From positions 62,001 to 126,000 of the forward strand of contig SHAP01000006.1 of assembly GCA_004213555.1 (NCBI GenBank): a DNA stretch of 64,000 nucleotides, written 5' to 3'. Shown piece after piece: positions 1 to 64,000 of this stretch. Numbering within the stretch: the first letter of the stretch is position 1; every line of letters starts with the position of its first letter. Under the pieces are notes generated by a model. That model saw only the letters and a program-made list of their open reading frames with translations, was not told the origin of the DNA and ran no database searches. The position numbers and the translations under genes were made by a program. This DNA is from Phycisphaeraceae bacterium (GTDB lineage Bacteria; Planctomycetota; Phycisphaerae; Phycisphaerales; SM1A02).

Positions 1-217
1 CTCCAAGCCGATTGGTGCCCAAGCCGAACGGGTTGAATTCCTTGATGATCGCGTGCTGATGTTTGCGACTGCCTACAGCTCGGAACGAACCTTCCGATAC
101 GCGCTGCGGGCCGTCACCGCCGGCGAGTTTGTCCATCCGGCGATTGAAGCGTCCAGCATGTATGCCCCTGAATTGCGAAGCCGTGGACCGGAGCGCAAGT
201 GCATGATTGTCGAATGA
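1..217 (+). CDS. Bacterial alpha-2-macroglobulin family protein, C-terminal end (partial)
   Basis: Only the last 71 codons are in the window, read from base 2 and ending with TGA at 215-217. The peptide carries the pattern seen at the C-terminus of bacterial alpha-2-macroglobulins: D-D-R-V, an F-x-Y stretch, then R-A-V-T-A-G-E-F, a proline-containing segment and M-Y-A-P. These periplasmic lipoproteins are thought to trap proteases that cross the outer membrane and usually lie next to pbpC, encoding a peptidoglycan repair synthase. Here the stop overlaps the next start by the four bases ATGA, so the two genes are almost certainly co-transcribed and translationally coupled. The signal peptide, lipobox and thioester region lie upstream of the window, so the subtype cannot be judged. 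Confidence 0.8.
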   Translation, partial: SKPIGAQAERVEFLDDRVLMFATAYSSERTFRYALRAVTAGEFVHPAIEASSMYAPELRSRGPERKCMIVE

Positions 218-2247
218 AACGGTGGCCACGAAATGTCGCAAAGGTGCTCGGAAGCACTCTCGCTTTGGCCACGGCGGTATTCCTCGTCAGTTGGTGGCTG
301 GTACCGCCCGTCATTGACGATGGTTCGCAGACTGCGATCAGTTTGCGAATCGAAGACCGCCAAGGTCAACCCCTCTTGCGTCAGGTGGGCATGGACGACC
401 AATGGCGAGAGCCCATTTCATTGGAAGCCATGGGGTCCCATTTGCCAGCCGCCGTGATGGCGGTGGAAGATGAACGGTTCCTGACGCACTTGGGCGTTGA
501 CCCCATCGCCACCACTCGTGCCATTTTTCAGAATCTCCGGCATGCCAAAGTGGTTTCGGGCGCCAGCACCCTCACCATGCAGGTCTGCAAAATGCTCGAT
601 CCTGCCCCGAGGACCTTGCGAACCAAATGGATCGAAGCCATTCGGGCGTTGAAGTACGAACAAGGCCATCAAAAAAATGAGGTGCTGGAACTCTGGCTGA
701 ACATCGCTCCCTTTGGGAGCAATCTCCGCGGGGTGCGGGCGGCCAGTCTGCATTGGTTTGGGGTGGAACCAACAAATCTTCATTTGGCCGAAGCCGCACT
801 GTTGGCTGGACTGCCCCAGTCACCCGAAAGGCTTCGTCCCGACCGAAATCCTGAGGCTGCCCTGAAACGACGGAACCATGTGCTGGATCGGATGCTGATT
901 GAACATTGGATTGACAAGCAAACCCACGCCGAAGCGATCCGGCAGCCGATTCTCCTGTTTGAACACCCAAGGGACGATGCCATTCCTGATGCCATTGGAT
1001 TTTTGGCCGCCCAGCGACGGCCGAGGGGTGGCACCACCACGATTGACCCAGGATTGCAAGACCAGACCAAAGCGTTGATCCATGAGCATCTCCTTCGGTT
1101 GCCCGAAGGAACTGACGTTGCGGCCGTGATCATTGAAACTGCCACGAACAATCTTGTGGCTCTGGTGGGGTCGGCCAACCGAGGCGATCCCCGAGATGGC
1201 TGGGTCAACGGCGCCACCGCGCTTCGATCTCCGGGATCGGCCCTCAAACCATTTTTGTACGGCACGGCCTACGAATCCGGGCGATTCAGCCCCGAGTGTG
1301 AGATCCCGGATCGCCAAATCAATCGCGAAGGATGGACCCCCAACAACTACCACCGAACATTTGATGGCTTGGTCACCGCCCGAGAAGCCTTGCAACGCTC
1401 GCTGAACGTCCCCGCCATTCTGTTGACCGAAGCCGTCGGTGTCTCAAAGAACGTGGCGGCTTTGAGAAAGCTGGGATTGTCTCTGCCTGAAAATGCCACC
1501 GAACGCGGAGGGCTGGCCTTGGCGGTTGGAGGCTTGGAGGTCTCGCTTTTGAACTTGACCAATGCTTACGCCACCTTGGCTCGTTCGGGAGCCTACGCCC
1601 CAGTTCGCATGTTCCAAGACCACCAAGAGCGTCAGGAACATCTGGTGTTCTCGCCGGAAACCTGCGCGCATCTCAACCACGATCTTGCGTCGTGGATGCA
1701 TGCCCCCGCTGGCATGGACGAACTTCCGCCCCGGGATCGACCGTGGTTCATGTGGAAGTCCGGAACAAGTTCAGGCCACCGAGACGCCTGGGCGTTGGGA
1801 CACAACGGAGAATTCGCCATCGGATTCTGGGTGGGTCATTTCCATGGAGAAGGTGATCCCGCCTTTGTTGGGCGAGAAGCAGCGGGCCCACTGCTCGCCG
1901 ACGCCTTCACTCGCCTTGTGCCGTCGGCCCCTCCTCCCCCCATTCCTGAACCGCTGGTGGTGGAACGCCCCTATTCCTTCGATGAAGGTCTTTCGGACCA
2001 CGCTGGGCCTCGGATCATCACCCCGGCTGAAGACTTGGTGATGGAATGCCAAGGCGCCTACCACCAACCTGTGCTTGGAGAAGGTGATGGGTTGCACTGG
2101 TTTTTGAACGGCAAGCGCATCGAACTTGACGGAGAACACGTCCGCCTCGAGCCTGGCAGCCATCGGCTGGTGCTGGTGGATCGGCACGGACGACGTGATG
2201 TTCGTCAGATTGTCGTGCAGCAAGCACGGCGATCAGTCACCCGCTGA
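214..2247 (+). CDS. pbpC: Penicillin-binding protein 1C (bifunctional transglycosylase/transpeptidase)
   Basis: Predicted inner-membrane peptidoglycan synthase of 677 aa. The start is ATG 214, overlapping the upstream stop (ATGA), rather than a GTG 15 bases earlier. A membrane anchor lies at about residues 10-32. The GT51 glycosyltransferase domain shows the catalytic-glutamate motif EDERF followed by H-x-G-V-D and GASTLTMQ. The transpeptidase domain has S342-A-L-K345, S-L-N, and K515-S-G-T518, so both activities look intact. The C-terminal 110 residues or so match the PBP1C C-terminal domain. The pairing with an alpha-2-macroglobulin gene supports PBP1C rather than PBP1A/B. Its 3' end overlaps the convergent Hsp70 gene by 15 bp. 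Confidence 0.93.
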   Translation: MKRWPRNVAKVLGSTLALATAVFLVSWWLVPPVIDDGSQTAISLRIEDRQGQPLLRQVGMDDQWREPISLEAMGSHLPAAVMAVEDERFLTHLGVDPIATTRAIFQNLRHAKVVSGASTLTMQVCKMLDPAPRTLRTKWIEAIRALKYEQGHQKNEVLELWLNIAPFGSNLRGVRAASLHWFGVEPTNLHLAEAALLAGLPQSPERLRPDRNPEAALKRRNHVLDRMLIEHWIDKQTHAEAIRQPILLFEHPRDDAIPDAIGFLAAQRRPRGGTTTIDPGLQDQTKALIHEHLLRLPEGTDVAAVIIETATNNLVALVGSANRGDPRDGWVNGATALRSPGSALKPFLYGTAYESGRFSPECEIPDRQINREGWTPNNYHRTFDGLVTAREALQRSLNVPAILLTEAVGVSKNVAALRKLGLSLPENATERGGLALAVGGLEVSLLNLTNAYATLARSGAYAPVRMFQDHQERQEHLVFSPETCAHLNHDLASWMHAPAGMDELPPRDRPWFMWKSGTSSGHRDAWALGHNGEFAIGFWVGHFHGEGDPAFVGREAAGPLLADAFTRLVPSAPPPPIPEPLVVERPYSFDEGLSDHAGPRIITPAEDLVMECQGAYHQPVLGEGDGLHWFLNGKRIELDGEHVRLEPGSHRLVLVDRHGRRDVRQIVVQQARRSVTR

Positions 2248-4068
2248 CTCGTCACGCAGACTCGCGGCAATGGCCAATTCATGCAAACGCATGGCGGTTT
2301 GGTCCAAACGCTCGCGGGCATCCGCAAACGCATCGGGGTCAACACTTGTGGGTTCATCTTGGCCTTGGGCAACAAAGTCCGCAATCGTGGAAAGATGATG
2401 TTCCAATTCCTTTTGGTAGTTTGGGTCAAGGTCAGGCACACGTCCCATCGCTTCGCGTGTCCATTTGGCATCCAGACCCGCCTGCACCACCAAATCCGCA
2501 ACTCGGTGCAAGTGCATGTCTGACTTGGCAAAGGTCAGACTTTCTTCTCCCATGCGGTCAACCTCCGTGCGAGACAGGCCGTAGCGCGCGGCCACTTGGA
2601 CGCTGGCTCGTTTCCCACTGCGTCTTTCCACCGCCCGGACGGACAAAATGCCATCCGCATCCACCAAAAATTCAACTTCAACCTGCGGAATGCCGGCGGG
2701 CATCGGTGGAAGTCCGGAGAGCTCAAAATCGGCAAGCAGTCGACAGTCTTGGGCCATCTCGCGTTCGCCTTGCAACACCCGCAGCGCAATATTGACCTGA
2801 CCGTCTTCACTGGTGGAGAACATTTCGGTGGCCTGCGCTGGCACCGAACTGTTTCGCATGATGAGTTTGGCCACTCCACCACCGCGGGTTTCAATACCCA
2901 GCGACAACGGAATCACATCCAACAACAGAAGTCCCGGATTGGTGCCCGACAAGATCGCGGCTTGCACCGACGCTCCCAAAGCCACCACCCGGTCTGGATC
3001 CAGGGCCACGTATGGTTCGATCTGAAACGCTTCGGCCACCAAACGCCGAACCAGTGGCGTCCGAGTGGTCCCGCCCACCATGATCACACGATCAATATTG
3101 GCGGGGTCCACCCCTGCGTCGCGAACCGCTTCCTTCGCGCACGCCACTGCCTTTTGCACCACTGAAGCAGCCTGCTCTTCGAACCACTCGCGAGTGAGAT
3201 TCTCTTGAAAGACACGTCCTTGGTCCAAGTCCAACTGAATGGTGGCCATGTCTTCTTCGGAGAGTCGGATGCGTGCTGACTCGGCGAACAGTCGCAACGC
3301 TTGTCTGGCGGCGGGAGGGAATGTGACCGAACCGAACCGATCTTCGACCAGCGCGGTGACATGATCCATCACAATGGCGTCGAGATCATCCCCGCCAAGT
3401 TGCGTGTTTCCTTTGGTGGCCAGCACCCTGAAGAACCGCTCTTCCTCGGAACCCACAAGTTGCAAAACCGAAGCGTCGAAGGTGCCGCCGCCCAAATCGA
3501 ACACCAACACCGTCCCGGCATTCTTACCCAGTCCATACGCCAACGCCGCCGCGGTAGGTTCGTTGACCAGCCGCACGATGTCCAAGCCCGCCAAGCGTCC
3601 CGCGTCTCGCACCGACTGACGCTGGGCATCATCAAACCACGCGGGGACGGTGACCACCGCCCGCCCCACCGGCACCCCAAGATCAGCCTCGGCACGCTCC
3701 CGAAGAACACCCAGGACTTTGGCCGCAATTTCCTCGGGAGCGACCAGCTGGCCATTCGGGCCTTGAATTGCCGCCAACCCCTGGTTGCCGGCAACAACGG
3801 GGAACCCAAAGCGACTCGCTTCAGCTTCCACTTCGGAAAAGGTGCGTCCGAGCAAACGTTTGGATGAGTGAATGGTGCTTTCAGGAAACAGAACAGCATT
3901 TGCTCGAGCCGATTCGCCAACCGCCCCATCCGTTCCCAACCGGACCACACTGGGCACAAGTTCGTCGTTGCCCAAAATCCTGGGCCCTTCCTCACCGCAG
4001 AATGCCACCAGCGAATGGGTGGTGCCCAAATCGATTCCAACGATGGGATCATCGGTGACGCTGGCCAT
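2233..4068 (-). CDS. Hsp70 family chaperone (DnaK/HscA-like)
   Basis: A 611-aa Hsp70-type ATPase. The start is ATG 4068 (MASVTDD). Longer upstream readings would run antisense through the divergent M50 gene and are rejected. The actin-like ATPase domain shows the phosphate 1 motif GIDLGTTHS near residue 10, the adenosine motifs DLGGGTFD and V-G-G-T-T-R-T-P, then a substrate-binding domain with typical P-L-S-L-G-I-E-T. The length and the short C-terminal lid without an EEVD-like or glutamate-rich tail resemble HscA or accessory DnaK paralogues more than the principal DnaK. No J-protein, GrpE or iron-sulfur genes lie nearby, so the client is unknown. A TAGACT box 7 nt before the ATG and no visible Shine-Dalgarno suggest a leaderless message. 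Confidence 0.88.
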   Translation of the reverse strand: MASVTDDPIVGIDLGTTHSLVAFCGEEGPRILGNDELVPSVVRLGTDGAVGESARANAVLFPESTIHSSKRLLGRTFSEVEAEASRFGFPVVAGNQGLAAIQGPNGQLVAPEEIAAKVLGVLRERAEADLGVPVGRAVVTVPAWFDDAQRQSVRDAGRLAGLDIVRLVNEPTAAALAYGLGKNAGTVLVFDLGGGTFDASVLQLVGSEEERFFRVLATKGNTQLGGDDLDAIVMDHVTALVEDRFGSVTFPPAARQALRLFAESARIRLSEEDMATIQLDLDQGRVFQENLTREWFEEQAASVVQKAVACAKEAVRDAGVDPANIDRVIMVGGTTRTPLVRRLVAEAFQIEPYVALDPDRVVALGASVQAAILSGTNPGLLLLDVIPLSLGIETRGGGVAKLIMRNSSVPAQATEMFSTSEDGQVNIALRVLQGEREMAQDCRLLADFELSGLPPMPAGIPQVEVEFLVDADGILSVRAVERRSGKRASVQVAARYGLSRTEVDRMGEESLTFAKSDMHLHRVADLVVQAGLDAKWTREAMGRVPDLDPNYQKELEHHLSTIADFVAQGQDEPTSVDPDAFADARERLDQTAMRLHELAIAASLRDESAGD

Positions 4069-4075
4069 GGAGAAG

Positions 4076-4081
4076 AGTCTA
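4076..4081 (-). promoter_or_regulatory. Putative -10 box of a leaderless Hsp70 transcript
   Basis: TAGACT on the minus strand lies 7 nt upstream of ATG 4068, so transcription would start at or next to the start codon. No purine-rich ribosome binding site is present between it and the ATG. No convincing -35 element was found. Confidence 0.4.
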
Positions 4082-4097
4082 GGGGCGATTGCTTCGG

Positions 4098-4103
4098 TAG
4101 AAT
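4098..4103 (+). promoter_or_regulatory. Putative -10 box of a leaderless M50 protease transcript
   Basis: TAGAAT lies 7 nt upstream of ATG 4111, with no Shine-Dalgarno sequence between. It mirrors the box serving the divergent Hsp70 gene in the same 42-bp gap. The -35 region is not recognisable. Confidence 0.4.
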
Positions 4104-4110
4104 CTCCGGC

Positions 4111-4755
4111 ATGTGGATGCATGATTTGGCTCAGAACGGAGAGTATGGCCTCATTGTCGGCTGGCTCTTTTGGATCATTGCGTCCATCACCTTGCACGAG
4201 TTGGCCCACGGCTGGGCCGCGCTGTGGCAAGGCGACCCCACCCCGCGGGCCTTGGGGCATATGACCGCGTCGCCCATGGTGCACATGGGTCCCATGTCGT
4301 TGATTGCTCTGGCTCTGGTGGGCATCGCGTGGGGCGCCATGCCGGTGAACCCCCAAAACTTTCGCATGGGGCGAGTCGGAGATGCATTGGTGGCCTTGGC
4401 GGGGCCAGCCATGAATTTTGCTTTGGCGTTCGTCACCGCCCTGCTCACCCCTTTGGCGTATCACTTTTCAGAAGAGATGGGCGGTCTGCTGGAGCTTGGC
4501 GTCGGGCTGAACATTTTGTTGGGCTTGTTCAACCTGATGCCCATCCCACCGTTTGACGGGGGCCGGATTTTGGTTGCTCTCGTCCGAGAAGTGCGGCAGC
4601 TCTTCGATTCACCCGGTGGCCAAAATATTTTTCTGATTGCCTTCATGCTCCTGTTCGTCACAGACGCCTTTGCGTACCTGCGGAGCTTCGCCTTCGGGGT
4701 GGCCTGGCTCCTGGTGGACGTCTCTGGTGTCCTCTGGAGCCCAATTTTGGGCTGA
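4111..4755 (+). CDS. Site-2 protease (M50 family) membrane metalloprotease
   Basis: A 214-aa polytopic membrane protein. The start is ATG 4111 (MWMHDLAQNGEYG); any longer reading overlaps the Hsp70 gene. It carries the zinc motif HELAH (H-E-x-x-H) in the first hydrophobic helix and the third-ligand motif N-L-M-P-I-P-P-F-D-G-G in a later helix, the two hallmarks of S2P intramembrane proteases. It has four to six hydrophobic stretches and no PDZ or CBS domain, so it belongs with the minimal M50B group rather than RseP. The substrate cannot be inferred from context. It is separated from rpsP by a promoter and terminates 5 bases before that promoter's -35 element. Confidence 0.88.
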   Translation: MWMHDLAQNGEYGLIVGWLFWIIASITLHELAHGWAALWQGDPTPRALGHMTASPMVHMGPMSLIALALVGIAWGAMPVNPQNFRMGRVGDALVALAGPAMNFALAFVTALLTPLAYHFSEEMGGLLELGVGLNILLGLFNLMPIPPFDGGRILVALVREVRQLFDSPGGQNIFLIAFMLLFVTDAFAYLRSFAFGVAWLLVDVSGVLWSPILG

Positions 4756-4759
4756 GAGG

Positions 4760-4788
4760 TTGCTTGCCCCCACGGGTGGCCTTACAAT
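4760..4788 (+). promoter_or_regulatory. Promoter of the rpsP-trmD-rplS cluster
   Basis: A sigma70-like promoter: -35 TTGCTT at 4760-4765, a 17-nt spacer, and -10 TACAAT at 4783-4788. Transcription would begin near 4795, giving a leader of about 130 nt before rpsP. Confidence 0.65.
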
Positions 4789-4794
4789 TTTCGA

Positions 4795-4923
4795 TTCGCC
4801 AATCGCGACGGCGAAGTCCCCCGGCACGTCCCTCTGTGAGTCAGAGACCGACCCCCGGAGACCGTTGAGGCAGAACCAAGGAGTTCTGGTCAACGAGCGG
4901 TCGCCTTTACAAGGAGATGACCC
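4795..4923 (+). promoter_or_regulatory. Structured 5' leader of rpsP
   Basis: The leader can form several hairpins: TTCGCC/GGCGAA at 4795-4815, CTCTG/CAGAG at 4832-4846, and a bulged stem at 4864-4894 made of GTTGA/TCAAC enclosing CAGAAC/GTTCTG. The last one ends just upstream of the AAGGAG ribosome binding site near 4911. Such a leader is compatible with autogenous control of a ribosomal protein operon, but it matches no named motif I can recall. Confidence 0.4.
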
Positions 4924-5202
4924 ATGGTCGTCTTGCGTTTGAAGCGTATGGGTCGCACCCACGCCCCGTTCTACCGAATCTGTGCCATGGATCGCCGCTG
5001 CCCACCCGACGGACGCAGCCTTGAAGACATTGGCTGGTACAACCCCCAAGCCAAGGAAGGCCAGCAATACTCCGCCAAGGCGGATCGCGTGGCGTACTGG
5101 CTTTCGGTGGGCGCTCAACCTTCCCAAACCGTCCGTGATCTGTTCCGGAAAATGGACATTGACCCTACTCCCGGGCGCAAGCTCGAGGCTGCAGGCGAAT
5201 GA
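4924..5202 (+). CDS. rpsP: 30S ribosomal protein bS16
   Basis: A 92-aa ribosomal protein of the 30S body. The N-terminus M-V-V-L-R-L-K-R-M-G-R and the downstream P-F-Y-R-I motif, followed by D-x-R and I-G-W-Y-N-P, are diagnostic for bS16. The start ATG 4924 has AAGGAG about 7 nt upstream. It is the first gene of a cluster with trmD and rplS, a widely conserved arrangement, although rimM, which usually sits between rpsP and trmD, is missing. The stop codon overlaps the trmD start by four bases (ATGA), which implies translational coupling. Confidence 0.97.
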   Translation: MVVLRLKRMGRTHAPFYRICAMDRRCPPDGRSLEDIGWYNPQAKEGQQYSAKADRVAYWLSVGAQPSQTVRDLFRKMDIDPTPGRKLEAAGE

Positions 5203-5936
5203 ACGACCATGCCGGATCGGACCTCCCGATTCGGTTTGACATCCTGACGCTCTTTCCCGAGATGTTCCCTTCGGTCCTTGAGACCAGCATCCCGGGTCGA
5301 GCGGCGAAGGCCAATGCGGCGGAATACGCCATTCATGACCTTCGCGATTGGGCCGAGCCCGGTGGACACCGCAAGGTGGACGACCGACCGTTCGGCGGCG
5401 GCCCCGGGATGGTGCTGATGTGCCAACCCATCCACGACGCTGTGTGTGCCGTGGAGAAGTTGGACGAACGGAAGGCGCGAAGAATCGTGCTTTCCCCCCA
5501 GGGCAGACCGTTGGATCAACGGCTGCTCGAAGAGCTGGCGAACGAGTCGCGGCTCTTGCTGATTGCTGGCCACTACGAGGGCATTGACGAACGCGTCGTC
5601 GAACACCTCGAACTGGAAGAAATCAGCCTTGGGGACTTCGTGCTCTCCGGCGGAGAGCTCGGAGCTCTGGTCCTTGTGGACGGCATCGCTCGGTTGCAGC
5701 CAGGCGTGCTGGGTCACTCGGATTCGGCGCAGGAGGACTCCTTCTCGCCGGTTTCGGAGGCAGACGAGCGTCGATTGCTCGATTGCCCCCACTACACGAG
5801 GCCTCGTGTCTGGGAAGGACGCGAGGTCCCGGAAGTGCTGCTGTCGGGCGATCACCACAAGATCGCACAATGGCGGCTTCGGCAAAGGGAGGAACGCACG
5901 CAACAGCGTCGTCCCGACCTTTCCGACAACAGGTGA
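5199..5936 (+). CDS. trmD: tRNA (guanine-N1-)-methyltransferase TrmD
   Basis: A 245-aa SPOUT-class enzyme that methylates N1 of G37 in tRNAs and so guards the reading frame during translation. Visible family motifs are F-D-I-L-T-L-F-P-E-M-F, the loop D-D-R-P-F-G-G-G-P-G-M-V, I-A-G-H-Y-E-G-I-D-E-R, and the knotted AdoMet-binding segment with L-S-G-G-E-L. The start overlaps the rpsP stop (ATGA). The 245-aa length is normal for the family. It is followed by 125 nt containing two strong hairpins before rplS. Confidence 0.96.
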   Translation: MNDHAGSDLPIRFDILTLFPEMFPSVLETSIPGRAAKANAAEYAIHDLRDWAEPGGHRKVDDRPFGGGPGMVLMCQPIHDAVCAVEKLDERKARRIVLSPQGRPLDQRLLEELANESRLLLIAGHYEGIDERVVEHLELEEISLGDFVLSGGELGALVLVDGIARLQPGVLGHSDSAQEDSFSPVSEADERRLLDCPHYTRPRVWEGREVPEVLLSGDHHKIAQWRLRQREERTQQRRPDLSDNR

Positions 5937-5954
5937 CCCCTGAGGGGGCCAGAT

Positions 5955-6022
5955 CTGGTGTCAAGGGACACCAGCGGAGCCACCACTCAAGTCGCCTTTG
6001 ACCGGAACCCTCTCGGTTCTGG
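5955..6022 (+). promoter_or_regulatory. Two tandem hairpins upstream of rplS (candidate r-protein leader)
   Basis: First hairpin: CTGGTGTC at 5955-5962 pairs with GACACCAG at 5967-5974 (8 bp, loop AAGG). Second hairpin: CCGGAACC at 6002-6009 pairs with GGTTCTGG at 6015-6022 (8 bp with one G-U, loop of 5). Neither is followed by a T-run, so they do not look like terminators. They could be an autoregulatory target for L19 or an mRNA processing site between trmD and rplS. Confidence 0.45.
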
Positions 6023-6061
6023 GAGTACTCGTTGGGATGTCCCAGCGTGGAGTTGCTTGGT

Positions 6062-6463
6062 ATGAAGTTCAACCAAACCGAAATCCTCGAATCCGTCGTC
6101 GCCCACCAATTGAAGTCGGAAGAAGACCTTCCCAATCTCTCGGTTGGCGACACCATTGACGTGCACCAACGCATCATCGAAGGTGGCAAAGAGCGGACGC
6201 AGGTCTTCCAAGGCGTCTTGATCGGCATGAAAGGCCGCGGCATCAACCGCATGATCACCGTGCGGCGCATCGTGGCCAACGAGGGCGTGGAGCGAATCTT
6301 CCCTCTGCACTCCCCAAAAGTTGCCAAGATTGAAATTGTCCGGCACGGCGACGCCCGACGGGCAAAGCTGTACTACCTGCGTGATCGGGTTGGCAAATCA
6401 CGTCGTTTGCGTGATCGCCGCCGCGGCATGAAGCACGTCGAGGACAGCGGCGCTCGCAACTGA
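6062..6463 (+). CDS. rplS: 50S ribosomal protein bL19
   Basis: A 133-aa ribosomal protein at the 30S-50S interface. The start is ATG 6062, preceded by GGAG about 9 nt upstream; an upstream in-frame ATG at 6032 lies inside a hairpin and is less likely. Family features are G-D-T-I-D-V-H, E-R-T-Q-V-F-Q-G, the basic G-I-N-R-M-I-T-V-R-R-I stretch, and F-P-L-H-S-P near the end of the core. The roughly 20 residues after the usual end (K-S-R-R-L-R-D-R-R) are basic. It is third in the rpsP-trmD-rplS cluster. Confidence 0.96.
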   Translation: MKFNQTEILESVVAHQLKSEEDLPNLSVGDTIDVHQRIIEGGKERTQVFQGVLIGMKGRGINRMITVRRIVANEGVERIFPLHSPKVAKIEIVRHGDARRAKLYYLRDRVGKSRRLRDRRRGMKHVEDSGARN

Positions 6464-6532
6464 CCCCCCGTCGGTCTTTCACCAACCCACATCCGCAGAA
6501 ATGCCTAATCTCCTCATTCCAAGGAGGTAGAC

Positions 6533-9500
6533 ATGTTCTGTGCACTGCTGGCCACAACCCTGATCCAAACCACCGTTGATCTCCCACGCTTCCCGAGTTT
6601 GAGCCCCAACGGAGATCGCATCTGCTTCAGCTGGCGGGGCGATCTCTGGTCGGTGTCCTCTTCGGGTGGACACGCCCAACGGTTGACCGCCCACCCGGCC
6701 AACGAGACCCGCAGTGCTTGGAGCCCCGACGGTGCCGAAATTGTTTTCGAATCCGATCGCGATGGCGTTCGAAACTTGTGGTGCATGGCGGCCGACGGAA
6801 CGGGGGTCCGTCAACTCACCACGCTGGATCGTCCGGTGACGCTCAGCGCGGTCGCCGAAGAACAAATCTGGTTCTCCGCCTACCTGGAACTTGACGTGTA
6901 TCGCTCTGAGCGGCCCTACATGATCCCCCGCCAAGGTGGCGACCCCGTGCGATTGCATGACGCCTTCGGCGCAACCCCGGTTCCCGGGGAAGACGGACAA
7001 ATGTTCTTTGTGCGTGGTGGGTACTACGACGGCTGGGCCCGCCGTCATTTCCGCAGTGCAGAATGCGCCGATGTGTGGAGTTTGAACGCCGACGGCACCT
7101 TCACCCAACTCACGACATGGTCGGGCAACGACGGATGGCCCGCCAGCGACGGGCAAGGCCACGTGCTGTACCTGTCCGATGCCGCCGACCGGACGGTCAA
7201 TCTGTGGCGGCAACCCAAGAGCGGAGGCCAAGCCACCCAAATCACCACGTTTACCGACATGGATATCCACGACTGGTCAATGGCCGCAAACGGTAACGTT
7301 GCCATTGCCCACCGCTGGGATCAACTGCACCGAATTGACTTTGATGGCGAATCAACCATCGTCACCCCGTTGACGATCACCGCACCCAGCGATGAGATGG
7401 CCAACGCTGTCCAAAGTCTTTCTGGAAGAACCACGCAAGCTGCACTGTCCCCCGACGGCAAGACCGTGGCCCTGATTGCAGGCAATGATTTGTACGTGCG
7501 TGACGCCGAAGGCAAGCGTCCTGCCCGTTTGGTTTTTGGATCGGAGGGGCGAGAAGAAGATCCGGTGTGGAGCACCGACGGCAACACATTGTGGTTTGTC
7601 TCCGACCTCACCGGCACCCGTTCCATTCACGCCGCTGAGGTGACTTTCCAACGCTCAGATCTGCAGCCCGAAGACACCGCGGCCCCTGATGCTTCTCAGG
7701 AGCCATCCGAAGAACATGGTTCCGAAGATGATTCCCCGGCCTCTGAAGAGCAAGCAGATACCGAACCACCCATGAAAAACTGGCACGAGGCGCTCGGGTT
7801 CAAAATCTCTGATGTCTTGGTCCGCAGCACTGAAGATCGCAACCCTCAGGCCGTCCCTGGAGGCAAAGGCTTGGTGTTCCGATCCACCAGAGGTCAGATC
7901 GAGTACTTGGATTTTGAATCGATGGAAACCCGAGTCCTTTTTGAGCATTGGGACAGTTGGATCGATTTTGATGTGTCACCTGACGGTGAATGGATGGCTT
8001 ACGCCCAACATGATTTGGACTTCAATTCCGACATCTTCTTGATGCGGCTGGATGGTGCGCAAGCGCCGATCAACATCACCCGACACCCGGACAATGACGA
8101 GCACCCTCGGTTCAGCGCCGATGGCCGTTTGTTGGTCTTCACCAGCGAACGAAAAGCCGAGGCCTACGACATCATGGTGGTCGCGCTGGATGCTGAATAC
8201 GACGGACTGCTCGATGCAGATCAAGAGACGTACCACGAAGAAGCCAAGAAGGCTGCGGCCGATCGGGACCACCAAGAGGCAACCCCGAACGTGTGGTCTT
8301 GGTCCCTCGATGACGCTTGGTTGCGGTTGCGAAGACTCACCACCCTTGAAGGTGATGAGACAAGACCTTGGATGACTCCCGGTGGAGAAGCGGTGGTCTT
8401 TCAAGGTTCGGGAAGCAACTCAGGGCTTCATCGAATTGACTGGAAAGGCGAAAATCGGACCAAGATTGGCACCGGTTCCGTGCAAGGTTTTTCTACCGAC
8501 GGCAAGCGTCTCCTCAGGGTGGACAAAGGCACCGCGGTCATTTCGAAAACCGACGGCAAAGACAGCACCAAACTTGGAGTGACCGCGCGAAAGATCGTGG
8601 ATCATTCCGTACGAAATCGTCGAAAAATTTTGGCGATCGGTCGGGACCTCGGTGAAACCTATTACGACCCGAACATGGGCGGCTGCGACTGGGAGAACTT
8701 GGTGCCGCGTTATGCCGAATTGGCCGCAGGATGCCGAACCAATGAGGCATTTGACTGGGTGGCCAACCGACTTATTGGTGAAGTGAACGGCTCTCATATG
8801 GGGGTGCGGTCGCCGTCTGACGTGCCTTCGGGGGCTGGGCGAACCCCAGGACGTTTGGGCATTGACAGCAAGCTGACCCCAAACGGGATTGAGCTTGCCG
8901 AAATCGTTCCGTTCGGTCCGGCGGCCACCGCCACCCCACCCTTGGAAACCGGGGATCAACTTGTCATGGTGAACTTTTCGGCCATCGCGGGCACCTCGCT
9001 TCGTCAATTGCTGCAGGGGACCATTGGCAATGAAGTCGCCGTGACCGTTCTCCGAGGAGAAGTAGAAATCACCTCTCTGCTCACACCCATTTCGTGGCGA
9101 GAGGAACGACAGTTGCGTTACGAAGCCTGGCGGAGGTCCACGGCCGAATACGTCGAACAAGCCACCGACGGTCGCGTGGGATACATCCACATTCAAGGCA
9201 TGAACCAACCATCGCTTGAGGTTTTTGAACGCGATCTCTACGCCGCCTGCGCGGGCAAGGAGGCCTTGATACTTGATGTTCGCAACAACGGAGGGGGGTG
9301 GACAACCGACCGAGTGCTGGCCTCCATCATGGCGCCTGTGCATGCTTGGACCACACCCCGCGGTGCTGATCCAGCCATGACCGGGCACTATCCACAAGAC
9401 CGCTTGTTTATCCAGCGAACCACCATGCCCATCAATTTGTTGTGCAACGAAAAAAGCTACTCCAACGCGGAAATCATGAGCCATGCGTTCAAAACGGTGG

Positions 9501-9751
9501 GACGAGGCACCTTGGTGGGCATGCCCACACATGGTTCTGTTATTTCAACCGGCTCTTTCTCTTTGGAAGACGGGACGACCGTACGAATGCCATTTCGAGG
9601 CTGGTACGTGGCCGACCAAAGTCCACGCGACATGGAACTCAACGGAGCGATCCCCGATCTCATGATCCCCCAAACCCCAGAAGATGAATCCACGCAAACC
9701 GATACCCAACTGAAGGTCGCATTGGAAGATCTCTTGAAGAGGGTCCGCTGA
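6533..9751 (+). CDS. Tricorn-like protease (S41 family), exported
   Basis: A 1072-aa relative of archaeal tricorn protease, which degrades oligopeptides. A strong AAGGAGG lies 5 nt before ATG 6533. The N-terminal hydrophobic segment is short and may be a signal peptide. Two WD40/PD40-type beta-propeller regions follow (about 20-370 and 415-640), with repeated S-P-D-G and S-A-D-G turns. They are separated by an acidic, Ser/Glu-rich linker around 380-410. A PDZ-like domain (about 770-850) precedes the S41 core, which contains L-D-V-R-N-N-G-G-G and S-Y-S-N-A-E. The likely catalytic residues are H755 (G-S-H-M) and S977, close to the positions in archaeal tricorn. The protein is probably periplasmic or surface-located. 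Confidence 0.9.
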   Translation: MFCALLATTLIQTTVDLPRFPSLSPNGDRICFSWRGDLWSVSSSGGHAQRLTAHPANETRSAWSPDGAEIVFESDRDGVRNLWCMAADGTGVRQLTTLDRPVTLSAVAEEQIWFSAYLELDVYRSERPYMIPRQGGDPVRLHDAFGATPVPGEDGQMFFVRGGYYDGWARRHFRSAECADVWSLNADGTFTQLTTWSGNDGWPASDGQGHVLYLSDAADRTVNLWRQPKSGGQATQITTFTDMDIHDWSMAANGNVAIAHRWDQLHRIDFDGESTIVTPLTITAPSDEMANAVQSLSGRTTQAALSPDGKTVALIAGNDLYVRDAEGKRPARLVFGSEGREEDPVWSTDGNTLWFVSDLTGTRSIHAAEVTFQRSDLQPEDTAAPDASQEPSEEHGSEDDSPASEEQADTEPPMKNWHEALGFKISDVLVRSTEDRNPQAVPGGKGLVFRSTRGQIEYLDFESMETRVLFEHWDSWIDFDVSPDGEWMAYAQHDLDFNSDIFLMRLDGAQAPINITRHPDNDEHPRFSADGRLLVFTSERKAEAYDIMVVALDAEYDGLLDADQETYHEEAKKAAADRDHQEATPNVWSWSLDDAWLRLRRLTTLEGDETRPWMTPGGEAVVFQGSGSNSGLHRIDWKGENRTKIGTGSVQGFSTDGKRLLRVDKGTAVISKTDGKDSTKLGVTARKIVDHSVRNRRKILAIGRDLGETYYDPNMGGCDWENLVPRYAELAAGCRTNEAFDWVANRLIGEVNGSHMGVRSPSDVPSGAGRTPGRLGIDSKLTPNGIELAEIVPFGPAATATPPLETGDQLVMVNFSAIAGTSLRQLLQGTIGNEVAVTVLRGEVEITSLLTPISWREERQLRYEAWRRSTAEYVEQATDGRVGYIHIQGMNQPSLEVFERDLYAACAGKEALILDVRNNGGGWTTDRVLASIMAPVHAWTTPRGADPAMTGHYPQDRLFIQRTTMPINLLCNEKSYSNAEIMSHAFKTVGRGTLVGMPTHGSVISTGSFSLEDGTTVRMPFRGWYVADQSPRDMELNGAIPDLMIPQTPEDESTQTDTQLKVALEDLLKRVR

Positions 9752-9757
9752 GGACCA

Positions 9758-9958
9758 TCAGTTTTCGGTAGGGCGGAGTGGGTCCGGTGAAGGCTGCAAG
9801 GGCCGTGCAAGACGTCGACCACTGCCTCCCGTTCGTCCTGACGTCTGGGGATCCGAGTCATCAACCTGAGTCCGTTTTCTCCTTGCGGCCTCGATGGACC
9901 GCTCGATGGAGTCCAAGAAGGGTCTGATTCGGTCGGCATTGTCTTTTCTGGGTTTCAT
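9758..9958 (-). CDS. Small basic hypothetical protein (66 aa)
   Basis: A 66-residue protein starting at ATG 9958, with GAGGA about 8 nt upstream (in the sequence that reads ...TGAGGAACACATCC before the ATG). The N-terminal half is a plausible amphipathic helix rich in R, K, D and E. The C-terminal half is Ser/Pro/Arg-rich and probably disordered. I recognise no family. It lies convergent to the tricorn-like gene with a 6-bp gap. The reading frame stays open upstream, but that part is Cys-rich, low in typical coding character, and lacks a ribosome binding site. It may be a real small gene; coding status is moderately supported only. Confidence 0.4.
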   Translation of the reverse strand: MKPRKDNADRIRPFLDSIERSIEAARRKRTQVDDSDPQTSGRTGGSGRRLARPLQPSPDPLRPTEN

Positions 9959-10251
9959 GGATGTGTTCCTCAGAAGGACCATGACCCAGCACCGGGTATG
10001 GGCAATCTCGTGCGTCCCAAAATCCGCTTGACGAGTGGCGCGATCCTTACAGCCCATACAACCCAATGGTCCGAGAAAGTCACATGCCCCCCCGCAACCC
10101 GGATTCCTCGCCACGAAGCGTGTTTTCCTCGACTGAAGGGCCAATTCCGAGCAAAATTGGCTTTCCTGAGCAACCAAATGCGTTAGTTTTGGATTTGTTG
10201 CGGCACATGGTCGGCCGTATGAATCCAAATATTCTCATGAGGAGAACTTCT
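9959..10251. other. Intergenic region, 293 bp, promoter side of two divergent genes
   Basis: No RNA gene or convincing ORF was recognised. Upstream of the secreted protein gene at 10252 there is a weak candidate promoter, TTGTTG then a 17-nt spacer then TATGAA, within about 55 bases of the start. A small hairpin formed by CCAATT and AATTGG occurs near 10141-10160. Confidence 0.4.
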
Positions 10252-11298
10252 ATGAACGATCTGCGGATCACAAACAACGCCCTTGGCTTCGCTGCTGTGG
10301 CTGGACTGGCTTCGGTCTGTCTGCAAGGAGCAGCGTATGGCGAAGGTTCCGAATTCCCCGACGGTTCGGTCAGCATCACCAGCTTGCCTTATACCGACAC
10401 AGGCGATACGTCTGACAACTCCGACGAGTTTGATGCCACCTGCCCTTACTCCGGCTCCACTTCAAACGACGTCTTCTATCAAATGAGCGGCGATCTTGGA
10501 GAAATCACCATCACCTTGTGTGACAGCCCCTACGACACCAAGACCTACATCCTCGACTCTGCATTCAACGTCTTTGCGTGCAACGATGATGCTTGCGGTG
10601 TTGACGGCTTTAAGTCGCAGCTTGATGCCAACCTCGTGGCTGGCGCAACCTATTACCTTGCTGTCGACGGCTACGGTGGCGAGAACGGTGCTTACACGCT
10701 GAATGTTGATGGCTTCGTGCCACCAGAGCCATGCGATCCGTTCGAATGCCCTCCAGGCAGCACCCAAAACGATGAGCCTTGTGACGACACAGGTGCGAAC
10801 GACACCAACGGTGGTTGCAACACCGGTGTTCCATACGTGCCAATCGCTGAAGGCGAAGTGGTCTGCGGTACCATTTGGGCCCTTGGTGGCACCCGTGATA
10901 CCGACTGGTACGGATACACCCACGCTGGTGGTACTTTGGACTGGACCGTTGAATCCAATGCTCCATGCATTGCACTCATCGTCACTCCTGAAGCCCAGTG
11001 TGCCAGCGCTGCAGTTCTGTTCGCTGGTGACTCTGCCGGCCAAACCTGTGGCTCGGCCCTCGCCACTGGTGATTTGGCGGCTGAAACCTACGGCATGTTC
11101 GTCGCCATCGGCGGTGCCGGTGGTACTGGCATTTTTGATGGCTACCCCTGCAACAGCGGCTTCAACGACTACAGCGCGTTTGCCGGTGCAGGCACCCCAC
11201 CCCCGCCACCATGTCTGACCGACATCGATGGCAACGGCGCGACCGACTTCCAAGATCTCGTTCAGATCTTGTCCAACTACGGTCCTTGCCCCGAGTGA
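10252..11298 (+). CDS. Secreted protein with pre-peptidase-like domain and C-terminal dockerin-like motif
   Basis: A 348-aa exported protein. ATG 10252 has TGAGGAGA upstream; earlier in-frame starts lack a ribosome binding site. A signal peptide spans about residues 1-28 (hydrophobic A/G/L core, A-Y-G cut region). The next section, with D-x-F-Y-Q-M, L-C-D-S-x-Y-D-T, L-D-S and T-Y-Y-L-A-V-D-G-Y, resembles bacterial pre-peptidase C-terminal (PPC) beta-sandwich domains. A second similar but shorter unit follows. The C-terminus has one copy of the cysteine-bracketed dockerin-like motif, D-I-D-G-N-G-x-T-D-F-Q-D-L-V, ending N-Y-G-P-C. The gene is monocistronic and closed by a strong terminator. No enzymatic motif was seen, so its role is probably binding or structural. 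Confidence 0.75.
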   Translation: MNDLRITNNALGFAAVAGLASVCLQGAAYGEGSEFPDGSVSITSLPYTDTGDTSDNSDEFDATCPYSGSTSNDVFYQMSGDLGEITITLCDSPYDTKTYILDSAFNVFACNDDACGVDGFKSQLDANLVAGATYYLAVDGYGGENGAYTLNVDGFVPPEPCDPFECPPGSTQNDEPCDDTGANDTNGGCNTGVPYVPIAEGEVVCGTIWALGGTRDTDWYGYTHAGGTLDWTVESNAPCIALIVTPEAQCASAAVLFAGDSAGQTCGSALATGDLAAETYGMFVAIGGAGGTGIFDGYPCNSGFNDYSAFAGAGTPPPPPCLTDIDGNGATDFQDLVQILSNYGPCPE

Positions 11299-11305
11299 TC
11301 TAGGT

Positions 11306-11321
11306 CGTCGCTTCGGCGACG
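11306..11321 (+). other. UUCG tetraloop hairpin after the secreted protein gene
   Basis: CGTCGC at 11306-11311 pairs perfectly with GCGACG at 11316-11321 around a TTCG loop. It follows the stop codon by 8 bases and precedes the terminator. It probably stabilises the mRNA 3' end. Confidence 0.5.
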
Positions 11322-11340
11322 CATCTGTTACCAACTCAAT

Positions 11341-11367
11341 CCCCTGCCGATAGGCAGGGGATTTTTT
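11341..11367 (+). terminator. Rho-independent terminator of the secreted protein gene at 10252
   Basis: CCCCTGCC at 11341-11348, loop GATA, GGCAGGGG at 11353-11360, then ATTTTTT. A perfect 8-bp GC-rich stem followed by a T-run. It sits between convergent genes and touches the stop codon of the minus-strand gene that ends at 11366. Confidence 0.9.
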
Positions 11368-12544
11368 ATGGGGAATTCAGATGGGTGAATGCCTCACGCA
11401 ATCGCTGAAGCAGTTCTGCAGAAGGCACTTGGTCCCTTCGGGCCATTGCGGTCTGGAGCGAAGTCACGAATTTGTCGAAGCGCCAAGTCCGCCGGCCCGA
11501 AGGCGTCCACCAAGCAAATGATGGAACCGCACCCGTGATGGTGGACTCCTCGGCCAGCATCGCGCCAGTCCCGATCACTGTCCCGGTTGAGATTTTGGTG
11601 CCAATCGCGGTACGCACAAAGTCGCCAACAAATGCCCCAACGAACATGCGGTTCGTGCGGTGACGAGATGCTCCTGGCGTCAGGCGCACGGAGACTTCCT
11701 CGTACGAATTCAACAGATTGCTGATCGTGGTACCAGCACCGAGGTTGGACCATGCCCCCAAGATGCTGTCGCCCACATGTCCTTCATGGGCTCGGTTGCA
11801 CCAACCTTGCAAGATTGAATTGTTGGTTTCTCCTCCCACGCGACACATCGGGCCAATGTCTGATCCACGGACGATCGCCTGCTCTCGAACAATGCTGTCT
11901 GGGCCAACATGGACGGGCCCAACCAAGACCGCCCCAGGGCGTATGCGTGCATTCGCTTCGATCCAAATGCCACCCGCTTCGACGTCCAACACAACCCCAG
12001 GGTCAACTTGCGCCCCTTGCTCGAGACGCACTGGTGCGTTCCCCAGGACATGGACACCCGAGGGAACCTCGGTGGGGGTGATATTCTCCATGCGACGGCC
12101 CAAAGCATGGTTGAGCAGATCAAGAAGGTCCCAAGGGGCATTCAAAGTCTTTGCCGCGACCACTTTTGCAGACGTGGCATCCTGAACCCTGACCACATCT
12201 CCATCGCGCCAGGCGTGAAGAATCTCTTCATCAGCGTGAACCGCCAACAACACTCCATCTTCTGAAATCACATGCTCACCGAATTCCGGCAGCAATGCAG
12301 GATCGGGCTCCATCCAACGGGCTGAGACCATCAAATTGGCCGGAGAAGGTGTTCCTGAGGCTGCTAAAACATCTTCTTGACCAAGCATCGCCACCCCTTG
12401 GGTGGGACGACCCAGAAGATGTTGAATCCACGACAAGATGGATCCACCCGCCCCATGACTGGCCCACAGCGGGCGATGGGCGGTCAAGCTGCCCATGTGG
12501 TGCGAGCCGTCGTCAATCACAGAAACAATTGGTGACGAAGACAT
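11366..12544 (-). CDS. GlmU-like sugar nucleotidyltransferase/acetyltransferase with hexapeptide repeats
   Basis: A 392-aa protein resembling the alternative GlmU family known from Bacteroidetes and relatives. The N-terminal third has the D-D-G-S and L-T-A-H-R-P-L pattern instead of the usual G-x-G-T-R-M pyrophosphorylase loop. The C-terminal half (about 175-370) is a left-handed beta-helix of hexapeptide repeats: I-E-A-N-A-R-I-R-P-G-A-V-L, V-H-V-G-P-D, A-R-V, and later T-V-I-G-T-G-A-M. It may make UDP-N-acetylglucosamine or a related sugar nucleotide for cell envelope synthesis. It follows mreD by 65 bp on the same strand and could be the last gene of the mre operon. The substrate is not determined by sequence. 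Confidence 0.75.
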   Translation of the reverse strand: MSSSPIVSVIDDGSHHMGSLTAHRPLWASHGAGGSILSWIQHLLGRPTQGVAMLGQEDVLAASGTPSPANLMVSARWMEPDPALLPEFGEHVISEDGVLLAVHADEEILHAWRDGDVVRVQDATSAKVVAAKTLNAPWDLLDLLNHALGRRMENITPTEVPSGVHVLGNAPVRLEQGAQVDPGVVLDVEAGGIWIEANARIRPGAVLVGPVHVGPDSIVREQAIVRGSDIGPMCRVGGETNNSILQGWCNRAHEGHVGDSILGAWSNLGAGTTISNLLNSYEEVSVRLTPGASRHRTNRMFVGAFVGDFVRTAIGTKISTGTVIGTGAMLAEESTITGAVPSFAWWTPSGRRTWRFDKFVTSLQTAMARRDQVPSAELLQRLREAFTHLNSP

Positions 12545-12609
12545 GGTCTCTCATCGGTCCACGATGACCCCCCCCCACAGTCGATGCCACAGAGTTTTTG
12601 CCAAAGAAT

Positions 12610-13194
12610 TCAGAGGGGGCCAATTCGACACGAGGGCCCCGTTGGTACTCCGGCCAGACGTGCAAATGGCGACATCAGGGGAGTCAATGCGGCGGCCAGC
12701 AGTCCGGTCCAGAGGCCCTCGGTACCGACTGCCCACAACAAATCCGTGGCCTCGGTCCTGGTCCAGTCCAATCCAGAACTGGATTCGTAGAAGTCATGCA
12801 TCAACCTGATGGTGGTTGAAATGGTGCCCGCAATCCCGACCCACAAAAAAGCCACCAGTCCCACAACCACTGGATGTTTCCGAACCAAGGTGCCTCTCAA
12901 ACCAACCAAAAGCGTCGCCGCGACCACACCCCCACAGAGCCAAGGTCCCAAGAGAGGGCCAAGACGTCCCACCCCTTGAGGGATCAATTCTTGAAGATCA
13001 ATCAACAATCCCGTCACCGCGGCTGAGGCCAATACTGCGCCTCGAGGGCTGTACAGCATCATGGCGACCAAGGGCAGAACCACCAATCGAGGTTGCACCG
13101 GGCCCCAAGAAAAGTTCAGGGTCATCACGGGAGCAAACAAGGCTTGCAACATGGCCCCCAGAACCAACGCAGCCACCAAGCCCATACGGTTCAT
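12610..13194 (-). CDS. mreD: Rod shape-determining protein MreD
   Basis: A 194-aa integral membrane protein with about five or six hydrophobic helices. MreD works with MreC and MreB in the elongasome. Sequence identity within MreD families is low; the call rests on the membrane topology, the size, and the position directly after mreC. ATG 13194 overlaps the mreC stop by four bases (ATGA). The basic C-terminal 20 residues are typical of the cytoplasmic tail. Confidence 0.85.
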   Translation of the reverse strand: MNRMGLVAALVLGAMLQALFAPVMTLNFSWGPVQPRLVVLPLVAMMLYSPRGAVLASAAVTGLLIDLQELIPQGVGRLGPLLGPWLCGGVVAATLLVGLRGTLVRKHPVVVGLVAFLWVGIAGTISTTIRLMHDFYESSSGLDWTRTEATDLLWAVGTEGLWTGLLAAALTPLMSPFARLAGVPTGPSCRIGPL

Positions 13195-14054
13195 GGGGCT
13201 GCTCCAAGGTTGCGCGGCACCAGAAGTTCAGCACGAACCTTCGGGAGGTCCTTTGGTCTCACTCGAATCTCCCGCAGCCGCACTCCATCTCCAGGGGCTG
13301 GGGAAGACGAGAAAAGCCTTCCCAACACCAGCCCTACCGCCACATCCGGGATGTCTGGTGTAGGGAACAGCCGAACGGGTTCCCCGGCGTACGGCGCGAG
13401 ATCAATTTCGAGGTACCCCACCAACTCACCATCCCGAGGTGTCAGTTTGACCGTGCGGTCTTGCCCAGATTCAAGTCGGACCAGACCCAGAAGCTTTCGG
13501 GCGTTCGGGGCCGTGATCGGCAAAAGGTTCGCCACGCTTACATCTCCTCCAACACCCACTGGAGAGACCCAACCCACAAGATTTCCATTCACAACCGCAG
13601 CACTTTGGTGAAGTTGCTCCTGGGGGCATGGCCGTTCCAATTGCACTTGGACAAAGGCCTCACGACGTCCAAGGACATCTGCACGGACACGACGGGCTTC
13701 GCCCGAAAGCTCAAGGTTGGTCTCTCCAGCTCTTTGCATTCGGTCGCGAAGGGCGTCCAAGGTTATTTGCAAACGACGAGATTCTGCCAAGGCAATATCA
13801 CGATCGCGTCGGGCTTCTTGTAAAGCTTGTTGCCACTGCTGGTCATCTTCTTGTTCAAGAGCAGCGGGGTCTTGACTGCGAAGGACATCTGCCAGCTGCA
13901 CGCCCGCCCACTGAAATGGGACCAAAGGCAGATGAACCACCCGAGCCAATTCGCCGGTCAATTCAAATCGAAAGCCGGCCGGAGCCAATGCAAGGGCGAG
14001 CACGGCCAACAAACCAAGCCAAGGTAGGCGTCCCATTTCCGTCGGAGACGACAC
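13191..14054 (-). CDS. mreC: Cell shape-determining protein MreC
   Basis: A 287-aa bitopic protein: cytoplasmic N-terminus, one transmembrane helix at about 10-28, a periplasmic coiled coil at about 60-115, and a C-terminal beta-rich domain. The segment G-N-L-V-G-W-V-S-P-V-G, followed by hydrophobic strands, corresponds to the MreC core (compare G-x-V-x-x-V-x-P). It scaffolds peptidoglycan synthases along MreB filaments. It starts 14 bp after mreB and overlaps mreD by 4 bp. Confidence 0.9.
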   Translation of the reverse strand: MSSPTEMGRLPWLGLLAVLALALAPAGFRFELTGELARVVHLPLVPFQWAGVQLADVLRSQDPAALEQEDDQQWQQALQEARRDRDIALAESRRLQITLDALRDRMQRAGETNLELSGEARRVRADVLGRREAFVQVQLERPCPQEQLHQSAAVVNGNLVGWVSPVGVGGDVSVANLLPITAPNARKLLGLVRLESGQDRTVKLTPRDGELVGYLEIDLAPYAGEPVRLFPTPDIPDVAVGLVLGRLFSSSPAPGDGVRLREIRVRPKDLPKVRAELLVPRNLGAAP

Positions 14055-14068
14055 GGCAGGGCTCCGGT

Positions 14069-15124
14069 TTAGGCCCCGCCCGATCCATCCATGGAATCCT
14101 TGAACTCTTCCAAGTTTTCAAGATATTCCGCAGTGCCCCGAGCAACGCAGGTTGATGGGTCTTCGGCCAAAGTCACTTTGAGGCCGGTGGCCTCCTCGAG
14201 GACGGTATCCAGTCCCCGCAGCAGACCACCACCACCTGCCAGAACCATGCCAGACTCGATCAGATCGGCGGCCAGTTCTGGTTCGCAACGCTCCAATGTT
14301 CGCTTGACGGCGACGGTGATTTGATGAACTGGCTCTTCAAGGGCCTGACAAATCTCTTCCGCGGTCACTGTCACGGCGCGTGGCATGCCGGAAACATTGT
14401 CCCGGCCACGAACTTCAATCGTGGGCGATGCCAGGGATCCAACGGCCGCAGTGGTTGCGGTGCCAATCTCCAATTTGATCCGTTCGGCCGATTGCTCGCC
14501 GATGGTCAAGTTGTAGGTGTTGCGCATGTGCGACATGATTGCTTCGTCCATGTCATCTCCAGCCACCCGGACAGAATCACTGGTGGCAATGTCACCCAAC
14601 GAAATAATGGCAATCTCTGTGGTGCCACCACCAATATCGACCACCATGGAGCCCCGAGCCTCTTCAACCGGAAGTCCAGCACCGAGCGCGGCAGCCATAG
14701 GCTCAGGAACCAAATAGACCCGTCTCGCCCCAGCACGTTCGGCCGAATCGATGACCGCATTTTTTTCGACGGCAGTAATTCCGCTTGGGACCGCAATGAC
14801 CACCCTTGGGCCCATGATTCTGCTGCTGTTCACTTTGCGGATGAAATACGAAAGCATGGCTTCCGTGATCTCAAAATCGCTGATCACACCATCACGAAGT
14901 GGACGAACAGCTGAGATAGAACCAGGCGTCTTCCCGATCATCTCTTTGGCTCTCCAGCCCACCGCATTTCCGTTGTCAAGCACCTTGCTGGTGTTCTTGT
15001 GAACGGCAACCACGGAAGGCTCGTTGAGGACGATGCCTTCTCCACGAACGGAGACCAAGGTGTTTGATGTACCGAGATCGATTCCCATGTCGATTCCGAA
15101 CCATGTCAGTAAACGGTCGAACAT
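14069..15124 (-). CDS. mreB: Rod shape-determining protein MreB
   Basis: A 351-aa bacterial actin. ATG 15124 (MFDRLLTW) is chosen because AAGGA lies about 8 nt upstream and the N-terminal amphipathic segment L-L-T-W-F is expected for membrane binding; the 17 residues upstream in frame are not MreB-like. ATPase motifs: D-L-G-T-S-N-T (phosphate 1), D-I-G-G-G-T-T-E (phosphate 2), and L-A-G-G-G-G-L-L-R-G-L (adenosine). It polymerises under the membrane and guides elongation-mode wall synthesis. Planctomycetes vary in whether they keep mreB and peptidoglycan; the complete mreBCD set together with pbpC in this window argues that this organism makes a wall. Confidence 0.97.
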   Translation of the reverse strand: MFDRLLTWFGIDMGIDLGTSNTLVSVRGEGIVLNEPSVVAVHKNTSKVLDNGNAVGWRAKEMIGKTPGSISAVRPLRDGVISDFEITEAMLSYFIRKVNSSRIMGPRVVIAVPSGITAVEKNAVIDSAERAGARRVYLVPEPMAAALGAGLPVEEARGSMVVDIGGGTTEIAIISLGDIATSDSVRVAGDDMDEAIMSHMRNTYNLTIGEQSAERIKLEIGTATTAAVGSLASPTIEVRGRDNVSGMPRAVTVTAEEICQALEEPVHQITVAVKRTLERCEPELAADLIESGMVLAGGGGLLRGLDTVLEEATGLKVTLAEDPSTCVARGTAEYLENLEEFKDSMDGSGGA

Positions 15125-15222
15125 GCGTATTTCCTTCAAGACCTTCGGAGGACCTTCCATCCACAGAAGGATCAACGGAGCATCTTACGAAAAACCTTCA
15201 ATATTCGAAGGAACCGTCCCTC

Positions 15223-15252
15223 AACAAAAATCCCCCGTGCAAGCACGGGGGA
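15223..15252 (-). terminator. Terminator of the pgk-to-15297 gene run
   Basis: On the minus strand, CCCCCGTGC and GCACGGGGG (plus-strand 15232-15240 and 15243-15251) form a 9-bp GC-rich stem with a tight loop, followed by TTTTTG. It separates the long upstream minus-strand run from mreBCD. Confidence 0.88.
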
Positions 15253-15296
15253 TAGTGGGTTGAAATTGGGGATTCGTCGACTCGGAGGAGGGCCCG

Positions 15297-15482
15297 TCAG
15301 GGCTTGCGGACCAAATCAAAGGGACCAGCCGACGGTGAGCCATTGCCCCCAGAGACAAATCGCTCATCGGCGTGCTCCATGTTGCGGAGAGCCATCAGGG
15401 CCGTACCGGCAAGAAGGATGATGACCGTGGCAAACAAAAGGCCAGCGAAGACGTCAAGACGGGCTTTTGAGGGAGTTGCCAT
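15297..15482 (-). CDS. Small single-pass membrane protein (61 aa), unknown
   Basis: A 61-residue protein with one strong transmembrane helix at about 11-32 (G-L-L-F-A-T-V-I-I-L-L-A-G) and a short polar C-terminal tail rich in G, S and P. It starts 11 bp after the coiled-coil gene and is the last gene before a strong terminator, so the two are very likely co-expressed and may act together in the envelope. No family is recognised. Confidence 0.65.
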   Translation of the reverse strand: MATPSKARLDVFAGLLFATVIILLAGTALMALRNMEHADERFVSGGNGSPSAGPFDLVRKP

Positions 15483-15493
15483 TTGGAATCGCC

Positions 15494-16390
15494 TCAGTTG
15501 TTGGTTCGAATGAGGACCCGATCACCGACGGAGACCAGGCCCCGAGCGGTTTCAGATTCCATTTCCAGGACGCCAGTGGCACGGTTGATGTCAACCGCGG
15601 TGATCCGAAGTCGAGCGACGTAGTCGCCGCCGCGACCGATGGTCGCGATCCAGCCAACCTTGACACCATCACGGCTGCCAGCGTTGATTTCGGCGTAGTT
15701 TCGCTCGCCACCTCGGCGGACTTGAACAATGGTTGCGTCTAAGTTGCGATCCGGCTCAATTCCGGCATCGAGCATTCCGGCGGAAGCCATCGCATCAAGC
15801 TCGCCAAAGCGTGCGATGTATCGACCAATGATGTCCATTGATGAGGCTTGGTCATCCTTCATGCGTTGCAATTCTTCTTGCAACGCACGCCGGGCGGCAA
15901 CCGCCACTTCCAATTGGGCGGCGGTGTCACGGTAGGTCTCGTCGAGTTCCACCCGGCGACGCTCGGCAGCCAACGCTTCTTGGCGAATGCTGGCCAGCTC
16001 ATCGATCAACGACTCGGTCAAGTCTTGGTTGGCCGACACCGCGGATGCGAGGGTCGAAAGATCGTTGGCAATTTGGGCCTTCAAGCCATTTGCTTGTGAA
16101 AGGTCGTCTCGCAAACGCTCCACGGTGGCCGAAGAGTCGGCAGCGTCATTTCGGGCCGCCCGGAGGGAAACCTCCAGTTCGGCAGCTCGAGTTGAGAGCC
16201 CCGTCTTGACCGCATCGAACTCACCTGATTGGGCGTCGAGTCGACCTTGCAACGCGGCAATCTCCGCACGGGATTCCTGCCACTTGGCTTTGTAGGAATC
16301 CTCGTTGTAGGCATAGGTCACAACCATCGGCACCAAGGCCGCCGTCAAGAGTGCCACCAGGGCAACAAAGAGTTTGGAAAGGACGTGCAA
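15494..16390 (-). CDS. Membrane-anchored coiled-coil protein, unknown
   Basis: A 298-aa protein. An N-terminal hydrophobic helix (about 5-28) works as an anchor or uncleaved signal. Residues 30-190 are dominated by heptad-like A/L/E/R/Q repeats, a long parallel coiled coil. The C-terminal 90 residues form a compact beta-rich unit with I-N-A-G-S-R-D-G-V-K-V-G-W and ending G-D-R-V-L-I-R. This resembles the small barrel found at the ends of MreC and FlgT-type proteins, where a beta-barrel follows a coiled coil. It may be an envelope scaffold. It lies downstream of lnt and the HEAT lipoprotein and upstream of a 61-aa membrane protein. Confidence 0.7.
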   Translation of the reverse strand: MHVLSKLFVALVALLTAALVPMVVTYAYNEDSYKAKWQESRAEIAALQGRLDAQSGEFDAVKTGLSTRAAELEVSLRAARNDAADSSATVERLRDDLSQANGLKAQIANDLSTLASAVSANQDLTESLIDELASIRQEALAAERRRVELDETYRDTAAQLEVAVAARRALQEELQRMKDDQASSMDIIGRYIARFGELDAMASAGMLDAGIEPDRNLDATIVQVRRGGERNYAEINAGSRDGVKVGWIATIGRGGDYVARLRITAVDINRATGVLEMESETARGLVSVGDRVLIRTNN

Positions 16391-16505
16391 GGTTCAGTCT
16401 CCAGATCGCGATCCTCCGCCGCGAAGCACCAAGTATAGAGGATCGAGCCCAACAGAGCACAGCCTGCCCCGCTCTTTCGCGTCCAAGAATTGGCCAAATG
16501 AGGAT

Positions 16506-17723
16506 TTATCGCCCCCGGCGAAGCACAGACACTGCGGCGGAAGCCCGAACCAGCGGATCAGGGTCTTGCAACATGGCCAAAAGCTTGGCTTCTGCTTCAG
16601 ATCCGACGGTGAGACCAAGAATCGCCGCTGCTTGTTGGCGGATCAGCGGTTGTTCGTGAGAGCCCGACTCAACAATCCACGCAAGTGGTGCCATTTCGGG
16701 ACGCAATTGAGCAACCGCCCCGGCCGCGGCCAAGCCGATCTCCAGAGGGATTTCACCCGAGGCGGCCCGAAATGCCCTCTCTTCGAGAACGCCGGCATAT
16801 GTTTGGTCCCCGAGTCGCCCCAAGGCTTCACAAGCCAACAAGGCCAGTTCCCCCTGCTCCTCAGGCGCGAAGACCCCCGCTCGAACCGACTCAAGCGCAT
16901 CTGGGTCTCCCAGTTCGGCTGCGGCAACGGCAAAACCGAATTCCACTATTCGACGCTGGGCTTCTGGAGTGCCTGGTGCAAATGGGCTCGAAGATGCTTC
17001 TCGCAAGAGACGCACGTCTTCTTGCGTTCCGAACGCTCCGATCAGCATGGAAGCATTGGCTCGGTGCTCTGGGGTTTTTGAAAATGCCGCCTCTGCCAAG
17101 GGGGTTCGGTCAACTTTTCGATTGAGATGGGCCAATGCTGCGGCAGCGGCGGCACGGACCGACAGGGCCGGATCGACTCGCAGTCGCTCCAGCACGGGCA
17201 AATACGACTCATCACCTCGATGCGCTACCACAACAACGGCAATGAAACGCACCCCACGATTGGCATCTCGAAGAGCAATGGGAAGCACGCGGTTGGCCAG
17301 CGTCGAATCAAATTCCGCGGCCTCAACGGCATGAGCTCGCAAGGCTGGAGCGGCATCACGTGCGGCTTCCAGCAGGATGGTTCTGGCTTGCGCCAACGCT
17401 CCTTCGGCTTGGATGGGGTTCGGTTTGCTGGGTGTATTCGAAGTCGCGAGCGGCCCAGTCTGATTGGTCTCGGAAAGAGAGGGTTCAGCGTCCATGAAAA
17501 CTGCAGATTCTTCAATGGACGGTACGGACGCTGGAGGTGTCGTTCTGGTTTCTGGTGCCGCTTGGGGAACCAATGAACGCATCGCCCCACCGGGCATTCT
17601 GGAGTCTGCAGCCGGACTGGCCCCCGCCGTGCGCCAGGACTGACTGGCCTGAGGATCATCCGAGAGGGTGACGCAACCGCTGAGAAGTCCCATCAGCATC
17701 CACATGAAAGGGGCTTTCTTCAC
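16506..17723 (-). CDS. HEAT-repeat lipoprotein
   Basis: A 405-aa predicted lipoprotein. The start is GTG 17723, which overlaps the lnt stop as GTGA and gives V-K-K-A-P-F-M-W followed by a hydrophobic core and lipobox L-S-G-C. Longer upstream readings would lie in the lnt coding region. After a Ser/Pro/Ala-rich linker (about 20-130), helical repeats of about 30 residues with A-x-x-A-L and D-P-x-x-x-V-R-A-A-A patterns fill the remainder, the pattern of HEAT/PBS-lyase repeats. It probably serves as a protein-binding scaffold. Overlap with the lipoprotein N-acyltransferase gene is apt, since its product would need that modification. Confidence 0.75.
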   Translation of the reverse strand: MKKAPFMWMLMGLLSGCVTLSDDPQASQSWRTAGASPAADSRMPGGAMRSLVPQAAPETRTTPPASVPSIEESAVFMDAEPSLSETNQTGPLATSNTPSKPNPIQAEGALAQARTILLEAARDAAPALRAHAVEAAEFDSTLANRVLPIALRDANRGVRFIAVVVVAHRGDESYLPVLERLRVDPALSVRAAAAAALAHLNRKVDRTPLAEAAFSKTPEHRANASMLIGAFGTQEDVRLLREASSSPFAPGTPEAQRRIVEFGFAVAAAELGDPDALESVRAGVFAPEEQGELALLACEALGRLGDQTYAGVLEERAFRAASGEIPLEIGLAAAGAVAQLRPEMAPLAWIVESGSHEQPLIRQQAAAILGLTVGSEAEAKLLAMLQDPDPLVRASAAVSVLRRGR

Positions 17724-19300
17724 GAGCGAAGCATATCCCACCCAACACCACGCCGGCGTTGCCACGAACTCCACATCCCGACACCGACCCCGGCAAAAAA
17801 CAAACCCCAGTCCCAGAGCCATGCCGCACGGACAGCCAACGGCGTTCCCTCGCCGACCAACGCCTGCACTGTGATGTGCCCGGATTCTCGAACGGGCAGA
17901 CCTGTGTGCATGCGCCCGGAGGCATCAATCAATCCCGTCCAGCCCGTATTTGCCACGCGAACCACCGGTGTTCGGTTTTCGATGGCACGCATCCGGCACA
18001 TGTCTCGGAATCGAGCCCGAGCGGTATCGACTTCTCCAAACCAACCGTCGTTGCTGGAAACAATGAAGACTTCGGCCGCCCGATCGCCATCTTCGAAGGC
18101 GAAAGATCGCATCAAGGCCGGCAGGGTGCTCTCGTAGCAAATGGGCGTGGCCAGACGAATCGAATCCAACCCAAAGCGACCAGGAGCATGTCCTTGGGCC
18201 AGGCCAGCTCCAATCGGACTGCCTTCGGGGACAAACTTCAGCAGGAACTGACGCAGCTCTGGCACCGTACTCACGAAAGGAATGAACTCGCCAAAGGGGG
18301 TCAAACCAATCTTTTCAGCCCGTTCCTGGGTTCCATCGGGGCGGACAAGAACTGAAGCATTGACTTGCCGATCCCAATTCAATCCACTCTCGTCAAAAGC
18401 CAAACCGTCCCGAATGTTTGTCCCCACAAGGAGAGGCATGTCAAATTCTTTGGCCCAATTCTGCACCATGCGCGATGGCTCCGCCCAAGGCGAACGCAAC
18501 TGATCCACGACATCGTTCTCGAGTTCAAATCCGAAGCCCGGCAACATGGTCTCTGGCCAAATGATCAAGTCCACCGGCGGGCCAGAAGCACTGAGAGACA
18601 GGAACTCTTTGACGTCAGGAATCCAGCGCTCCGTCGGCCAGCCGATCCGGAGATCTTGGGAGAGGTTCGTCTGCACAAGGCGGAATTCCAAACCACTTTC
18701 CACCGGCGTCGGACGCAGCATGCTTCCAACCATCATGCACGACACAACGCCACCCAACGACCATCGCCAAGGCAAAACAAAGAATCCAAGAACCAAAGCT
18801 GAGCTTACCCACGGGCCAAAGATCGACAACCACTGGGCCAACCCGTCATGGGCCAACAACAGCCGAGACCAAGGATCAAAGCCGTATCCACCAAAAACCC
18901 AAGTGCCTCGCACCGCGTCCAAAGCCGCTCCGAAGATGACAAATCTCCAGAGCGCGCCCGGACGTCGACCAGTCAGCAAAACCAACAGCGTCGGCCAAAA
19001 TGCGGTGTACACCCCCAAGCCAACTTGCGCGAGTGTGGAATACGCCCCAAGCCAACGTTCCGCAAAAGTCCACCCCACACTCAAAGCAACGAACATGCCA
19101 AGGTCGTGCTGGCAGGTTCGAAGAGGATGCAAGGCCAGTCGAAGACCGGCCGCCAGTCCCAGACCTGCTGGAATCCATCCCCAATTGAAGCCGTACCCAA
19201 GAACCGTGCCCACCGCATACGCCACGACCAAGATCCACGGTGGGAGACCTCGATCAGCCAGTCTCGAAGAGGGCACTGACACGTTGAAATTGGCCGCCAA
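17720..19300 (-). CDS. lnt: Apolipoprotein N-acyltransferase
   Basis: About 526 aa. The enzyme adds the third acyl chain to the N-terminal cysteine of lipoproteins in the inner membrane. The N-terminal half has six to eight hydrophobic helices, and the C-terminal half is a nitrilase-like domain. The E-K-C catalytic triad is visible: E250 in W-P-E-T-M-L-P, K330 in E-K-I-G-L-T-P-F-G-E, and C388 in I-C-Y-E-S. The start is uncertain. TTG 19300, with AAGGGA upstream, best fits the 10-bp gap after accD; in-frame GTG codons occur at 19282 and 19276. The gene overlaps the downstream lipoprotein gene by GTGA. Presence of lnt implies a Gram-negative type of lipoprotein processing. Confidence 0.9.
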   Translation of the reverse strand: MAANFNVSVPSSRLADRGLPPWILVVAYAVGTVLGYGFNWGWIPAGLGLAAGLRLALHPLRTCQHDLGMFVALSVGWTFAERWLGAYSTLAQVGLGVYTAFWPTLLVLLTGRRPGALWRFVIFGAALDAVRGTWVFGGYGFDPWSRLLLAHDGLAQWLSIFGPWVSSALVLGFFVLPWRWSLGGVVSCMMVGSMLRPTPVESGLEFRLVQTNLSQDLRIGWPTERWIPDVKEFLSLSASGPPVDLIIWPETMLPGFGFELENDVVDQLRSPWAEPSRMVQNWAKEFDMPLLVGTNIRDGLAFDESGLNWDRQVNASVLVRPDGTQERAEKIGLTPFGEFIPFVSTVPELRQFLLKFVPEGSPIGAGLAQGHAPGRFGLDSIRLATPICYESTLPALMRSFAFEDGDRAAEVFIVSSNDGWFGEVDTARARFRDMCRMRAIENRTPVVRVANTGWTGLIDASGRMHTGLPVRESGHITVQALVGEGTPLAVRAAWLWDWGLFFAGVGVGMWSSWQRRRGVGWDMLRS

Positions 19301-19310
19301 GACTGGTCCC

Positions 19311-20153
19311 TTACTTGCCGGTGTAATCGATGATGGCGCTGATCTCGGCTCGAAGATCGCCACGGGCCACCACTCGATCGACAAACCCACAATCCTGAAG
19401 GAATTCTGCACGTTGGAAGCCTTCGGGCAACTTTTGACGAATGGTTTGCTCGATGACTCGGGGGCCAGCGAAGCCGATCAAGGCTCCGGGCTCCGCCAGA
19501 ATGACATCGCCCAACATGGCAAACGAAGCTGTCACCCCTCCCGTTGTGGGATCGGCGAGCAAGGAGATGTACAACCCGCCCATTTCGTGGAAGCGTGACA
19601 ACACCGCCGAAGTCTTGGCCATCTGCATCAAACTGAAGCCAGATTCCATCATGCGGGCGCCGCCGGAAGCGCTCACGATGATGAAGGGAAGATCACCAGC
19701 TTCCGCTGCTTCACATGCTCGCGCGATCTTTTCACCGACCACCGAGCCCATAGAACCACCAAGAAACGAAAAATCCATGGCCGCCAGAACCACACGGCGC
19801 CCGTGGATGTAGGCATGACCGGTTCGAACCGCATCCCGTTGCCCAGTCTTGGCCCGCGCTTGTTTGATTCGATCGGGATACGCCTTCAGATCAACGAAGG
19901 AAAGGGGATCAACCGCCTGCAGGTCTTCGTCCATGGGTTCAAAGGAATCGGGATCGACCAAGGTCTCAATTCGTCGAACCGCATCCAAACGAAAGTGGTG
20001 GCCGCACTCTGGGCACACCCAGAGGTTTGCTTCCAATGCCCGGTGAAACAAACTGGCGTTGCACGCGGGGCAGTGGATCCACGTGCCATCGGGGACCGCT
20101 CGTTTGGCGGCTTCGGAGATTTCGGCCCAAGTTTGGGGAGGCTTGGTGCTCAT
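19311..20153 (-). CDS. accD: Acetyl-CoA carboxylase carboxyltransferase subunit beta
   Basis: A 280-aa subunit of acetyl-CoA carboxylase, which makes malonyl-CoA for fatty acid synthesis. An N-terminal zinc ribbon has C28-P-A-C31 and C47-P-E-C50. The crotonase-fold carboxyltransferase core shows F-L-G-G-S-M-G-S-V-V-G, S-A-S-G-G-A-R-M, and T-T-G-G-V-T-A-S-F-A, all standard for AccD. Length is normal. The start overlaps the rpe stop by four bases (ATGA). Neighbouring lnt and pgk suggest a mixed metabolic operon. Confidence 0.97.
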   Translation of the reverse strand: MSTKPPQTWAEISEAAKRAVPDGTWIHCPACNASLFHRALEANLWVCPECGHHFRLDAVRRIETLVDPDSFEPMDEDLQAVDPLSFVDLKAYPDRIKQARAKTGQRDAVRTGHAYIHGRRVVLAAMDFSFLGGSMGSVVGEKIARACEAAEAGDLPFIIVSASGGARMMESGFSLMQMAKTSAVLSRFHEMGGLYISLLADPTTGGVTASFAMLGDVILAEPGALIGFAGPRVIEQTIRQKLPEGFQRAEFLQDCGFVDRVVARGDLRAEISAIIDYTGK

Positions 20154-20872
20154 GGGTCCGCCTTACTGACTGGGCCGCGAATGGCTTCAACGGCGGATCG
20201 TCGATCCTCAGCCTTGAAGATGGCGCTGGCGGCCACCAAAACGTCGCAGCCCGCCTCGCGGCAAGCTTCAGCATTTGCCGGAGCAACGCCCCCATCCATT
20301 TGGACGCGAACATTCGAAGGCGCTGCCGCGGAAAGCGCTTCTGTCTTGGCCAGCACTTCGGAGCGAAACGATTGCCCGGCAAATCCTGGCTGCACGCTCA
20401 TCACCAACAGGAGCTCAAAGTCAGCGACGTAGGGCAAGATCTTTTCAACACCTGTGCCGGGGTTGATCGCCAACCCAGCGGTCGCGCCAGCTTTTCGAAT
20501 CAACTCGGCGGTGGCTCGAGGATCGGCTTGGGGATGCTCAGCTTCGACGTGAATCGTCAGGTGATCAGCACCAGCCTTCACGAAAGGCTCGACGAAAGCC
20601 TCCGGATGCTGAACCATGAGATGGGCATCCAAACACACCTCGGGACAGGTACGGCGCAACCCCGCCACGAGATCAGGCCCCATGGTCAAGTTGGGGACAA
20701 AGTGACCATCCATGACATCCAAGTGCAGCAGATCACACCCGGCTTGCATCACGTCAAGCGCCTCGGCACCGAGCTGAGAAAAATCAGCACCAAGCATGGA
20801 CGCGGCCACCAATGGCGTTGGCGGTGCGTCGGTCAGGGCACGAAAAAGATGCTGCTCTGAAGCCACTGGCAC
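20150..20872 (-). CDS. rpe: Ribulose-phosphate 3-epimerase
   Basis: A 240-aa TIM-barrel enzyme interconverting ribulose 5-phosphate and xylulose 5-phosphate in the pentose phosphate pathway. Motifs are A-A-S-M-L near the N-terminus, L-H-L-D-V-M-D-G-H-F-V-P-N with metal-binding His and Asp, D-A-H-L-M-V, M-S-V-Q-P-G-F-A-G-Q and Q-M-D-G-G-V. The family's S-Q-D at the start is read here as A-S-M. It starts 6 bp after the thioredoxin-like gene and overlaps accD by four bases. Confidence 0.95.
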   Translation of the reverse strand: MPVASEQHLFRALTDAPPTPLVAASMLGADFSQLGAEALDVMQAGCDLLHLDVMDGHFVPNLTMGPDLVAGLRRTCPEVCLDAHLMVQHPEAFVEPFVKAGADHLTIHVEAEHPQADPRATAELIRKAGATAGLAINPGTGVEKILPYVADFELLLVMSVQPGFAGQSFRSEVLAKTEALSAAAPSNVRVQMDGGVAPANAEACREAGCDVLVAASAIFKAEDRRSAVEAIRGPVSKADP

Positions 20873-20878
20873 AATCGC

Positions 20879-21928
20879 TCACTTGTCCTTGAGTTGGCTC
20901 AAGTACCGTTCGAGATCCAAGCGGTACTTTTGCTTCAGGACGGGAGGTGCGACTCGAACGGCACGCCGTTGCAAGTTGACGGCATCGCGGACTTGTCCCC
21001 CCGCGAAAGCAATGGCGGCTTCCAAAGCAGGACGCTCCGGATCAGAATCAGAAAGTTCTTGGCTGGCCATTTTGGTCAAACGCTCAGCGACGTCCAACCG
21101 GCGAGCGCTCTCGGGCAAGTCCCGGCCGGCGGCGATTTCTCGGGCCAGATCTGCCATCAACCAATAATCGTCGCCATACTCGGAAATCACTTCTTCGATC
21201 CAGCCGTACGCACGGTCGACTTCTCCTCGGTCGACGGCGTACAGACGGAAGATCTCCACCGCGGCTTGGTTGAGGACACCCTCACCATCGCGAAGCATCT
21301 GCATGTAATACGACTCGGCATCTTGCCAGTCGTTGTATTTGCGGGCTTCTTTGGCGGACTTCTTGAGTTTCTCGCCATAAGGGGTCAGTTCGTGGTGGTA
21401 TCGACCTTTGACGAAGTCTTCAAGAAGGCCGTCCAATTCTTCGCCCGGAGCGCCAATCCACTGGATAACGCCTTTGGCATCCACCAAGAAAACGGTGGGC
21501 AAGCGATCTTTCCGCGGAGAGTTGTCGAGCCAATTGCGGAAGGTGTTCTCACCCGAATCGGAGGCCACAGGGAAGGTGGTGATCCCGGCATATTCTCCGA
21601 GGAACCGTTCCAAATCGGCCGTGCCTTCTTTGGAGATCCCCACCACTTGCAATCCACGGCTGGACCAGATGTCATGGATGCGGCTGATTTCTTGCAGCCA
21701 CAGCCCGCATGATGAGCAAGAGTCAGGCTTCACTCCAAAGAAATACACCAAGAGTGGTTTCTCGGCTTCGATCCGAAACGTGTCGTCGTCTCGCTCTTCG
21801 CCTTGGATGGCCGGACGAAGCCATGCCGAGGTTTGCATCTGAGGCTGGGCCGTGCCTGGCTTCACTTCGTTGGATTGGGCGAGAACGGGGCTGGTCAACA
21901 GCAAGAATGCGAGCATGAAGCGGGTCAT
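20879..21928 (-). CDS. Exported thioredoxin-fold protein with C-terminal helical repeats
   Basis: A 349-aa protein starting at ATG 21928, with GGAGG about 9 nt upstream, and a clear signal peptide (M-T-R-F-M-L-A-F-L-L-L with the V-L-A-Q cut region). The thioredoxin-like domain (about 45-185) contains S-C-S-S-C-G, a C-x-x-C redox motif, then the family cis-Pro region L-P-T-V-F-L-V-D. This looks like a periplasmic AhpC/TSA or TlpA-type redoxin. Residues from about 190 onward are helical and TPR-like. It lies between pgk and rpe with gaps of 46 and 6 bp. Confidence 0.8.
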   Translation of the reverse strand: MTRFMLAFLLLTSPVLAQSNEVKPGTAQPQMQTSAWLRPAIQGEERDDDTFRIEAEKPLLVYFFGVKPDSCSSCGLWLQEISRIHDIWSSRGLQVVGISKEGTADLERFLGEYAGITTFPVASDSGENTFRNWLDNSPRKDRLPTVFLVDAKGVIQWIGAPGEELDGLLEDFVKGRYHHELTPYGEKLKKSAKEARKYNDWQDAESYYMQMLRDGEGVLNQAAVEIFRLYAVDRGEVDRAYGWIEEVISEYGDDYWLMADLAREIAAGRDLPESARRLDVAERLTKMASQELSDSDPERPALEAAIAFAGGQVRDAVNLQRRAVRVAPPVLKQKYRLDLERYLSQLKDK

Positions 21929-21974
21929 GATGAGAGGCCTCCAAGAGAAGACGAATGATAAACCATTCTTGGGG

Positions 21975-23189
21975 TTATTTTTCCGCAACTGCGGCAAGTC
22001 CGGGCATTGGAGATCCTTCCAACATGGCCAAACTGGCCCCGCCACCGGTGGAAACGTGGCTCACCCGTTCGGCAACCCCCAGCAACTCAGCTGCTGCCGC
22101 GGTGTCTCCCCCACCCACGATGCCAACCGCGGCCCCTTCCGAAGCACGGGCCACAGCTTCGCCCACCGCCGCGGTCCCGGTACGAAATGCCTCCCACTCA
22201 AAGACCCCCATGGGGCCATTCCACACGATGGTCTTGGCTGCGGCCAGCACCTCAGCAAAAGCCTCACACGTCTCGGGACCAATGTCGAGGCCCATCAGGC
22301 CGTCAGGAATATCTCCAGCCACAATCGACGCTTGGGCGTCCTTGCGGAATTCAGCAGCGACCACATGGTCGGTGGGCAAGAGCACGTTTGTACCTGCCGA
22401 CTCGGCTTCAGCCAACATATCGCGGCACGCCTCCAAAATGTCTTCTTCGCATCGGCTTGCACCGATCTTGCCCCCGCGCGCGGCGAGCAAGGTGTACGCC
22501 ATCGCGCCGCCAACCAGCATGGTGTCGACTTTGCCGGCCAAATTTCGAATCGCGGGGATCTTGTCGGAGACTTTTGCCCCTCCCAAGATGGCCACGAATC
22601 CACCAGTTTCCTTGGCATCAGCGAGTCGGAGCCCGAGGTATTCCACTTCTTTGGCCATCAAGCACCCCAAGAGTTTGGGACGCGAGCCCATGGCCTCGGG
22701 AACCGCAACCATGGACGCGTCAGCTCGGTGCGCGGTGCCAAATGCATCGGTGCAATACGCATCGGCCATCTCAGCCAAGATGCGAGCGAACTCAGGATCG
22801 CCCTTTTTTTCTCCGTTTTGAAAGCGGAGATTTTCAAGCAACAAGACGTCTCCAGCCTTCATTTCTTTGGCGGCGGCAACTGCTTCGGCTGATGTGGGCA
22901 AAGGTCCTGGAATCACAACGGTTCGACCCAACAATTCCGACAGTCGAGTCGCCACCGGCCCCATGCTGAGGGCAGGTTCATGGCCCTCCCCCTTTGGGCG
23001 TCCAAGATGACTCATAAGAATGACACTGCCTCCACCCTCGAGAATGGCGTGAATTGTCTGCAGTGCGCCTCGAATACGACGGTCGTCCGCCACTTGACCG
23101 TTTTCATCGAGTGGGACGTTGAAGTCGACCCGAACCAAAACACGGGAACCAGAAGGGTCAAACTCTCGAATAGAACGGTATTCCGACAC
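21975..23189 (-). CDS. pgk: Phosphoglycerate kinase
   Basis: A 404-aa glycolytic enzyme producing ATP from 1,3-bisphosphoglycerate. The start is GTG 23189 with GAGGAGG about 6 nt upstream. Signature motifs are V-L-V-R-V-D-F-N-V-P, the substrate-binding S-H-L-G-R-P-K-G, L-L-L-E-N-L-R-F, G-G-A-K-V-S-D-K, and the nucleotide loop G-G-G-D-T-A-A-A. It is the first gene of an eight-gene minus-strand run ending at 15297. Confidence 0.98.
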   Translation of the reverse strand: MSEYRSIREFDPSGSRVLVRVDFNVPLDENGQVADDRRIRGALQTIHAILEGGGSVILMSHLGRPKGEGHEPALSMGPVATRLSELLGRTVVIPGPLPTSAEAVAAAKEMKAGDVLLLENLRFQNGEKKGDPEFARILAEMADAYCTDAFGTAHRADASMVAVPEAMGSRPKLLGCLMAKEVEYLGLRLADAKETGGFVAILGGAKVSDKIPAIRNLAGKVDTMLVGGAMAYTLLAARGGKIGASRCEEDILEACRDMLAEAESAGTNVLLPTDHVVAAEFRKDAQASIVAGDIPDGLMGLDIGPETCEAFAEVLAAAKTIVWNGPMGVFEWEAFRTGTAAVGEAVARASEGAAVGIVGGGDTAAAAELLGVAERVSHVSTGGGASLAMLEGSPMPGLAAVAEK

Positions 23190-23354
23190 GGTGGGCCTCC
23201 TCGCGGGTCAATCGCTCAGGATATCCGGACTTGCCGATTGAGATTGACCGTTTCTGCGTGGCGGACACCCAGTCTGGTCCTAGTCTGGTACATCTAGGAG
23301 TCTCGAGGAATCTTGCATTCTGAGAGAGTTGCATTCTTCTTGAGGAGGAAGTTC

Positions 23355-25634
23355 GTGAACAGTCGTGTTGTTGCCAGTTTCGTTGCGTGTTCTGCTGCTC
23401 TTGCTTCAGCAGGATGGTTTGCTGATTTCACTTCATCTCCCAACTCAGATGATGGTTTGTCCCAAGATCCCATTGCATACTCGCAAGGAGGCAACCCCGA
23501 TGTGGTCGTTTGGGACCTGCAGTCTTTTGCGAACTATTCGCCCCAAGGTGGCTACCACGCCTACGCCCTGGGCACCACCTCTTGCAACCAAGGCGATGTG
23601 CCTCTGCTCTGGGAGTCCAACACCAATCTTCACCCGGTCATCGGTCAAAACATGTACCGCTGGAAAGACGGACGTTTCGAGCAGTTGGGCATGGGCTGGC
23701 TCAAGCACGGCTTCTACGCCCTGTCGCTCTCCGATTGCGGACCATGTCAAGGCACCGACGGGACAACCTTGGGCATCGATTGCTCAGACCCCTACACCGC
23801 CAGCCGCAATGGTTCTCAAGGCGGCTTGGGCCCCAAATATCAAGTGAATGCCACCACTGGGTACTTCCCCTATCCCCCGGCCAATCCGTCTTTTTCGGGA
23901 TCGACGGCCCGACGCTGCCGAGTCCCATCATCTGATGTGATTCCTTCGCAAAATCCCGGCGCGGTGTACTTCATGGAAGGCCAATACATCTGCCCAGACG
24001 ACTCGCCCGACGACACTGGTGATGCATCCAACAACTCGTCCCATCGTGAGTTGAACATGGACTCTTCTGGCGCAATTTCAAGCTTTGCCGGCCCGACCAT
24101 TCAAGAACTTCCTGCCATTGCGTCTTGGGATGACTTGGACCCAGAAGTCGACCTCCACGAGATCGAGATCCCTGGCGAAGGCACCATCTGGTTTGGCTCC
24201 CGGGTCTTTGACGAAGGCAATGGCACCTATCGGTACGAGTACGCCATTTTCAACCTCAATGTTGACCGTTCGATTGGGGCCATGCGTCTTCCATGGAGTG
24301 ATGGAAACCCACTCAACTCGAGCACCCACAAAGCCCCCGAGTGGCATTCCGGCGAGCAGTTCTCCAACACAGGCTGGACCATGTCCACCGGCGGTGGCGA
24401 AATGGTTTGGAGTTCTGAACCCTTCGCATCCAACGAAATGGCCAACGCCATCCGTTGGGGCAATTTGCAAAACATCACCATTGTGACCACCGCTCAACCC
24501 GAGACGGGAACGGTCACCTTGGACATGTTCAAACCTGGCGATTTTTCCTCGCTGTTCGTGGACACCCAAGTTCCCGGCAATTCGACGGTGGCCATCAATT
24601 TCCCATCAGGCACACCCGACGCCCTTTCTCCAACCGTTGGTACTGAACTTGTCATGGAAGTTACTCCTCTCGAAGTGACCCCAGCACCCAACAGCGGCAA
24701 ATTGCACGTCACACGTTCGGACAACACCGTAGAGGTGTTTGACATGGTGGAATCACCCGCCAACCAACACAGCATTCTATTCTCCGACATTGAGTGCTTT
24801 GAGGAAGTGGATTACTTCTTCTCGGTCGACACCACCAATGGTGATCGCATTTACTGGCCTGGTGGCGGAGACACTCCTCCCGAAATGGACTACCGGTATG
24901 CCGCGAAGGGACTGACAGAAGTCCAAATTCCATTCAACGACGACTTTGAATCCGACGAAGGGTGGACCGTTACTGGAGACGCTTCCGCTGGCGAGTGGCT
25001 TCGAAGCAGTACGGTGAGTGGCTGCACGTACGGCAGCCCCAGCGGAACTGCAAACGGTTCACAAACTGCATTCTTGACCGACGATTCATCGTGCAATATC
25101 GACGTGGACGGTGGGCAAACCGTCTTGACCTCTCCCCCAATGGATGCGAGTTCACCCGAGTCACGTTTGCACTACACCCGTTGGTACGACTGTATTTTTG
25201 GACCAGTGGTTGGTGACGACACTTTCGTGGTTGAACTTTCTTCTGATGACGGCGCCAATTGGGTCGTGGCCGAAGAAATTGACTCCAGCAACCCTGAATC
25301 TGATGGCGGATGGGTCAACAAAGTCCTTCGGGTCGCCGACTATGTCGAGAACACCACGACACTTCGTGTTCGGTTCACCGCCCAAGACTCTGGCAACAGT
25401 TCCATCGTCGAAGCCGGTGTGGACTCCGTCTTCGTCAGAGCGGAACTTTGCGAAGACGCTCCCTCATGCCCGGCGGACTTTGACAATTCCGGCACCGTCG
25501 ACTTCCCTGACTTGCTGTCACTGCTCTCCTCTTGGGGCGACTGCAGCGGCTGCAACACCGACCTCAATGACTCTGGCACCGTGGACTTTGAAGATCTTCT
25601 TTCGGTCCTGTCTGCCTTCGGCACCTGCCCCTGA
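23355..25634 (+). CDS. Secreted modular protein with jelly-roll domain and two dockerin-like motifs (paralog A)
   Basis: A 759-aa exported protein. The start is GTG 23355, set by AGGAGG 6 nt upstream. The signal peptide is V-N-S-R-V-V-A-S-F to about residue 21. Residues 30-400 are a domain of unknown function, rich in aromatic, Cys and Gly residues (G-N-P-D-V-V-V-W-D-L, C-N-Q-G-D-V-P-L-L-W, R-W-K-D-G-R-F-E), and nearly duplicated in the next gene. Residues 526-700 resemble a jelly-roll beta-sandwich (F-E-S-D-E-G-W-T-V, F-L-T-D-D, D-V-D-G-G-Q-T-V-L-T-S-P), also found in the M43-type protease at 45949. Residues 705-758 hold two dockerin-like repeats ending in W-G-D-C and F-G-T-C. No catalytic motif is recognised. 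Confidence 0.78.
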   Translation: MNSRVVASFVACSAALASAGWFADFTSSPNSDDGLSQDPIAYSQGGNPDVVVWDLQSFANYSPQGGYHAYALGTTSCNQGDVPLLWESNTNLHPVIGQNMYRWKDGRFEQLGMGWLKHGFYALSLSDCGPCQGTDGTTLGIDCSDPYTASRNGSQGGLGPKYQVNATTGYFPYPPANPSFSGSTARRCRVPSSDVIPSQNPGAVYFMEGQYICPDDSPDDTGDASNNSSHRELNMDSSGAISSFAGPTIQELPAIASWDDLDPEVDLHEIEIPGEGTIWFGSRVFDEGNGTYRYEYAIFNLNVDRSIGAMRLPWSDGNPLNSSTHKAPEWHSGEQFSNTGWTMSTGGGEMVWSSEPFASNEMANAIRWGNLQNITIVTTAQPETGTVTLDMFKPGDFSSLFVDTQVPGNSTVAINFPSGTPDALSPTVGTELVMEVTPLEVTPAPNSGKLHVTRSDNTVEVFDMVESPANQHSILFSDIECFEEVDYFFSVDTTNGDRIYWPGGGDTPPEMDYRYAAKGLTEVQIPFNDDFESDEGWTVTGDASAGEWLRSSTVSGCTYGSPSGTANGSQTAFLTDDSSCNIDVDGGQTVLTSPPMDASSPESRLHYTRWYDCIFGPVVGDDTFVVELSSDDGANWVVAEEIDSSNPESDGGWVNKVLRVADYVENTTTLRVRFTAQDSGNSSIVEAGVDSVFVRAELCEDAPSCPADFDNSGTVDFPDLLSLLSSWGDCSGCNTDLNDSGTVDFEDLLSVLSAFGTCP

Positions 25635-26790
25635 CTTCTAAGGAATCAAACATGCGATCATCATTTGCTCTACTCGCGGCCGGAAGCTTGGCCATCACCG
25701 CCCTTGGCCGCTTGGTCGACTTTGAAACCGCTCCTGAAATCAACACGGGTTCTGGCGACAGCCCACTGACCGCGGAACTTCTTGGCGGCGGCAACCCCGA
25801 TGTCGTGGTTTGGGATCTTCAGTCGTACCAGAACTACACACCTTCTGGTGGCTATCACGCCTACGCCCTGGGCACCACATCGTGCAACCAAGGCGACGTG
25901 CCCCTGCTTTGGCAGTCCAACACCAATCTTCACCCTGTCATCGGTCAAAACATGTACCGCTGGAAAGACGGACGCTTCGAACAAATTGGCATGGGCTGGC
26001 TCAAGCATGGCTTCTACGCCCTGTCTCTTTCCGATTGCGGACCTTGCCAAGCAACCAGCGGTGACACGTTGGGCATCGATTGCTCGGACCCCTACACCGC
26101 CAGCCGCAATGGTTCTCAGGGCGGCCTGGGCCCCAAATATCAAGTGAACGCCACCACTGGGTACTTCCCCTATCCCCCCGCCAACCCGTCGTACTCCGGT
26201 TCGACGGCCCGGCGCTGCCGAGTCCCATCATCCGATGTGATTCCTTCACAGAATCCCGGCGCGGTGTATTTCATGGAAGGCCAATACGTCTGTCCAGACG
26301 ACTCGCCCGACGACACCGGTGATGCATCCAACAACTCTTCCCACCGCCGACTGAACATGGCCTCTTCGGGCGCCATCTCCAGCTTCAATGGCCCAACCAT
26401 CCAAGAACTTCCCGCCATCGCGTCCTGGGACGACTTGGACCCCGAAGTCGACCTCCACGAGATCGAGATCCCCGGGGAAGGCACCGTTTGGTTTGGCTCT
26501 CGGGTGTTTGACGAAGGCAACGGGACCTACCGTTATGAATACGCGATCTTCAACTTGAACGTCGATCGTTCCATTGGATCTCTTCGTTTGCCATGGGATC
26601 CTTCCAACGTGGCCAATGTTGCCAAACACAAGGCTCCCGAGTGGCACTCCGGTGAAATGTTCACAAATGAATCATGGGACATGTCCATCTCGGGAGGAGA
26701 GATGGTGTGGAGTGCGGATTCCTACTCCGCAAATGAAATGGCCAACGCTGTGCGTTGGGCAAATTTGCAAAACATCACAATCATCACCGA
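23491..26790 (+). repeat. Tandem gene-scale direct duplication (two paralogous secreted proteins)
   Basis: About 1 kb of the gene at 23355 (roughly 23491-24500) and about 1 kb of the gene at 25652 (roughly 25791-26790) are near copies at the nucleotide level, with long identical runs. Similarity breaks down at the N-terminal signal peptides and after about residue 400, where the two proteins carry different C-terminal modules. This indicates a tandem duplication followed by domain replacement. Confidence 0.85.
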
Positions 26791-27418
26791 AGCTGAGCCA
26801 ACCACTGGCAACGTCACGCTCGATTTCTTTAAGCCAGGGTCACCTGAAAATCTTCAAATTCAGACCAACGTCCCCGGAACTTCAATTCCGGTAGAGGCTG
26901 CTTGCTGCTTCTTTGACGGTTCCTGCACCACGGACTTCGCCAATGACTGCACCTCTGCAGGCGGGGACTATCAAGGTTCCCAAGTGGTTTGTGCCTCTGA
27001 TCCATGCGAGCAACCCACCACCGGTGCGTGTTGTATCGGCATCGACTGCACGGATCTCGGCCCAGCCGCCTGCGCCGCCGCCGGAGGAACCTCAGCCGGA
27101 TTGGGGACCCGATGCTCGGACAATGGCTGCGTGCCTCAGGCCTGCTGCCTGGGTTCTGGCGACTGCCTTTCCCTGCTTCCCGCGACTTGCCTTGCCGTGG
27201 GGGGATCTGTTGAGAGCACCGAGTGTGCTTCTGCCTCATGCAGCACACCATCCTGTGAGAGCGATGTGGACAACGATGGCTTTGTGAACTTCAACGACTT
27301 GATTCAAGTCCTGTCACGCTGGGGCGATTGTCTCGATTGCCCCGAAGACATCGATGCGTCAGGCACGGTTGATTTCAATGACGTGCTGTCGTTGCTTTCT
27401 TTCTGGGGCGAGTGCTAA
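25652..27418 (+). CDS. Secreted modular protein with Cys-rich ACC repeats and two dockerin-like motifs (paralog B)
   Basis: A 588-aa exported protein, start ATG 25652 preceded by AAGGAA, only 17 bp after paralog A and therefore probably co-transcribed. Signal peptide about 1-20. Residues 45-400 duplicate the unknown domain of paralog A almost residue for residue. Instead of the jelly-roll module, residues 414-530 carry three Cys-rich repeats beginning A-C-C, each about 38 residues with six cysteines. The C-terminal 54 residues hold two dockerin-like motifs ending W-G-D-C and W-G-E-C. No active-site pattern was found; it is likely a surface or matrix protein. Its terminator appears to be the hairpin at 27478. 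Confidence 0.78.
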   Translation: MRSSFALLAAGSLAITALGRLVDFETAPEINTGSGDSPLTAELLGGGNPDVVVWDLQSYQNYTPSGGYHAYALGTTSCNQGDVPLLWQSNTNLHPVIGQNMYRWKDGRFEQIGMGWLKHGFYALSLSDCGPCQATSGDTLGIDCSDPYTASRNGSQGGLGPKYQVNATTGYFPYPPANPSYSGSTARRCRVPSSDVIPSQNPGAVYFMEGQYVCPDDSPDDTGDASNNSSHRRLNMASSGAISSFNGPTIQELPAIASWDDLDPEVDLHEIEIPGEGTVWFGSRVFDEGNGTYRYEYAIFNLNVDRSIGSLRLPWDPSNVANVAKHKAPEWHSGEMFTNESWDMSISGGEMVWSADSYSANEMANAVRWANLQNITIITEAEPTTGNVTLDFFKPGSPENLQIQTNVPGTSIPVEAACCFFDGSCTTDFANDCTSAGGDYQGSQVVCASDPCEQPTTGACCIGIDCTDLGPAACAAAGGTSAGLGTRCSDNGCVPQACCLGSGDCLSLLPATCLAVGGSVESTECASASCSTPSCESDVDNDGFVNFNDLIQVLSRWGDCLDCPEDIDASGTVDFNDVLSLLSFWGEC

Positions 27419-27448
27419 TCGACTCGCATTCACCCATAAAATGACGTC

Positions 27449-28378
27449 ATGCAAAGACCGTCATTCCCATGTCAACGAACGCTCTTGGCTTTGGCCAAGA
27501 GCGTTTTTTGTTCACTCCTGCTTTTGAGTTGCAGGAAAGATCCAGCGCCCGTCAACAACCAAGATCGTCCATTGCTGGCCACAACCCTTCCCGTTGCAAC
27601 AATGGTTGAGGCCGTCATGGGAAAACCTGTAGGCCGGCTGCTGCCCAACGGAACCGATGCCGCACAGTGGTCTCCGAGTGAGAGTCAACTGGCCCAAATG
27701 AGTGAAAGCTTCCTGATCAGCAACGGTCGTGGCTTCGAAGCAAAGCTTCGAAGATACGACTTGCCAAAAGGTTCTTGGCTTCGAAGCGCCAACATGCTGA
27801 CTGAGCCCGCTGTTTTGCATGATGTGGTGGAACACCAACATGGTCCTGAGGGTTCTCATTCGCATGGTGTGGTGGACGGTCACACGTGGGTTGATCCAAA
27901 AACTGCTGGCAAACAACTGGAGGTTATTCGACAACGACTCGTGAAAGAAGGATTCTGCAACGAGGAAAACAGTCTAAAAAACGTTCGAGCGCTCGCTGAG
28001 CAACTTCTCATCATTCACCAGCAGTTTGCCGAGATCGATCTGCAATCCATTGTTTTGTGTGCAAACCGTGCTTCGTACGACTATTTGGCTCGAACACACG
28101 GGTGGAACATCATTTCGTTTGATCTCGATCCCGAGTCTCCACTTCCAGAAAAAGTGAAATCAGAGCTTGAAAGCATGGTTGAGCGCAAGATTTTCTTGTT
28201 CGAATCTGCCCCTTGCTTGGAACTGGCAGAAGGATTTTCAAGGTTGAAGATCCAGCCAGTGGTCCTACCAACCGGAGAAAACCCCAGCAACGATGGAGGG
28301 TGGCCCATTTGCCTTGCTGCTGGTGCGAAACGCCTACAGACGGCTGTACGCTCTGTTTTGACCGAAAACGGTCCTTAA
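27449..28378 (+). CDS. Zinc/manganese ABC transporter-type substrate-binding lipoprotein (ZnuA-like)
   Basis: Up to 309 aa. An N-terminal signal with lipobox L-L-L-S-C at about residue 28 indicates a lipoprotein. The body has the cluster A-I solute-binding pattern: a His-rich loop at about 128-146 (H-Q-H-G, H-S-H-G, H-T-W-V-D-P) and a final G-x-N-x-x-N-D-G-like region. These are typical of ZnuA/TroA proteins that deliver Zn or Mn to an ABC permease. No ATPase or permease gene lies nearby. The start is doubtful: ATG 27449 has a weak ribosome binding site, and a terminator-like hairpin covers codons 10-20. In-frame TTG codons at 27485 and 27491 inside the hairpin would leave a shorter signal peptide. 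Confidence 0.72.
   Translation: MQRPSFPCQRTLLALAKSVFCSLLLLSCRKDPAPVNNQDRPLLATTLPVATMVEAVMGKPVGRLLPNGTDAAQWSPSESQLAQMSESFLISNGRGFEAKLRRYDLPKGSWLRSANMLTEPAVLHDVVEHQHGPEGSHSHGVVDGHTWVDPKTAGKQLEVIRQRLVKEGFCNEENSLKNVRALAEQLLIIHQQFAEIDLQSIVLCANRASYDYLARTHGWNIISFDLDPESPLPEKVKSELESMVERKIFLFESAPCLELAEGFSRLKIQPVVLPTGENPSNDGGWPICLAAGAKRLQTAVRSVLTENGP
27478..27510 (+). terminator. Terminator-like hairpin overlapping the ZnuA-like signal peptide codons
   Basis: AACGCTCTTGGC (27478-27489), loop TTTG, GCCAAGAGCGTT (27494-27505), followed directly by more T residues (six Ts in total). The 12-bp perfect stem plus T-run is a textbook intrinsic terminator, 60 bp past the stop of paralog B. It also lies inside the first codons of the ZnuA-like reading frame. 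Confidence 0.8.
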
Positions 28379-28428
28379 GCAGCCCTCCGAACTTGCTGAT
28401 TTTGCCCCAAGTGAACCCTGGGTTGTGG

Positions 28429-28434
28429 TACAAT
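28429..28434 (+). promoter_or_regulatory. Extended -10 promoter candidate for rpsR
   Basis: TACAAT preceded by TG-G (extended -10 TGN) lies about 80 bp before the rpsR start. No good -35 box is seen, which is acceptable for an extended -10 promoter. Confidence 0.45.
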
Positions 28435-28513
28435 TTTTCTTCTACCCCGTCGCTCTTGGCGTTGTCCGAGGGCAATTCACACCAAGCTGAATTTCCAGGA
28501 CTGGAGCACAGAT

Positions 28514-28753
28514 ATGTCTCAATTCAACCGCAGCGAAACCAACCGTGATGGATTTCTTCGTCAGGACACCCGAGGTCAGTGGTATGCCGATTACAAGTGC
28601 CACGAAGAGCTTCGTCGCCTGCTGACCCCGAATGGAAAAATGTACGGCCGCAAGCGTTTGAATCTCACTGCAAGCGAGCAACGCAAGGTTGCCCAAGCCA
28701 TCAAGCGTGCACGCCACATGGCCCTCTTGCCCTTCACCTCCGCCACGCTCTGA
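28514..28753 (+). CDS. rpsR: 30S ribosomal protein bS18
   Basis: A 79-aa protein. The core D-Y-K, L-R-R-L-L, G-K-M-Y-G-R-K-R, Q-R-K-V-A-Q-A-I-K-R-A-R and A-L-L-P-F matches bS18 throughout. bS18 binds 16S rRNA beside bS6 in the platform of the 30S subunit. It is usually found with rpsF, ssb and rplI; here it stands alone between the ZnuA-like gene and a HEAT-repeat gene and has its own candidate promoter. The final S-A-T-L replaces the usual basic tail. Confidence 0.9.
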   Translation: MSQFNRSETNRDGFLRQDTRGQWYADYKCHEELRRLLTPNGKMYGRKRLNLTASEQRKVAQAIKRARHMALLPFTSATL

Positions 28754-28792
28754 CCGAGCTGCCGGAAACCCCACTGAAACTCAACAGGAAAG

Positions 28793-28810
28793 GCCGAGTC
28801 GGCTCGGCTT
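28793..28810 (+). terminator. Weak hairpin after rpsR
   Basis: GCCGAG and CTCGGC form a 6-bp stem around TCGG (28793-28808), followed by only two Ts. It may act as an inefficient terminator or as a 3' stabilising element of the rpsR mRNA. Confidence 0.3.
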
Positions 28811-28892
28811 GAGATTATTGTTGCGCTCAATGAAATCACAGGGTTGATCAAGTTGTCCTGAACGAACCTCTTGGTCCGTCGTAGGATGGCTA

Positions 28893-31130
28893 TTGTTGAT
28901 TGCGTTCCTCACCAGCCTGTTGATTACAGCCACACCACACTTGGTGTCCGCCGACGAGAGCAACCCCCGGCTCAAGCTCATCGAGCGGAATGTTTTTGAC
29001 GCAACTTTGGAACCCGATCTGAGAAAAATTTCTGTCAATGACCTCACCGATATTGGCAGCGAAGCCGCCCTGTCTATTTTGATTCGTGCGATCCAGTCGG
29101 CGGAGGAATCAGTCGCTCTGTCGACACTCGAGGCAATCGCAGAGATGAACAATCCCCCAAGGGATGCCATCGAACCAATCATGGAGCGATGGTTGCGGAA
29201 CGGGAACTCTTCGCTGGGCACCCCACTCCTGTCCGCACTGACCCGGTACGGCGGTGATAGCGTCACGATGTTGGAAACGGCATGCGATGTGGAACGCCCT
29301 CTTGAACAACGCCGAAGGGCTGTTTTCGCCCTTTCGGTTTTTGCTGGTGGTGAAGGTGCAACGGTCTTGATCGCTCTGGCCAATTCTGAAGACCATGAGG
29401 ATATTCGTCTGGAGGTCTTTGATGGGTTGCGGTCTTTGTGGAGTCGACTCGCACCCAACCGCCCCATCACGACAAACCTCAGCAATCCTCAAGCTTGGAT
29501 CCCAATTCTGACTCCAAATGGGTCGGAATGCCAGCTGGAAAACCAACGGCGAGTCGAAGCAGAAGAAGAACGAGAACGCTTCGCTGACTCCTTAATGCGA
29601 AGCCGATCGACGATCTACAACCTGCTTCCGGAAGGGGAACGTGCCAGCCAACTTCGTGATGATTTGTCATCAGACGTGGCCCCAATACGACGTGCCGCGA
29701 TGATCCGAATCGATGAAAGATTGCGAGACGGAATCTCACCATCTGATCCAATTGCTACCGCACTGATGACCACATTGGATGACTCGGATGAAGCCAACAA
29801 AATTTTGGCGGCAAGTATCCTCTCCAAAGTCAATCCCCAATCCACGGCGGTCGCCATTGCGAACCGACTGGAAATGCAGCGAACGTCAGTGATTCAGCAA
29901 TGGGGTGTGCATCTCACCCGAACCCCGGTTGTCGAAGCAGCCCTTCCAGCATTGGGGCTCCTGAGGAATCAAGTGGGTTCCGAAGAAGTTGGGGTAGGTG
30001 TGCTCTTGGCTCTTGATCGGGTCTCCAGCCTGCGAAACCTCTTCAGCAGTCAGCAAAAAAGCAGTCTGCAAGATTGGCTTGACCGGTATTTGGCCAACGG
30101 GGCCCCATCTCCTGAGGCCATCAAGCTTCGAGCCCGCATGAGTGGGGAGAAATTTAGAGAATCGCTCCGACAACAGCTCAGATCAACCGACCAGCAGCGA
30201 TCACTTCATGCGGCATGGGGCTTGGCGGAGCTGGGGGCTGTTTCAGATCTCAGTCCCCGTTCTGAGACGAGCTTTCAAGTTGAACCATGGCTGACAGCCT
30301 GTCTGAATCACAACCCAAGTGGAGGATTTGTTGATCAGGCTTTTGTGAAGGACTTGCTCGATGCTGAACAAATCAACCAATTGGTCAGCTTAAAGCTTAA
30401 GCCAAAATGGGAATTGGCCGTGGTGCACCTGGCCCGCCGGACCAATCCGATCCAACTGTACAACACTGATCTTTCGCTTGAACGGGTACTGGGAATGGAA
30501 GCCGCTCGAGTACGAAGAGAGTTGTTCGATCAAGAGCACTGGGACTCTTGGATTTTGGCCCGATTGACCGACGATCCAACCACCCGAGATCTGTCGATAC
30601 GAAATGTCGCGCGAGCGTTGATCAGAGTCGGAAGGAGTGCGGAAGCAAAGGCTTTGGCGGAAAACTTCATGAACTCTGAAGCGGCGAAAAATGACGTGCT
30701 CCTCGAACTTGCCCTGCGACAAAGTTACTGGAACACTGCTGAGTCACAAGAATCGAAGTCCAACTGGGTTCGCGTGCTTGGGAGTTGCGACCCCAACGAC
30801 CAGCAAATTCGTCCTGCTCTTTTCGAATTGGCACAAGCAATGGCCACGTCCAATGATGGTCTTGACGTTGGTCCAGTGGTAGACCACTTGGACGCTGCAG
30901 TGCTTGCAATCCTCGCGGAAGAAGATGCCAAATTAAACGAATTGGAAGTGTGGCAGGTCATTGTTGACCGACTGCCCAACGGAACCCAAGAGCGGTGGGC
31001 GGAACGATTGGCCGCGTTGAGCCCCATACGAGCCGATGATTCTTTACCAACACAAATCCCTGAGCCCACCCCGAATACAGATGATTCGGAACCTTTACCA
31101 ACCTCAGCCCCCACAGATCCCGAGAGTTAA
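28893..31130 (+). CDS. Exported HEAT-repeat protein, unknown function
   Basis: About 745 aa. The best start is TTG 28893, with AGGA 6 nt upstream and an immediate signal peptide (L-L-I-A-F-L-T-S-L-L-I and V-S-A-D). The protein is made almost entirely of alpha-helical repeats of 30-40 residues with patterns such as G-S-E-A-A-L-S-I-L and D-S-D-E-A-N-K-I-L-A-A-S, consistent with HEAT/ARM repeats. The C-terminal 40 residues are Pro/Thr/Ser-rich and disordered. No catalytic motif is present. A second HEAT protein, a lipoprotein, occurs at 16506-17723. It is probably a periplasmic protein-binding scaffold. Confidence 0.65.
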   Translation: MLIAFLTSLLITATPHLVSADESNPRLKLIERNVFDATLEPDLRKISVNDLTDIGSEAALSILIRAIQSAEESVALSTLEAIAEMNNPPRDAIEPIMERWLRNGNSSLGTPLLSALTRYGGDSVTMLETACDVERPLEQRRRAVFALSVFAGGEGATVLIALANSEDHEDIRLEVFDGLRSLWSRLAPNRPITTNLSNPQAWIPILTPNGSECQLENQRRVEAEEERERFADSLMRSRSTIYNLLPEGERASQLRDDLSSDVAPIRRAAMIRIDERLRDGISPSDPIATALMTTLDDSDEANKILAASILSKVNPQSTAVAIANRLEMQRTSVIQQWGVHLTRTPVVEAALPALGLLRNQVGSEEVGVGVLLALDRVSSLRNLFSSQQKSSLQDWLDRYLANGAPSPEAIKLRARMSGEKFRESLRQQLRSTDQQRSLHAAWGLAELGAVSDLSPRSETSFQVEPWLTACLNHNPSGGFVDQAFVKDLLDAEQINQLVSLKLKPKWELAVVHLARRTNPIQLYNTDLSLERVLGMEAARVRRELFDQEHWDSWILARLTDDPTTRDLSIRNVARALIRVGRSAEAKALAENFMNSEAAKNDVLLELALRQSYWNTAESQESKSNWVRVLGSCDPNDQQIRPALFELAQAMATSNDGLDVGPVVDHLDAAVLAILAEEDAKLNELEVWQVIVDRLPNGTQERWAERLAALSPIRADDSLPTQIPEPTPNTDDSEPLPTSAPTDPES

Positions 31131-31203
31131 GGTTTGGGGACTGCGCTGTAGCTTTGGTTCCAAGGACGGGATGCAATCGTGAACCACGAAGGATCGCTCC
31201 CCA

Positions 31204-31935
31204 ATGAACCAGATCCCGAATGAATTGATGAAAACCGCACAGGAATGGTGCCAAAATGCCAATGCACCAATGGTCTTCAGTGGCGCGGGCCTGAGTGTAG
31301 AGAGCGGGATCTCTGCCTTCCGAACCGAGGACGGTCTGTGGAACCAAGTTGATGTAGAGAAATACGCAACCCCACAAGGGTTCAGAAACGACCCAAAAGC
31401 CGTACGAAAATGGTATTGGGAACGCCGCATGGCCCTTCCCCATGCGAAACCAAACCCAGCTCACTTTGCTTTGGCAAAAGCTTCATGGCGGCACGCCACG
31501 CAAAACGTCGACGATCTTCTGGAACGTGCCGGATGCGACAACGTCTTGCATTTGCACGGAACTTTGCTTCAAGAAAGATGCCACCACAATTGTGGTTATG
31601 AAGTGGATGTTGACGTGGCCGTTGGCCCCCCCCCGGAATGGTGTCCTGAGTGCAACAGTCCAACTCGTCCGAGCGTGGTCTGGTTCTCCGAACCACTGGA
31701 TGAGGAAGTGCTTCATAAAGCAAAAGAGTGGGCACTGTCATGCGATCTGATGCTGGTGGTTGGGACTCGCGCTGAGGTGACACCAGCTGCTGATTTGATC
31801 ACGATGGCAAAATCAGTGCATGCTCAGGTTGTTGTGGTGAACCCAGGAGAACATGTGGCCGAGAGCATGGCAGACCTTACGCTTTCAGGTGCTGCAGGAG
31901 AGGTTCTGCCCGTGCTTTTGCACGGTATCCAGTGA
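31204..31935 (+). CDS. cobB: NAD-dependent protein deacylase (sirtuin)
   Basis: A 243-aa Sir2-family enzyme that removes acyl groups from protein lysines using NAD. ATG 31204 has AAGGA about 9 nt upstream. Motifs: G27-A-G-L-S-x-E-S-G-I-S-A-F-R (NAD loop), T-Q-N-V-D-D, catalytic H118 in L-H-L-H-G, a zinc site with C-H-H-N-C and C-P-E-C, and P-S-V-V-W-F-S-E. The W-Y-W-E-R-R segment matches the Y-x-x-R pair of class III sirtuins (SIRT5/CobB-like), which prefer succinyl or malonyl lysine. The first zinc pair is spaced C-x3-C rather than the common C-x2-C. A run of nine Cs occurs at 31626-31634. Confidence 0.92.
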   Translation: MNQIPNELMKTAQEWCQNANAPMVFSGAGLSVESGISAFRTEDGLWNQVDVEKYATPQGFRNDPKAVRKWYWERRMALPHAKPNPAHFALAKASWRHATQNVDDLLERAGCDNVLHLHGTLLQERCHHNCGYEVDVDVAVGPPPEWCPECNSPTRPSVVWFSEPLDEEVLHKAKEWALSCDLMLVVGTRAEVTPAADLITMAKSVHAQVVVVNPGEHVAESMADLTLSGAAGEVLPVLLHGIQ

Positions 31936-31969
31936 GCATGCTCAGGCTCTGGAGAATCAAGCACATTTC

Positions 31970-33112
31970 CTACTCTGTTCGAGCGCGATCGATCCAGCCA
32001 CCACCGAGAACCTGATCCGCGGCCTCGTCGTAGAGGACGCATGCTTGCCCGGGAGCAACAGCGTCCTGGGGGGCATCGAACTGCACCTCGAACGCGTCGC
32101 CCTCATGACGGACCACCTCGGCCAACACCGGCTCAGCGTTGTAGCGGATCTTGGCCTGACATCGCAGTGAACTTCCGGCTGGCGGGAGATCAATGAGCCA
32201 GTTGGTATCGGTGGCGAAGAGGCCTCGGCTCGCCAGTCTCTCACGGGGTCCGACCACTACGGTGTTGGTGGCGGGAATTCGGTCAACAACAAAGACCGGA
32301 TGTCCAAGTGCAACCCCCAAACCTCGACGTTGTCCGATGGTGAAATGTTGGTGCCCTTCATGCACTCCAAGTTGCTTGCCCGACTCATCGACGATGGGAC
32401 CTGGCGTCAAGGAACCAGGGCGTCTTCGCTCAACCAGACCGGCGTAATCCCCATCAGGGACAAAGCAAATTTCTTGCGAATCAGGCTTGTCAAAAACAGG
32501 AAGGCCGAATTCTTCGGCGAGAGCTCGGACTTTGGGTTTGGACAAGCCACCAATTGGCAATCTCATCTCACCGAGGCGATCGCGAGGGGCGCCAAACAAG
32601 ACGTAAGACTGATCTTTGGCTCGATCGAGTCCCCGGTGCAAAGTCGTTGAACCGTCAGGTTGCAGTTCCGTGCGAGCGTAGTGCCCGGACGCCACCGCTT
32701 CAGCGCCGATGGATTTGGCATATTCGTGGAGTTTGCCAAATTTCAACCAGTCGTTGCACCGAACACAAGGGTTCGGAGTCCGACCTTGTTCGTATTCATC
32801 GACGAAGTAATCGATGATGCGTCCAAAGTCCTTTTTGAAGTTGCAGACGTAAAACGTCACCCCAAGTTGTGCCGAAACCTCGCGGGCATCTGCAGCATCA
32901 TTGATGGAACAACAGCCTTGATGACCAATGCGTATTTTTTCCGGGTCACACACCACACCCGCGGTATCAAACGGCTCAAGCTCATCAAATGTGTCACCAG
33001 GGGAACCAAGTCGCATGAAACACCCCACGACTTCATGGCCCTCTCGTTGCAGCATGGCAGCAGCAACGGAAGAATCAACCCCCCCACTCATGGCGACCAA
33101 GATCTTTGCCAT
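31970..33112 (-). CDS. mnmA: tRNA-specific 2-thiouridylase MnmA
   Basis: A 380-aa enzyme that makes 2-thiouridine at the wobble position of Lys, Glu and Gln tRNAs. The PP-loop S-G-G-V-D-S-S near the N-terminus binds ATP. The catalytic cysteine motif N-P-C-V-R-C-N, the S-Q-E-I-C-F loop, and the later beta-barrel with G-Q-R-R-G-L are all present. Compared with E. coli, there is an insert near residue 45-65 with V-V-C-D-P and Q-G-C-C-S, as in some other bacterial lineages. A TAAGAT box 6 nt before ATG 33112 and no Shine-Dalgarno suggest a leaderless message. It is convergent with cobB. Confidence 0.95.
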   Translation of the reverse strand: MAKILVAMSGGVDSSVAAAMLQREGHEVVGCFMRLGSPGDTFDELEPFDTAGVVCDPEKIRIGHQGCCSINDAADAREVSAQLGVTFYVCNFKKDFGRIIDYFVDEYEQGRTPNPCVRCNDWLKFGKLHEYAKSIGAEAVASGHYARTELQPDGSTTLHRGLDRAKDQSYVLFGAPRDRLGEMRLPIGGLSKPKVRALAEEFGLPVFDKPDSQEICFVPDGDYAGLVERRRPGSLTPGPIVDESGKQLGVHEGHQHFTIGQRRGLGVALGHPVFVVDRIPATNTVVVGPRERLASRGLFATDTNWLIDLPPAGSSLRCQAKIRYNAEPVLAEVVRHEGDAFEVQFDAPQDAVAPGQACVLYDEAADQVLGGGWIDRARTE

Positions 33113-33118
33113 GATGGC

Positions 33119-33124
33119 ATCTTA
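33119..33124 (-). promoter_or_regulatory. Putative -10 box of a leaderless mnmA transcript
   Basis: TAAGAT on the minus strand ends 6 nt before ATG 33112, with no ribosome binding site between. A TTGCTG lies 19 nt further upstream, a slightly long spacer for a -35 element. Confidence 0.35.
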
Positions 33125-33164
33125 GTCATTCAACTTTGGTGCTCAGCAAACGGATTGGTGTGAA

Positions 33165-33203
33165 ACAAAGAGGGCCCCGCACAGCTTTTGGCTGTGCGGG
33201 GCC
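33165..33203 (-). terminator. Terminator of the 23S-5S rRNA operon
   Basis: GGCCCCGCACAGC (33173-33185) pairs perfectly with GCTGTGCGGGGCC (33191-33203), a 13-bp stem with a 5-nt loop. On the minus strand it is followed by CTCTTTGTTT. It starts 6 bases after the 5S 3' end. Confidence 0.9.
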
Positions 33204-33208
33204 ATGGA

Positions 33209-33314
33209 GTCGGCGATGACCTACTTTCCCGCGGTGCAGTATCATCGGCATCGAGGGCTTGACGGCTGAGTTCGGAATGGAATCAGGTATTTCCCCACGA
33301 CTATGGTCACCGAC
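33209..33314 (-). rRNA. rrf: 5S ribosomal RNA
   Basis: About 106 nt. The ends GTCGGTGACC and GGTCATCGCCGAC are complementary (helix I). Internal landmarks are C-C-A-T-A-G, G-G-G-G-A-A-A-T-A-C-C, C-C-G-A-A-C-T-C and G-G-A-A-A-G-T-A-G-G-T. It lies 225 nt downstream of 23S rRNA in the same direction. Exact ends may shift by a few bases. Confidence 0.92.
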
Positions 33315-33539
33315 AAAGCTCACAAATGACTTTCGTCAATCGTGAACGATGCTCTGCCAAAAGGCAAAGCGTGACGTTCGCGTGATTCGAGCACGTAGAG
33401 TCCAAACCAAAAGATGGTTTGGAGAGACTTGCAAGCCTGTGAAAGGCTCGAGAATCAATTTGCTGGACCACAAAATCCAGCCATTGACAGGGCTCCAGGA
33501 GCGCCGTTTGGGCAATCCAAACAACATTCGAGGGTGTCC
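33315..33539 (-). other. 23S-5S intergenic spacer
   Basis: A 225-bp transcribed spacer. No tRNA or coding gene was recognised. It presumably carries RNase processing sites for the 23S 3' end and the 5S 5' end. Confidence 0.5.
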
Positions 33540-33549
33540 GGTCAAAATG

Positions 33550-36261
<2,712 letters not shown>

Positions 36262-36270
<9 letters not shown>

Positions 36271-36574
36271 ATTCCGACCCGACATCGTCGAATCGGCACG
36301 AGCCTTTCTCAGGCATGCTCATGTCTCACCGTTCGTGTGCACTCCAACAAAGTGGAGGTGTCATCACGAACAAGTCATCTACGTGTTCACGATCTGCCCT
36401 CTTGGTTGATCCAAACCTTCAAGCCTCGCGGACCAAAATTCCGCGTGGGGAAGGAGGAGTCGACCGGCAGATCGTCTCGAATCATGCAGTTGTCAAAGAG
36501 CGACTGGTTGCCCTTTACCCGCAAGCAGGTTGCCACTTTGCCCGCTGAGGTGCGGACGAAGAGGCGAGCCGAGG
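36262..36574 (-). other. 23S rRNA leader and processing stem
   Basis: About 300 nt between the promoter and mature 23S. At its end, GGTCGGAATGATCACGGG (minus strand, 36279-36262) can pair with CCCGTGATCATTTTGACC at the 3' end (33557-33540): 16 of 18 positions match, a likely RNase III processing stem that extends helix 1. No 16S, tRNA or ORF with coding character was found in the leader. Confidence 0.6.
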
Positions 36575-36602
36575 AGTTTAGCAGAACCCGAGCATCTGTC
36601 AA
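36575..36602 (-). promoter_or_regulatory. Promoter of the 23S-5S rRNA operon
   Basis: On the minus strand: -35 TTGACA (36602-36597), a 16-nt spacer, -10 TAAACT (36580-36575). About 20 nt further upstream lies an A-rich tract (36623-36645), in a position suitable for a distal UP element. The perfect -35 and the location fit a strong rRNA promoter. Confidence 0.75.
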
Positions 36603-36714
36603 TGTGATTGAAGACCTGTGCACTCTTTTTTTTGCTTTTTTCTTCGACAAGTTCTCGGACGTTGGGCCTGAGAGCACACCCAATTCTCGGACTTTTTGAC
36701 TCCTACAGAGAGAG

Positions 36715-36744
36715 TAAAAAAAGGCTCGGCACCAGGGCCGAGCC
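36715..36744 (-). terminator. Terminator of the PilM/N/O-like operon
   Basis: On the minus strand GGCTCGGC and GCCGAGCC (36744-36737 and 36730-36723) form an 8-bp stem with a 6-nt loop, followed by TTTTTTT. It lies 27 bases after the stop of the gene at 36771, upstream of the rRNA promoter. Confidence 0.9.
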
Positions 36745-36770
36745 TCCAAAAGTAATTGTGGCAAGGCGGT

Positions 36771-38843
36771 TTACCTATCGCCTCGACCCCCACCGGAAGA
36801 GCCGCTTGAACCGCCAAAGCCGATGCCCCCGCCGCCACCAGATGGAGGCCCTTGGGGCGCATCCTGCTCATCATCCTCAGATTCGGGTTCCGCCAAGGCG
36901 TCCGCTTCATCAACCCATTGCGTGAACTGATCTCGGGAAAGACTTGTGCCATCGAGCCAAACGCTTCGGGACAGGAGAGGCCGTGCATGGTCACTGACAT
37001 GCTGCAATCGCACAATGGCGGCTTGACCAGCTTCAATGTCTTCGTCCCCCATGGAGTAGTCAATTTCTAGATCCACCGGCATCCAATCGGTACCAAAATC
37101 AATTTCAACGCGTTCATCGCCGTTTTGTTTCCGTTGTGTGTCACCAATTCTGGCGCCAAGTTGAAGCCGGTTGTACGTGTGCGACCACCAACGCCCCTCC
37201 TTGAAGCAGAACACTTCGGCCTGCATTTTGGAGGCGTCAACTTGGCCCCCAGTCAAAAAGAACTGACTGAAGCCAGGAACCGCAACGGTGTCGGTCCAAG
37301 AGGAATTCTCCGTGGGCATGACCATGGACTTCGCCAGACTGATTTGGGCTTCTTGGAGATCAAGTTGTCGAGCAAAGAACGGGTTCAGCACATCAAACCG
37401 AACCCGGTACCGGTATTCCGCTCCTGGTTCAACTTCTAGGTCATGGAACCATGCCACCGCGAGGTCGTCGGCCAAGCCCGCAAGCTCCACCGCGCCAGCT
37501 TGAGATGGGTCATATCCCAACGCACGCAGTCGGTCCTGAGCTTTCGAAACATCTTTCAAGGCATCTTGGTATTGCTTCTGCAAGCCGGCCAACTGACGCT
37601 TTTTCTTTTCAGGGTCTTCTGGAGTGCCTGTACCAGCCCCGAAGCCGCCTGAACCAGAACTCAGACCAGCACCAGGGGCTGCACGTTTGCCACTTGATTC
37701 CCTTCGCCCACTGCCTCCACCAGATCCACGGTTGCGATCACCGCCACCGAGGCCACTTGGGCCTGATCCCTGACCTGGCTTCCGTTCGTTGCGGTCAGGT
37801 TCGTCCACCTCACCAGGGGTCCCCCCCAATCCCTCAATCGAGGCGGCTCGGCGGTTGGCTTTTTTCTGGGCCTCACGAAGCTTTCGTTTCCAGTTGGCGA
37901 TTTCACGCCAATTGTCCCCCTTGGAGGCATCATCCTCCTGCGCTGAAGGGGCCAAAGGAGCGCTCCAGCGATCACTCGCAGTGGCGTAGAACTCTGGACG
38001 GAGAATGTCTTGCAAAATCGGCGACGGCGTTCGATCTTGGCCCCGGTCCAACCAAAGCGATTCAACAATGGCATCACGATCTTTTCGAGACAACCCGTCT
38101 TCAATCAGGTTGTCACGAAGTGACCAACGCGCTGGCATGGTTTTGAGGACGACCGCTGGAGCCCACTCCCCATCGACGCGCTGCTGACGTTCCACCATAA
38201 TATCCAAGACATCAATTTGTCCGGAATACCAAGCTTCTGGCATTTCCCGGTCGTCGCCAGGAGCGTCACGCATGGCCGCATCCATTTGATCCCAAGGGAT
38301 CTGAAAGCCGATCGTGTTCCAAACAATATCGCCGCGTGAACCTGTCACGCCAAGACGCGATTCGAGAATTGATTCGTCATCGCTCGACAGTTCAAGATCA
38401 TCAATCGTTATCGCATCAAAATGGGTTTCAACAAAGACCTGCGAAGGGCCTGGTAGAGCAGGGACGTTGTATGCACCAGCAGTAAGCGTGATGCCACCGA
38501 CACCACCGAGATCAACGGCGGCCTCCGTAACCTGCACTCTGCGGAAGCCAACAGTCGGAGTCTCCACCAACTCGGCAAAAGATGCCCCAACTTCCCCGGA
38601 TGCTTCCATCAGTTCCACGCCTGCGGGCAGACCTTCAACCTCAATAGCGGCTTTGAGGCGCCGGGTTTGCTCCTCCAACCGTGTGTCAACGGTGCCGGGG
38701 TTGACTTCTCCCCCAGCGGCCTTGGTGGTGGGGGCTTCAGAAAGAAGTTGCATGGCAGCGAATGCGACAGCAAAAACCGCCGCCAAGCCAAGAATGCCCT
38801 TCTCGATGAAGCGTTCAACGACTGTGATCCCTTTGGTCTTCAT
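36771..38843 (-). CDS. Membrane-anchored protein of the PilM/N/O-like operon, unknown
   Basis: A 690-aa protein, last of three genes in the operon. One transmembrane helix at about 16-36 follows a short cytoplasmic N-terminus (M-K-T-K-G-I-T-V-V-E-R-F), the topology of PilN/PilO/PilP-type inner-membrane proteins. Residues 40-340 contain mixed alpha/beta segments. Residues 340-420 are Gly/Arg/Ser-rich and disordered, followed by a short coiled coil (K-K-K-R-Q-L-A-G-L-Q-K-Q-Y) and a second folded region with V-E-P-G-A-E-Y-R-Y-R-V-R-F, like a fibronectin-type or pilus-biogenesis beta domain. The tail is Gly/Ser-rich. The function is inferred only from its neighbours. Confidence 0.6.
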   Translation of the reverse strand: MKTKGITVVERFIEKGILGLAAVFAVAFAAMQLLSEAPTTKAAGGEVNPGTVDTRLEEQTRRLKAAIEVEGLPAGVELMEASGEVGASFAELVETPTVGFRRVQVTEAAVDLGGVGGITLTAGAYNVPALPGPSQVFVETHFDAITIDDLELSSDDESILESRLGVTGSRGDIVWNTIGFQIPWDQMDAAMRDAPGDDREMPEAWYSGQIDVLDIMVERQQRVDGEWAPAVVLKTMPARWSLRDNLIEDGLSRKDRDAIVESLWLDRGQDRTPSPILQDILRPEFYATASDRWSAPLAPSAQEDDASKGDNWREIANWKRKLREAQKKANRRAASIEGLGGTPGEVDEPDRNERKPGQGSGPSGLGGGDRNRGSGGGSGRRESSGKRAAPGAGLSSGSGGFGAGTGTPEDPEKKKRQLAGLQKQYQDALKDVSKAQDRLRALGYDPSQAGAVELAGLADDLAVAWFHDLEVEPGAEYRYRVRFDVLNPFFARQLDLQEAQISLAKSMVMPTENSSWTDTVAVPGFSQFFLTGGQVDASKMQAEVFCFKEGRWWSHTYNRLQLGARIGDTQRKQNGDERVEIDFGTDWMPVDLEIDYSMGDEDIEAGQAAIVRLQHVSDHARPLLSRSVWLDGTSLSRDQFTQWVDEADALAEPESEDDEQDAPQGPPSGGGGGIGFGGSSGSSGGGRGDR

Positions 38844-38858
38844 GATGCACCTCGGCGC

Positions 38859-40247
38859 TTAGCGCCAACCCTCCGATCCTGGGCCCGTCATTCCACCATC
38901 CATACCCTGATCTCCCATCGGGTCAGCGACAGGAATGCCCAGCGCCTTCCGCAAGTCAGCAGGCATCCACCAAGAGACTTGAGCACCAGATCCGGCATCA
39001 AACCCATCGGTCGATCCTGCAGAAGTCACTTTTGATTTGTCATGATGCAAAGAACGGAACCACACGGTTTCGAGACGAAGCGCAACGTCAGAAACGGGGG
39101 CCGATCCGTAGTAACAGCCTTCTGCCAACGCGGCAAAGGAATCAACTGGAGTCAATGAGACGTCAAGAACCGTGAAGAAGTTCTTCCGGGTCAGTTCATC
39201 AATGACTTCAGGAAGACGCGCGGTCTCCACCACCATCAAAATGTCAACTGGACGAACATCCCAGACGCCGTTGCTTTGGCGACCGGTCAGTGAGTAGGAA
39301 AGGTCTTTGGTGATTTGCTGATCAAGAGAGTTTGGCCCTCCGGCCGTACCACTGCCACCGGAAGCACCTCCACCCATGCCCATTCCCCCGGGACCAGGCT
39401 GACCAGACCCACCTTCCAATGAAGCTATTGGCTCTGGAGCAATTCTACGAATGTGCTTGACCGGATTCTCAAACACACCTTCGGGACGGTTGTTGGCAGT
39501 CAACGCTTGCAAAATGTCTTCGCGGATCCAGTAGTCCCATTGCCACAGGTAGAGCTCGCCCAAGGCATACGACTTGGTTTGCTCGTAAGGAGCAAAATCT
39601 AAGGCCGCGGCGTCGAGGTAGACCCCGCCTTCCATGGCCCGGTCACGCAATGACGAGACTCTTTGCTCGGACATGGCGACGCGGTAGTCGTCCAGATTTT
39701 CTTCCGGGATTTCATCCAGACCGCCCAGGTACATGCGTCGACGGGCCCGCAATTTTTCAACCAACTCCTCTTCGCCAAGGGGCTTGACGGCAGCCACTTT
39801 GCTCTCCAATTGAGCGTACGCAGATGCCATTTGCCCATGGAACGTTTCGGGAATCACTTCTCGTTTTGAAGATGGAGGTTCAGGGAACAGCTCGGTGTTG
39901 AATGGCTTGCGGCCGCGGAGGTGAAAAGATTCTGCGTCAGCAACAAATGCTTCCGCATATGCGTTGCTTCGTTCAACTTGCGCGTTGACCTCTTCGATCA
40001 ACTTGGAGGTTGGGACCCCTGAACCGGAAACAATGTTGCTTCCTGCGATCGATACGTCGAGGCTGCCACGATGGAATCCATCCAACTGATTCACGACTTT
40101 GGCGCGTTCGGAGAGCGTAGATTCAACTTTCTCACGCTCACCTGAGGCCCAAACCACCGCGCCACCGCCGATACCCAATGAAAGCACCAAGGTCAGCAGA
40201 GACCAAAGGTTCGCCTTCAAGAGTGCAATCACTTTTTTGGTGTTCAT
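38859..40247 (-). CDS. PilO-like inner-membrane protein
   Basis: A 462-aa protein. A transmembrane helix at about 13-35 is followed by a periplasmic coiled-coil stretch (about 40-70) and a folded domain. This matches the architecture of PilO/GspM, but no residue motif proves it. A Gly/Met/Ser-rich insert sits at about 280-310. The start overlaps the stop of the PilM-N gene by 4 bp (ATGA), and the next gene begins 15 bp later, so the three are one unit. PilO pairs with PilN in the alignment complex of type IV pili. The length of 462 aa is about twice that of standard PilO (about 200), so it is an expanded version. Confidence 0.6.
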   Translation of the reverse strand: MNTKKVIALLKANLWSLLTLVLSLGIGGGAVVWASGEREKVESTLSERAKVVNQLDGFHRGSLDVSIAGSNIVSGSGVPTSKLIEEVNAQVERSNAYAEAFVADAESFHLRGRKPFNTELFPEPPSSKREVIPETFHGQMASAYAQLESKVAAVKPLGEEELVEKLRARRRMYLGGLDEIPEENLDDYRVAMSEQRVSSLRDRAMEGGVYLDAAALDFAPYEQTKSYALGELYLWQWDYWIREDILQALTANNRPEGVFENPVKHIRRIAPEPIASLEGGSGQPGPGGMGMGGGASGGSGTAGGPNSLDQQITKDLSYSLTGRQSNGVWDVRPVDILMVVETARLPEVIDELTRKNFFTVLDVSLTPVDSFAALAEGCYYGSAPVSDVALRLETVWFRSLHHDKSKVTSAGSTDGFDAGSGAQVSWWMPADLRKALGIPVADPMGDQGMDGGMTGPGSEGWR

Positions 40248-42469
40248 GCCTGTCCTCCATTCCGAGACTTCTTCGTGCTGCTTGAGTACTCATCAAACTC
40301 TGAAGAAGGCGTGGCACCGGATTGGTCCAACTCGACCTCAAAGGTCACTGGGTAGATGTAGTACGTGGTCCCGCTGGGAAGACGAGCAGGTGCGGTGGGC
40401 AAAACCGCATCTTTCAATATTTCGGCGGCTCCGATTTCAGAGGGATCCGATGACCCCTCATTGCCGCGGGGGCCTCTTGGAGCACCAAAGCCACCAATAC
40501 CGCCAAAAGCGCCTCCTGTGGGGGGCGCGGCTTGGCCACCGGCCGGCGCGGTGTTGCCACCAAGTCCAGCCCCAGGTGCTTGACGTCCAGCACCTCGGGC
40601 CCGTCGCCCTTGGCCTGCCATACCCATGCCACCACCCCCACCGGCTGGTTGTCCCATTCCCATGCCCATACCGCCCATTCCGGGCCGAGCACCGGAGGAT
40701 TGACCTGGAGCTGGGGCCGCAAATCCAGCAGAGCTGTTGCCAGGATCACCGGTCACCGTGCCATCCGCTTCCACGTTGGCTTGGGTGCGGGAGGTGGCAT
40801 TCAGTTGAACCGAGTCGGCAACGATGGTGTACGGGCGTCCCTCCAGTTCTTCCTCAGCTTGCTGGCGAAGCCAAGCGGCAACCGTTCGGTTTAAGAAGTC
40901 ATTGGGGCCGTCGTGGGTCACTTCCACATGCATCGTGACCGCCACTCGCTTGCTTTCACCCGAATACACACCAGACATATGACGAAGACGGACGAGTCGT
41001 CTTTCCCCTGGATCAATGGAAAGATCCCCGGCCGAGGCTCGGAGCAACTCACGCTGAGGATTCGAAGAGTCCAAGGCGCTGTGAACATCACGAACAAGCC
41101 AATTCCAAACTTCACGATCTTCGAGGAGCCCACGGATGTTGTCCGCAGCAGCACTGGACTGTGCGTTCCCCTTGGCTGCGTCAAATTGAGACTGCAACGC
41201 GGTGGCCGCACTTGCGGCAGAGCGTGCTTGCGACAATGCCGTCTCGCCTTGAAATTGTCCTCGCTCAGCGATGGGCCCCAAGACGCTGGAGGTCAAACCC
41301 AAGGCGATCAAGACGCCAGCCGCCACAAACCACTTGGTCTTGGCCGCCCACATTTGTGTTCGCAAAATGGTCGATGGAACCAGGTTGGCTTCCACCGAGC
41401 CAAGGCCGACCCCCTGCAAGGCCAACCCATATGCGGTTCCCAACGTGACAGTGTGCTCGGCGAAGCTTGCGGCTTCGCGTCCACCGACGGAAATCCGCTG
41501 GAATTCGTCAAGTCGAACGATATCCAGTCCGAGTTGAGCACCAAGGAACTTTCGGAGTCCTGCGATTCGGAACGTGGAACCCAAGCCGACAATTTTCTTG
41601 ATTTGAGTCCCAGGATTTTGACCTTGGTAGTAGTTGATGGTTTTTTGCAAATCATCGAGCAAATCACTGAAAACAGGCCGCATGGCTTGCATGATCTGCT
41701 TGGTGTACTTGCTGCTGGCGGCGTCTTGCTTCAAGCTTTCGGCTTTGGCATACGGCAGATGGAAGGTGTCCTTCACGGCTTGAGTGAAGTGGGTTCCCCC
41801 GACGGGGAATGTGCGAATCCAGCAACGCCCACGATGGGCGATAACCACATCGGAAGCGTGGGTGCCAATATCAAGAACAACCAGCGGCTCCTCTTCATCG
41901 CGGATGGAAGCACCGTTCTTGTTCGAGTCAACCAGACCAGAATCCCAAGCGACCGCATTCAAGACAGCCAAAGGACCAACGGTCAGGGCCTCGGGCGACA
42001 ACCCCGAATCAGACCACCGCGAAAGCAGGTCTTGTACTTTGGCCCGAGTTGTGGCGAAGATGCCGACTTCGATCTCGGGGGAGTCGTCATCTTGAAAGGC
42101 CTGGTAGTCCCACTCCACTTCCTCAATAGGGAAGGGGATTTGTTGTTTTGCTTCGTACTCAACCAACCCAGGAATGGCTTTTGGTTCAGCCGGAGGCAAC
42201 TTGGCGAAGCGGATCAACGCATCTTGGCCCGGAAGATTCATGACCAGAGTCTCGCCTTCGAGCGATTTCTGGCTGATCAACTGGCCCAAAGAAAATCGAA
42301 CAATGGCGTCCGATTCTTGTCCACTGAGATCGGGATCACCGAGTGTCCGGCTGTGTGGAATCACGCAGAAATCAGAAACGGCAACCTGATCCCCACTGCG
42401 TTCAAGACAGATCGCCTTCACCGCTGCGACACCGACTTCGATACCCCATGCCCTTTGATTGCCTGCCAT
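40244..42469 (-). CDS. PilM-PilN fusion, type IV pilus alignment-complex-like protein
   Basis: A 741-aa protein. ATG 42469 is chosen because AAGGAGG lies 10 nt upstream. Residues 1-360 are an actin-like PilM ATPase: W-G-I-E-V-G-V-A-A-V-K near the start, V-V-L-D-I-G-T-H-A-S-D, and V-G-L-G-S-T-F-R-I-A-G-L. A transmembrane helix at about 376-398 is followed by a coiled coil and an alpha/beta domain (about 400-560) with the layout of PilN. In most bacteria PilM (cytoplasmic) and PilN (membrane) are separate proteins. A long Gly/Met/Ala/Gln-rich stretch (about 585-690) follows, then a final short folded segment. It is first in a three-gene operon; no PilB, PilC, PilQ or pilin gene is nearby. Confidence 0.8.
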   Translation of the reverse strand: MAGNQRAWGIEVGVAAVKAICLERSGDQVAVSDFCVIPHSRTLGDPDLSGQESDAIVRFSLGQLISQKSLEGETLVMNLPGQDALIRFAKLPPAEPKAIPGLVEYEAKQQIPFPIEEVEWDYQAFQDDDSPEIEVGIFATTRAKVQDLLSRWSDSGLSPEALTVGPLAVLNAVAWDSGLVDSNKNGASIRDEEEPLVVLDIGTHASDVVIAHRGRCWIRTFPVGGTHFTQAVKDTFHLPYAKAESLKQDAASSKYTKQIMQAMRPVFSDLLDDLQKTINYYQGQNPGTQIKKIVGLGSTFRIAGLRKFLGAQLGLDIVRLDEFQRISVGGREAASFAEHTVTLGTAYGLALQGVGLGSVEANLVPSTILRTQMWAAKTKWFVAAGVLIALGLTSSVLGPIAERGQFQGETALSQARSAASAATALQSQFDAAKGNAQSSAAADNIRGLLEDREVWNWLVRDVHSALDSSNPQRELLRASAGDLSIDPGERRLVRLRHMSGVYSGESKRVAVTMHVEVTHDGPNDFLNRTVAAWLRQQAEEELEGRPYTIVADSVQLNATSRTQANVEADGTVTGDPGNSSAGFAAPAPGQSSGARPGMGGMGMGMGQPAGGGGGMGMAGQGRRARGAGRQAPGAGLGGNTAPAGGQAAPPTGGAFGGIGGFGAPRGPRGNEGSSDPSEIGAAEILKDAVLPTAPARLPSGTTYYIYPVTFEVELDQSGATPSSEFDEYSSSTKKSRNGGQA

Positions 42470-42588
42470 GTTGCACAAGCCTCCTTTGGCAACCGATCGG
42501 CTGCTCCGAAGGAACGATCATACCGGTCAGAGCACATTGTGGAGGTGATCGCGGCTCTTTCCACGTGGGAAGGAGCACGTTCAGCCGG

Positions 42589-42594
42589 TACAAT
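42589..42594 (+). promoter_or_regulatory. Putative -10 box of a near-leaderless S1-domain gene transcript
   Basis: TACAAT lies 9 nt before ATG 42604. Transcription would start about 2-3 nt before the start codon. No Shine-Dalgarno lies between, and no -35 consensus was seen. Confidence 0.45.
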
Positions 42595-42603
42595 GCGGAC
42601 ATC

Positions 42604-44022
42604 ATGAGTGATATCGATCCACAGCCCACCAACGACCCATCCCCGGAGCCTTTGGCAGAGGGGGGGGAACAGAATCCCGCTCCTGAGACTCCTTCGGCTG
42701 AATCGCCTGCGGCTGAGGCGACGCCCTCCGATCCAGCACCAGAGGCGCTGCCAGCGGACATTTCGGCTGAGGTCGACGCACTTCAGGGTGAACAGGGGAC
42801 GCCATCGAATCCTGAGGCTGCCGCGTCGCCAGAGGTGGCGAATGAGAGCCCCCCCCCCGTTGACCCAACCGCGATTTTGAATGCCGCTTTGGGAGCGATG
42901 AACGCAGCCGACAACATGGTCGAGCTTGCTCCTGGTGCAAGAACCACCGGATCCGTCCAATCCATCAATTTGGACCGCAGGGAAGCAATCATTGAGTTTG
43001 GCCCCAAGGACAGTGGAATCTGCAGCCTTGATCAATTTGACTCGTTCCCCAACCCAGGGGATCGATTCATCTTCGTCCTGGGCCCCGCGCAGGATGCGGA
43101 GGGACTTTGGCCACTGAGGCTTGAAGGTTCAGCCACTCCGGTGAAAGGCCAAACGCTTGAAAAAGGGCAGGTTGTAGAGGCCTTGGTCAAAAAGGCCAAC
43201 AAAGGTGGACTGGAACTTTCCTTCAAAGGAATCCGCTGCTTCATGCCAGCTTCCCAAGTTGATGTTGTTCACCACGAGAGCTTTGACAACTTCGTAGGAC
43301 TCAAACTGGAAGCGAAGGTGATCGAAGTACGCGAGGGTGGCAAGAATGTCATTCTGAGCCGTCGTGCAATGCTCATCGTTGCGCAAAGGGAGCGTCGGAA
43401 AGAGCTTCTGAAAAACCTCACGGTGGGCGACACGGTTGAAGGGACGGTGCAAAGCTTGCAACCGTTTGGAGCCTTCGTCGACCTCGGAGGACTCCAAGGG
43501 CTCGTTCATGTCGCCGAATTGTCTCATTCTCGTGTGAATGACCCGGCCCAAGTGGTCAAGGTCGGCCAAACGATTCGTGTCAAAGTGCTCAAGATTGAGA
43601 AAAAAGAAGGCAAGACCAGGGTGGCGCTTTCACTGAAGCAGACGATGGAAGATCCCTTCGTGGCCGCGTCCGGAAGCTTAGAAGTTGGGGCAGAGCTCTC
43701 GGGACGTGTCACCAAGATCCTTGATTTTGGGGCATTTGTTGAGGTTGCCCCCGGGATTGAGGGCCTGGTGCACATCTCAGAAATCAGCAATCGCCGCATC
43801 CAGCATCCCTCGGCGGTTCTCAAGCCGGACATGGTGGTCCAAGTCACGATCTTGAGCGTGGACGAAGGCAAGAGGAAGGTGTCCCTGACCATGCGATCCG
43901 CTGCCGACCGGGAAAAGGACAACCAGAAGAAGGACGCGGATGCCATGCGGGTAGATGACCCAAGCGTTCGCAAACTGCTGGCCAAATTTGGCTCAAACCG
44001 AGAGCTGCGCGGCGGGATCTGA
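42604..44022 (+). CDS. S1 RNA-binding domain protein (ribosomal protein S1-like, four domains)
   Basis: A 472-aa protein. Start ATG 42604 (M-S-D-I-D-P); the frame is open further upstream but the codons there lack S1 character and overlap the divergent PilM promoter region. Residues 1-100 are acidic and Pro/Ala/Glu-rich, probably disordered, and encode a run of ten Cs. Four S1 (OB-fold) domains follow, at about 105-180, 184-258, 273-347 and 360-432. The last two are canonical, with G-A-F-V-D-L, G-L-V-H-V-A-E-L-S, and G-A-F-V-E-V, G-L-V-H-I-S-E-I. It may be the main ribosomal protein S1 or an accessory RNA-binding protein; E. coli S1 has six domains. Confidence 0.8.
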   Translation: MSDIDPQPTNDPSPEPLAEGGEQNPAPETPSAESPAAEATPSDPAPEALPADISAEVDALQGEQGTPSNPEAAASPEVANESPPPVDPTAILNAALGAMNAADNMVELAPGARTTGSVQSINLDRREAIIEFGPKDSGICSLDQFDSFPNPGDRFIFVLGPAQDAEGLWPLRLEGSATPVKGQTLEKGQVVEALVKKANKGGLELSFKGIRCFMPASQVDVVHHESFDNFVGLKLEAKVIEVREGGKNVILSRRAMLIVAQRERRKELLKNLTVGDTVEGTVQSLQPFGAFVDLGGLQGLVHVAELSHSRVNDPAQVVKVGQTIRVKVLKIEKKEGKTRVALSLKQTMEDPFVAASGSLEVGAELSGRVTKILDFGAFVEVAPGIEGLVHISEISNRRIQHPSAVLKPDMVVQVTILSVDEGKRKVSLTMRSAADREKDNQKKDADAMRVDDPSVRKLLAKFGSNRELRGGI

Positions 44023-44035
44023 ACCCTCTATTGCA

Positions 44036-44062
44036 GATTTCCTTCGGAAATCACCACTTTTT
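44036..44062 (+). terminator. Possible weak terminator after the S1-domain gene
   Basis: GATTTCC (44036-44042) and GGAAATC (44046-44052) form a 7-bp stem; a T-run begins 5 nt after the stem, farther than usual. It follows the stop codon by 14 nt. Confidence 0.35.
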
Positions 44063-44138
44063 AGGAGCCTCGCTTACCAAAAAGCGAACACTGTTCTATG
44101 GCATCTGTTGATGGCTGAACCAGAGGAAGTTTTATCCC

Positions 44139-45872
44139 ATGATTTTGAACCTGCTGTCGTTTCTCGTAACCACTTTTGCTGGTGGAACAGAACCAACTGG
44201 GACCTCTATTCAATCAGTCTTTGATCCATCACTTCCCATCACCATGCAAGCCACCTTGCAAGGTGAAGACGGCCGGACATGGACATTGGACTTGCATCGT
44301 CACTCGGTCCGAGCGGACAACTACCGAGTTCTCGAACAACAACGTGATGGCTCATTCATCGAAGTCGAACCCGGTCCAGTGAACACCTACAGGGGCATCT
44401 TGGCCGGACAGCCGAACACCAGGGTGGTTGCGGCGGTGGTTGGAGACCAACTCGTCGGAGGATTTGAAGACCACGACGGACGATGGTGGATAGAAGAAGA
44501 CGACTTCGGTGGACAAGTGCTCCGACACGAATCGGAAGTTGAACCATGCAAAGGAACTTGCGGAGTTGACGACCTTCCAATTTTTTCTGACGAAGAACTT
44601 CAAGACGGATTTGAAGAAACCCCCGACCTGCCTTCCGGATTTCTTGGTGGACTTCTCGATGAATGTGAACTGGCTTGTGATATGGATTACGAGTTCTACC
44701 AAGACTATGGCGGAAATTCCGAATCCAAAATCAACTCCGACATCAACAACGTGAACGGCTTCAACTACGAACCAGAGGTCAACGTCACACACTCCATCAC
44801 CACCATCATCGTCAGAAGCAATGCCAGTGACCCGTACACCACCACCAACGCCGGCGGCCTGCTTGACCAAGTTCGCAGCCACTGGCTTGGCAACCAACAA
44901 GGTGTTCAACGGGATTTGGTCCAAATGTTCAGTGGTCGAAATCTCGATGGCGGCACCATCGGCGTGGCCTACCTTGACGCCATCTGCAGCACAAACAATG
45001 GCTATGGGCTTTGCGAATCCGGGTTCAGCACCTCCTGCCAGACCGACTTGATCAGTCATGAGCTTGGCCACAATTGGGGCTGCAACCACATCAACGATGG
45101 CAACACCATGAATTCTTCTCTGACTTGCTCCAACAACTTCAGCACCAGCAGCAGAAACACCATTCAAAACACTGCCGCGACCAGCGGGTGCATTGGCTCC
45201 GCAGTCCCAGACGCAGGGGCCTGTTGTTTCACCACCGGATTCTGCACCAGCCTCGATGAGAGCGGTTGTGAGAACTCGGGCGGCTTCTTCTTCGGCTTGG
45301 GCGAAGCTTGTCCCGCCGATCAAGGAACTTGCGAAATTCCAGAACCTGAAGGCGCTTGTTGCTTCCCCAACGGAACTTGCTCGGTCGTTGAGATCTCCGA
45401 CTGTGCGAACGGGGGCGGGCAATTCCGCGGCGTAGACAGCAGCTGCTTCGGCGTGGACTGTTTGGCTGGAGCGTGCTGCTTTGGCGCTGACGCCTGCACC
45501 ACAGCCAATGAAGTGCAGTGCAATGCCGCGGGTGGCGCCTTCCAAGACGCCGGATCGGCCTGCGCGTCTGTGGACTGCACACCTCCAATTGGTGCTTGCT
45601 GCATCAATGGCGCCTGTGCACAACTCGAGCAAATCATTTGCTTGGCGGCGTCAGGGACGTTCAGCGGCATCGGGGTCGATTGCAGCAGTGTGTCCTGCGA
45701 ACAACCCTGCCCCGAAGACATCGACAACAGTGGCGCGGTTGACTTCAACGACATTTTGTCACTGCTTGCCGCGTGGGGACCTTGTGGCGCTTGCAGTGAA
45801 GACATCGACAACAACGGAACGGTGGACTTTGCCGACCTGCTTGGAGTCCTGGCGGCTTACGGTGACTGCTAA
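44139..45872 (+). CDS. Secreted metzincin metalloprotease with ACC repeats and dockerin-like motifs
   Basis: A 577-aa exported protease, ATG 44139 with GAGGA upstream. Signal peptide about 1-16. The zinc-binding motif H307-E-L-G-H-N-W-G-C-N-H fits HExxHxxGxxH of metzincins, and a Met-turn N-T-M-N-S follows soon after, closest to the reprolysin (M12B) type. The region before it (about 25-170) could be a propeptide. Residues 361-520 contain four Cys-rich repeats starting G-A-C-C with about six cysteines each, the same type as in the protein at 25652. The C-terminus (from about 524) has two dockerin-like motifs ending W-G-P-C and Y-G-D-C. It probably cleaves extracellular proteins. Confidence 0.85.
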   Translation: MILNLLSFLVTTFAGGTEPTGTSIQSVFDPSLPITMQATLQGEDGRTWTLDLHRHSVRADNYRVLEQQRDGSFIEVEPGPVNTYRGILAGQPNTRVVAAVVGDQLVGGFEDHDGRWWIEEDDFGGQVLRHESEVEPCKGTCGVDDLPIFSDEELQDGFEETPDLPSGFLGGLLDECELACDMDYEFYQDYGGNSESKINSDINNVNGFNYEPEVNVTHSITTIIVRSNASDPYTTTNAGGLLDQVRSHWLGNQQGVQRDLVQMFSGRNLDGGTIGVAYLDAICSTNNGYGLCESGFSTSCQTDLISHELGHNWGCNHINDGNTMNSSLTCSNNFSTSSRNTIQNTAATSGCIGSAVPDAGACCFTTGFCTSLDESGCENSGGFFFGLGEACPADQGTCEIPEPEGACCFPNGTCSVVEISDCANGGGQFRGVDSSCFGVDCLAGACCFGADACTTANEVQCNAAGGAFQDAGSACASVDCTPPIGACCINGACAQLEQIICLAASGTFSGIGVDCSSVSCEQPCPEDIDNSGAVDFNDILSLLAAWGPCGACSEDIDNNGTVDFADLLGVLAAYGDC

Positions 45873-45893
45873 GAAATCCACGAAACATCTTCT

Positions 45894-45940
45894 TGAACTT
45901 TTTGAACAAATACTCTTTTTTGAACATTTCAATTTGAATT
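45894..45940 (+). repeat. Cluster of TTGAAC/TTGAAT hexamers upstream of the M43-like protease gene
   Basis: TTGAAC occurs at 45894, 45903 and 45921, with TTGAAT at 45935, inside an A/T-rich 75-bp gap between the two protease genes. Spacings are 9, 18 and 14 nt. It may be a promoter or operator region, but no -10 element is evident. Confidence 0.3.
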
Positions 45941-45948
45941 GAGAATCC

Positions 45949-47973
45949 ATGACCAGCCCCCTCTTCTGCGCATTTTTCCTTTTTGCCAATGCAGACGTGC
46001 CACCGCCCAACCACGCTGGGCCTTGGCAGTACTCGGATGGTCGTATCGTGGAAGACAACATCACCTATGAAGACTGGAACGCCTATTTCGCAGCTCGACC
46101 CGGTCGTCTTTGGCGGTGTGGGCTGGACACCACTTCCATCGAAGACGGCATCAATGGTTTCGGTGGATCGGGAGCCGACTGCTCATTGAGCTCGACCAAC
46201 CCGTCTCCGGTCTACGACCCCAGCGTGACTTTGTATCGAATCCCTTGCGTGGTGCATGTGCTCACCAATGGCAGCCAGGGAAATCTTTCCACCGACTGCG
46301 TGGAAAGCGGTATCCGCATTCTGAACGAAGATTTCCTCGCACTCCCTGGCACCAACGGTGCTCCGGGTACTGACGTGCAAATTGAATTCTTCTTGGCCGA
46401 AGTTGATCCCGATGGAAATCCAACCAATGGCATCACTTATTCCAACAACAGCACTTGGTTCAATGACGGGGGCAACTACTGGAACAGCTTGGCTTGGGAT
46501 CCTTCTCGATACATGAACATCTACTCCAACACCGCCGGTGGGAACCTGGGCTATGTGCCTGGATTCCCTCAGCAAGGCATCGCTGGTGACCAGAACGACC
46601 GAGTGGTGGTCCTCTGGTCATCTTGGGGCGATTGTTCGACCCAAGCACCGTACGACCTTGGCCGGACCTTGACCCATGAGGTTGGCCACTATCTTGGTTT
46701 GCTGCACACCTTCCAAGGCGGGTGTGGCTCGGCGTGCGCAACTTCTGGGGACCTGGTTTGCGACACCAATGCCGAAAGCGGGCCAAACTATGGCTGCGGC
46801 ACCCCTTCCTCTTGCGGGAGTTTGGATCCGGTCAACAATTACATGGACTACTCAGATGACGCGTGCATGAACCAGTTCACCCCAGATCAAGCCCGAAGAA
46901 TGCGCTGCACCCTCGAGTTCTACCGCACCGAACTTCCAGAAATTGGTCCCGGCGTGCCCTTGAATCTGACCCTGGACACCGCACCAACTTCAACCGTGGG
47001 GAGTTCAGGTCTGTCGGTCTCGCTGCAAATTGAAGAGACTGAACCCGGTGCACTTGATCCAAACTCCCCCGTGCTCGACTTCTCCATTGATGGTGTTCCC
47101 AACAGCGTGCCGTTGAGCTTCAATGTCACAAGCGATCGGTGGACCGGAAGCACCGGACCACTTCCCTGCACGTCCAGCCTTTCGTGGTCTGTCGCGGCCT
47201 CCGACGTCATGGGTGGCGAGCGACGGCTTGGTGCTTTTGATGCCACGGTGGTTGACAACGTAGATGTGCTCTTCCTCGACGGATTTGAGACCAATTCCGG
47301 ATGGACGGTCAGCGGAACCGCCACCGACGGGCAGTGGACCCGTGGCGCTCCGATCACCAATTGCGATCGCGGGAATCCCACTGAAACACCAGATGGCAGC
47401 CCCAGTGCCTTCCTGACCGACAATTCCAACAACGGCGGAGACTGCAACAGCGACGTCGATGGTGGCGAAACGGTGCTGACTTCTCCGACGTTGGACGCCA
47501 GCAATCCTGATGCCGTTCTGAGTTACTGGCGTTGGCACAACAATGCTGTCGGAGCCAGTCCCGGAGGCGACCCATTCACGGTTGAAATCTCAGCCGACGA
47601 TGGCAACTCGTGGGTCAACTTGGAAACCGTCGCGGGGAATTCCAGCGAGTCTTCGGGGGGGTGGGTTCGGAAGCAGTTCCAGGTCTCTGATTTTGTGAGC
47701 CCAACTGAGACTTGCCGAATTCGATTCATCTCCACCGATATTGGTGACGGTTCGGTGGTGGAATCGGCCGTGGACCGGGTCGAGATCACCGTGCAATCCT
47801 GCGAGACAGGTGAGCCCGCAGACTTTGATGGCGACGGAGATGTGGACTTTGAGGACCTCATCACTTTGCTCAGTTCATTCGGGCCCTGTGGCGTGCCTTG
47901 TCCTACCGACCTCGATGGCGACAATGCCGTGACGTTCGAGGATCTTCTTCGTCTGCTGAGCGTCTGGGGCTAA
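45949..47973 (+). CDS. Secreted M43-type zinc metalloprotease with jelly-roll domain and dockerin-like motifs
   Basis: A 674-aa exported protease. A short signal peptide runs to about residue 15. The catalytic motif H243-E-V-G-H-Y-L-G-L-L-H matches HExxHxxGxxH, and the Met-turn N-N-Y-M-D-Y-S-D-D-A-C (about 297) with Q-F-T-P-D-Q-A-R-R-M is diagnostic for the M43 (cytophagalysin/pappalysin) family. Residues 442-615 form a jelly-roll-like domain closely similar to that in the protein at 23355 (G-F-E-T-N-S-G-W-T-V, F-L-T-D-N, D-V-D-G-G-E-T-V-L-T-S-P). From about residue 620 there are two dockerin-like motifs; the last ends in S-V-W-G with no final cysteine. It lies 76 bp after the other metzincin gene. 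Confidence 0.88.
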   Translation: MTSPLFCAFFLFANADVPPPNHAGPWQYSDGRIVEDNITYEDWNAYFAARPGRLWRCGLDTTSIEDGINGFGGSGADCSLSSTNPSPVYDPSVTLYRIPCVVHVLTNGSQGNLSTDCVESGIRILNEDFLALPGTNGAPGTDVQIEFFLAEVDPDGNPTNGITYSNNSTWFNDGGNYWNSLAWDPSRYMNIYSNTAGGNLGYVPGFPQQGIAGDQNDRVVVLWSSWGDCSTQAPYDLGRTLTHEVGHYLGLLHTFQGGCGSACATSGDLVCDTNAESGPNYGCGTPSSCGSLDPVNNYMDYSDDACMNQFTPDQARRMRCTLEFYRTELPEIGPGVPLNLTLDTAPTSTVGSSGLSVSLQIEETEPGALDPNSPVLDFSIDGVPNSVPLSFNVTSDRWTGSTGPLPCTSSLSWSVAASDVMGGERRLGAFDATVVDNVDVLFLDGFETNSGWTVSGTATDGQWTRGAPITNCDRGNPTETPDGSPSAFLTDNSNNGGDCNSDVDGGETVLTSPTLDASNPDAVLSYWRWHNNAVGASPGGDPFTVEISADDGNSWVNLETVAGNSSESSGGWVRKQFQVSDFVSPTETCRIRFISTDIGDGSVVESAVDRVEITVQSCETGEPADFDGDGDVDFEDLITLLSSFGPCGVPCPTDLDGDNAVTFEDLLRLLSVWG

Positions 47974-47985
47974 ACCCGAAGACAT

Positions 47986-48858
47986 TCAGTGCTGTTCCGG
48001 CGGCGAAGCCATAGCCTCGTCGCTTTCGGAGCGGTCACGATCAATGTCCTCTGCCACCGTGCGGTAGATGCTTTCCAACAAACCAACCATGGGAAATTTC
48101 CCTTTCAATGGTGGCTTGCCCAAACGCATCAACAAAGCAAGCGGAGGAAAGGGGCCCATCGCCTCAGGCTGCGATGAACTGCGACCGCGCCAAAAGTTTC
48201 GTTCTGGATCGGGACCCGCGGTGGTCGGACGGGGATCTCGGTGCGCCGTAAGTGCACCCCGAAGACGCACCGCGCGTGCATCACGAAGCAAGACCGCCAG
48301 ATCGTCCATCGGAAGTCCGACCGCCACCAACAATGGTTTGAGGTCTTGCTCGAGCAACTGAGCAGCTGCCGCCGCAGCGCAGACCACCCTGTGTTCAAAA
48401 CCAATCGGTTTCGCATCCAACTCTGCCGACAAATCCGCGCCCGTTGGTACGAGACGACCGCCGAGTTCCCGAATCAAACCCACCAAGTTGCTCGGAATCC
48501 CACCTTCCTCAATGCGAACCAAATTGCGTGGATCCTCACTGAGACGTTCGACGACCATTTCTCGAACTGTTTCGGAGAGCACTGGAACCAAAAGGTCAAC
48601 CTCATGGGGTTGGCGGCGAATGCCTTGCACTTTCATCCGAATGCGGCCTGGCAAACCGAGAATGCTCATGGCTTGGCCCAAAGTTCCCCAACGAAGGCCT
48701 TCGGCTTTGGATTCCTTAGAAGAACGCTCCAAAACAGAAAGCCACAGGCGAGATGCCGGTGAATCGCCGGTGCAATCGGGCCCCTCTTCACCAATGAGGA
48801 TGCCTTTTTTGACCCGGCGGGGTTCGGTCCGCTCGTGTTGATACTGGGGTTCTGTCAT
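47986..48858 (-). CDS. SWIM-family-like companion of the SNF2 helicase, zinc ligands missing
   Basis: A 290-aa protein overlapping the helicase stop by four bases (ATGA). SNF2 helicases of this type usually sit beside a SWIM zinc-finger protein (compare ywqA-ywqB of Bacillus subtilis). Parts of that family's plan are visible: L-P-G-R-I-R-M-K-V-Q-G-I-R-R-Q-P-H-E-V-D (family: pG-x-I-x-A-x-V-Q-G-S-r-x-x-P-Y-x-V), then G-G-I-P-S-N-L and G-G-R-L-V-P, which precede the zinc finger. Where the C-x-C...C-x-H finger is expected, the sequence reads A-E-L-D-A-K-P-I-G-F-E-H; only the His is kept. The homology is my alignment by eye; an unrelated protein remains possible. Confidence 0.55.
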   Translation of the reverse strand: MTEPQYQHERTEPRRVKKGILIGEEGPDCTGDSPASRLWLSVLERSSKESKAEGLRWGTLGQAMSILGLPGRIRMKVQGIRRQPHEVDLLVPVLSETVREMVVERLSEDPRNLVRIEEGGIPSNLVGLIRELGGRLVPTGADLSAELDAKPIGFEHRVVCAAAAAAQLLEQDLKPLLVAVGLPMDDLAVLLRDARAVRLRGALTAHRDPRPTTAGPDPERNFWRGRSSSQPEAMGPFPPLALLMRLGKPPLKGKFPMVGLLESIYRTVAEDIDRDRSESDEAMASPPEQH

Positions 48859-51800
48859 TCGTCATCCCCAAAATCACCGCCCCGGAAGGTCAACAAGCTG
48901 CGAAGTTCATCGGTGTCCAATTCGGTGAGCCAACTTTCCCCGGAACCAACAATGTTCTTGGCCAACTCGACTTTGGATTCAATCATGCGATCAATGCGTT
49001 CTTCAAGCGTGCCAGAGCAGACAAATTTGTGCACCTGCACGGCACGGGTTTGGCCAATTCGGAAGGCACGATCTGTGGCCTGATTTTCCACCGCTGGATT
49101 CCACCAGCGATCAAAATGGAAGACATGGTTTGCCGCGGTGAGATTCAGTCCAACCCCACCGGCCTTCAATGACAGCACGAAGACCGGAATGTCATTGCCC
49201 GCATCTTGGAAACGATCGACCATTTCCTGACGCTTGGCGGTGGGGGTTCCTCCGTGAAGGAAGAGGATTTCCCGGTCCAATGTCCGCCGCAACATCGAAA
49301 CCAACAGATGCCCCATCCGACGAAACTGTGTAAAGACCAAAGCCTTGGAACCTGAAGCTTGGACCTCTTCGAGCATCTCACAAAGGCGACGGCATTTCCC
49401 AGACCGGTTGCGGATGGCTTCTGGATCAATCCCAATTTCAGAGGAATCAGCATCACCTTCGACCAAACCTGGGTGGTTGCAAATTTGCTTGAGGCGAACC
49501 AGCATGGCGAGAACCAGTCCACGCCGACGCATGCCCTCCGCCTCACCAAGTTCACCCATCATTCCCGAAACAGCTTGCTCGTACAAAGTGGCCTGTTCAG
49601 GAGTCAGAGTGGCGTGTTCAATGGTTGTGGTGCAAGGTGGCAAATCATCAATCACCGAACGATCTGTTTTTACGCGACGCAACACGAACGGGCGAACCAT
49701 TTGTCGCAACCTCTCGGCCCGGTCTCCGTCTCGATGGCGCTCAATGGGCACCGCGAAGCGGCGACGGAATTCTCCAGATGAACCCAAATATCCAGGGTTC
49801 AAGAACTCCATGATGGACCAAAGTTCGGACAGCCTGTTCTCCACCGGCGTTCCGGTGAGAGCAATGCGACGTCGGGCCGGAAGCGCGCGAATGGTTGCGG
49901 CCTGCTTGGTTGGAGGGTTCTTGATGTATTGGGCCTCATCAAGAACAACTCGGTGCCATTCGCTGCGTTCAAGATCCTCTTTATCCCGACCAACCAAAGA
50001 ATACGTTGTCACCACAATGTCGCTGGACTCGACCATACGGTCGAACGCGTCACCACTTGTTCGCTCCAAGCCATGATGAATCGATACCCGCAACTCGGGG
50101 GCGAATCGCTCTGCTTCACGCTTCCAGTTGGAAACGACTGACGTCGGCACGACCAACAACGTTGGGCCAGGTTGAGCGCCACCTTTGCGTTCGTGCAAGA
50201 GGAGCGCCAGTAACTGGACGGTCTTGCCGAGTCCCATGTCATCGGCGAGACAGCTGCCGAGACCAAATCGATCCAAGAACGCCAGCCAAGACAAACCACG
50301 TTGCTGGTAGGGACGGAGTTCACCCTGAAGTGAATCAGGTTGATCGACCTGGGTGTAATTGGCGGCACCGGAATCCAAGAGTTCAGAAACCCAGCCCGAA
50401 GCCTCAATGCCCGTAAGAGGGATACCCCCCTCTTCCCCTTCCCAAGCCATACGCATGGCTTCAAGGATGGTCCCTTGTCCTTCCCGAGCAGCAGCCAGTC
50501 GGGCGGCGGCGTCAGCCAACACCTCGGGATCAAGTTCTACCCATTGGTCATGAACCCGCCGCAAAACGGGACCACGTCTTGCTTCGGCCACCAAGGCTTG
50601 GAACTCATCAAACGAAAGGATTTGATCACCAACGGAAATTTCCCATTTGAAATCAACCAACGCATCCAAACCAAGGACACTCGCGCCCGCATCAAGATCA
50701 GAGGTGCTGCCGCTTTCTGATTCACTTGGTGCCAAGCTCAAACGAAGACCGATGCCACGGTCACGGGTGTTCCACCATTCGGGCAATTCAACCACAATGC
50801 CCGCTTCACGCAAGAGCGGAACCCCGGCAGTCAAAAGCCGGTGGGCAGCAATGGTGTCCAACACAAGTTCTGCCGGTTTGGCATCTTCCAACGCCGGCTC
50901 AAGTTCCCGGCATGCTCGCGCAGCGCGTCCCAACTCGGCCAAAAGCAACTCGTCGGGCGCTCGGCGGACCATCCCCAAACGAAGTCCGGCCTCTGGATCG
51001 TTGTGAATTTCATCGGCTTCCAGGCGCTCGCCGTCTTCACCTAGACCTTGCAAGAAAAACTGAACCGTCCAACGCGCTGTCTTCGCGTCGGCATCTTTAG
51101 GCGGCTCTATGAGGCGAAGTCCGAGGCGAATTCCCGCGCCATCTTCAGGATCGGAAAGGGTGCCCAACCATTCACTCGCCCCACGGAAAAGCGTGGAAGC
51201 AGCATCACCATCAGAAGTCACCGAGGTCCCCAAGTCCAGCAAACCCGACAACCATGCCACGGATGGATCTTCAGAACTTTGACCTTCAAGGCTGTCGACG
51301 TAGTCTTCGGCACGCAATACTCGGCGTACTCGAGCATCGATCAACTCAACCAGCACCTCGACCAAAATGTCCCACGCGCTTTGTCCAGCCACCGATTCAT
51401 CGGCCAAGATCACCGCAGGCATCGCGCTCAGCAACCTTTCAGCTTCCCCTCGCACCGTGGGATCGTGCAGCCATGGCGACCAGCGGGCCGTAAGCGAACG
51501 GTCCCGGCGACGAACCAAAGTGGGAACATAACGATGACGAAGCATCAGTTCGGCGGCAAAATCAGCAACATCCAGCCACCAGCGAACATCATGGGCCAGA
51601 CGGAAAGCAGATGAATGTTCGAGTCGGCCCAGATGCCCCAAGTGATCGGCCTTGACACCAACCGCCGGGGTTTCACACACCGAACCATCAAATTCACCAT
51701 TGTCTTCAAGGACAACTCCCGAGACGTCTTGCATGCGATCACTGGCGGTGTGTTGGCCTGAGATTTTGGGCAATTCAAGCTGAAGAACGGTGGTTCCGCT

Positions 51801-51968
51801 CAAAGAGTCCTCGGGGAAGCCAGCAGCAATCAATGCTGCTTGCAAATCCTCGGCTTTTGCGAAATCTTCGACAGAAGATTCTGCCCACACATGGATGCTG
51901 CCGGCGGACCAACATGCATGCAGAACCAGTGGATTTGAAGCCGTTGAATCAACCAAGCTGTCCTCCAT
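48855..51968 (-). CDS. SNF2/RapA-type DEAD-like helicase
   Basis: A 1037-aa ATPase. The N-terminal 450 residues correspond to the region found in bacterial SNF2 proteins with a DUF3670-type domain. The SNF2 motor follows: motif I D-D-M-G-L-G-K-T at about 575, motif II D-E-A-Q at about 676, motif III L-T-G-T-P-V-E-N, and C-terminal motifs V-F-T-Q-F, L-K-A-G-G-V-G-L-N-L and D-R-A-F-R-I-G-Q. It likely remodels protein-nucleic acid complexes such as RNA polymerase or repair complexes. ATG 51968 has no obvious ribosome binding site and lies 10 nt after tRNA-Lys, so the tRNA transcript may run into it. Confidence 0.93.
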   Translation of the reverse strand: MEDSLVDSTASNPLVLHACWSAGSIHVWAESSVEDFAKAEDLQAALIAAGFPEDSLSGTTVLQLELPKISGQHTASDRMQDVSGVVLEDNGEFDGSVCETPAVGVKADHLGHLGRLEHSSAFRLAHDVRWWLDVADFAAELMLRHRYVPTLVRRRDRSLTARWSPWLHDPTVRGEAERLLSAMPAVILADESVAGQSAWDILVEVLVELIDARVRRVLRAEDYVDSLEGQSSEDPSVAWLSGLLDLGTSVTSDGDAASTLFRGASEWLGTLSDPEDGAGIRLGLRLIEPPKDADAKTARWTVQFFLQGLGEDGERLEADEIHNDPEAGLRLGMVRRAPDELLLAELGRAARACRELEPALEDAKPAELVLDTIAAHRLLTAGVPLLREAGIVVELPEWWNTRDRGIGLRLSLAPSESESGSTSDLDAGASVLGLDALVDFKWEISVGDQILSFDEFQALVAEARRGPVLRRVHDQWVELDPEVLADAAARLAAAREGQGTILEAMRMAWEGEEGGIPLTGIEASGWVSELLDSGAANYTQVDQPDSLQGELRPYQQRGLSWLAFLDRFGLGSCLADDMGLGKTVQLLALLLHERKGGAQPGPTLLVVPTSVVSNWKREAERFAPELRVSIHHGLERTSGDAFDRMVESSDIVVTTYSLVGRDKEDLERSEWHRVVLDEAQYIKNPPTKQAATIRALPARRRIALTGTPVENRLSELWSIMEFLNPGYLGSSGEFRRRFAVPIERHRDGDRAERLRQMVRPFVLRRVKTDRSVIDDLPPCTTTIEHATLTPEQATLYEQAVSGMMGELGEAEGMRRRGLVLAMLVRLKQICNHPGLVEGDADSSEIGIDPEAIRNRSGKCRRLCEMLEEVQASGSKALVFTQFRRMGHLLVSMLRRTLDREILFLHGGTPTAKRQEMVDRFQDAGNDIPVFVLSLKAGGVGLNLTAANHVFHFDRWWNPAVENQATDRAFRIGQTRAVQVHKFVCSGTLEERIDRMIESKVELAKNIVGSGESWLTELDTDELRSLLTFRGGDFGDDE

Positions 51969-51978
51969 GACGCTGAAA

Positions 51979-52051
51979 TGACCTCGGTGGGACTCGAACC
52001 CACGACAAATGGATTAAAAGTCCACTGCTCTGCCGACTGAGCTACGAGGTC
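51979..52051 (-). tRNA. tRNA-Lys (TTT)
   Basis: A 73-nt tRNA on the minus strand. The acceptor stem GACCTCG/CGAGGTC is 7 bp and perfect, the D-arm has AGCTCAGTCGGCAGAGC, and the anticodon stem TGGA/TCCA encloses the loop CTTTTAA with anticodon TTT. The T-arm contains GGTTCGAGTCC. Discriminator base A; CCA is not encoded. A perfect TATAAT lies just upstream. Confidence 0.96.
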
Positions 52052-52068
52052 TGGAATGCGAAGGGACC

Positions 52069-52074
52069 ATTATA
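52069..52074 (-). promoter_or_regulatory. -10 box of the tRNA-Lys gene
   Basis: A consensus TATAAT on the minus strand ends 17 bases before the mature tRNA 5' end. A consensus -35 at the right spacing was not seen; a TTGAAC lies too far upstream (26 nt). Confidence 0.5.
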
Positions 52075-52137
52075 GGGAACCCAGCGTCTTTGCTCATGTG
52101 GTTCAAGCCGAGTTCCCCGGGAATCCGATGAAAAGAC

Positions 52138-53142
52138 GTGCGCCATTGGTTTACCCCCCTTACGACCGGCCTTCTGCTAACCGCCTGCACCAAAGAGGTG
52201 GTGGTTTTGAAGGATGCCCCCCCTCCTCCTCCCCCCCAGCCTGGCCGCTGGGCTGATGTGGTCCATACCGCCCGTGGAGAACTGGCAGATCCAGCCACCA
52301 GCGTGGATGGAATCCACATGGTGTACAGCGAGCAGCAACAGCCCGGAGAGTCCGCCCTGTACGTCCAAAGATTGGACCGAGGGCGAGATGCGGCTCGAAT
52401 CGCTCTGGCGCCGGCTCCTGGAGAGGACCGCATGCCAACCTACGGCCCAAATGGGACCTGGGTCTATTTCTCAAGCAACCGTTGGGGCTCTTGGGACATT
52501 CTTCGTACCCGATCAGACGGCACTGGCCCCATCGAGCAAGTGACCCACGATGACGTCATCGATGAATTTGAGCCCTCAATCTCCCCCGATGGGGAATGGA
52601 TGGCCTACGCCCGCAACGTTCCTGGCTCGACGGATGGATATCGCATCTGGATCAGGAATTTGGTCGATGGGCGGGATATCGATCTTCAAACCCCTGGACG
52701 CCATCCGGCTTGGGATCCAGCTGGAAATCGGATCGCTTTTCAGCATCGACCACAAGCCGATGGCCCCTTGTGGTCGATTTTTACCCTTGAACTTGACGCC
52801 AAGGGTCGAACCGGAGCACTGGCGCAAGTGGTTGCTCCAACTGATGATGGGTACGGAGCCATTGCCCCAAGCTGGTCCCCAGACGGCCTGAACTTGGCTT
52901 TTCTGCGGGCCCGCAGTGCGGGAGGTCCACTCTCCGGGATTTGGACTGTTGCTGCGAATGGTGGCAGGCCGGTTGAAATTCATGTTGACCAAGCCGACTC
53001 GTTCTGGTCCATGGCATGGGGGTTCGACCAGAGGATCCATGCTGCTGGACGCCGGGCTGGAGAGGCAGGTCTGCACGCCTTCAGCGAACCACAAGGAAAT
53101 TCGTCTATCACTCTTGGAAAAGACGCAAAAGGGACGAAATAG
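52138..53142 (+). CDS. TolB-like beta-propeller lipoprotein
   Basis: A 334-aa predicted lipoprotein. The start appears to be GTG 52138, which gives a signal peptide with lipobox L-L-T-A-C at about residue 17. A Pro-rich linker (six or more prolines) follows. The rest is a six-bladed-type propeller with PD40 repeats: F-S-S-N-R-W-G-S-W-D-I, S-I-S-P-D-G-E-W-M-A-Y, S-W-S-P-D-G-L-N-L-A-F. This is the fold of the TolB C-terminal domain and of the tricorn propellers. TolB itself is periplasmic and not a lipoprotein, and no tolA, tolQ, tolR or pal is nearby, so it is TolB-like only. The following gene is a second lipoprotein. Confidence 0.75.
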   Translation: MRHWFTPLTTGLLLTACTKEVVVLKDAPPPPPPQPGRWADVVHTARGELADPATSVDGIHMVYSEQQQPGESALYVQRLDRGRDAARIALAPAPGEDRMPTYGPNGTWVYFSSNRWGSWDILRTRSDGTGPIEQVTHDDVIDEFEPSISPDGEWMAYARNVPGSTDGYRIWIRNLVDGRDIDLQTPGRHPAWDPAGNRIAFQHRPQADGPLWSIFTLELDAKGRTGALAQVVAPTDDGYGAIAPSWSPDGLNLAFLRARSAGGPLSGIWTVAANGGRPVEIHVDQADSFWSMAWGFDQRIHAAGRRAGEAGLHAFSEPQGNSSITLGKDAKGTK

Positions 53143-53216
53143 GGTTGAAGGGCTCTGACGGGCCCATTGAACCATTCTTTGGCGTGGGTGTCACGTCAAC
53201 AAACAGGCAGGACGCC

Positions 53217-53879
53217 ATGACAACTGTACGAATCCAAATGGCCGTGTTGTGTTCGGTGCTCACCCTGCTGGGGTGCCATCGGTCAGTCATGCAAAACCAG
53301 CAAAGGCAACCACTTGGGGTTGCCGTTCAGCCCGTTCGCAACGAATCTGGCTGGGGAGGTTTCGAAGGTGATCGGGCCACAGATATGGTTGTAGAACGCC
53401 TCTCAAGTGGCGGAAGCCTCTTTGTTCCCCCCTCTGATCGAGTCCGTGCTGCGTTGGCTGACATGGGAATGGATCGGGCCCGAACACCAGCTGAACTTGA
53501 TCGGCTGGCCGATGCCTTGGGTGTTCAATGCATCTTGACCGTATCGACCACATCCTTCGACCCCTACCCCCCATTCGTGGTTGGGCTTGAAGGTGTGTTG
53601 CACACGAGGCGAAGCAAGCAAGCCAATCCTCTTGATCCCGTTCGAACCGACGCTTCTCCGGTTGACCCTGGAGCCCAACCGGCCCCAGTCCTTCAGGCAT
53701 TTCGAGCGGGTCGTGTCTTTGACGCTCAAGACGCCGACACCGCCTCAGATGCCAGCACATGGGCTCGCAGTCGAGTGGGACATGATGCCCCGCTGCGTGA
53801 AATGGATTCGTACTTCCGCTACGCCGTGGATCGGTTGCTTGAGGCTCTGATGGCCTCAGATCCGAGCGCGGGCATGTAA
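53217..53879 (+). CDS. Hypothetical lipoprotein (CsgG/TolB-N-like fold possible)
   Basis: A 220-aa protein. ATG 53217 is chosen; the signal has lipobox T-L-L-G-C near residue 20. After the lipidated Cys, the pattern L-G-V-A-V-Q-P-V-R-N-E-S-G, A-T-D-M-V-V-E-R-L, and A-D-A-L-G-V-Q-C-I-L-T-V resembles the alpha/beta anticodon-binding-like fold of TolB-N and CsgG-type lipoproteins, which bind envelope partners. The similarity is by pattern only. It follows the propeller lipoprotein by 75 bp and precedes a small protein gene, so all three may be one operon. The C-terminal 60 residues are helical and acidic. Confidence 0.6.
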   Translation: MTTVRIQMAVLCSVLTLLGCHRSVMQNQQRQPLGVAVQPVRNESGWGGFEGDRATDMVVERLSSGGSLFVPPSDRVRAALADMGMDRARTPAELDRLADALGVQCILTVSTTSFDPYPPFVVGLEGVLHTRRSKQANPLDPVRTDASPVDPGAQPAPVLQAFRAGRVFDAQDADTASDASTWARSRVGHDAPLREMDSYFRYAVDRLLEALMASDPSAGM

Positions 53880-53913
53880 ACGGGGACCAGTGGGTCCTCA
53901 GAAGGGATCCGCG

Positions 53914-54132
53914 ATGCAAACCTCAGATGAACGGCTGTTGGCCCTTGAACTGCGTGGACATGTGTGGATGTTCCGCTGTCCTGCAGGACAAGAGGAGGCT
54001 TTGCGGGCAACCGTGGTCGATTTGGCACTGCGAGGCGACCTAGATCCCCTCGCTGCATCCGTCGTGGAAACACATCTTCGCCCGGAGTCCCGGGAGACCC
54101 CCAGCTACCCCAGACCGCACAACCTGCACTAA
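53914..54132 (+). CDS. Small hypothetical protein (72 aa)
   Basis: 72 residues from ATG 53914, with AAGGGA 8 nt upstream. It has one predicted helical core (A-L-R-A-T-V-V-D-L-A-L-R-G-D-L) and a short Pro-rich end. No transmembrane helix or known motif was seen. It lies between the CsgG-like lipoprotein and the xerC gene. The spacing and ribosome binding site support translation. Confidence 0.5.
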   Translation: MQTSDERLLALELRGHVWMFRCPAGQEEALRATVVDLALRGDLDPLAASVVETHLRPESRETPSYPRPHNLH

Positions 54133-54205
54133 CCGACCCCAAACCCGTCTTGGACCCATGGACGGATCCAGAACGCCCGATAGCACTGTCAAGGACAAGG
54201 ATGCC

Positions 54206-55195
54206 ATGAACCAGATGCTCCCAATTGTGAAGACCTTTACCGAGTACTTGCTCGACGAACGCCATTTCAGCCAATACACCTCTCGGTGCTATGGGGCTGA
54301 CCTGCGTCAATACGTTGAGCACTTGGAAGAGAAACTCGGAGAGGCCGCAACCGAAACTGCGGAAGCTTTGGCCTTCGAACAAGGCAACGCCGGCACCGAC
54401 ACCGTGACTGGCTTGATCCTGGGGGCAAATACCGATCGCATTCGGGCCTTCTTGGCGACTCTGGCCGAACAAGAATACTCACCGGCAACGATGGCTCGGA
54501 AAATTGCCACCCTTCGCTCCTTCCATCGCTGGCTGGAAAAGCGTGAGTTGCGGCAAGACAACCCCATGTTGCTGATCCGCACCCCAAGACAAGAGAAGCG
54601 TTTGCCCAAGGCCGTGGATTTGGAGCAGATCGAACGCTTGCTCTCGACCCCAGACACCACAAATTTGCTTGGTGCTCGAGATCGAGCCATTTTGGAAACC
54701 TTGTACTCCACGGGGCTCCGCGTCAGTGAGCTGGTGGGCATCAACCACGAAGATCTGAATGTGCAACAACGAGAGATTGTGGTGCAAGGCAAAGGACGCA
54801 AGGAGCGCCTTGTGCCCTTGGGCTCTCACGCCACCACCGCAATTCTGGCTTACATGGAATTGTTAAACAACGACTCTCGTGGACCTTCCGATGATGATCG
54901 ACCCACCAGTCCTTTGTTTGTCAACAAACATGGCGGTCGCCTTTCGACCCGATCGGTACGGCGCAAGGTCTCCAAGTATTTGGAAGAAGCGGGACTGGAC
55001 CCGGAAATCAGCCCCCACACATTGCGTCACTCGTTTGCAACCCATTTGCTCGATTCCGGGGCAGATCTCCGGAGCGTTCAGGAGCTCTTGGGTCACCAAT
55101 CGTTGTCAACGACCCAGGTGTACACGCATGTTTCTACGGGAAGACTGCGTGAGGCCTTTGACGACGCTCACCCTCGGGCCGAAGAGGATTCCTAA
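54206..55195 (+). CDS. xerC: Tyrosine recombinase XerC/XerD
   Basis: A 329-aa enzyme that resolves chromosome dimers at dif sites. ATG 54206 is preferred because AAGGA lies 6 nt upstream; an in-frame ATG at 54158 lacks one. The N-terminal SAM-like core-binding domain is followed by the catalytic domain with R172 (G-L-R-V-S-E-L), K in G-K-G-R-K-E-R, H-T-L-R-H-S-F-A, the His in L-G-H-Q-S, and nucleophile Y306 (V-Y-T-H-V). All catalytic residues are present. Which of XerC or XerD it is cannot be set from one gene. It is not beside phage or integron genes, so a housekeeping role is likely. Confidence 0.9.
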   Translation: MNQMLPIVKTFTEYLLDERHFSQYTSRCYGADLRQYVEHLEEKLGEAATETAEALAFEQGNAGTDTVTGLILGANTDRIRAFLATLAEQEYSPATMARKIATLRSFHRWLEKRELRQDNPMLLIRTPRQEKRLPKAVDLEQIERLLSTPDTTNLLGARDRAILETLYSTGLRVSELVGINHEDLNVQQREIVVQGKGRKERLVPLGSHATTAILAYMELLNNDSRGPSDDDRPTSPLFVNKHGGRLSTRSVRRKVSKYLEEAGLDPEISPHTLRHSFATHLLDSGADLRSVQELLGHQSLSTTQVYTHVSTGRLREAFDDAHPRAEEDS

Positions 55196-55207
55196 GCGGC
55201 TCAAGAA

Positions 55208-55951
55208 TTAGGCCTCAAACGCCTCGGGGGGAAGGTCTCCGTTGTGGTAGACCTTTTGAACATCGTCGTGTTCATCCAACGCATCGAAAAGTCGAAGGAC
55301 TTTTTTGGCGGTGTCCAAATCGCATGCCACTTCATTTTGCGGAATCATTGTCCGCTCAAATGAACTTGGCTCAACCCCGGCATCGACAAAAGCATCACGG
55401 ATGGCATAACACGCTGCCGGGGGGCCAGTGATCTCGAAAGCACCCTCCGAAGTTTGCACATCTTCGGCCCCGGCCTCCAAAGCGATCTCCATGGCTTTCT
55501 CTTCATCGAGCCCCTCTGCCGGCACAATCACCAATGAGACTTCATCAAAGCCAAAAGAGACCGAGCCAGGCTTGCCCATGTTGCCGCCAGCTTTGTCGAA
55601 AATCGAACGGATCTGAGGTGCCGTGCGATTGACATTTTCAGTCAAGGTATCGACCACAAAGGCCACGCCATTGGCGCCATAGCCTTCATAGCGAACAGCG
55701 GTGTATTCGACATTTTCACCAGATTCACCCGTGCCACGTTTGATGGCGCGAGTGATGTTGTCCTTTGGCATGTTCTCAGCCCGCGCATCTTCAATGGCGT
55801 AGCGGAGGGTCAAATTCATCGATGGATCGCCACCACCAGCTTTGGCGGCAACGATGATGGCTTTGGAGCATCGACTCCACACCTTCCCTCGGGCGGCGTC
55901 TTGCCGTGCCTTGCGATGCTTGATGTTGGCCCATTTGCTGTGTCCTGCCAT
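55208..55951 (-). CDS. YebC/PmpR family protein
   Basis: A 247-aa protein of the widespread YebC/TACO1 family, described as a transcriptional regulator and, in recent work, as a factor that helps ribosomes translate proline-rich stretches. The N-terminus M-A-G-H-S-K-W-A-N-I-K-H-R-K is the family signature, and the motif Y-E-G-Y-G-A-N-G-V-A is conserved. ATG 55951 has GAGGAG upstream. It is last in the nusA-infB-rbfA run. Confidence 0.95.
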   Translation of the reverse strand: MAGHSKWANIKHRKARQDAARGKVWSRCSKAIIVAAKAGGGDPSMNLTLRYAIEDARAENMPKDNITRAIKRGTGESGENVEYTAVRYEGYGANGVAFVVDTLTENVNRTAPQIRSIFDKAGGNMGKPGSVSFGFDEVSLVIVPAEGLDEEKAMEIALEAGAEDVQTSEGAFEITGPPAACYAIRDAFVDAGVEPSSFERTMIPQNEVACDLDTAKKVLRLFDALDEHDDVQKVYHNGDLPPEAFEA

Positions 55952-55980
55952 AACACGCTCCTCAGTGCTCTACGAAAGCA

Positions 55981-56976
55981 CTACTTCTTGGTTGACTTCT
56001 TGGCGGTTTTCTTTGCAATCTTTTTTGCTGACTTCTTGGCCGATTTCTTGGCGGATTTCTTGGCGGGTGACTTCTTGGCCACCGCTTTCTTCGCAGCAGA
56101 TTTCTTTGTGGTGGCCTTCTTGGCCGCCGCTTTTTTGACGGGGGATTTCGTTGCCGGAGCTTTTTTGGCTGCTGTTTTTTTGGTTGCAGCTTTCTTGGTG
56201 GCGGCTTTCTTGGTTGCGGCCTTTTTGGCGGCCGATTTTTTCTCCTCGGACTTCTTGGCCGCCGCCTTGGCGGTCACTTTTTTCTTGCTCGAACTGGCTT
56301 TCACCTTCTTGGGAGTTGGTTCCTCGGCGACCGTCCCCGGCAAATCCACCACTGGGGTGGCCCGCTCTTTTTCGGACAACATTTGCAAGGCCAAGTGAGT
56401 ATCGAGTCCTTGGGCGGCCGTCACCAAGCGAGACATGGTTTGGGATGCTGATTCAATGGTGGCATCAGGATCGACAACTCCCGATTTCACCAACAAACGC
56501 AAAGTACGCTCGTCAACAGGAACCGCATGGGAACTCGCGGCGATCAATGCGGTTCGGGCCGCCACAAAAGGGGTCATGCCCTCCAAAGAATCGAGATACT
56601 CCCGAAATTCCTTTTTCGGGCCGCCAGCAGGACCGGAAAGATCAGTGCTGTGCTCACGGTGAAACACACCTCGGAGCGTGGCCCGCAATCTGTCGGCACG
56701 CTCTTCAGCACGGGGGCAGCCACCACCAAAATATTCCAAGTAATCATCGACCACCGTCACACGAAGTTCGTTCAGATCCGTGACATCCTCCACCATTCGA
56801 GCCCACGTCGAACTCGCACGGGCACCGTTCCACTCCCAAACCAGAAAGGACTGGATCAAAACTTGAGTGGCATCGCTCACACCTGGAAATGGATTTTCAG
56901 CATTTTTCGCTTTGCCCAAAAGACGCTTCAGCGCTTTACCTGCTTCAGTTGCCGAGATTTTCTTCGTCTTGGCCAT
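55981..56976 (-). CDS. Degenerate HhH-GPD/endonuclease III-like protein with histone H1-like lysine-rich tail
   Basis: A 331-aa protein. ATG 56976 is set by AAGGAGG 8 nt upstream. Residues 1-220 are helical. The segment L-E-G-M-T-P-F-V-A-A-R-T-A and then A-V-P-V-D-E-R-T-L-R-L-L lines up with the HhH and catalytic-Asp region of endonuclease III (L-P-G-V-G-R-K-T-A, V-D-T-H-V-x-R). The Asp is kept; the catalytic Lys is not, and no Fe-S cysteine cluster is present. Residues 225-331 are K/A/T-rich with repeats of A-A-K-K, A-T-K-K and S-A-K-K, like histone H1 tails. It may be a nucleoid protein without glycosylase activity. It overlaps rbfA by 32 bp. Confidence 0.65.
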   Translation of the reverse strand: MAKTKKISATEAGKALKRLLGKAKNAENPFPGVSDATQVLIQSFLVWEWNGARASSTWARMVEDVTDLNELRVTVVDDYLEYFGGGCPRAEERADRLRATLRGVFHREHSTDLSGPAGGPKKEFREYLDSLEGMTPFVAARTALIAASSHAVPVDERTLRLLVKSGVVDPDATIESASQTMSRLVTAAQGLDTHLALQMLSEKERATPVVDLPGTVAEEPTPKKVKASSSKKKVTAKAAAKKSEEKKSAAKKAATKKAATKKAATKKTAAKKAPATKSPVKKAAAKKATTKKSAAKKAVAKKSPAKKSAKKSAKKSAKKIAKKTAKKSTKK

Positions 56977-57334
56977 GCTGTCGGCCTCCTTCATGGGGAT
57001 CGTTGATGGGATCAAGTCGCCGAGTCACTTCGGCCGCAGCCGCCGCACCGGCATCTTTCTTAAACCAGAGTCTTGGGGTTCGTCGCAGATTCGCGCGGCG
57101 GGCCAATTCCCGCCGCAAATGGGGCGTTGCACTCTTTAAACCATGCAGGACCAATTCCAGATTCTCGGAGGGATACGCACTGACAAATGCCGTTGCATCC
57201 GCCATGTCGGGAGCCAACTTCACGTGACCAACGGAAACGATGCCTCGGACACGTGGATCCGCAATGCCTTTGCGCAATGACTCTTGCAAAGTTCGGCGAA
57301 TCACTTCTTCGAGTTGCTCGTGACGACGGGTCAT
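56945..57334 (-). CDS. rbfA: Ribosome-binding factor A
   Basis: A 129-aa KH-fold protein needed for 16S rRNA 5'-end maturation and 30S assembly. Typical features are R-R-H-E-Q-L-E-E-V-I-R-R near the N-terminus, the D-P-R-V-R-G-I-V-S-V loop, and the final L-W-F-K-K-D. It lies 18 bp after infB, the usual order, and overlaps the following HhH-like gene by 32 bp. There is no clear ribosome binding site, so translation probably depends on coupling to infB. Confidence 0.93.
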   Translation of the reverse strand: MTRRHEQLEEVIRRTLQESLRKGIADPRVRGIVSVGHVKLAPDMADATAFVSAYPSENLELVLHGLKSATPHLRRELARRANLRRTPRLWFKKDAGAAAAAEVTRRLDPINDPHEGGRQHGQDEENLGN

Positions 57335-57352
57335 AAAGGGGCAGGTACCAGG

Positions 57353-60073
57353 TCAGTCCAGGGTGCGACGGACTTCTTGCGTGAGATAGCACTCGAGGAC
57401 ATCACCTTCTTTGATGTCGTCGTAACCATCAATCAACATGCCACATTCATTGCCCGAGGCAACTTCTTTGGCATCTTCCTTGAACCGTTTCAGTTGGTTC
57501 AAGCGACGGTCCTTCTCGATGACGATGTCGTCCCGAGTCACACGGATTTGCGCATTTCGTCGAATGCTGCCGCTGGTCACATAACAACCCGCAACCATGC
57601 CGACCTTGGTGATTCGGAACACAGCTCGCACCTCAGCTTGACCCAAGACCTCGAGTTTCAACTCCGGATCAAGCAAACCTTCAGCGGCTCGTTTCACATC
57701 ATCTATGAGTTCATAAATGACGTCGTAGTACCGGATGTCAACGCCCTTGGCTTCTGCCTGCTTTCGAGCTTTGCCAGAGGCGGTGACGTTGAAGCCAATG
57801 ATGATGGCCCCCGTCGCTTCAGCGAGAGTGACATCAGAGTCGTTGATCCCGCCGACGGCCGAGTGCTTGATGGTGACTTTGACTTCTTCAGAACCGATCT
57901 TGCCGAGTTGGCCCTTCAGGGTTTCGATGGATCCGAACACATCGCCTTTGACAATGATGGGAAGTTCAGCTTTCTTCTGTTCCGCCAACACATTGAAAAT
58001 GTTGTCAAGCGTGACTTTTTCACCCGCAAGGTTGCGCTCTCGCTCGGCCTGCCGGCGCTCTTCCGCGGCTGCTTCTGCCTGCTTGAGGTTCTTGACGCAG
58101 TAAAAATTGTCACCCGAATCAGGCAACTCATCGATACCACTGATCGCGATGGGATCACCAGGTCCAGCTTGGTTCACGCGTTCACCGCGGTCGTTCACGA
58201 TGTCCCGAACTCGGCCACAGGCTCGACCCACGACGATGAAGTCACCCTTGTTGATTTGCCCTTGTTGAACGATCAGACGAGCCACGGGTCCTCGACCCTC
58301 TTCAACTTGCGCTTCCAGAACAGTGCCTTCGGCAAAGCCTGCATAGTCGGCCTGCAGTTCAAGAACCTGAGCCTGCAAATCAACAATTTCCAAGAGCCCG
58401 TCCAAGTTGGTGCGGTTGATGGCCGAAACTCGGACCACTTCAATTTCACCGCCCCACTCCACAGGATTAAGTCCATTTTCGGCCAATTGCCCAAGGATCC
58501 GCTGAATGTTGCCATCGGTGGCCTCTGCTTTGTCGATCTTGTTCAAAGCAACAACAATGGGGACACCGGCCGCCTTGGCATGGTTGATGGATTCCACGGT
58601 TTGTGGCATCACACCGTCATCGGCAGCAACCACCAAGATGACGACGTCGGTGACTTCAGCCCCTCGAGCTCGCATTTCGGTGAACGCTTCGTGGCCAGGG
58701 GTGTCGATGAAGGTGATCGAACGTTCCTCTGACCCGACCTCGACCCCCACGCGGAAGGCACTGGTGGCTTGGGTGATGCCACCCGCTTCGCCGTCGGCAA
58801 CATTCGCGTCACGGATGGCATCAAGCAATGAGGTCTTGCCATGGTCAACGTGCCCCAAAATGGTGACGACTGGGCTGCAAGGACGAGCATCAGCCATCTC
58901 CCGATTTTTGGCTGCTTCTTCAATTGCCATCTCTGCGGTGATCTCGGGGAGGACTTCCAATTCGATACCCCAATCGATCATCAACTCCATGGCGAGCTCG
59001 TCCGCGATGATGCCGTCTCCCGTCATTAGGGGCTGGCCCTTCTTCACCAAGCGCCGGACGATGTCGTTGACTTTGACTCCGGTAATGGCGGAGAGTTCTT
59101 TCAAAACCACTGGAGACTGAATGGTGGCAGAACCGCCGGTTTGCTTCAGGGTTTTTGCTTTTTCACCGGTGGGCACATCTTTTTTACGAACATCCCGGCG
59201 AACACGGTTGAGGAAGCCCTCGGACTTCTGAAGACGCCGTTCACGATCGGCATAGTCCTGCTGCCGCCAGTCGAACGGTGTAACTTCACCCAGGCCTCGA
59301 TTCTTGGCGCCAGCGCCACTGCTACCGCGCGATTGATCACGACGACGGGTGTTTCGAACACCCCCACCACCTGGTGATGATCGACCGACAGATGGACCAC
59401 CCGGCGTTGCGGGAGCGGAGCCAGGAGGGCCTCCTTCACGTTGTCGACGTGGGGGCGCAACTGGGTCCGGCTTCTCAATCCGAACGACTTTGGGACCAGC
59501 CAACTTCGTCTTCTCGGGGGCAACCCGCGGACCGGCGGGCGCAATCACATCGGGTCGATCAGGGACATTCGGACGTGCCGCGGCATTGGACGTCTCACCC
59601 TGAGAAGAGCCCGTGTTGGAATCCGTCTCATCGGAAGCGGAATCGTCGCCAACGACGTCGGCACGTGCTTGGGCTTCAGCCTGCTGGGCTTTGATGGCCG
59701 CTTCGACCCGCGCTTGCTCCAGTTTGACTTCTTCTTTCTTGGATTCGTCGGTTGTTTCGGATTTGGCTTTGGTCGCCGCGGTCGATCGGCGGCGTGTGCC
59801 ACGACGCTTCTTCTCGGCCTCGGCCTTTTTGCGTGCTTCTTCAAGGTCTACTTTTTCCGCGGTTTCGACGGCCGTGGTCGACTCCTCTTCGTCTGCGTCT
59901 TCAACCTTGGAGAACCACTCTCGAATGGTGGCCGCAAGGCCAATGGAAACCGGGGACAGGTGGTTTTCGATGCCCGGGATACCCTCGGCTTCACATTTGG
60001 CGATGACGTCCTTGGAACTGATACCCAGTTCCTTCGCCAGTTTGTGGACTCGGAGTTGTGCTTTCTTGGCCAT
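57353..60073 (-). CDS. infB: Translation initiation factor IF-2
   Basis: A 906-aa GTPase that places initiator tRNA on the 30S subunit. ATG 60073 has GGAGGG upstream. The N-terminal segment resembles the IF2_N helical domain ([11 protein letters not shown]), followed by a long charged, disordered stretch (about 60-290). The G domain has GHVDHGKTS at about residue 407, D-T-P-G-H-E-A-F, and N-K-I-D; domains II to IV follow. Length is typical of bacteria with long N-terminal regions. It starts 6 bp after the nusA stop. Confidence 0.97.
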
Positions 60074-60079
60074 GGGGAA

Positions 60080-61510
60080 TCAGCCCTCCTGCTCCGAAGA
60101 TTCTTCGGATGCTTCTTCGGTGGGCGTACCCTCCGTGGTCTCGTCCGACTCGGCTGATCCGGATGCGTTCTCTTCACCAGATTCGTCGGTTTGTTCCTGC
60201 GGCAAGTCCTCAAATCCACCAAGGATGGCGGCAGCTGCGGCTTCAGCATCTGCTGGGCCCTCGGCTTCACCTTCCTCTTGTCGGCGGGCTTCCTCTTCTT
60301 TGGCGCGAGCCTGCTCTTCAGAAATGATCTTGCCCCGGGCCGAACATGCATCGATGAAGGTCTGGGCCACCGCTGGATCAATCTCCAACTCCTCCGCAAC
60401 CATTTCCACGCCAACCTCCTCAACATCAAAGACGCTGATCATGCCGAATGCCGCCAAGCGGTCGGTGGCCGTACCCTCAATACCTTCGGTGCCTTGAACC
60501 ACTTCATCCAATGCTTCCAAGCCCTTGGCGAATTCGTCTGGGGTCAAGATGTCCAAGTCCCATCCGGTCAGTCTGGCGGCCAGACGAACATTTTGTCCGC
60601 GACGACCAATGGCCAAAGACAATTGGTCTTCTCGCACCACGACGGTGCCCCGGCCGAGTTCGAAACACAAACTCACTTCTTCCACCTCAGCGGGCTTGAG
60701 GGCGTTGGCAATGAGCACTTGGCTGGACTCATTCCAGCGAACAATGTCAATCTTCTCGCCCCCCAACTCATCGACGATGTTGCGGATTCGAGATCCTCGA
60801 ACGCCGACACAGGCCCCAACGGGGTCAACTTTTGAATCGATGGAAGCCACCGCAACTTTGGTGCGGAATCCTGGCTCACGACTCATGGCTCTGATTTCGA
60901 TCACACGTTCGGAGACTTCGGGAACCTCAAGTTCAAACAACCGGCGAATGAACTCTTGGTCACCCCGTGAAAGCACAATTTTGACTTGAGTGCCCTGTTC
61001 CCGAACATCCAAGATCAAACATCGCACGCGGTCCCCGTTGTGGAACTGTTCCCCAGGGATTTGTTCGGACCGGGGCATAAATCCCTCAGCCCGGTCAATC
61101 TGCACGATCAATGCGCCGCCTTCAACCCGTTGCATGGTCCCGGTGACAATCTCACCTTTTCGCTTCCCGAAATCAGCCATCAACGCATCACGCTCATCCT
61201 CACGGAATCGCTGGATCATCACCTGTTTGGCCGTCTGGGCCGGAATGCGGCCAAGATCTTCCAGAGCGATGGGTTCAGGTCGTACCATTGCCTCGGGATC
61301 GTCAATGTCGTCGTAGACATTTCGCCACATTGTGATCTCGCCGGTCATGGGGTCAACGCGACACCCAAATTCTTCAACATCAAGACTGTTGAAGTGCTTT
61401 CGAGCGGCACTCTTCATGGCCTCTTCAAGATCTTGAAGAAGCAGGTTGCGGTCGATGTTGCGATCCTGGGCAATGGAATCGAGCAATCGGATCATGTCGG
61501 CTGGGTTCAC
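60080..61510 (-). CDS. nusA: Transcription termination/antitermination protein NusA
   Basis: A 476-aa RNA polymerase-binding elongation factor. GTG 61510 is the start, with AAGGAG 6 nt upstream. Domains in order: N-terminal RNAP-binding domain (about 1-130), S1 domain (about 135-205), two KH domains (about 210-350, with G-A-C-V-G-V-R-G-S-R and A-I-G-R-R-G-Q-N-V-R), then an acidic helical end with A/E/S-rich tail (about 400-476). rimP, normally just upstream of nusA, is not in this position. The acidic tail replaces the typical AR repeats. Confidence 0.95.
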   Translation of the reverse strand: MNPADMIRLLDSIAQDRNIDRNLLLQDLEEAMKSAARKHFNSLDVEEFGCRVDPMTGEITMWRNVYDDIDDPEAMVRPEPIALEDLGRIPAQTAKQVMIQRFREDERDALMADFGKRKGEIVTGTMQRVEGGALIVQIDRAEGFMPRSEQIPGEQFHNGDRVRCLILDVREQGTQVKIVLSRGDQEFIRRLFELEVPEVSERVIEIRAMSREPGFRTKVAVASIDSKVDPVGACVGVRGSRIRNIVDELGGEKIDIVRWNESSQVLIANALKPAEVEEVSLCFELGRGTVVVREDQLSLAIGRRGQNVRLAARLTGWDLDILTPDEFAKGLEALDEVVQGTEGIEGTATDRLAAFGMISVFDVEEVGVEMVAEELEIDPAVAQTFIDACSARGKIISEEQARAKEEEARRQEEGEAEGPADAEAAAAAILGGFEDLPQEQTDESGEENASGSAESDETTEGTPTEEASEESSEQEG

Positions 61511-61865
61511 GGGAGACTCCTTACGGAACGATGCAAATTGACGAAATGACGTGCCGAGCAAAACAAACAACACGGTCCGATTGCCCCTGGAGCCAGAGGC
61601 GTCGCACCGTGCCAAACGTCATAGCTGCAAAAGACTTGCAGAAATGACCACCGAACTGACCCGGGGGATCAGATCATTCGAACCTCGCCCGGCCGCAGTA
61701 CGGCCAAAGAACGACGACAGTCCCAGCGTGGCTCAGCTGGCATTGCACAAGGATCGAATGTGAGCACGCCGTTGGCACATTGGCGGAGAGCTCCCGATGC
61801 AGATCGACCCCAGACCATCTGGGGGCGAAGGGACCATCCTACCGAAAACCAAGGAAATCTGATGC
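61511..61865. other. 355-bp gap between fliM and nusA
   Basis: No gene is convincingly supported here. The rimP gene expected before nusA is absent. The minus-strand reading frame upstream of nusA stays open but has no ribosome binding site and no family resemblance. A hairpin with CTGCAAG and CTTTTGCAG-like arms lies around 61630-61650. This region probably carries the nusA promoter and leader, but I could not pick one with confidence. Confidence 0.4.
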
Positions 61866-62912
61866 TTATGTGGATGAACCGAGCCGAACGATTCGGCGGT
61901 CTCCCCGATTCCCCACATGCATGGGCCAAGCGGCACCACCGCCCACGGTGAACGAGGGCTGCTCTTGATCGAGGTCCACAACGTCGCCAACCGCCATGCT
62001 TTGGAGCTCCCCAAGGGTGATGCTGGTGGATCCCAAGACTGCCGTTCCCTCTACCGTAATGGTGCGTAAACGCTGATCCAGACGTCTTTTCTGGGACGCA
62101 TCAGGAAGCCGGCCACCGCCCCCCGAAAGGACTTCGACCAGCCCATCCAAATGGGGCTCCAAAGCCCGAATGGGGATGGCCAAGCCCACTTCGCCCTCGC
62201 GTCCAGACATCCGAAATGTGAAGGTGACTTCCACCACCACCTCGTTTGGAGCAAGGCCAGGCGCCATTTTTGGGTCAGATTCCACTTTGCTCTCATCCTG
62301 AAACCCCGGAGTCGGCAACACGGACCAAGCCGCCGTCAACGCCTCGCCCATGTGTTTGATCAACATGGCTCGAATTTGCTTCTCGATGCTGGTGGGCTCC
62401 CGCTTTGGGATGACCAAATCAGATTGATCCCCCCCACCGAGCAGGCGATCCAGCATGGCGTAGAAGACTTTGGGGGGCAGGTTGAAGAAAAACGGGGTGT
62501 CAAATCCTTTGGACCGAAAGAGCACAAACGAGGTCAATCGGGGCAGTTTGTCTGAATAATCGGCCCAAGTTGTTTGCTCCATGCTTTGGGCAGGAAATTC
62601 CACCAAACTGCCCAAGCACCCGGTCAGCCTTTGTCCCAGCTCTTGGGCGAGCCTCTGCTGGATGGTCTGAATGGCCCGCAAAGCCTCTTTTCCGAGCCGA
62701 TCGGGGCGACGGAAATCATGGGATTCCACGCTGATTCGACCGGAAGGTGGTGGTCGCAAAGTGAAAAGTTGAGGGCCGTCGTCGCCCGCGCGAACTTCCC
62801 CACCACGCACGGCGTTCAAAAGCGATCTGACTTGGGGACCATCGAGTCCTTCTTGCATCCGGGCATCCTGCCTTCCCTGCGTCTCACCCCGAATAGAATG
62901 AGCCATCATCAT
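61866..62912 (-). CDS. fliM: Flagellar motor switch protein FliM-like
   Basis: A 348-aa protein; ATG 62912 is the first of three consecutive ATG codons and lacks a good ribosome binding site. The middle region (about 60-235) matches the FliM core: F-R-R-P-D-R, L-x-x-x-L-x-x-L-V-E-F, F-F-F-N-L-P, and L-D-R-L-L-G-G. The last 80 residues form the SpoA/FliN-like domain (V-G-D-V-V-D-L and similar). The N-terminal CheY-binding segment, normally L-S-Q-x-E-I-D-A-L-L, is recognisable only as D-G-P-Q-V-R-S-L-L-N-A-V. No other flagellar genes are in the window. Confidence 0.8.
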   Translation of the reverse strand: MMMAHSIRGETQGRQDARMQEGLDGPQVRSLLNAVRGGEVRAGDDGPQLFTLRPPPSGRISVESHDFRRPDRLGKEALRAIQTIQQRLAQELGQRLTGCLGSLVEFPAQSMEQTTWADYSDKLPRLTSFVLFRSKGFDTPFFFNLPPKVFYAMLDRLLGGGDQSDLVIPKREPTSIEKQIRAMLIKHMGEALTAAWSVLPTPGFQDESKVESDPKMAPGLAPNEVVVEVTFTFRMSGREGEVGLAIPIRALEPHLDGLVEVLSGGGGRLPDASQKRRLDQRLRTITVEGTAVLGSTSITLGELQSMAVGDVVDLDQEQPSFTVGGGAAWPMHVGNRGDRRIVRLGSST

Positions 62913-62959
62913 TTCGGTTGAATCCGAAGCCAACCTTGAATCTCATTGTGAGAGTTCCC

Positions 62960-64000
62960 ATGCGCATGCTCCCCTTCATCTTGGCCGCCCTGTTCAACAA
63001 CATCGGAACCGCAGACCCTGTCAGCATGGATCGGTTTTCGATCGATCTAATTTCTTGGCCAGGAACCAGTCTTCAAGCCGGCACCGATGGCGCTTTGGCC
63101 GTTGTTCTGGACATCGAAGACCACTGGCACCTGCAAGCTGGAGAGGGCACCCCAGAGGCCAAGCCAGATGCCATCCCCACAGAATTGGAGATCACTGCTC
63201 CCGAAGGCTGGACGATTGGCAAGCCAGTATGGCCCACGGCCGCTGATTTCAAAATTGGTGAAGGCCTGTTTGCGCAAGAGGCCAGTGGGTACGAGGGGCG
63301 GGTATTGGTGGTCTTCCCCACCAGCATTTCCGCTGATGCCGCTGGAGCATCATCCATTGGGGTACGAATCGCCTGGCAAGCCTGCGATGACCAAGTCTGC
63401 GAAATGCCAGGGGAAGATTCAATCAACTTTGACGTCGAAGTTCTGGCCCGCGACGCCCCGCTCGTGCCCCTGCCCAATCCAGATTCCGGCATGATTCGTG
63501 AGGCCTTGGCCTCCAGCACACTGGCATCCTCCGGCACACCCGCAACCATCGAAAACTCCAGTGCTGATGCATCAACTTCGAGCAAAGAAGACTCTTTGGA
63601 CACCCTCCGTGATTTGAAGTGGTGGCTCTCTGGAGGCCTGGTGGTCTTGGCCATGGGATGGATGGTCGTCCGTACGTTCGCTTTTGCCACATCGAAAATC
63701 ACCCAACTTGTCGTGCTGCTTGGAGGCGGAGTGGTCAGTTGGGGCGCCTTGGCCTTTGTGTTGGCGACCACCAGCGATCCCCACGCGGCGTTCGTCAAAT
63801 ACGAACCAGAAGCATTCCAAAGCGAACGCAATCAAGGCAAAACAGTGCTGGTGAAGTTCACGGCCGACTGGTGCGCCAACTGCCAAGTCAACGAACGCAT
63901 CATGCTGGCTTCCGAAGCCGTGCTCAGTGCGCTGTCTCAGGACGACGTGGTGGCCATGAAAGTAGATTTCTCGGCGGAAAATCCTGAAGGAGACGCGCTG
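62960..64000 (+). CDS. DsbD-like thiol:disulfide interchange protein, partial (cut by window end)
   Basis: The first 347 codons are in the window, from ATG 62960. Signal peptide about 1-20. Residues 30-165 resemble the DsbD alpha domain, including the cysteine pair A-C-D-D-Q-V-C-E-M-P. A linker follows, then only two transmembrane helices (about 213-230 and 240-260), then a thioredoxin domain with W-C-A-N-C. In standard DsbD, eight helices with two redox cysteines lie between these domains; here that part is replaced by two helices with no Cys. It may receive electrons from a separate CcdA-like protein. The C-terminus is missing, so its full length is unknown. Confidence 0.75.
   Translation, partial: MRMLPFILAALFNNIGTADPVSMDRFSIDLISWPGTSLQAGTDGALAVVLDIEDHWHLQAGEGTPEAKPDAIPTELEITAPEGWTIGKPVWPTAADFKIGEGLFAQEASGYEGRVLVVFPTSISADAAGASSIGVRIAWQACDDQVCEMPGEDSINFDVEVLARDAPLVPLPNPDSGMIREALASSTLASSGTPATIENSSADASTSSKEDSLDTLRDLKWWLSGGLVVLAMGWMVVRTFAFATSKITQLVVLLGGGVVSWGALAFVLATTSDPHAAFVKYEPEAFQSERNQGKTVLVKFTADWCANCQVNERIMLASEAVLSALSQDDVVAMKVDFSAENPEGDAL

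Follow-up and report, generated by a model that had tools for sequence, protein, structure and literature searches.

SWIM domains are defined by a zinc site, and the title of Godin et al. 2015 reportedly calls the SWIM domain of Shu2/SWS1 invariant. HelZ/Rv2101 presumably falls into the same group as the SNF2–SWIM pairs of the SCO1167/SCO6262 type, and the role of such pairs in bacteria is little known. HelZ/Rv2101 is listed as a Snf2/Rad54-family helicase with a zinc finger (table in the radiation-resistance section, PMC2587704), and Shu2 and SWS1 are the SWIM proteins of the eukaryotic Shu complex (PMC6821187). HelZ and the Shu-complex proteins point, by analogy only, to DNA repair or recombination as the field of action. 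A literature search, with many journals outside its coverage, gave no account of bacterial SNF2–SWIM pairs or of ligand loss in a SWIM domain. Here, we describe an SNF2 helicase of a Phycisphaeraceae bacterium whose SWIM-type partner lacks all four zinc ligands.

The locus lies on the minus strand of the window, that is, of the whole 64,000-nucleotide stretch of DNA analyzed, and all its features are given below on that strand. A 1037-aa SNF2-family helicase with a DUF3670 domain (48855..51968; ORF and Pfam) is followed directly by the gene for a 290-aa zinc-less SWIM-like partner protein (47986..48858; ORF, SWIM-protein homology, and dN/dS). As claimed in an initial annotation of this DNA, the two genes overlap by ATGA, the ORF coordinates placing the helicase stop and the partner start within the same 4 bases (48855..48858). 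This overlap fits translational coupling, and both proteins are probably produced from one transcript. The helicase matched the Pfam models SNF2-rel_dom (6.7e-71), DUF3670 (4.9e-31), and Helicase_C (9.5e-22), with DUF3670 located at residues 364–508 (50445..50879) and the SNF2 ATPase core plus Helicase_C at residues 554–972 (49053..50309). The helicase adjacent to the partner is intact and has ATPase motifs I and II. When it was compared with all NCBIfam models, the SCO1167/SCO6262 family helicase (NF058637) came out on top with 699 bits, which does not reach the curated cut-off of 1200 bits. With the helicase and the partner in this order and orientation, the locus has the arrangement of an SNF2–SWIM operon pair, the partner being counted as SWIM-type through descent and not through ligands. 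Elsewhere in the window, a 344-aa ORF (55981–57015, minus strand) carries a long Lys/Ala repeat tail in the manner of bacterial DNA-binding proteins of the histone H1 type. The plus strand has two metalloprotease-like ORFs that look secreted (44139–45872 and 45949–47973); they contain motifs of the HExxH type, and their C-terminal acidic repeats resemble dockerin-like calcium sites.

The 290-aa protein gave no family match in Pfam, NCBIfam, or PADLOC, and the Pfam scan gave no match to the SWIM profile PF04434 above its cut-off. Several of the intact orthologs match PF04434, and two of those scanned exceed the cut-off of 19.6 bits (20.9 and 25.2). Both family blocks that had been proposed to flank the finger were located by ortholog comparison, namely VQGIRRQPHEV at residues 77–87 (48598..48630; family form VQGRxxxPYxV) and GGRLVP at residues 133–138, directly before the finger (48445..48462). 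The same comparison placed a C-terminal family signature, ALLMRLGKPPLKGKFPMVGLLESIY, at 48064..48138, for which the family form is HALLRRLGPSPLxGKFPLVGLLASIY. The orthologs exhibit V-Q-G-R-x-x-x-P-Y, L-x-P, and then C-x-C...C-x-H at the exact place of the window finger. For a test of descent, a profile was made from the 120 finger-bearing orthologs alone, the ligand-less members being left out because circularity was to be avoided. This intact-only profile matched the window protein with E = 1.4e-48 over residues 5–286, gap-free through the finger, while all of 200 shuffles of the window protein gave E > 1. The similarity to SWIM proteins is strong outside the finger as well. As judged from these alignments, the partner gene shares common descent with zinc-bearing SWIM proteins and is orthologous to them over its full length; its identification as the SWIM partner of the helicase is borne out by both position and homology.

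A single-sequence search retrieved orthologs from 47 of 61 genomes, and a profile search retrieved them from 250 of 301 genomes of the order. Because it is that widespread, the gene looks vertically inherited; no plasmid relatives were found. In two families of the order, f5 and f6, the genomes without the partner are also without this helicase type or yield an ATPase-core match only. A role in anti-phage defence was considered and rejected on the same occurrence across the order and on the lack of a PADLOC-DB match for the partner; the helicase matches the PADLOC models ZorD and DpdE only across the shared SNF2 core.

The lost ligands are located in a degenerate finger at residues 144–171 (48346..48429), within which residues 145–157 read AELDAKPIGFEHR. 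The profile line "dvkveCtCgekqpCKHvaava" is aligned here with "DLSAELDAKPIGFEHRVVCAA" of the window protein. According to the ortholog and profile alignments, the columns of the first, second, and third ligand Cys are occupied by L147 (48418..48420), A149 (48412..48414; Glu in both sister genomes), and E155 (48394..48396), and the column of the ligand His by R157 (48388..48390). The initial annotation was hence correct that C-x-C...C-x-H is missing, but the His that it took as retained, H156, stands in the K column of C-K-H and not in the ligand column, so that the count of lost ligands rises from three to four. The window protein contains in total two Cys (29 and 160) and five His (8, 85, 156, 206, and 290), which makes a CCCH site at the finger impossible. 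Residues 147 and 149 differ within the window genus (L/M and A/E), and E155 and R157 are constant.

Structure prediction had been proposed as a check on this finger. AlphaFold2 gave a mean pLDDT of 80 for the window protein and of 91–94 for the finger block, in which strands at 144–147 and 150–152 form a hairpin that is followed by a helix at 156–171, the two strands and then helix of a SWIM domain. Much the same element order was predicted for a zinc-bearing ortholog, for which DSSP calls no second finger strand. Since the input alignment (52 sequences) included zinc-bearing homologs, the retained fold is in part an inheritance from them, and the prediction is to be taken as compatibility with a retained finger fold rather than as proof. 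Searched against the PDB with the partner, sequence comparison gave weak matches to engineered or helical proteins only, and fold comparison gave nothing at E ≤ 0.001, with a best Z of 4.0 for AcrIF13.

The initial annotation had asked whether other orthologs of the Phycisphaerae also lack the cysteines. Of 147 distinct orthologs, 120 carry the complete motif, whereas the remaining 27 are ligand-less. On a helicase tree, which was built without any partner sequence, the ligand label needs 5 changes, all of them forced by supported branches. A partner tree from which the finger columns were omitted needs 6, and supported branches force at least 4 of these; in this tree, the placement of the window genus is unsure owing to its long branch. 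The ligand-less proteins fall into five groups: the window genus with G022; a large clade, possibly including G033; G046 with G050 (L029 and L030); G016 with G223; and L099, whose neighbor L100 is intact. The third group is intermediate, as the His and one Cys of C-x-C remain. The other two ligands are gone in both L029 and L030, and the loop is larger in L030. Change counting does not separate gain from loss, and loss is the natural direction because the motif is common to the wider SWIM family. The ligands thus appear to have been lost independently about five times in the order, a count to be read with a margin because each of the two trees has some joins with long branches. At the ligand-less loci, the neighboring gene in the same orientation is still the helicase, and its motifs I and II were seen in every case in which the examined stretch contains the entire helicase frame. 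The initial annotation was right about the gene, its partnership, and the loss, and its finding is widened here to a loss that is recurrent across an order. It also follows that SWIM partners in a considerable portion of these pairs escape a profile search, given that 27 of the 147 orthologs are without the motif.

That the loss is a sequencing error, or that the gene is a pseudogene or wrongly identified, is hardly conceivable. Two further genomes of the genus (L003 and L004) carry the same loss, which argues against an error, and the homology to the intact-only profile extends over the full length. Among the three genomes, dN/dS was 0.025–0.044 for the partner and 0.024–0.037 for the helicase, ratios that are rough because dS is near saturation and that are clearly far below 1. 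By this measure, purifying selection maintains the partner, and the helicase next to it is intact. It might also be supposed that a separate intact SWIM protein, encoded elsewhere in the genome, serves this helicase. One intact SWIM domain does exist there, as a second SNF2 protein (L001:1471–3009, contig C1 of G000) bears a finger of the form CTC...CRH at its own C-terminus. Yet this sole other SWIM match is a domain of a different SNF2 protein; no free-standing SWIM gene was found, and the local partner is still conserved. With the genome about 91% complete a SWIM gene may have been missed, and we regard such a substitute as very improbable.

A more serious competitor is that the finger is a vestige, the SWIM motif being dispensable in this subfamily and decaying neutrally as the rest of the protein carries the function. 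Recurrent loss is expected of a dispensable site, the substitutes for Cys are not the same in different clades, and positions 147 and 149, two of the four that once held ligands, are variable in the window genus, as noted above. On the other side, all four ligands occur in 120 of the 120 intact orthologs over large divergence (a set itself chosen by the motif), Arg fills the His column in every member of the 17-member ligand-less clade as well as in the window genus, and the finger helix and hairpin are predicted with high confidence. We consider neutral decay possible but doubtful. An economy of zinc, by which zinc-poor open-ocean lineages drop zinc sites where these are dispensable, is compatible with the explanation favored below and was assessed on zinc proteins sampled by family search. 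Ribosomal proteins provide a known case of such replacement (PMC3087516). Of 29 genomes, only those of the window genus have an L32 that lacks two of its four Cys, and L31, L36, and S14 occur as zinc-less forms across the sampled family. The L32 sequences of the window genus, L337 (G000:C2:38618–38758) and L336 (G001), read CPVTG...CTSSG, and the 27 other genomes of the family keep four Cys; the L31, L36, and S14 loci sampled were L257–L312 and L342–L370, among which L36 of G033 was misread. The names of ligand-less records (NAT18, MED835, SP137, SP202, and ALOHA_ZT_39) resemble those of marine plankton or open-ocean genomes, a reading of habitat from record names only and hence a lead, not a result. 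Against this, SP110 and CPC83 are apparently marine and intact, the zinc-less forms of L31, L36, and S14 also occur in SWIM-intact genera, and L32 has four Cys in the other ligand-less genera. Moreover, the zinc fingers of DnaJ and ClpX are intact in the window genus and another SWIM domain of the same genome keeps its ligands, so zinc economy is not a general explanation. A zinc-saving trend in the window genus is possible and would leave the other losses unexplained; as a driver of the loss we rate it as rather unlikely.

We therefore favor, with some reserve, the reading that the partner is a ligand-less SWIM descendant and that the SNF2–SWIM pair has a metal-free finger as a structural or contact module. 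Judging from its evolution, the pair seems to tolerate such a finger and to work without zinc. The partner would be a regular small companion of a DUF3670-type SNF2 DNA translocase, in which the finger hairpin and helix are predicted to fold still within a larger beta/alpha domain. The essential work, binding of the helicase or of its DNA substrate, may fall to the larger domain at the N-terminus together with the conserved C-terminal signature. The finger itself could be stabilized by packing and by charged side chains in place of zinc, and the partner as a whole could act as an adaptor of the ATP-driven translocase. The pair is most likely such a translocase with its adaptor in DNA repair or recombination, an assignment for which the SNF2 family is the sole basis. 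A further, tentative reading, to which we give less credence, is that the zinc finger was converted several times independently to a metal-free form that took on a defined new role, of which the Arg found in the former His column of more than one lineage would be the mark. If this is true, the order holds a natural series leading from a zinc-dependent to a zinc-independent partner of a DNA motor. About five independent natural losses in which the helicase is kept offer a way to test whether the partnership requires zinc or whether only local folding does.

Compared with the SWIM zinc finger of PF04434, the window protein shares the position, the gap-free alignment with SWIM-bearing orthologs, and the predicted hairpin and helix, but it differs in lacking all four ligands and any Pfam match. 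It likewise resembles the SCO1167/SCO6262-type pairs (NF058637) in that the gene of a DUF3670-bearing SNF2 helicase is followed immediately by a small gene of SWIM type, whereas its helicase scores well below the cut-off of that family and its partner has no zinc ligands. With the zinc-less (C-) forms of bacterial ribosomal proteins (PMC3087516), it has in common that a zinc site was replaced repeatedly while the remainder of the protein stayed conserved; here, however, the protein is a helicase partner, and a second, zinc-bearing copy was not found in the genome. Shu2/SWS1 is also a protein of SWIM type that is accessory to a DNA recombination ATPase, a likeness drawn by analogy only, but its SWIM domain is the one termed invariant, in contrast to the finger described here.
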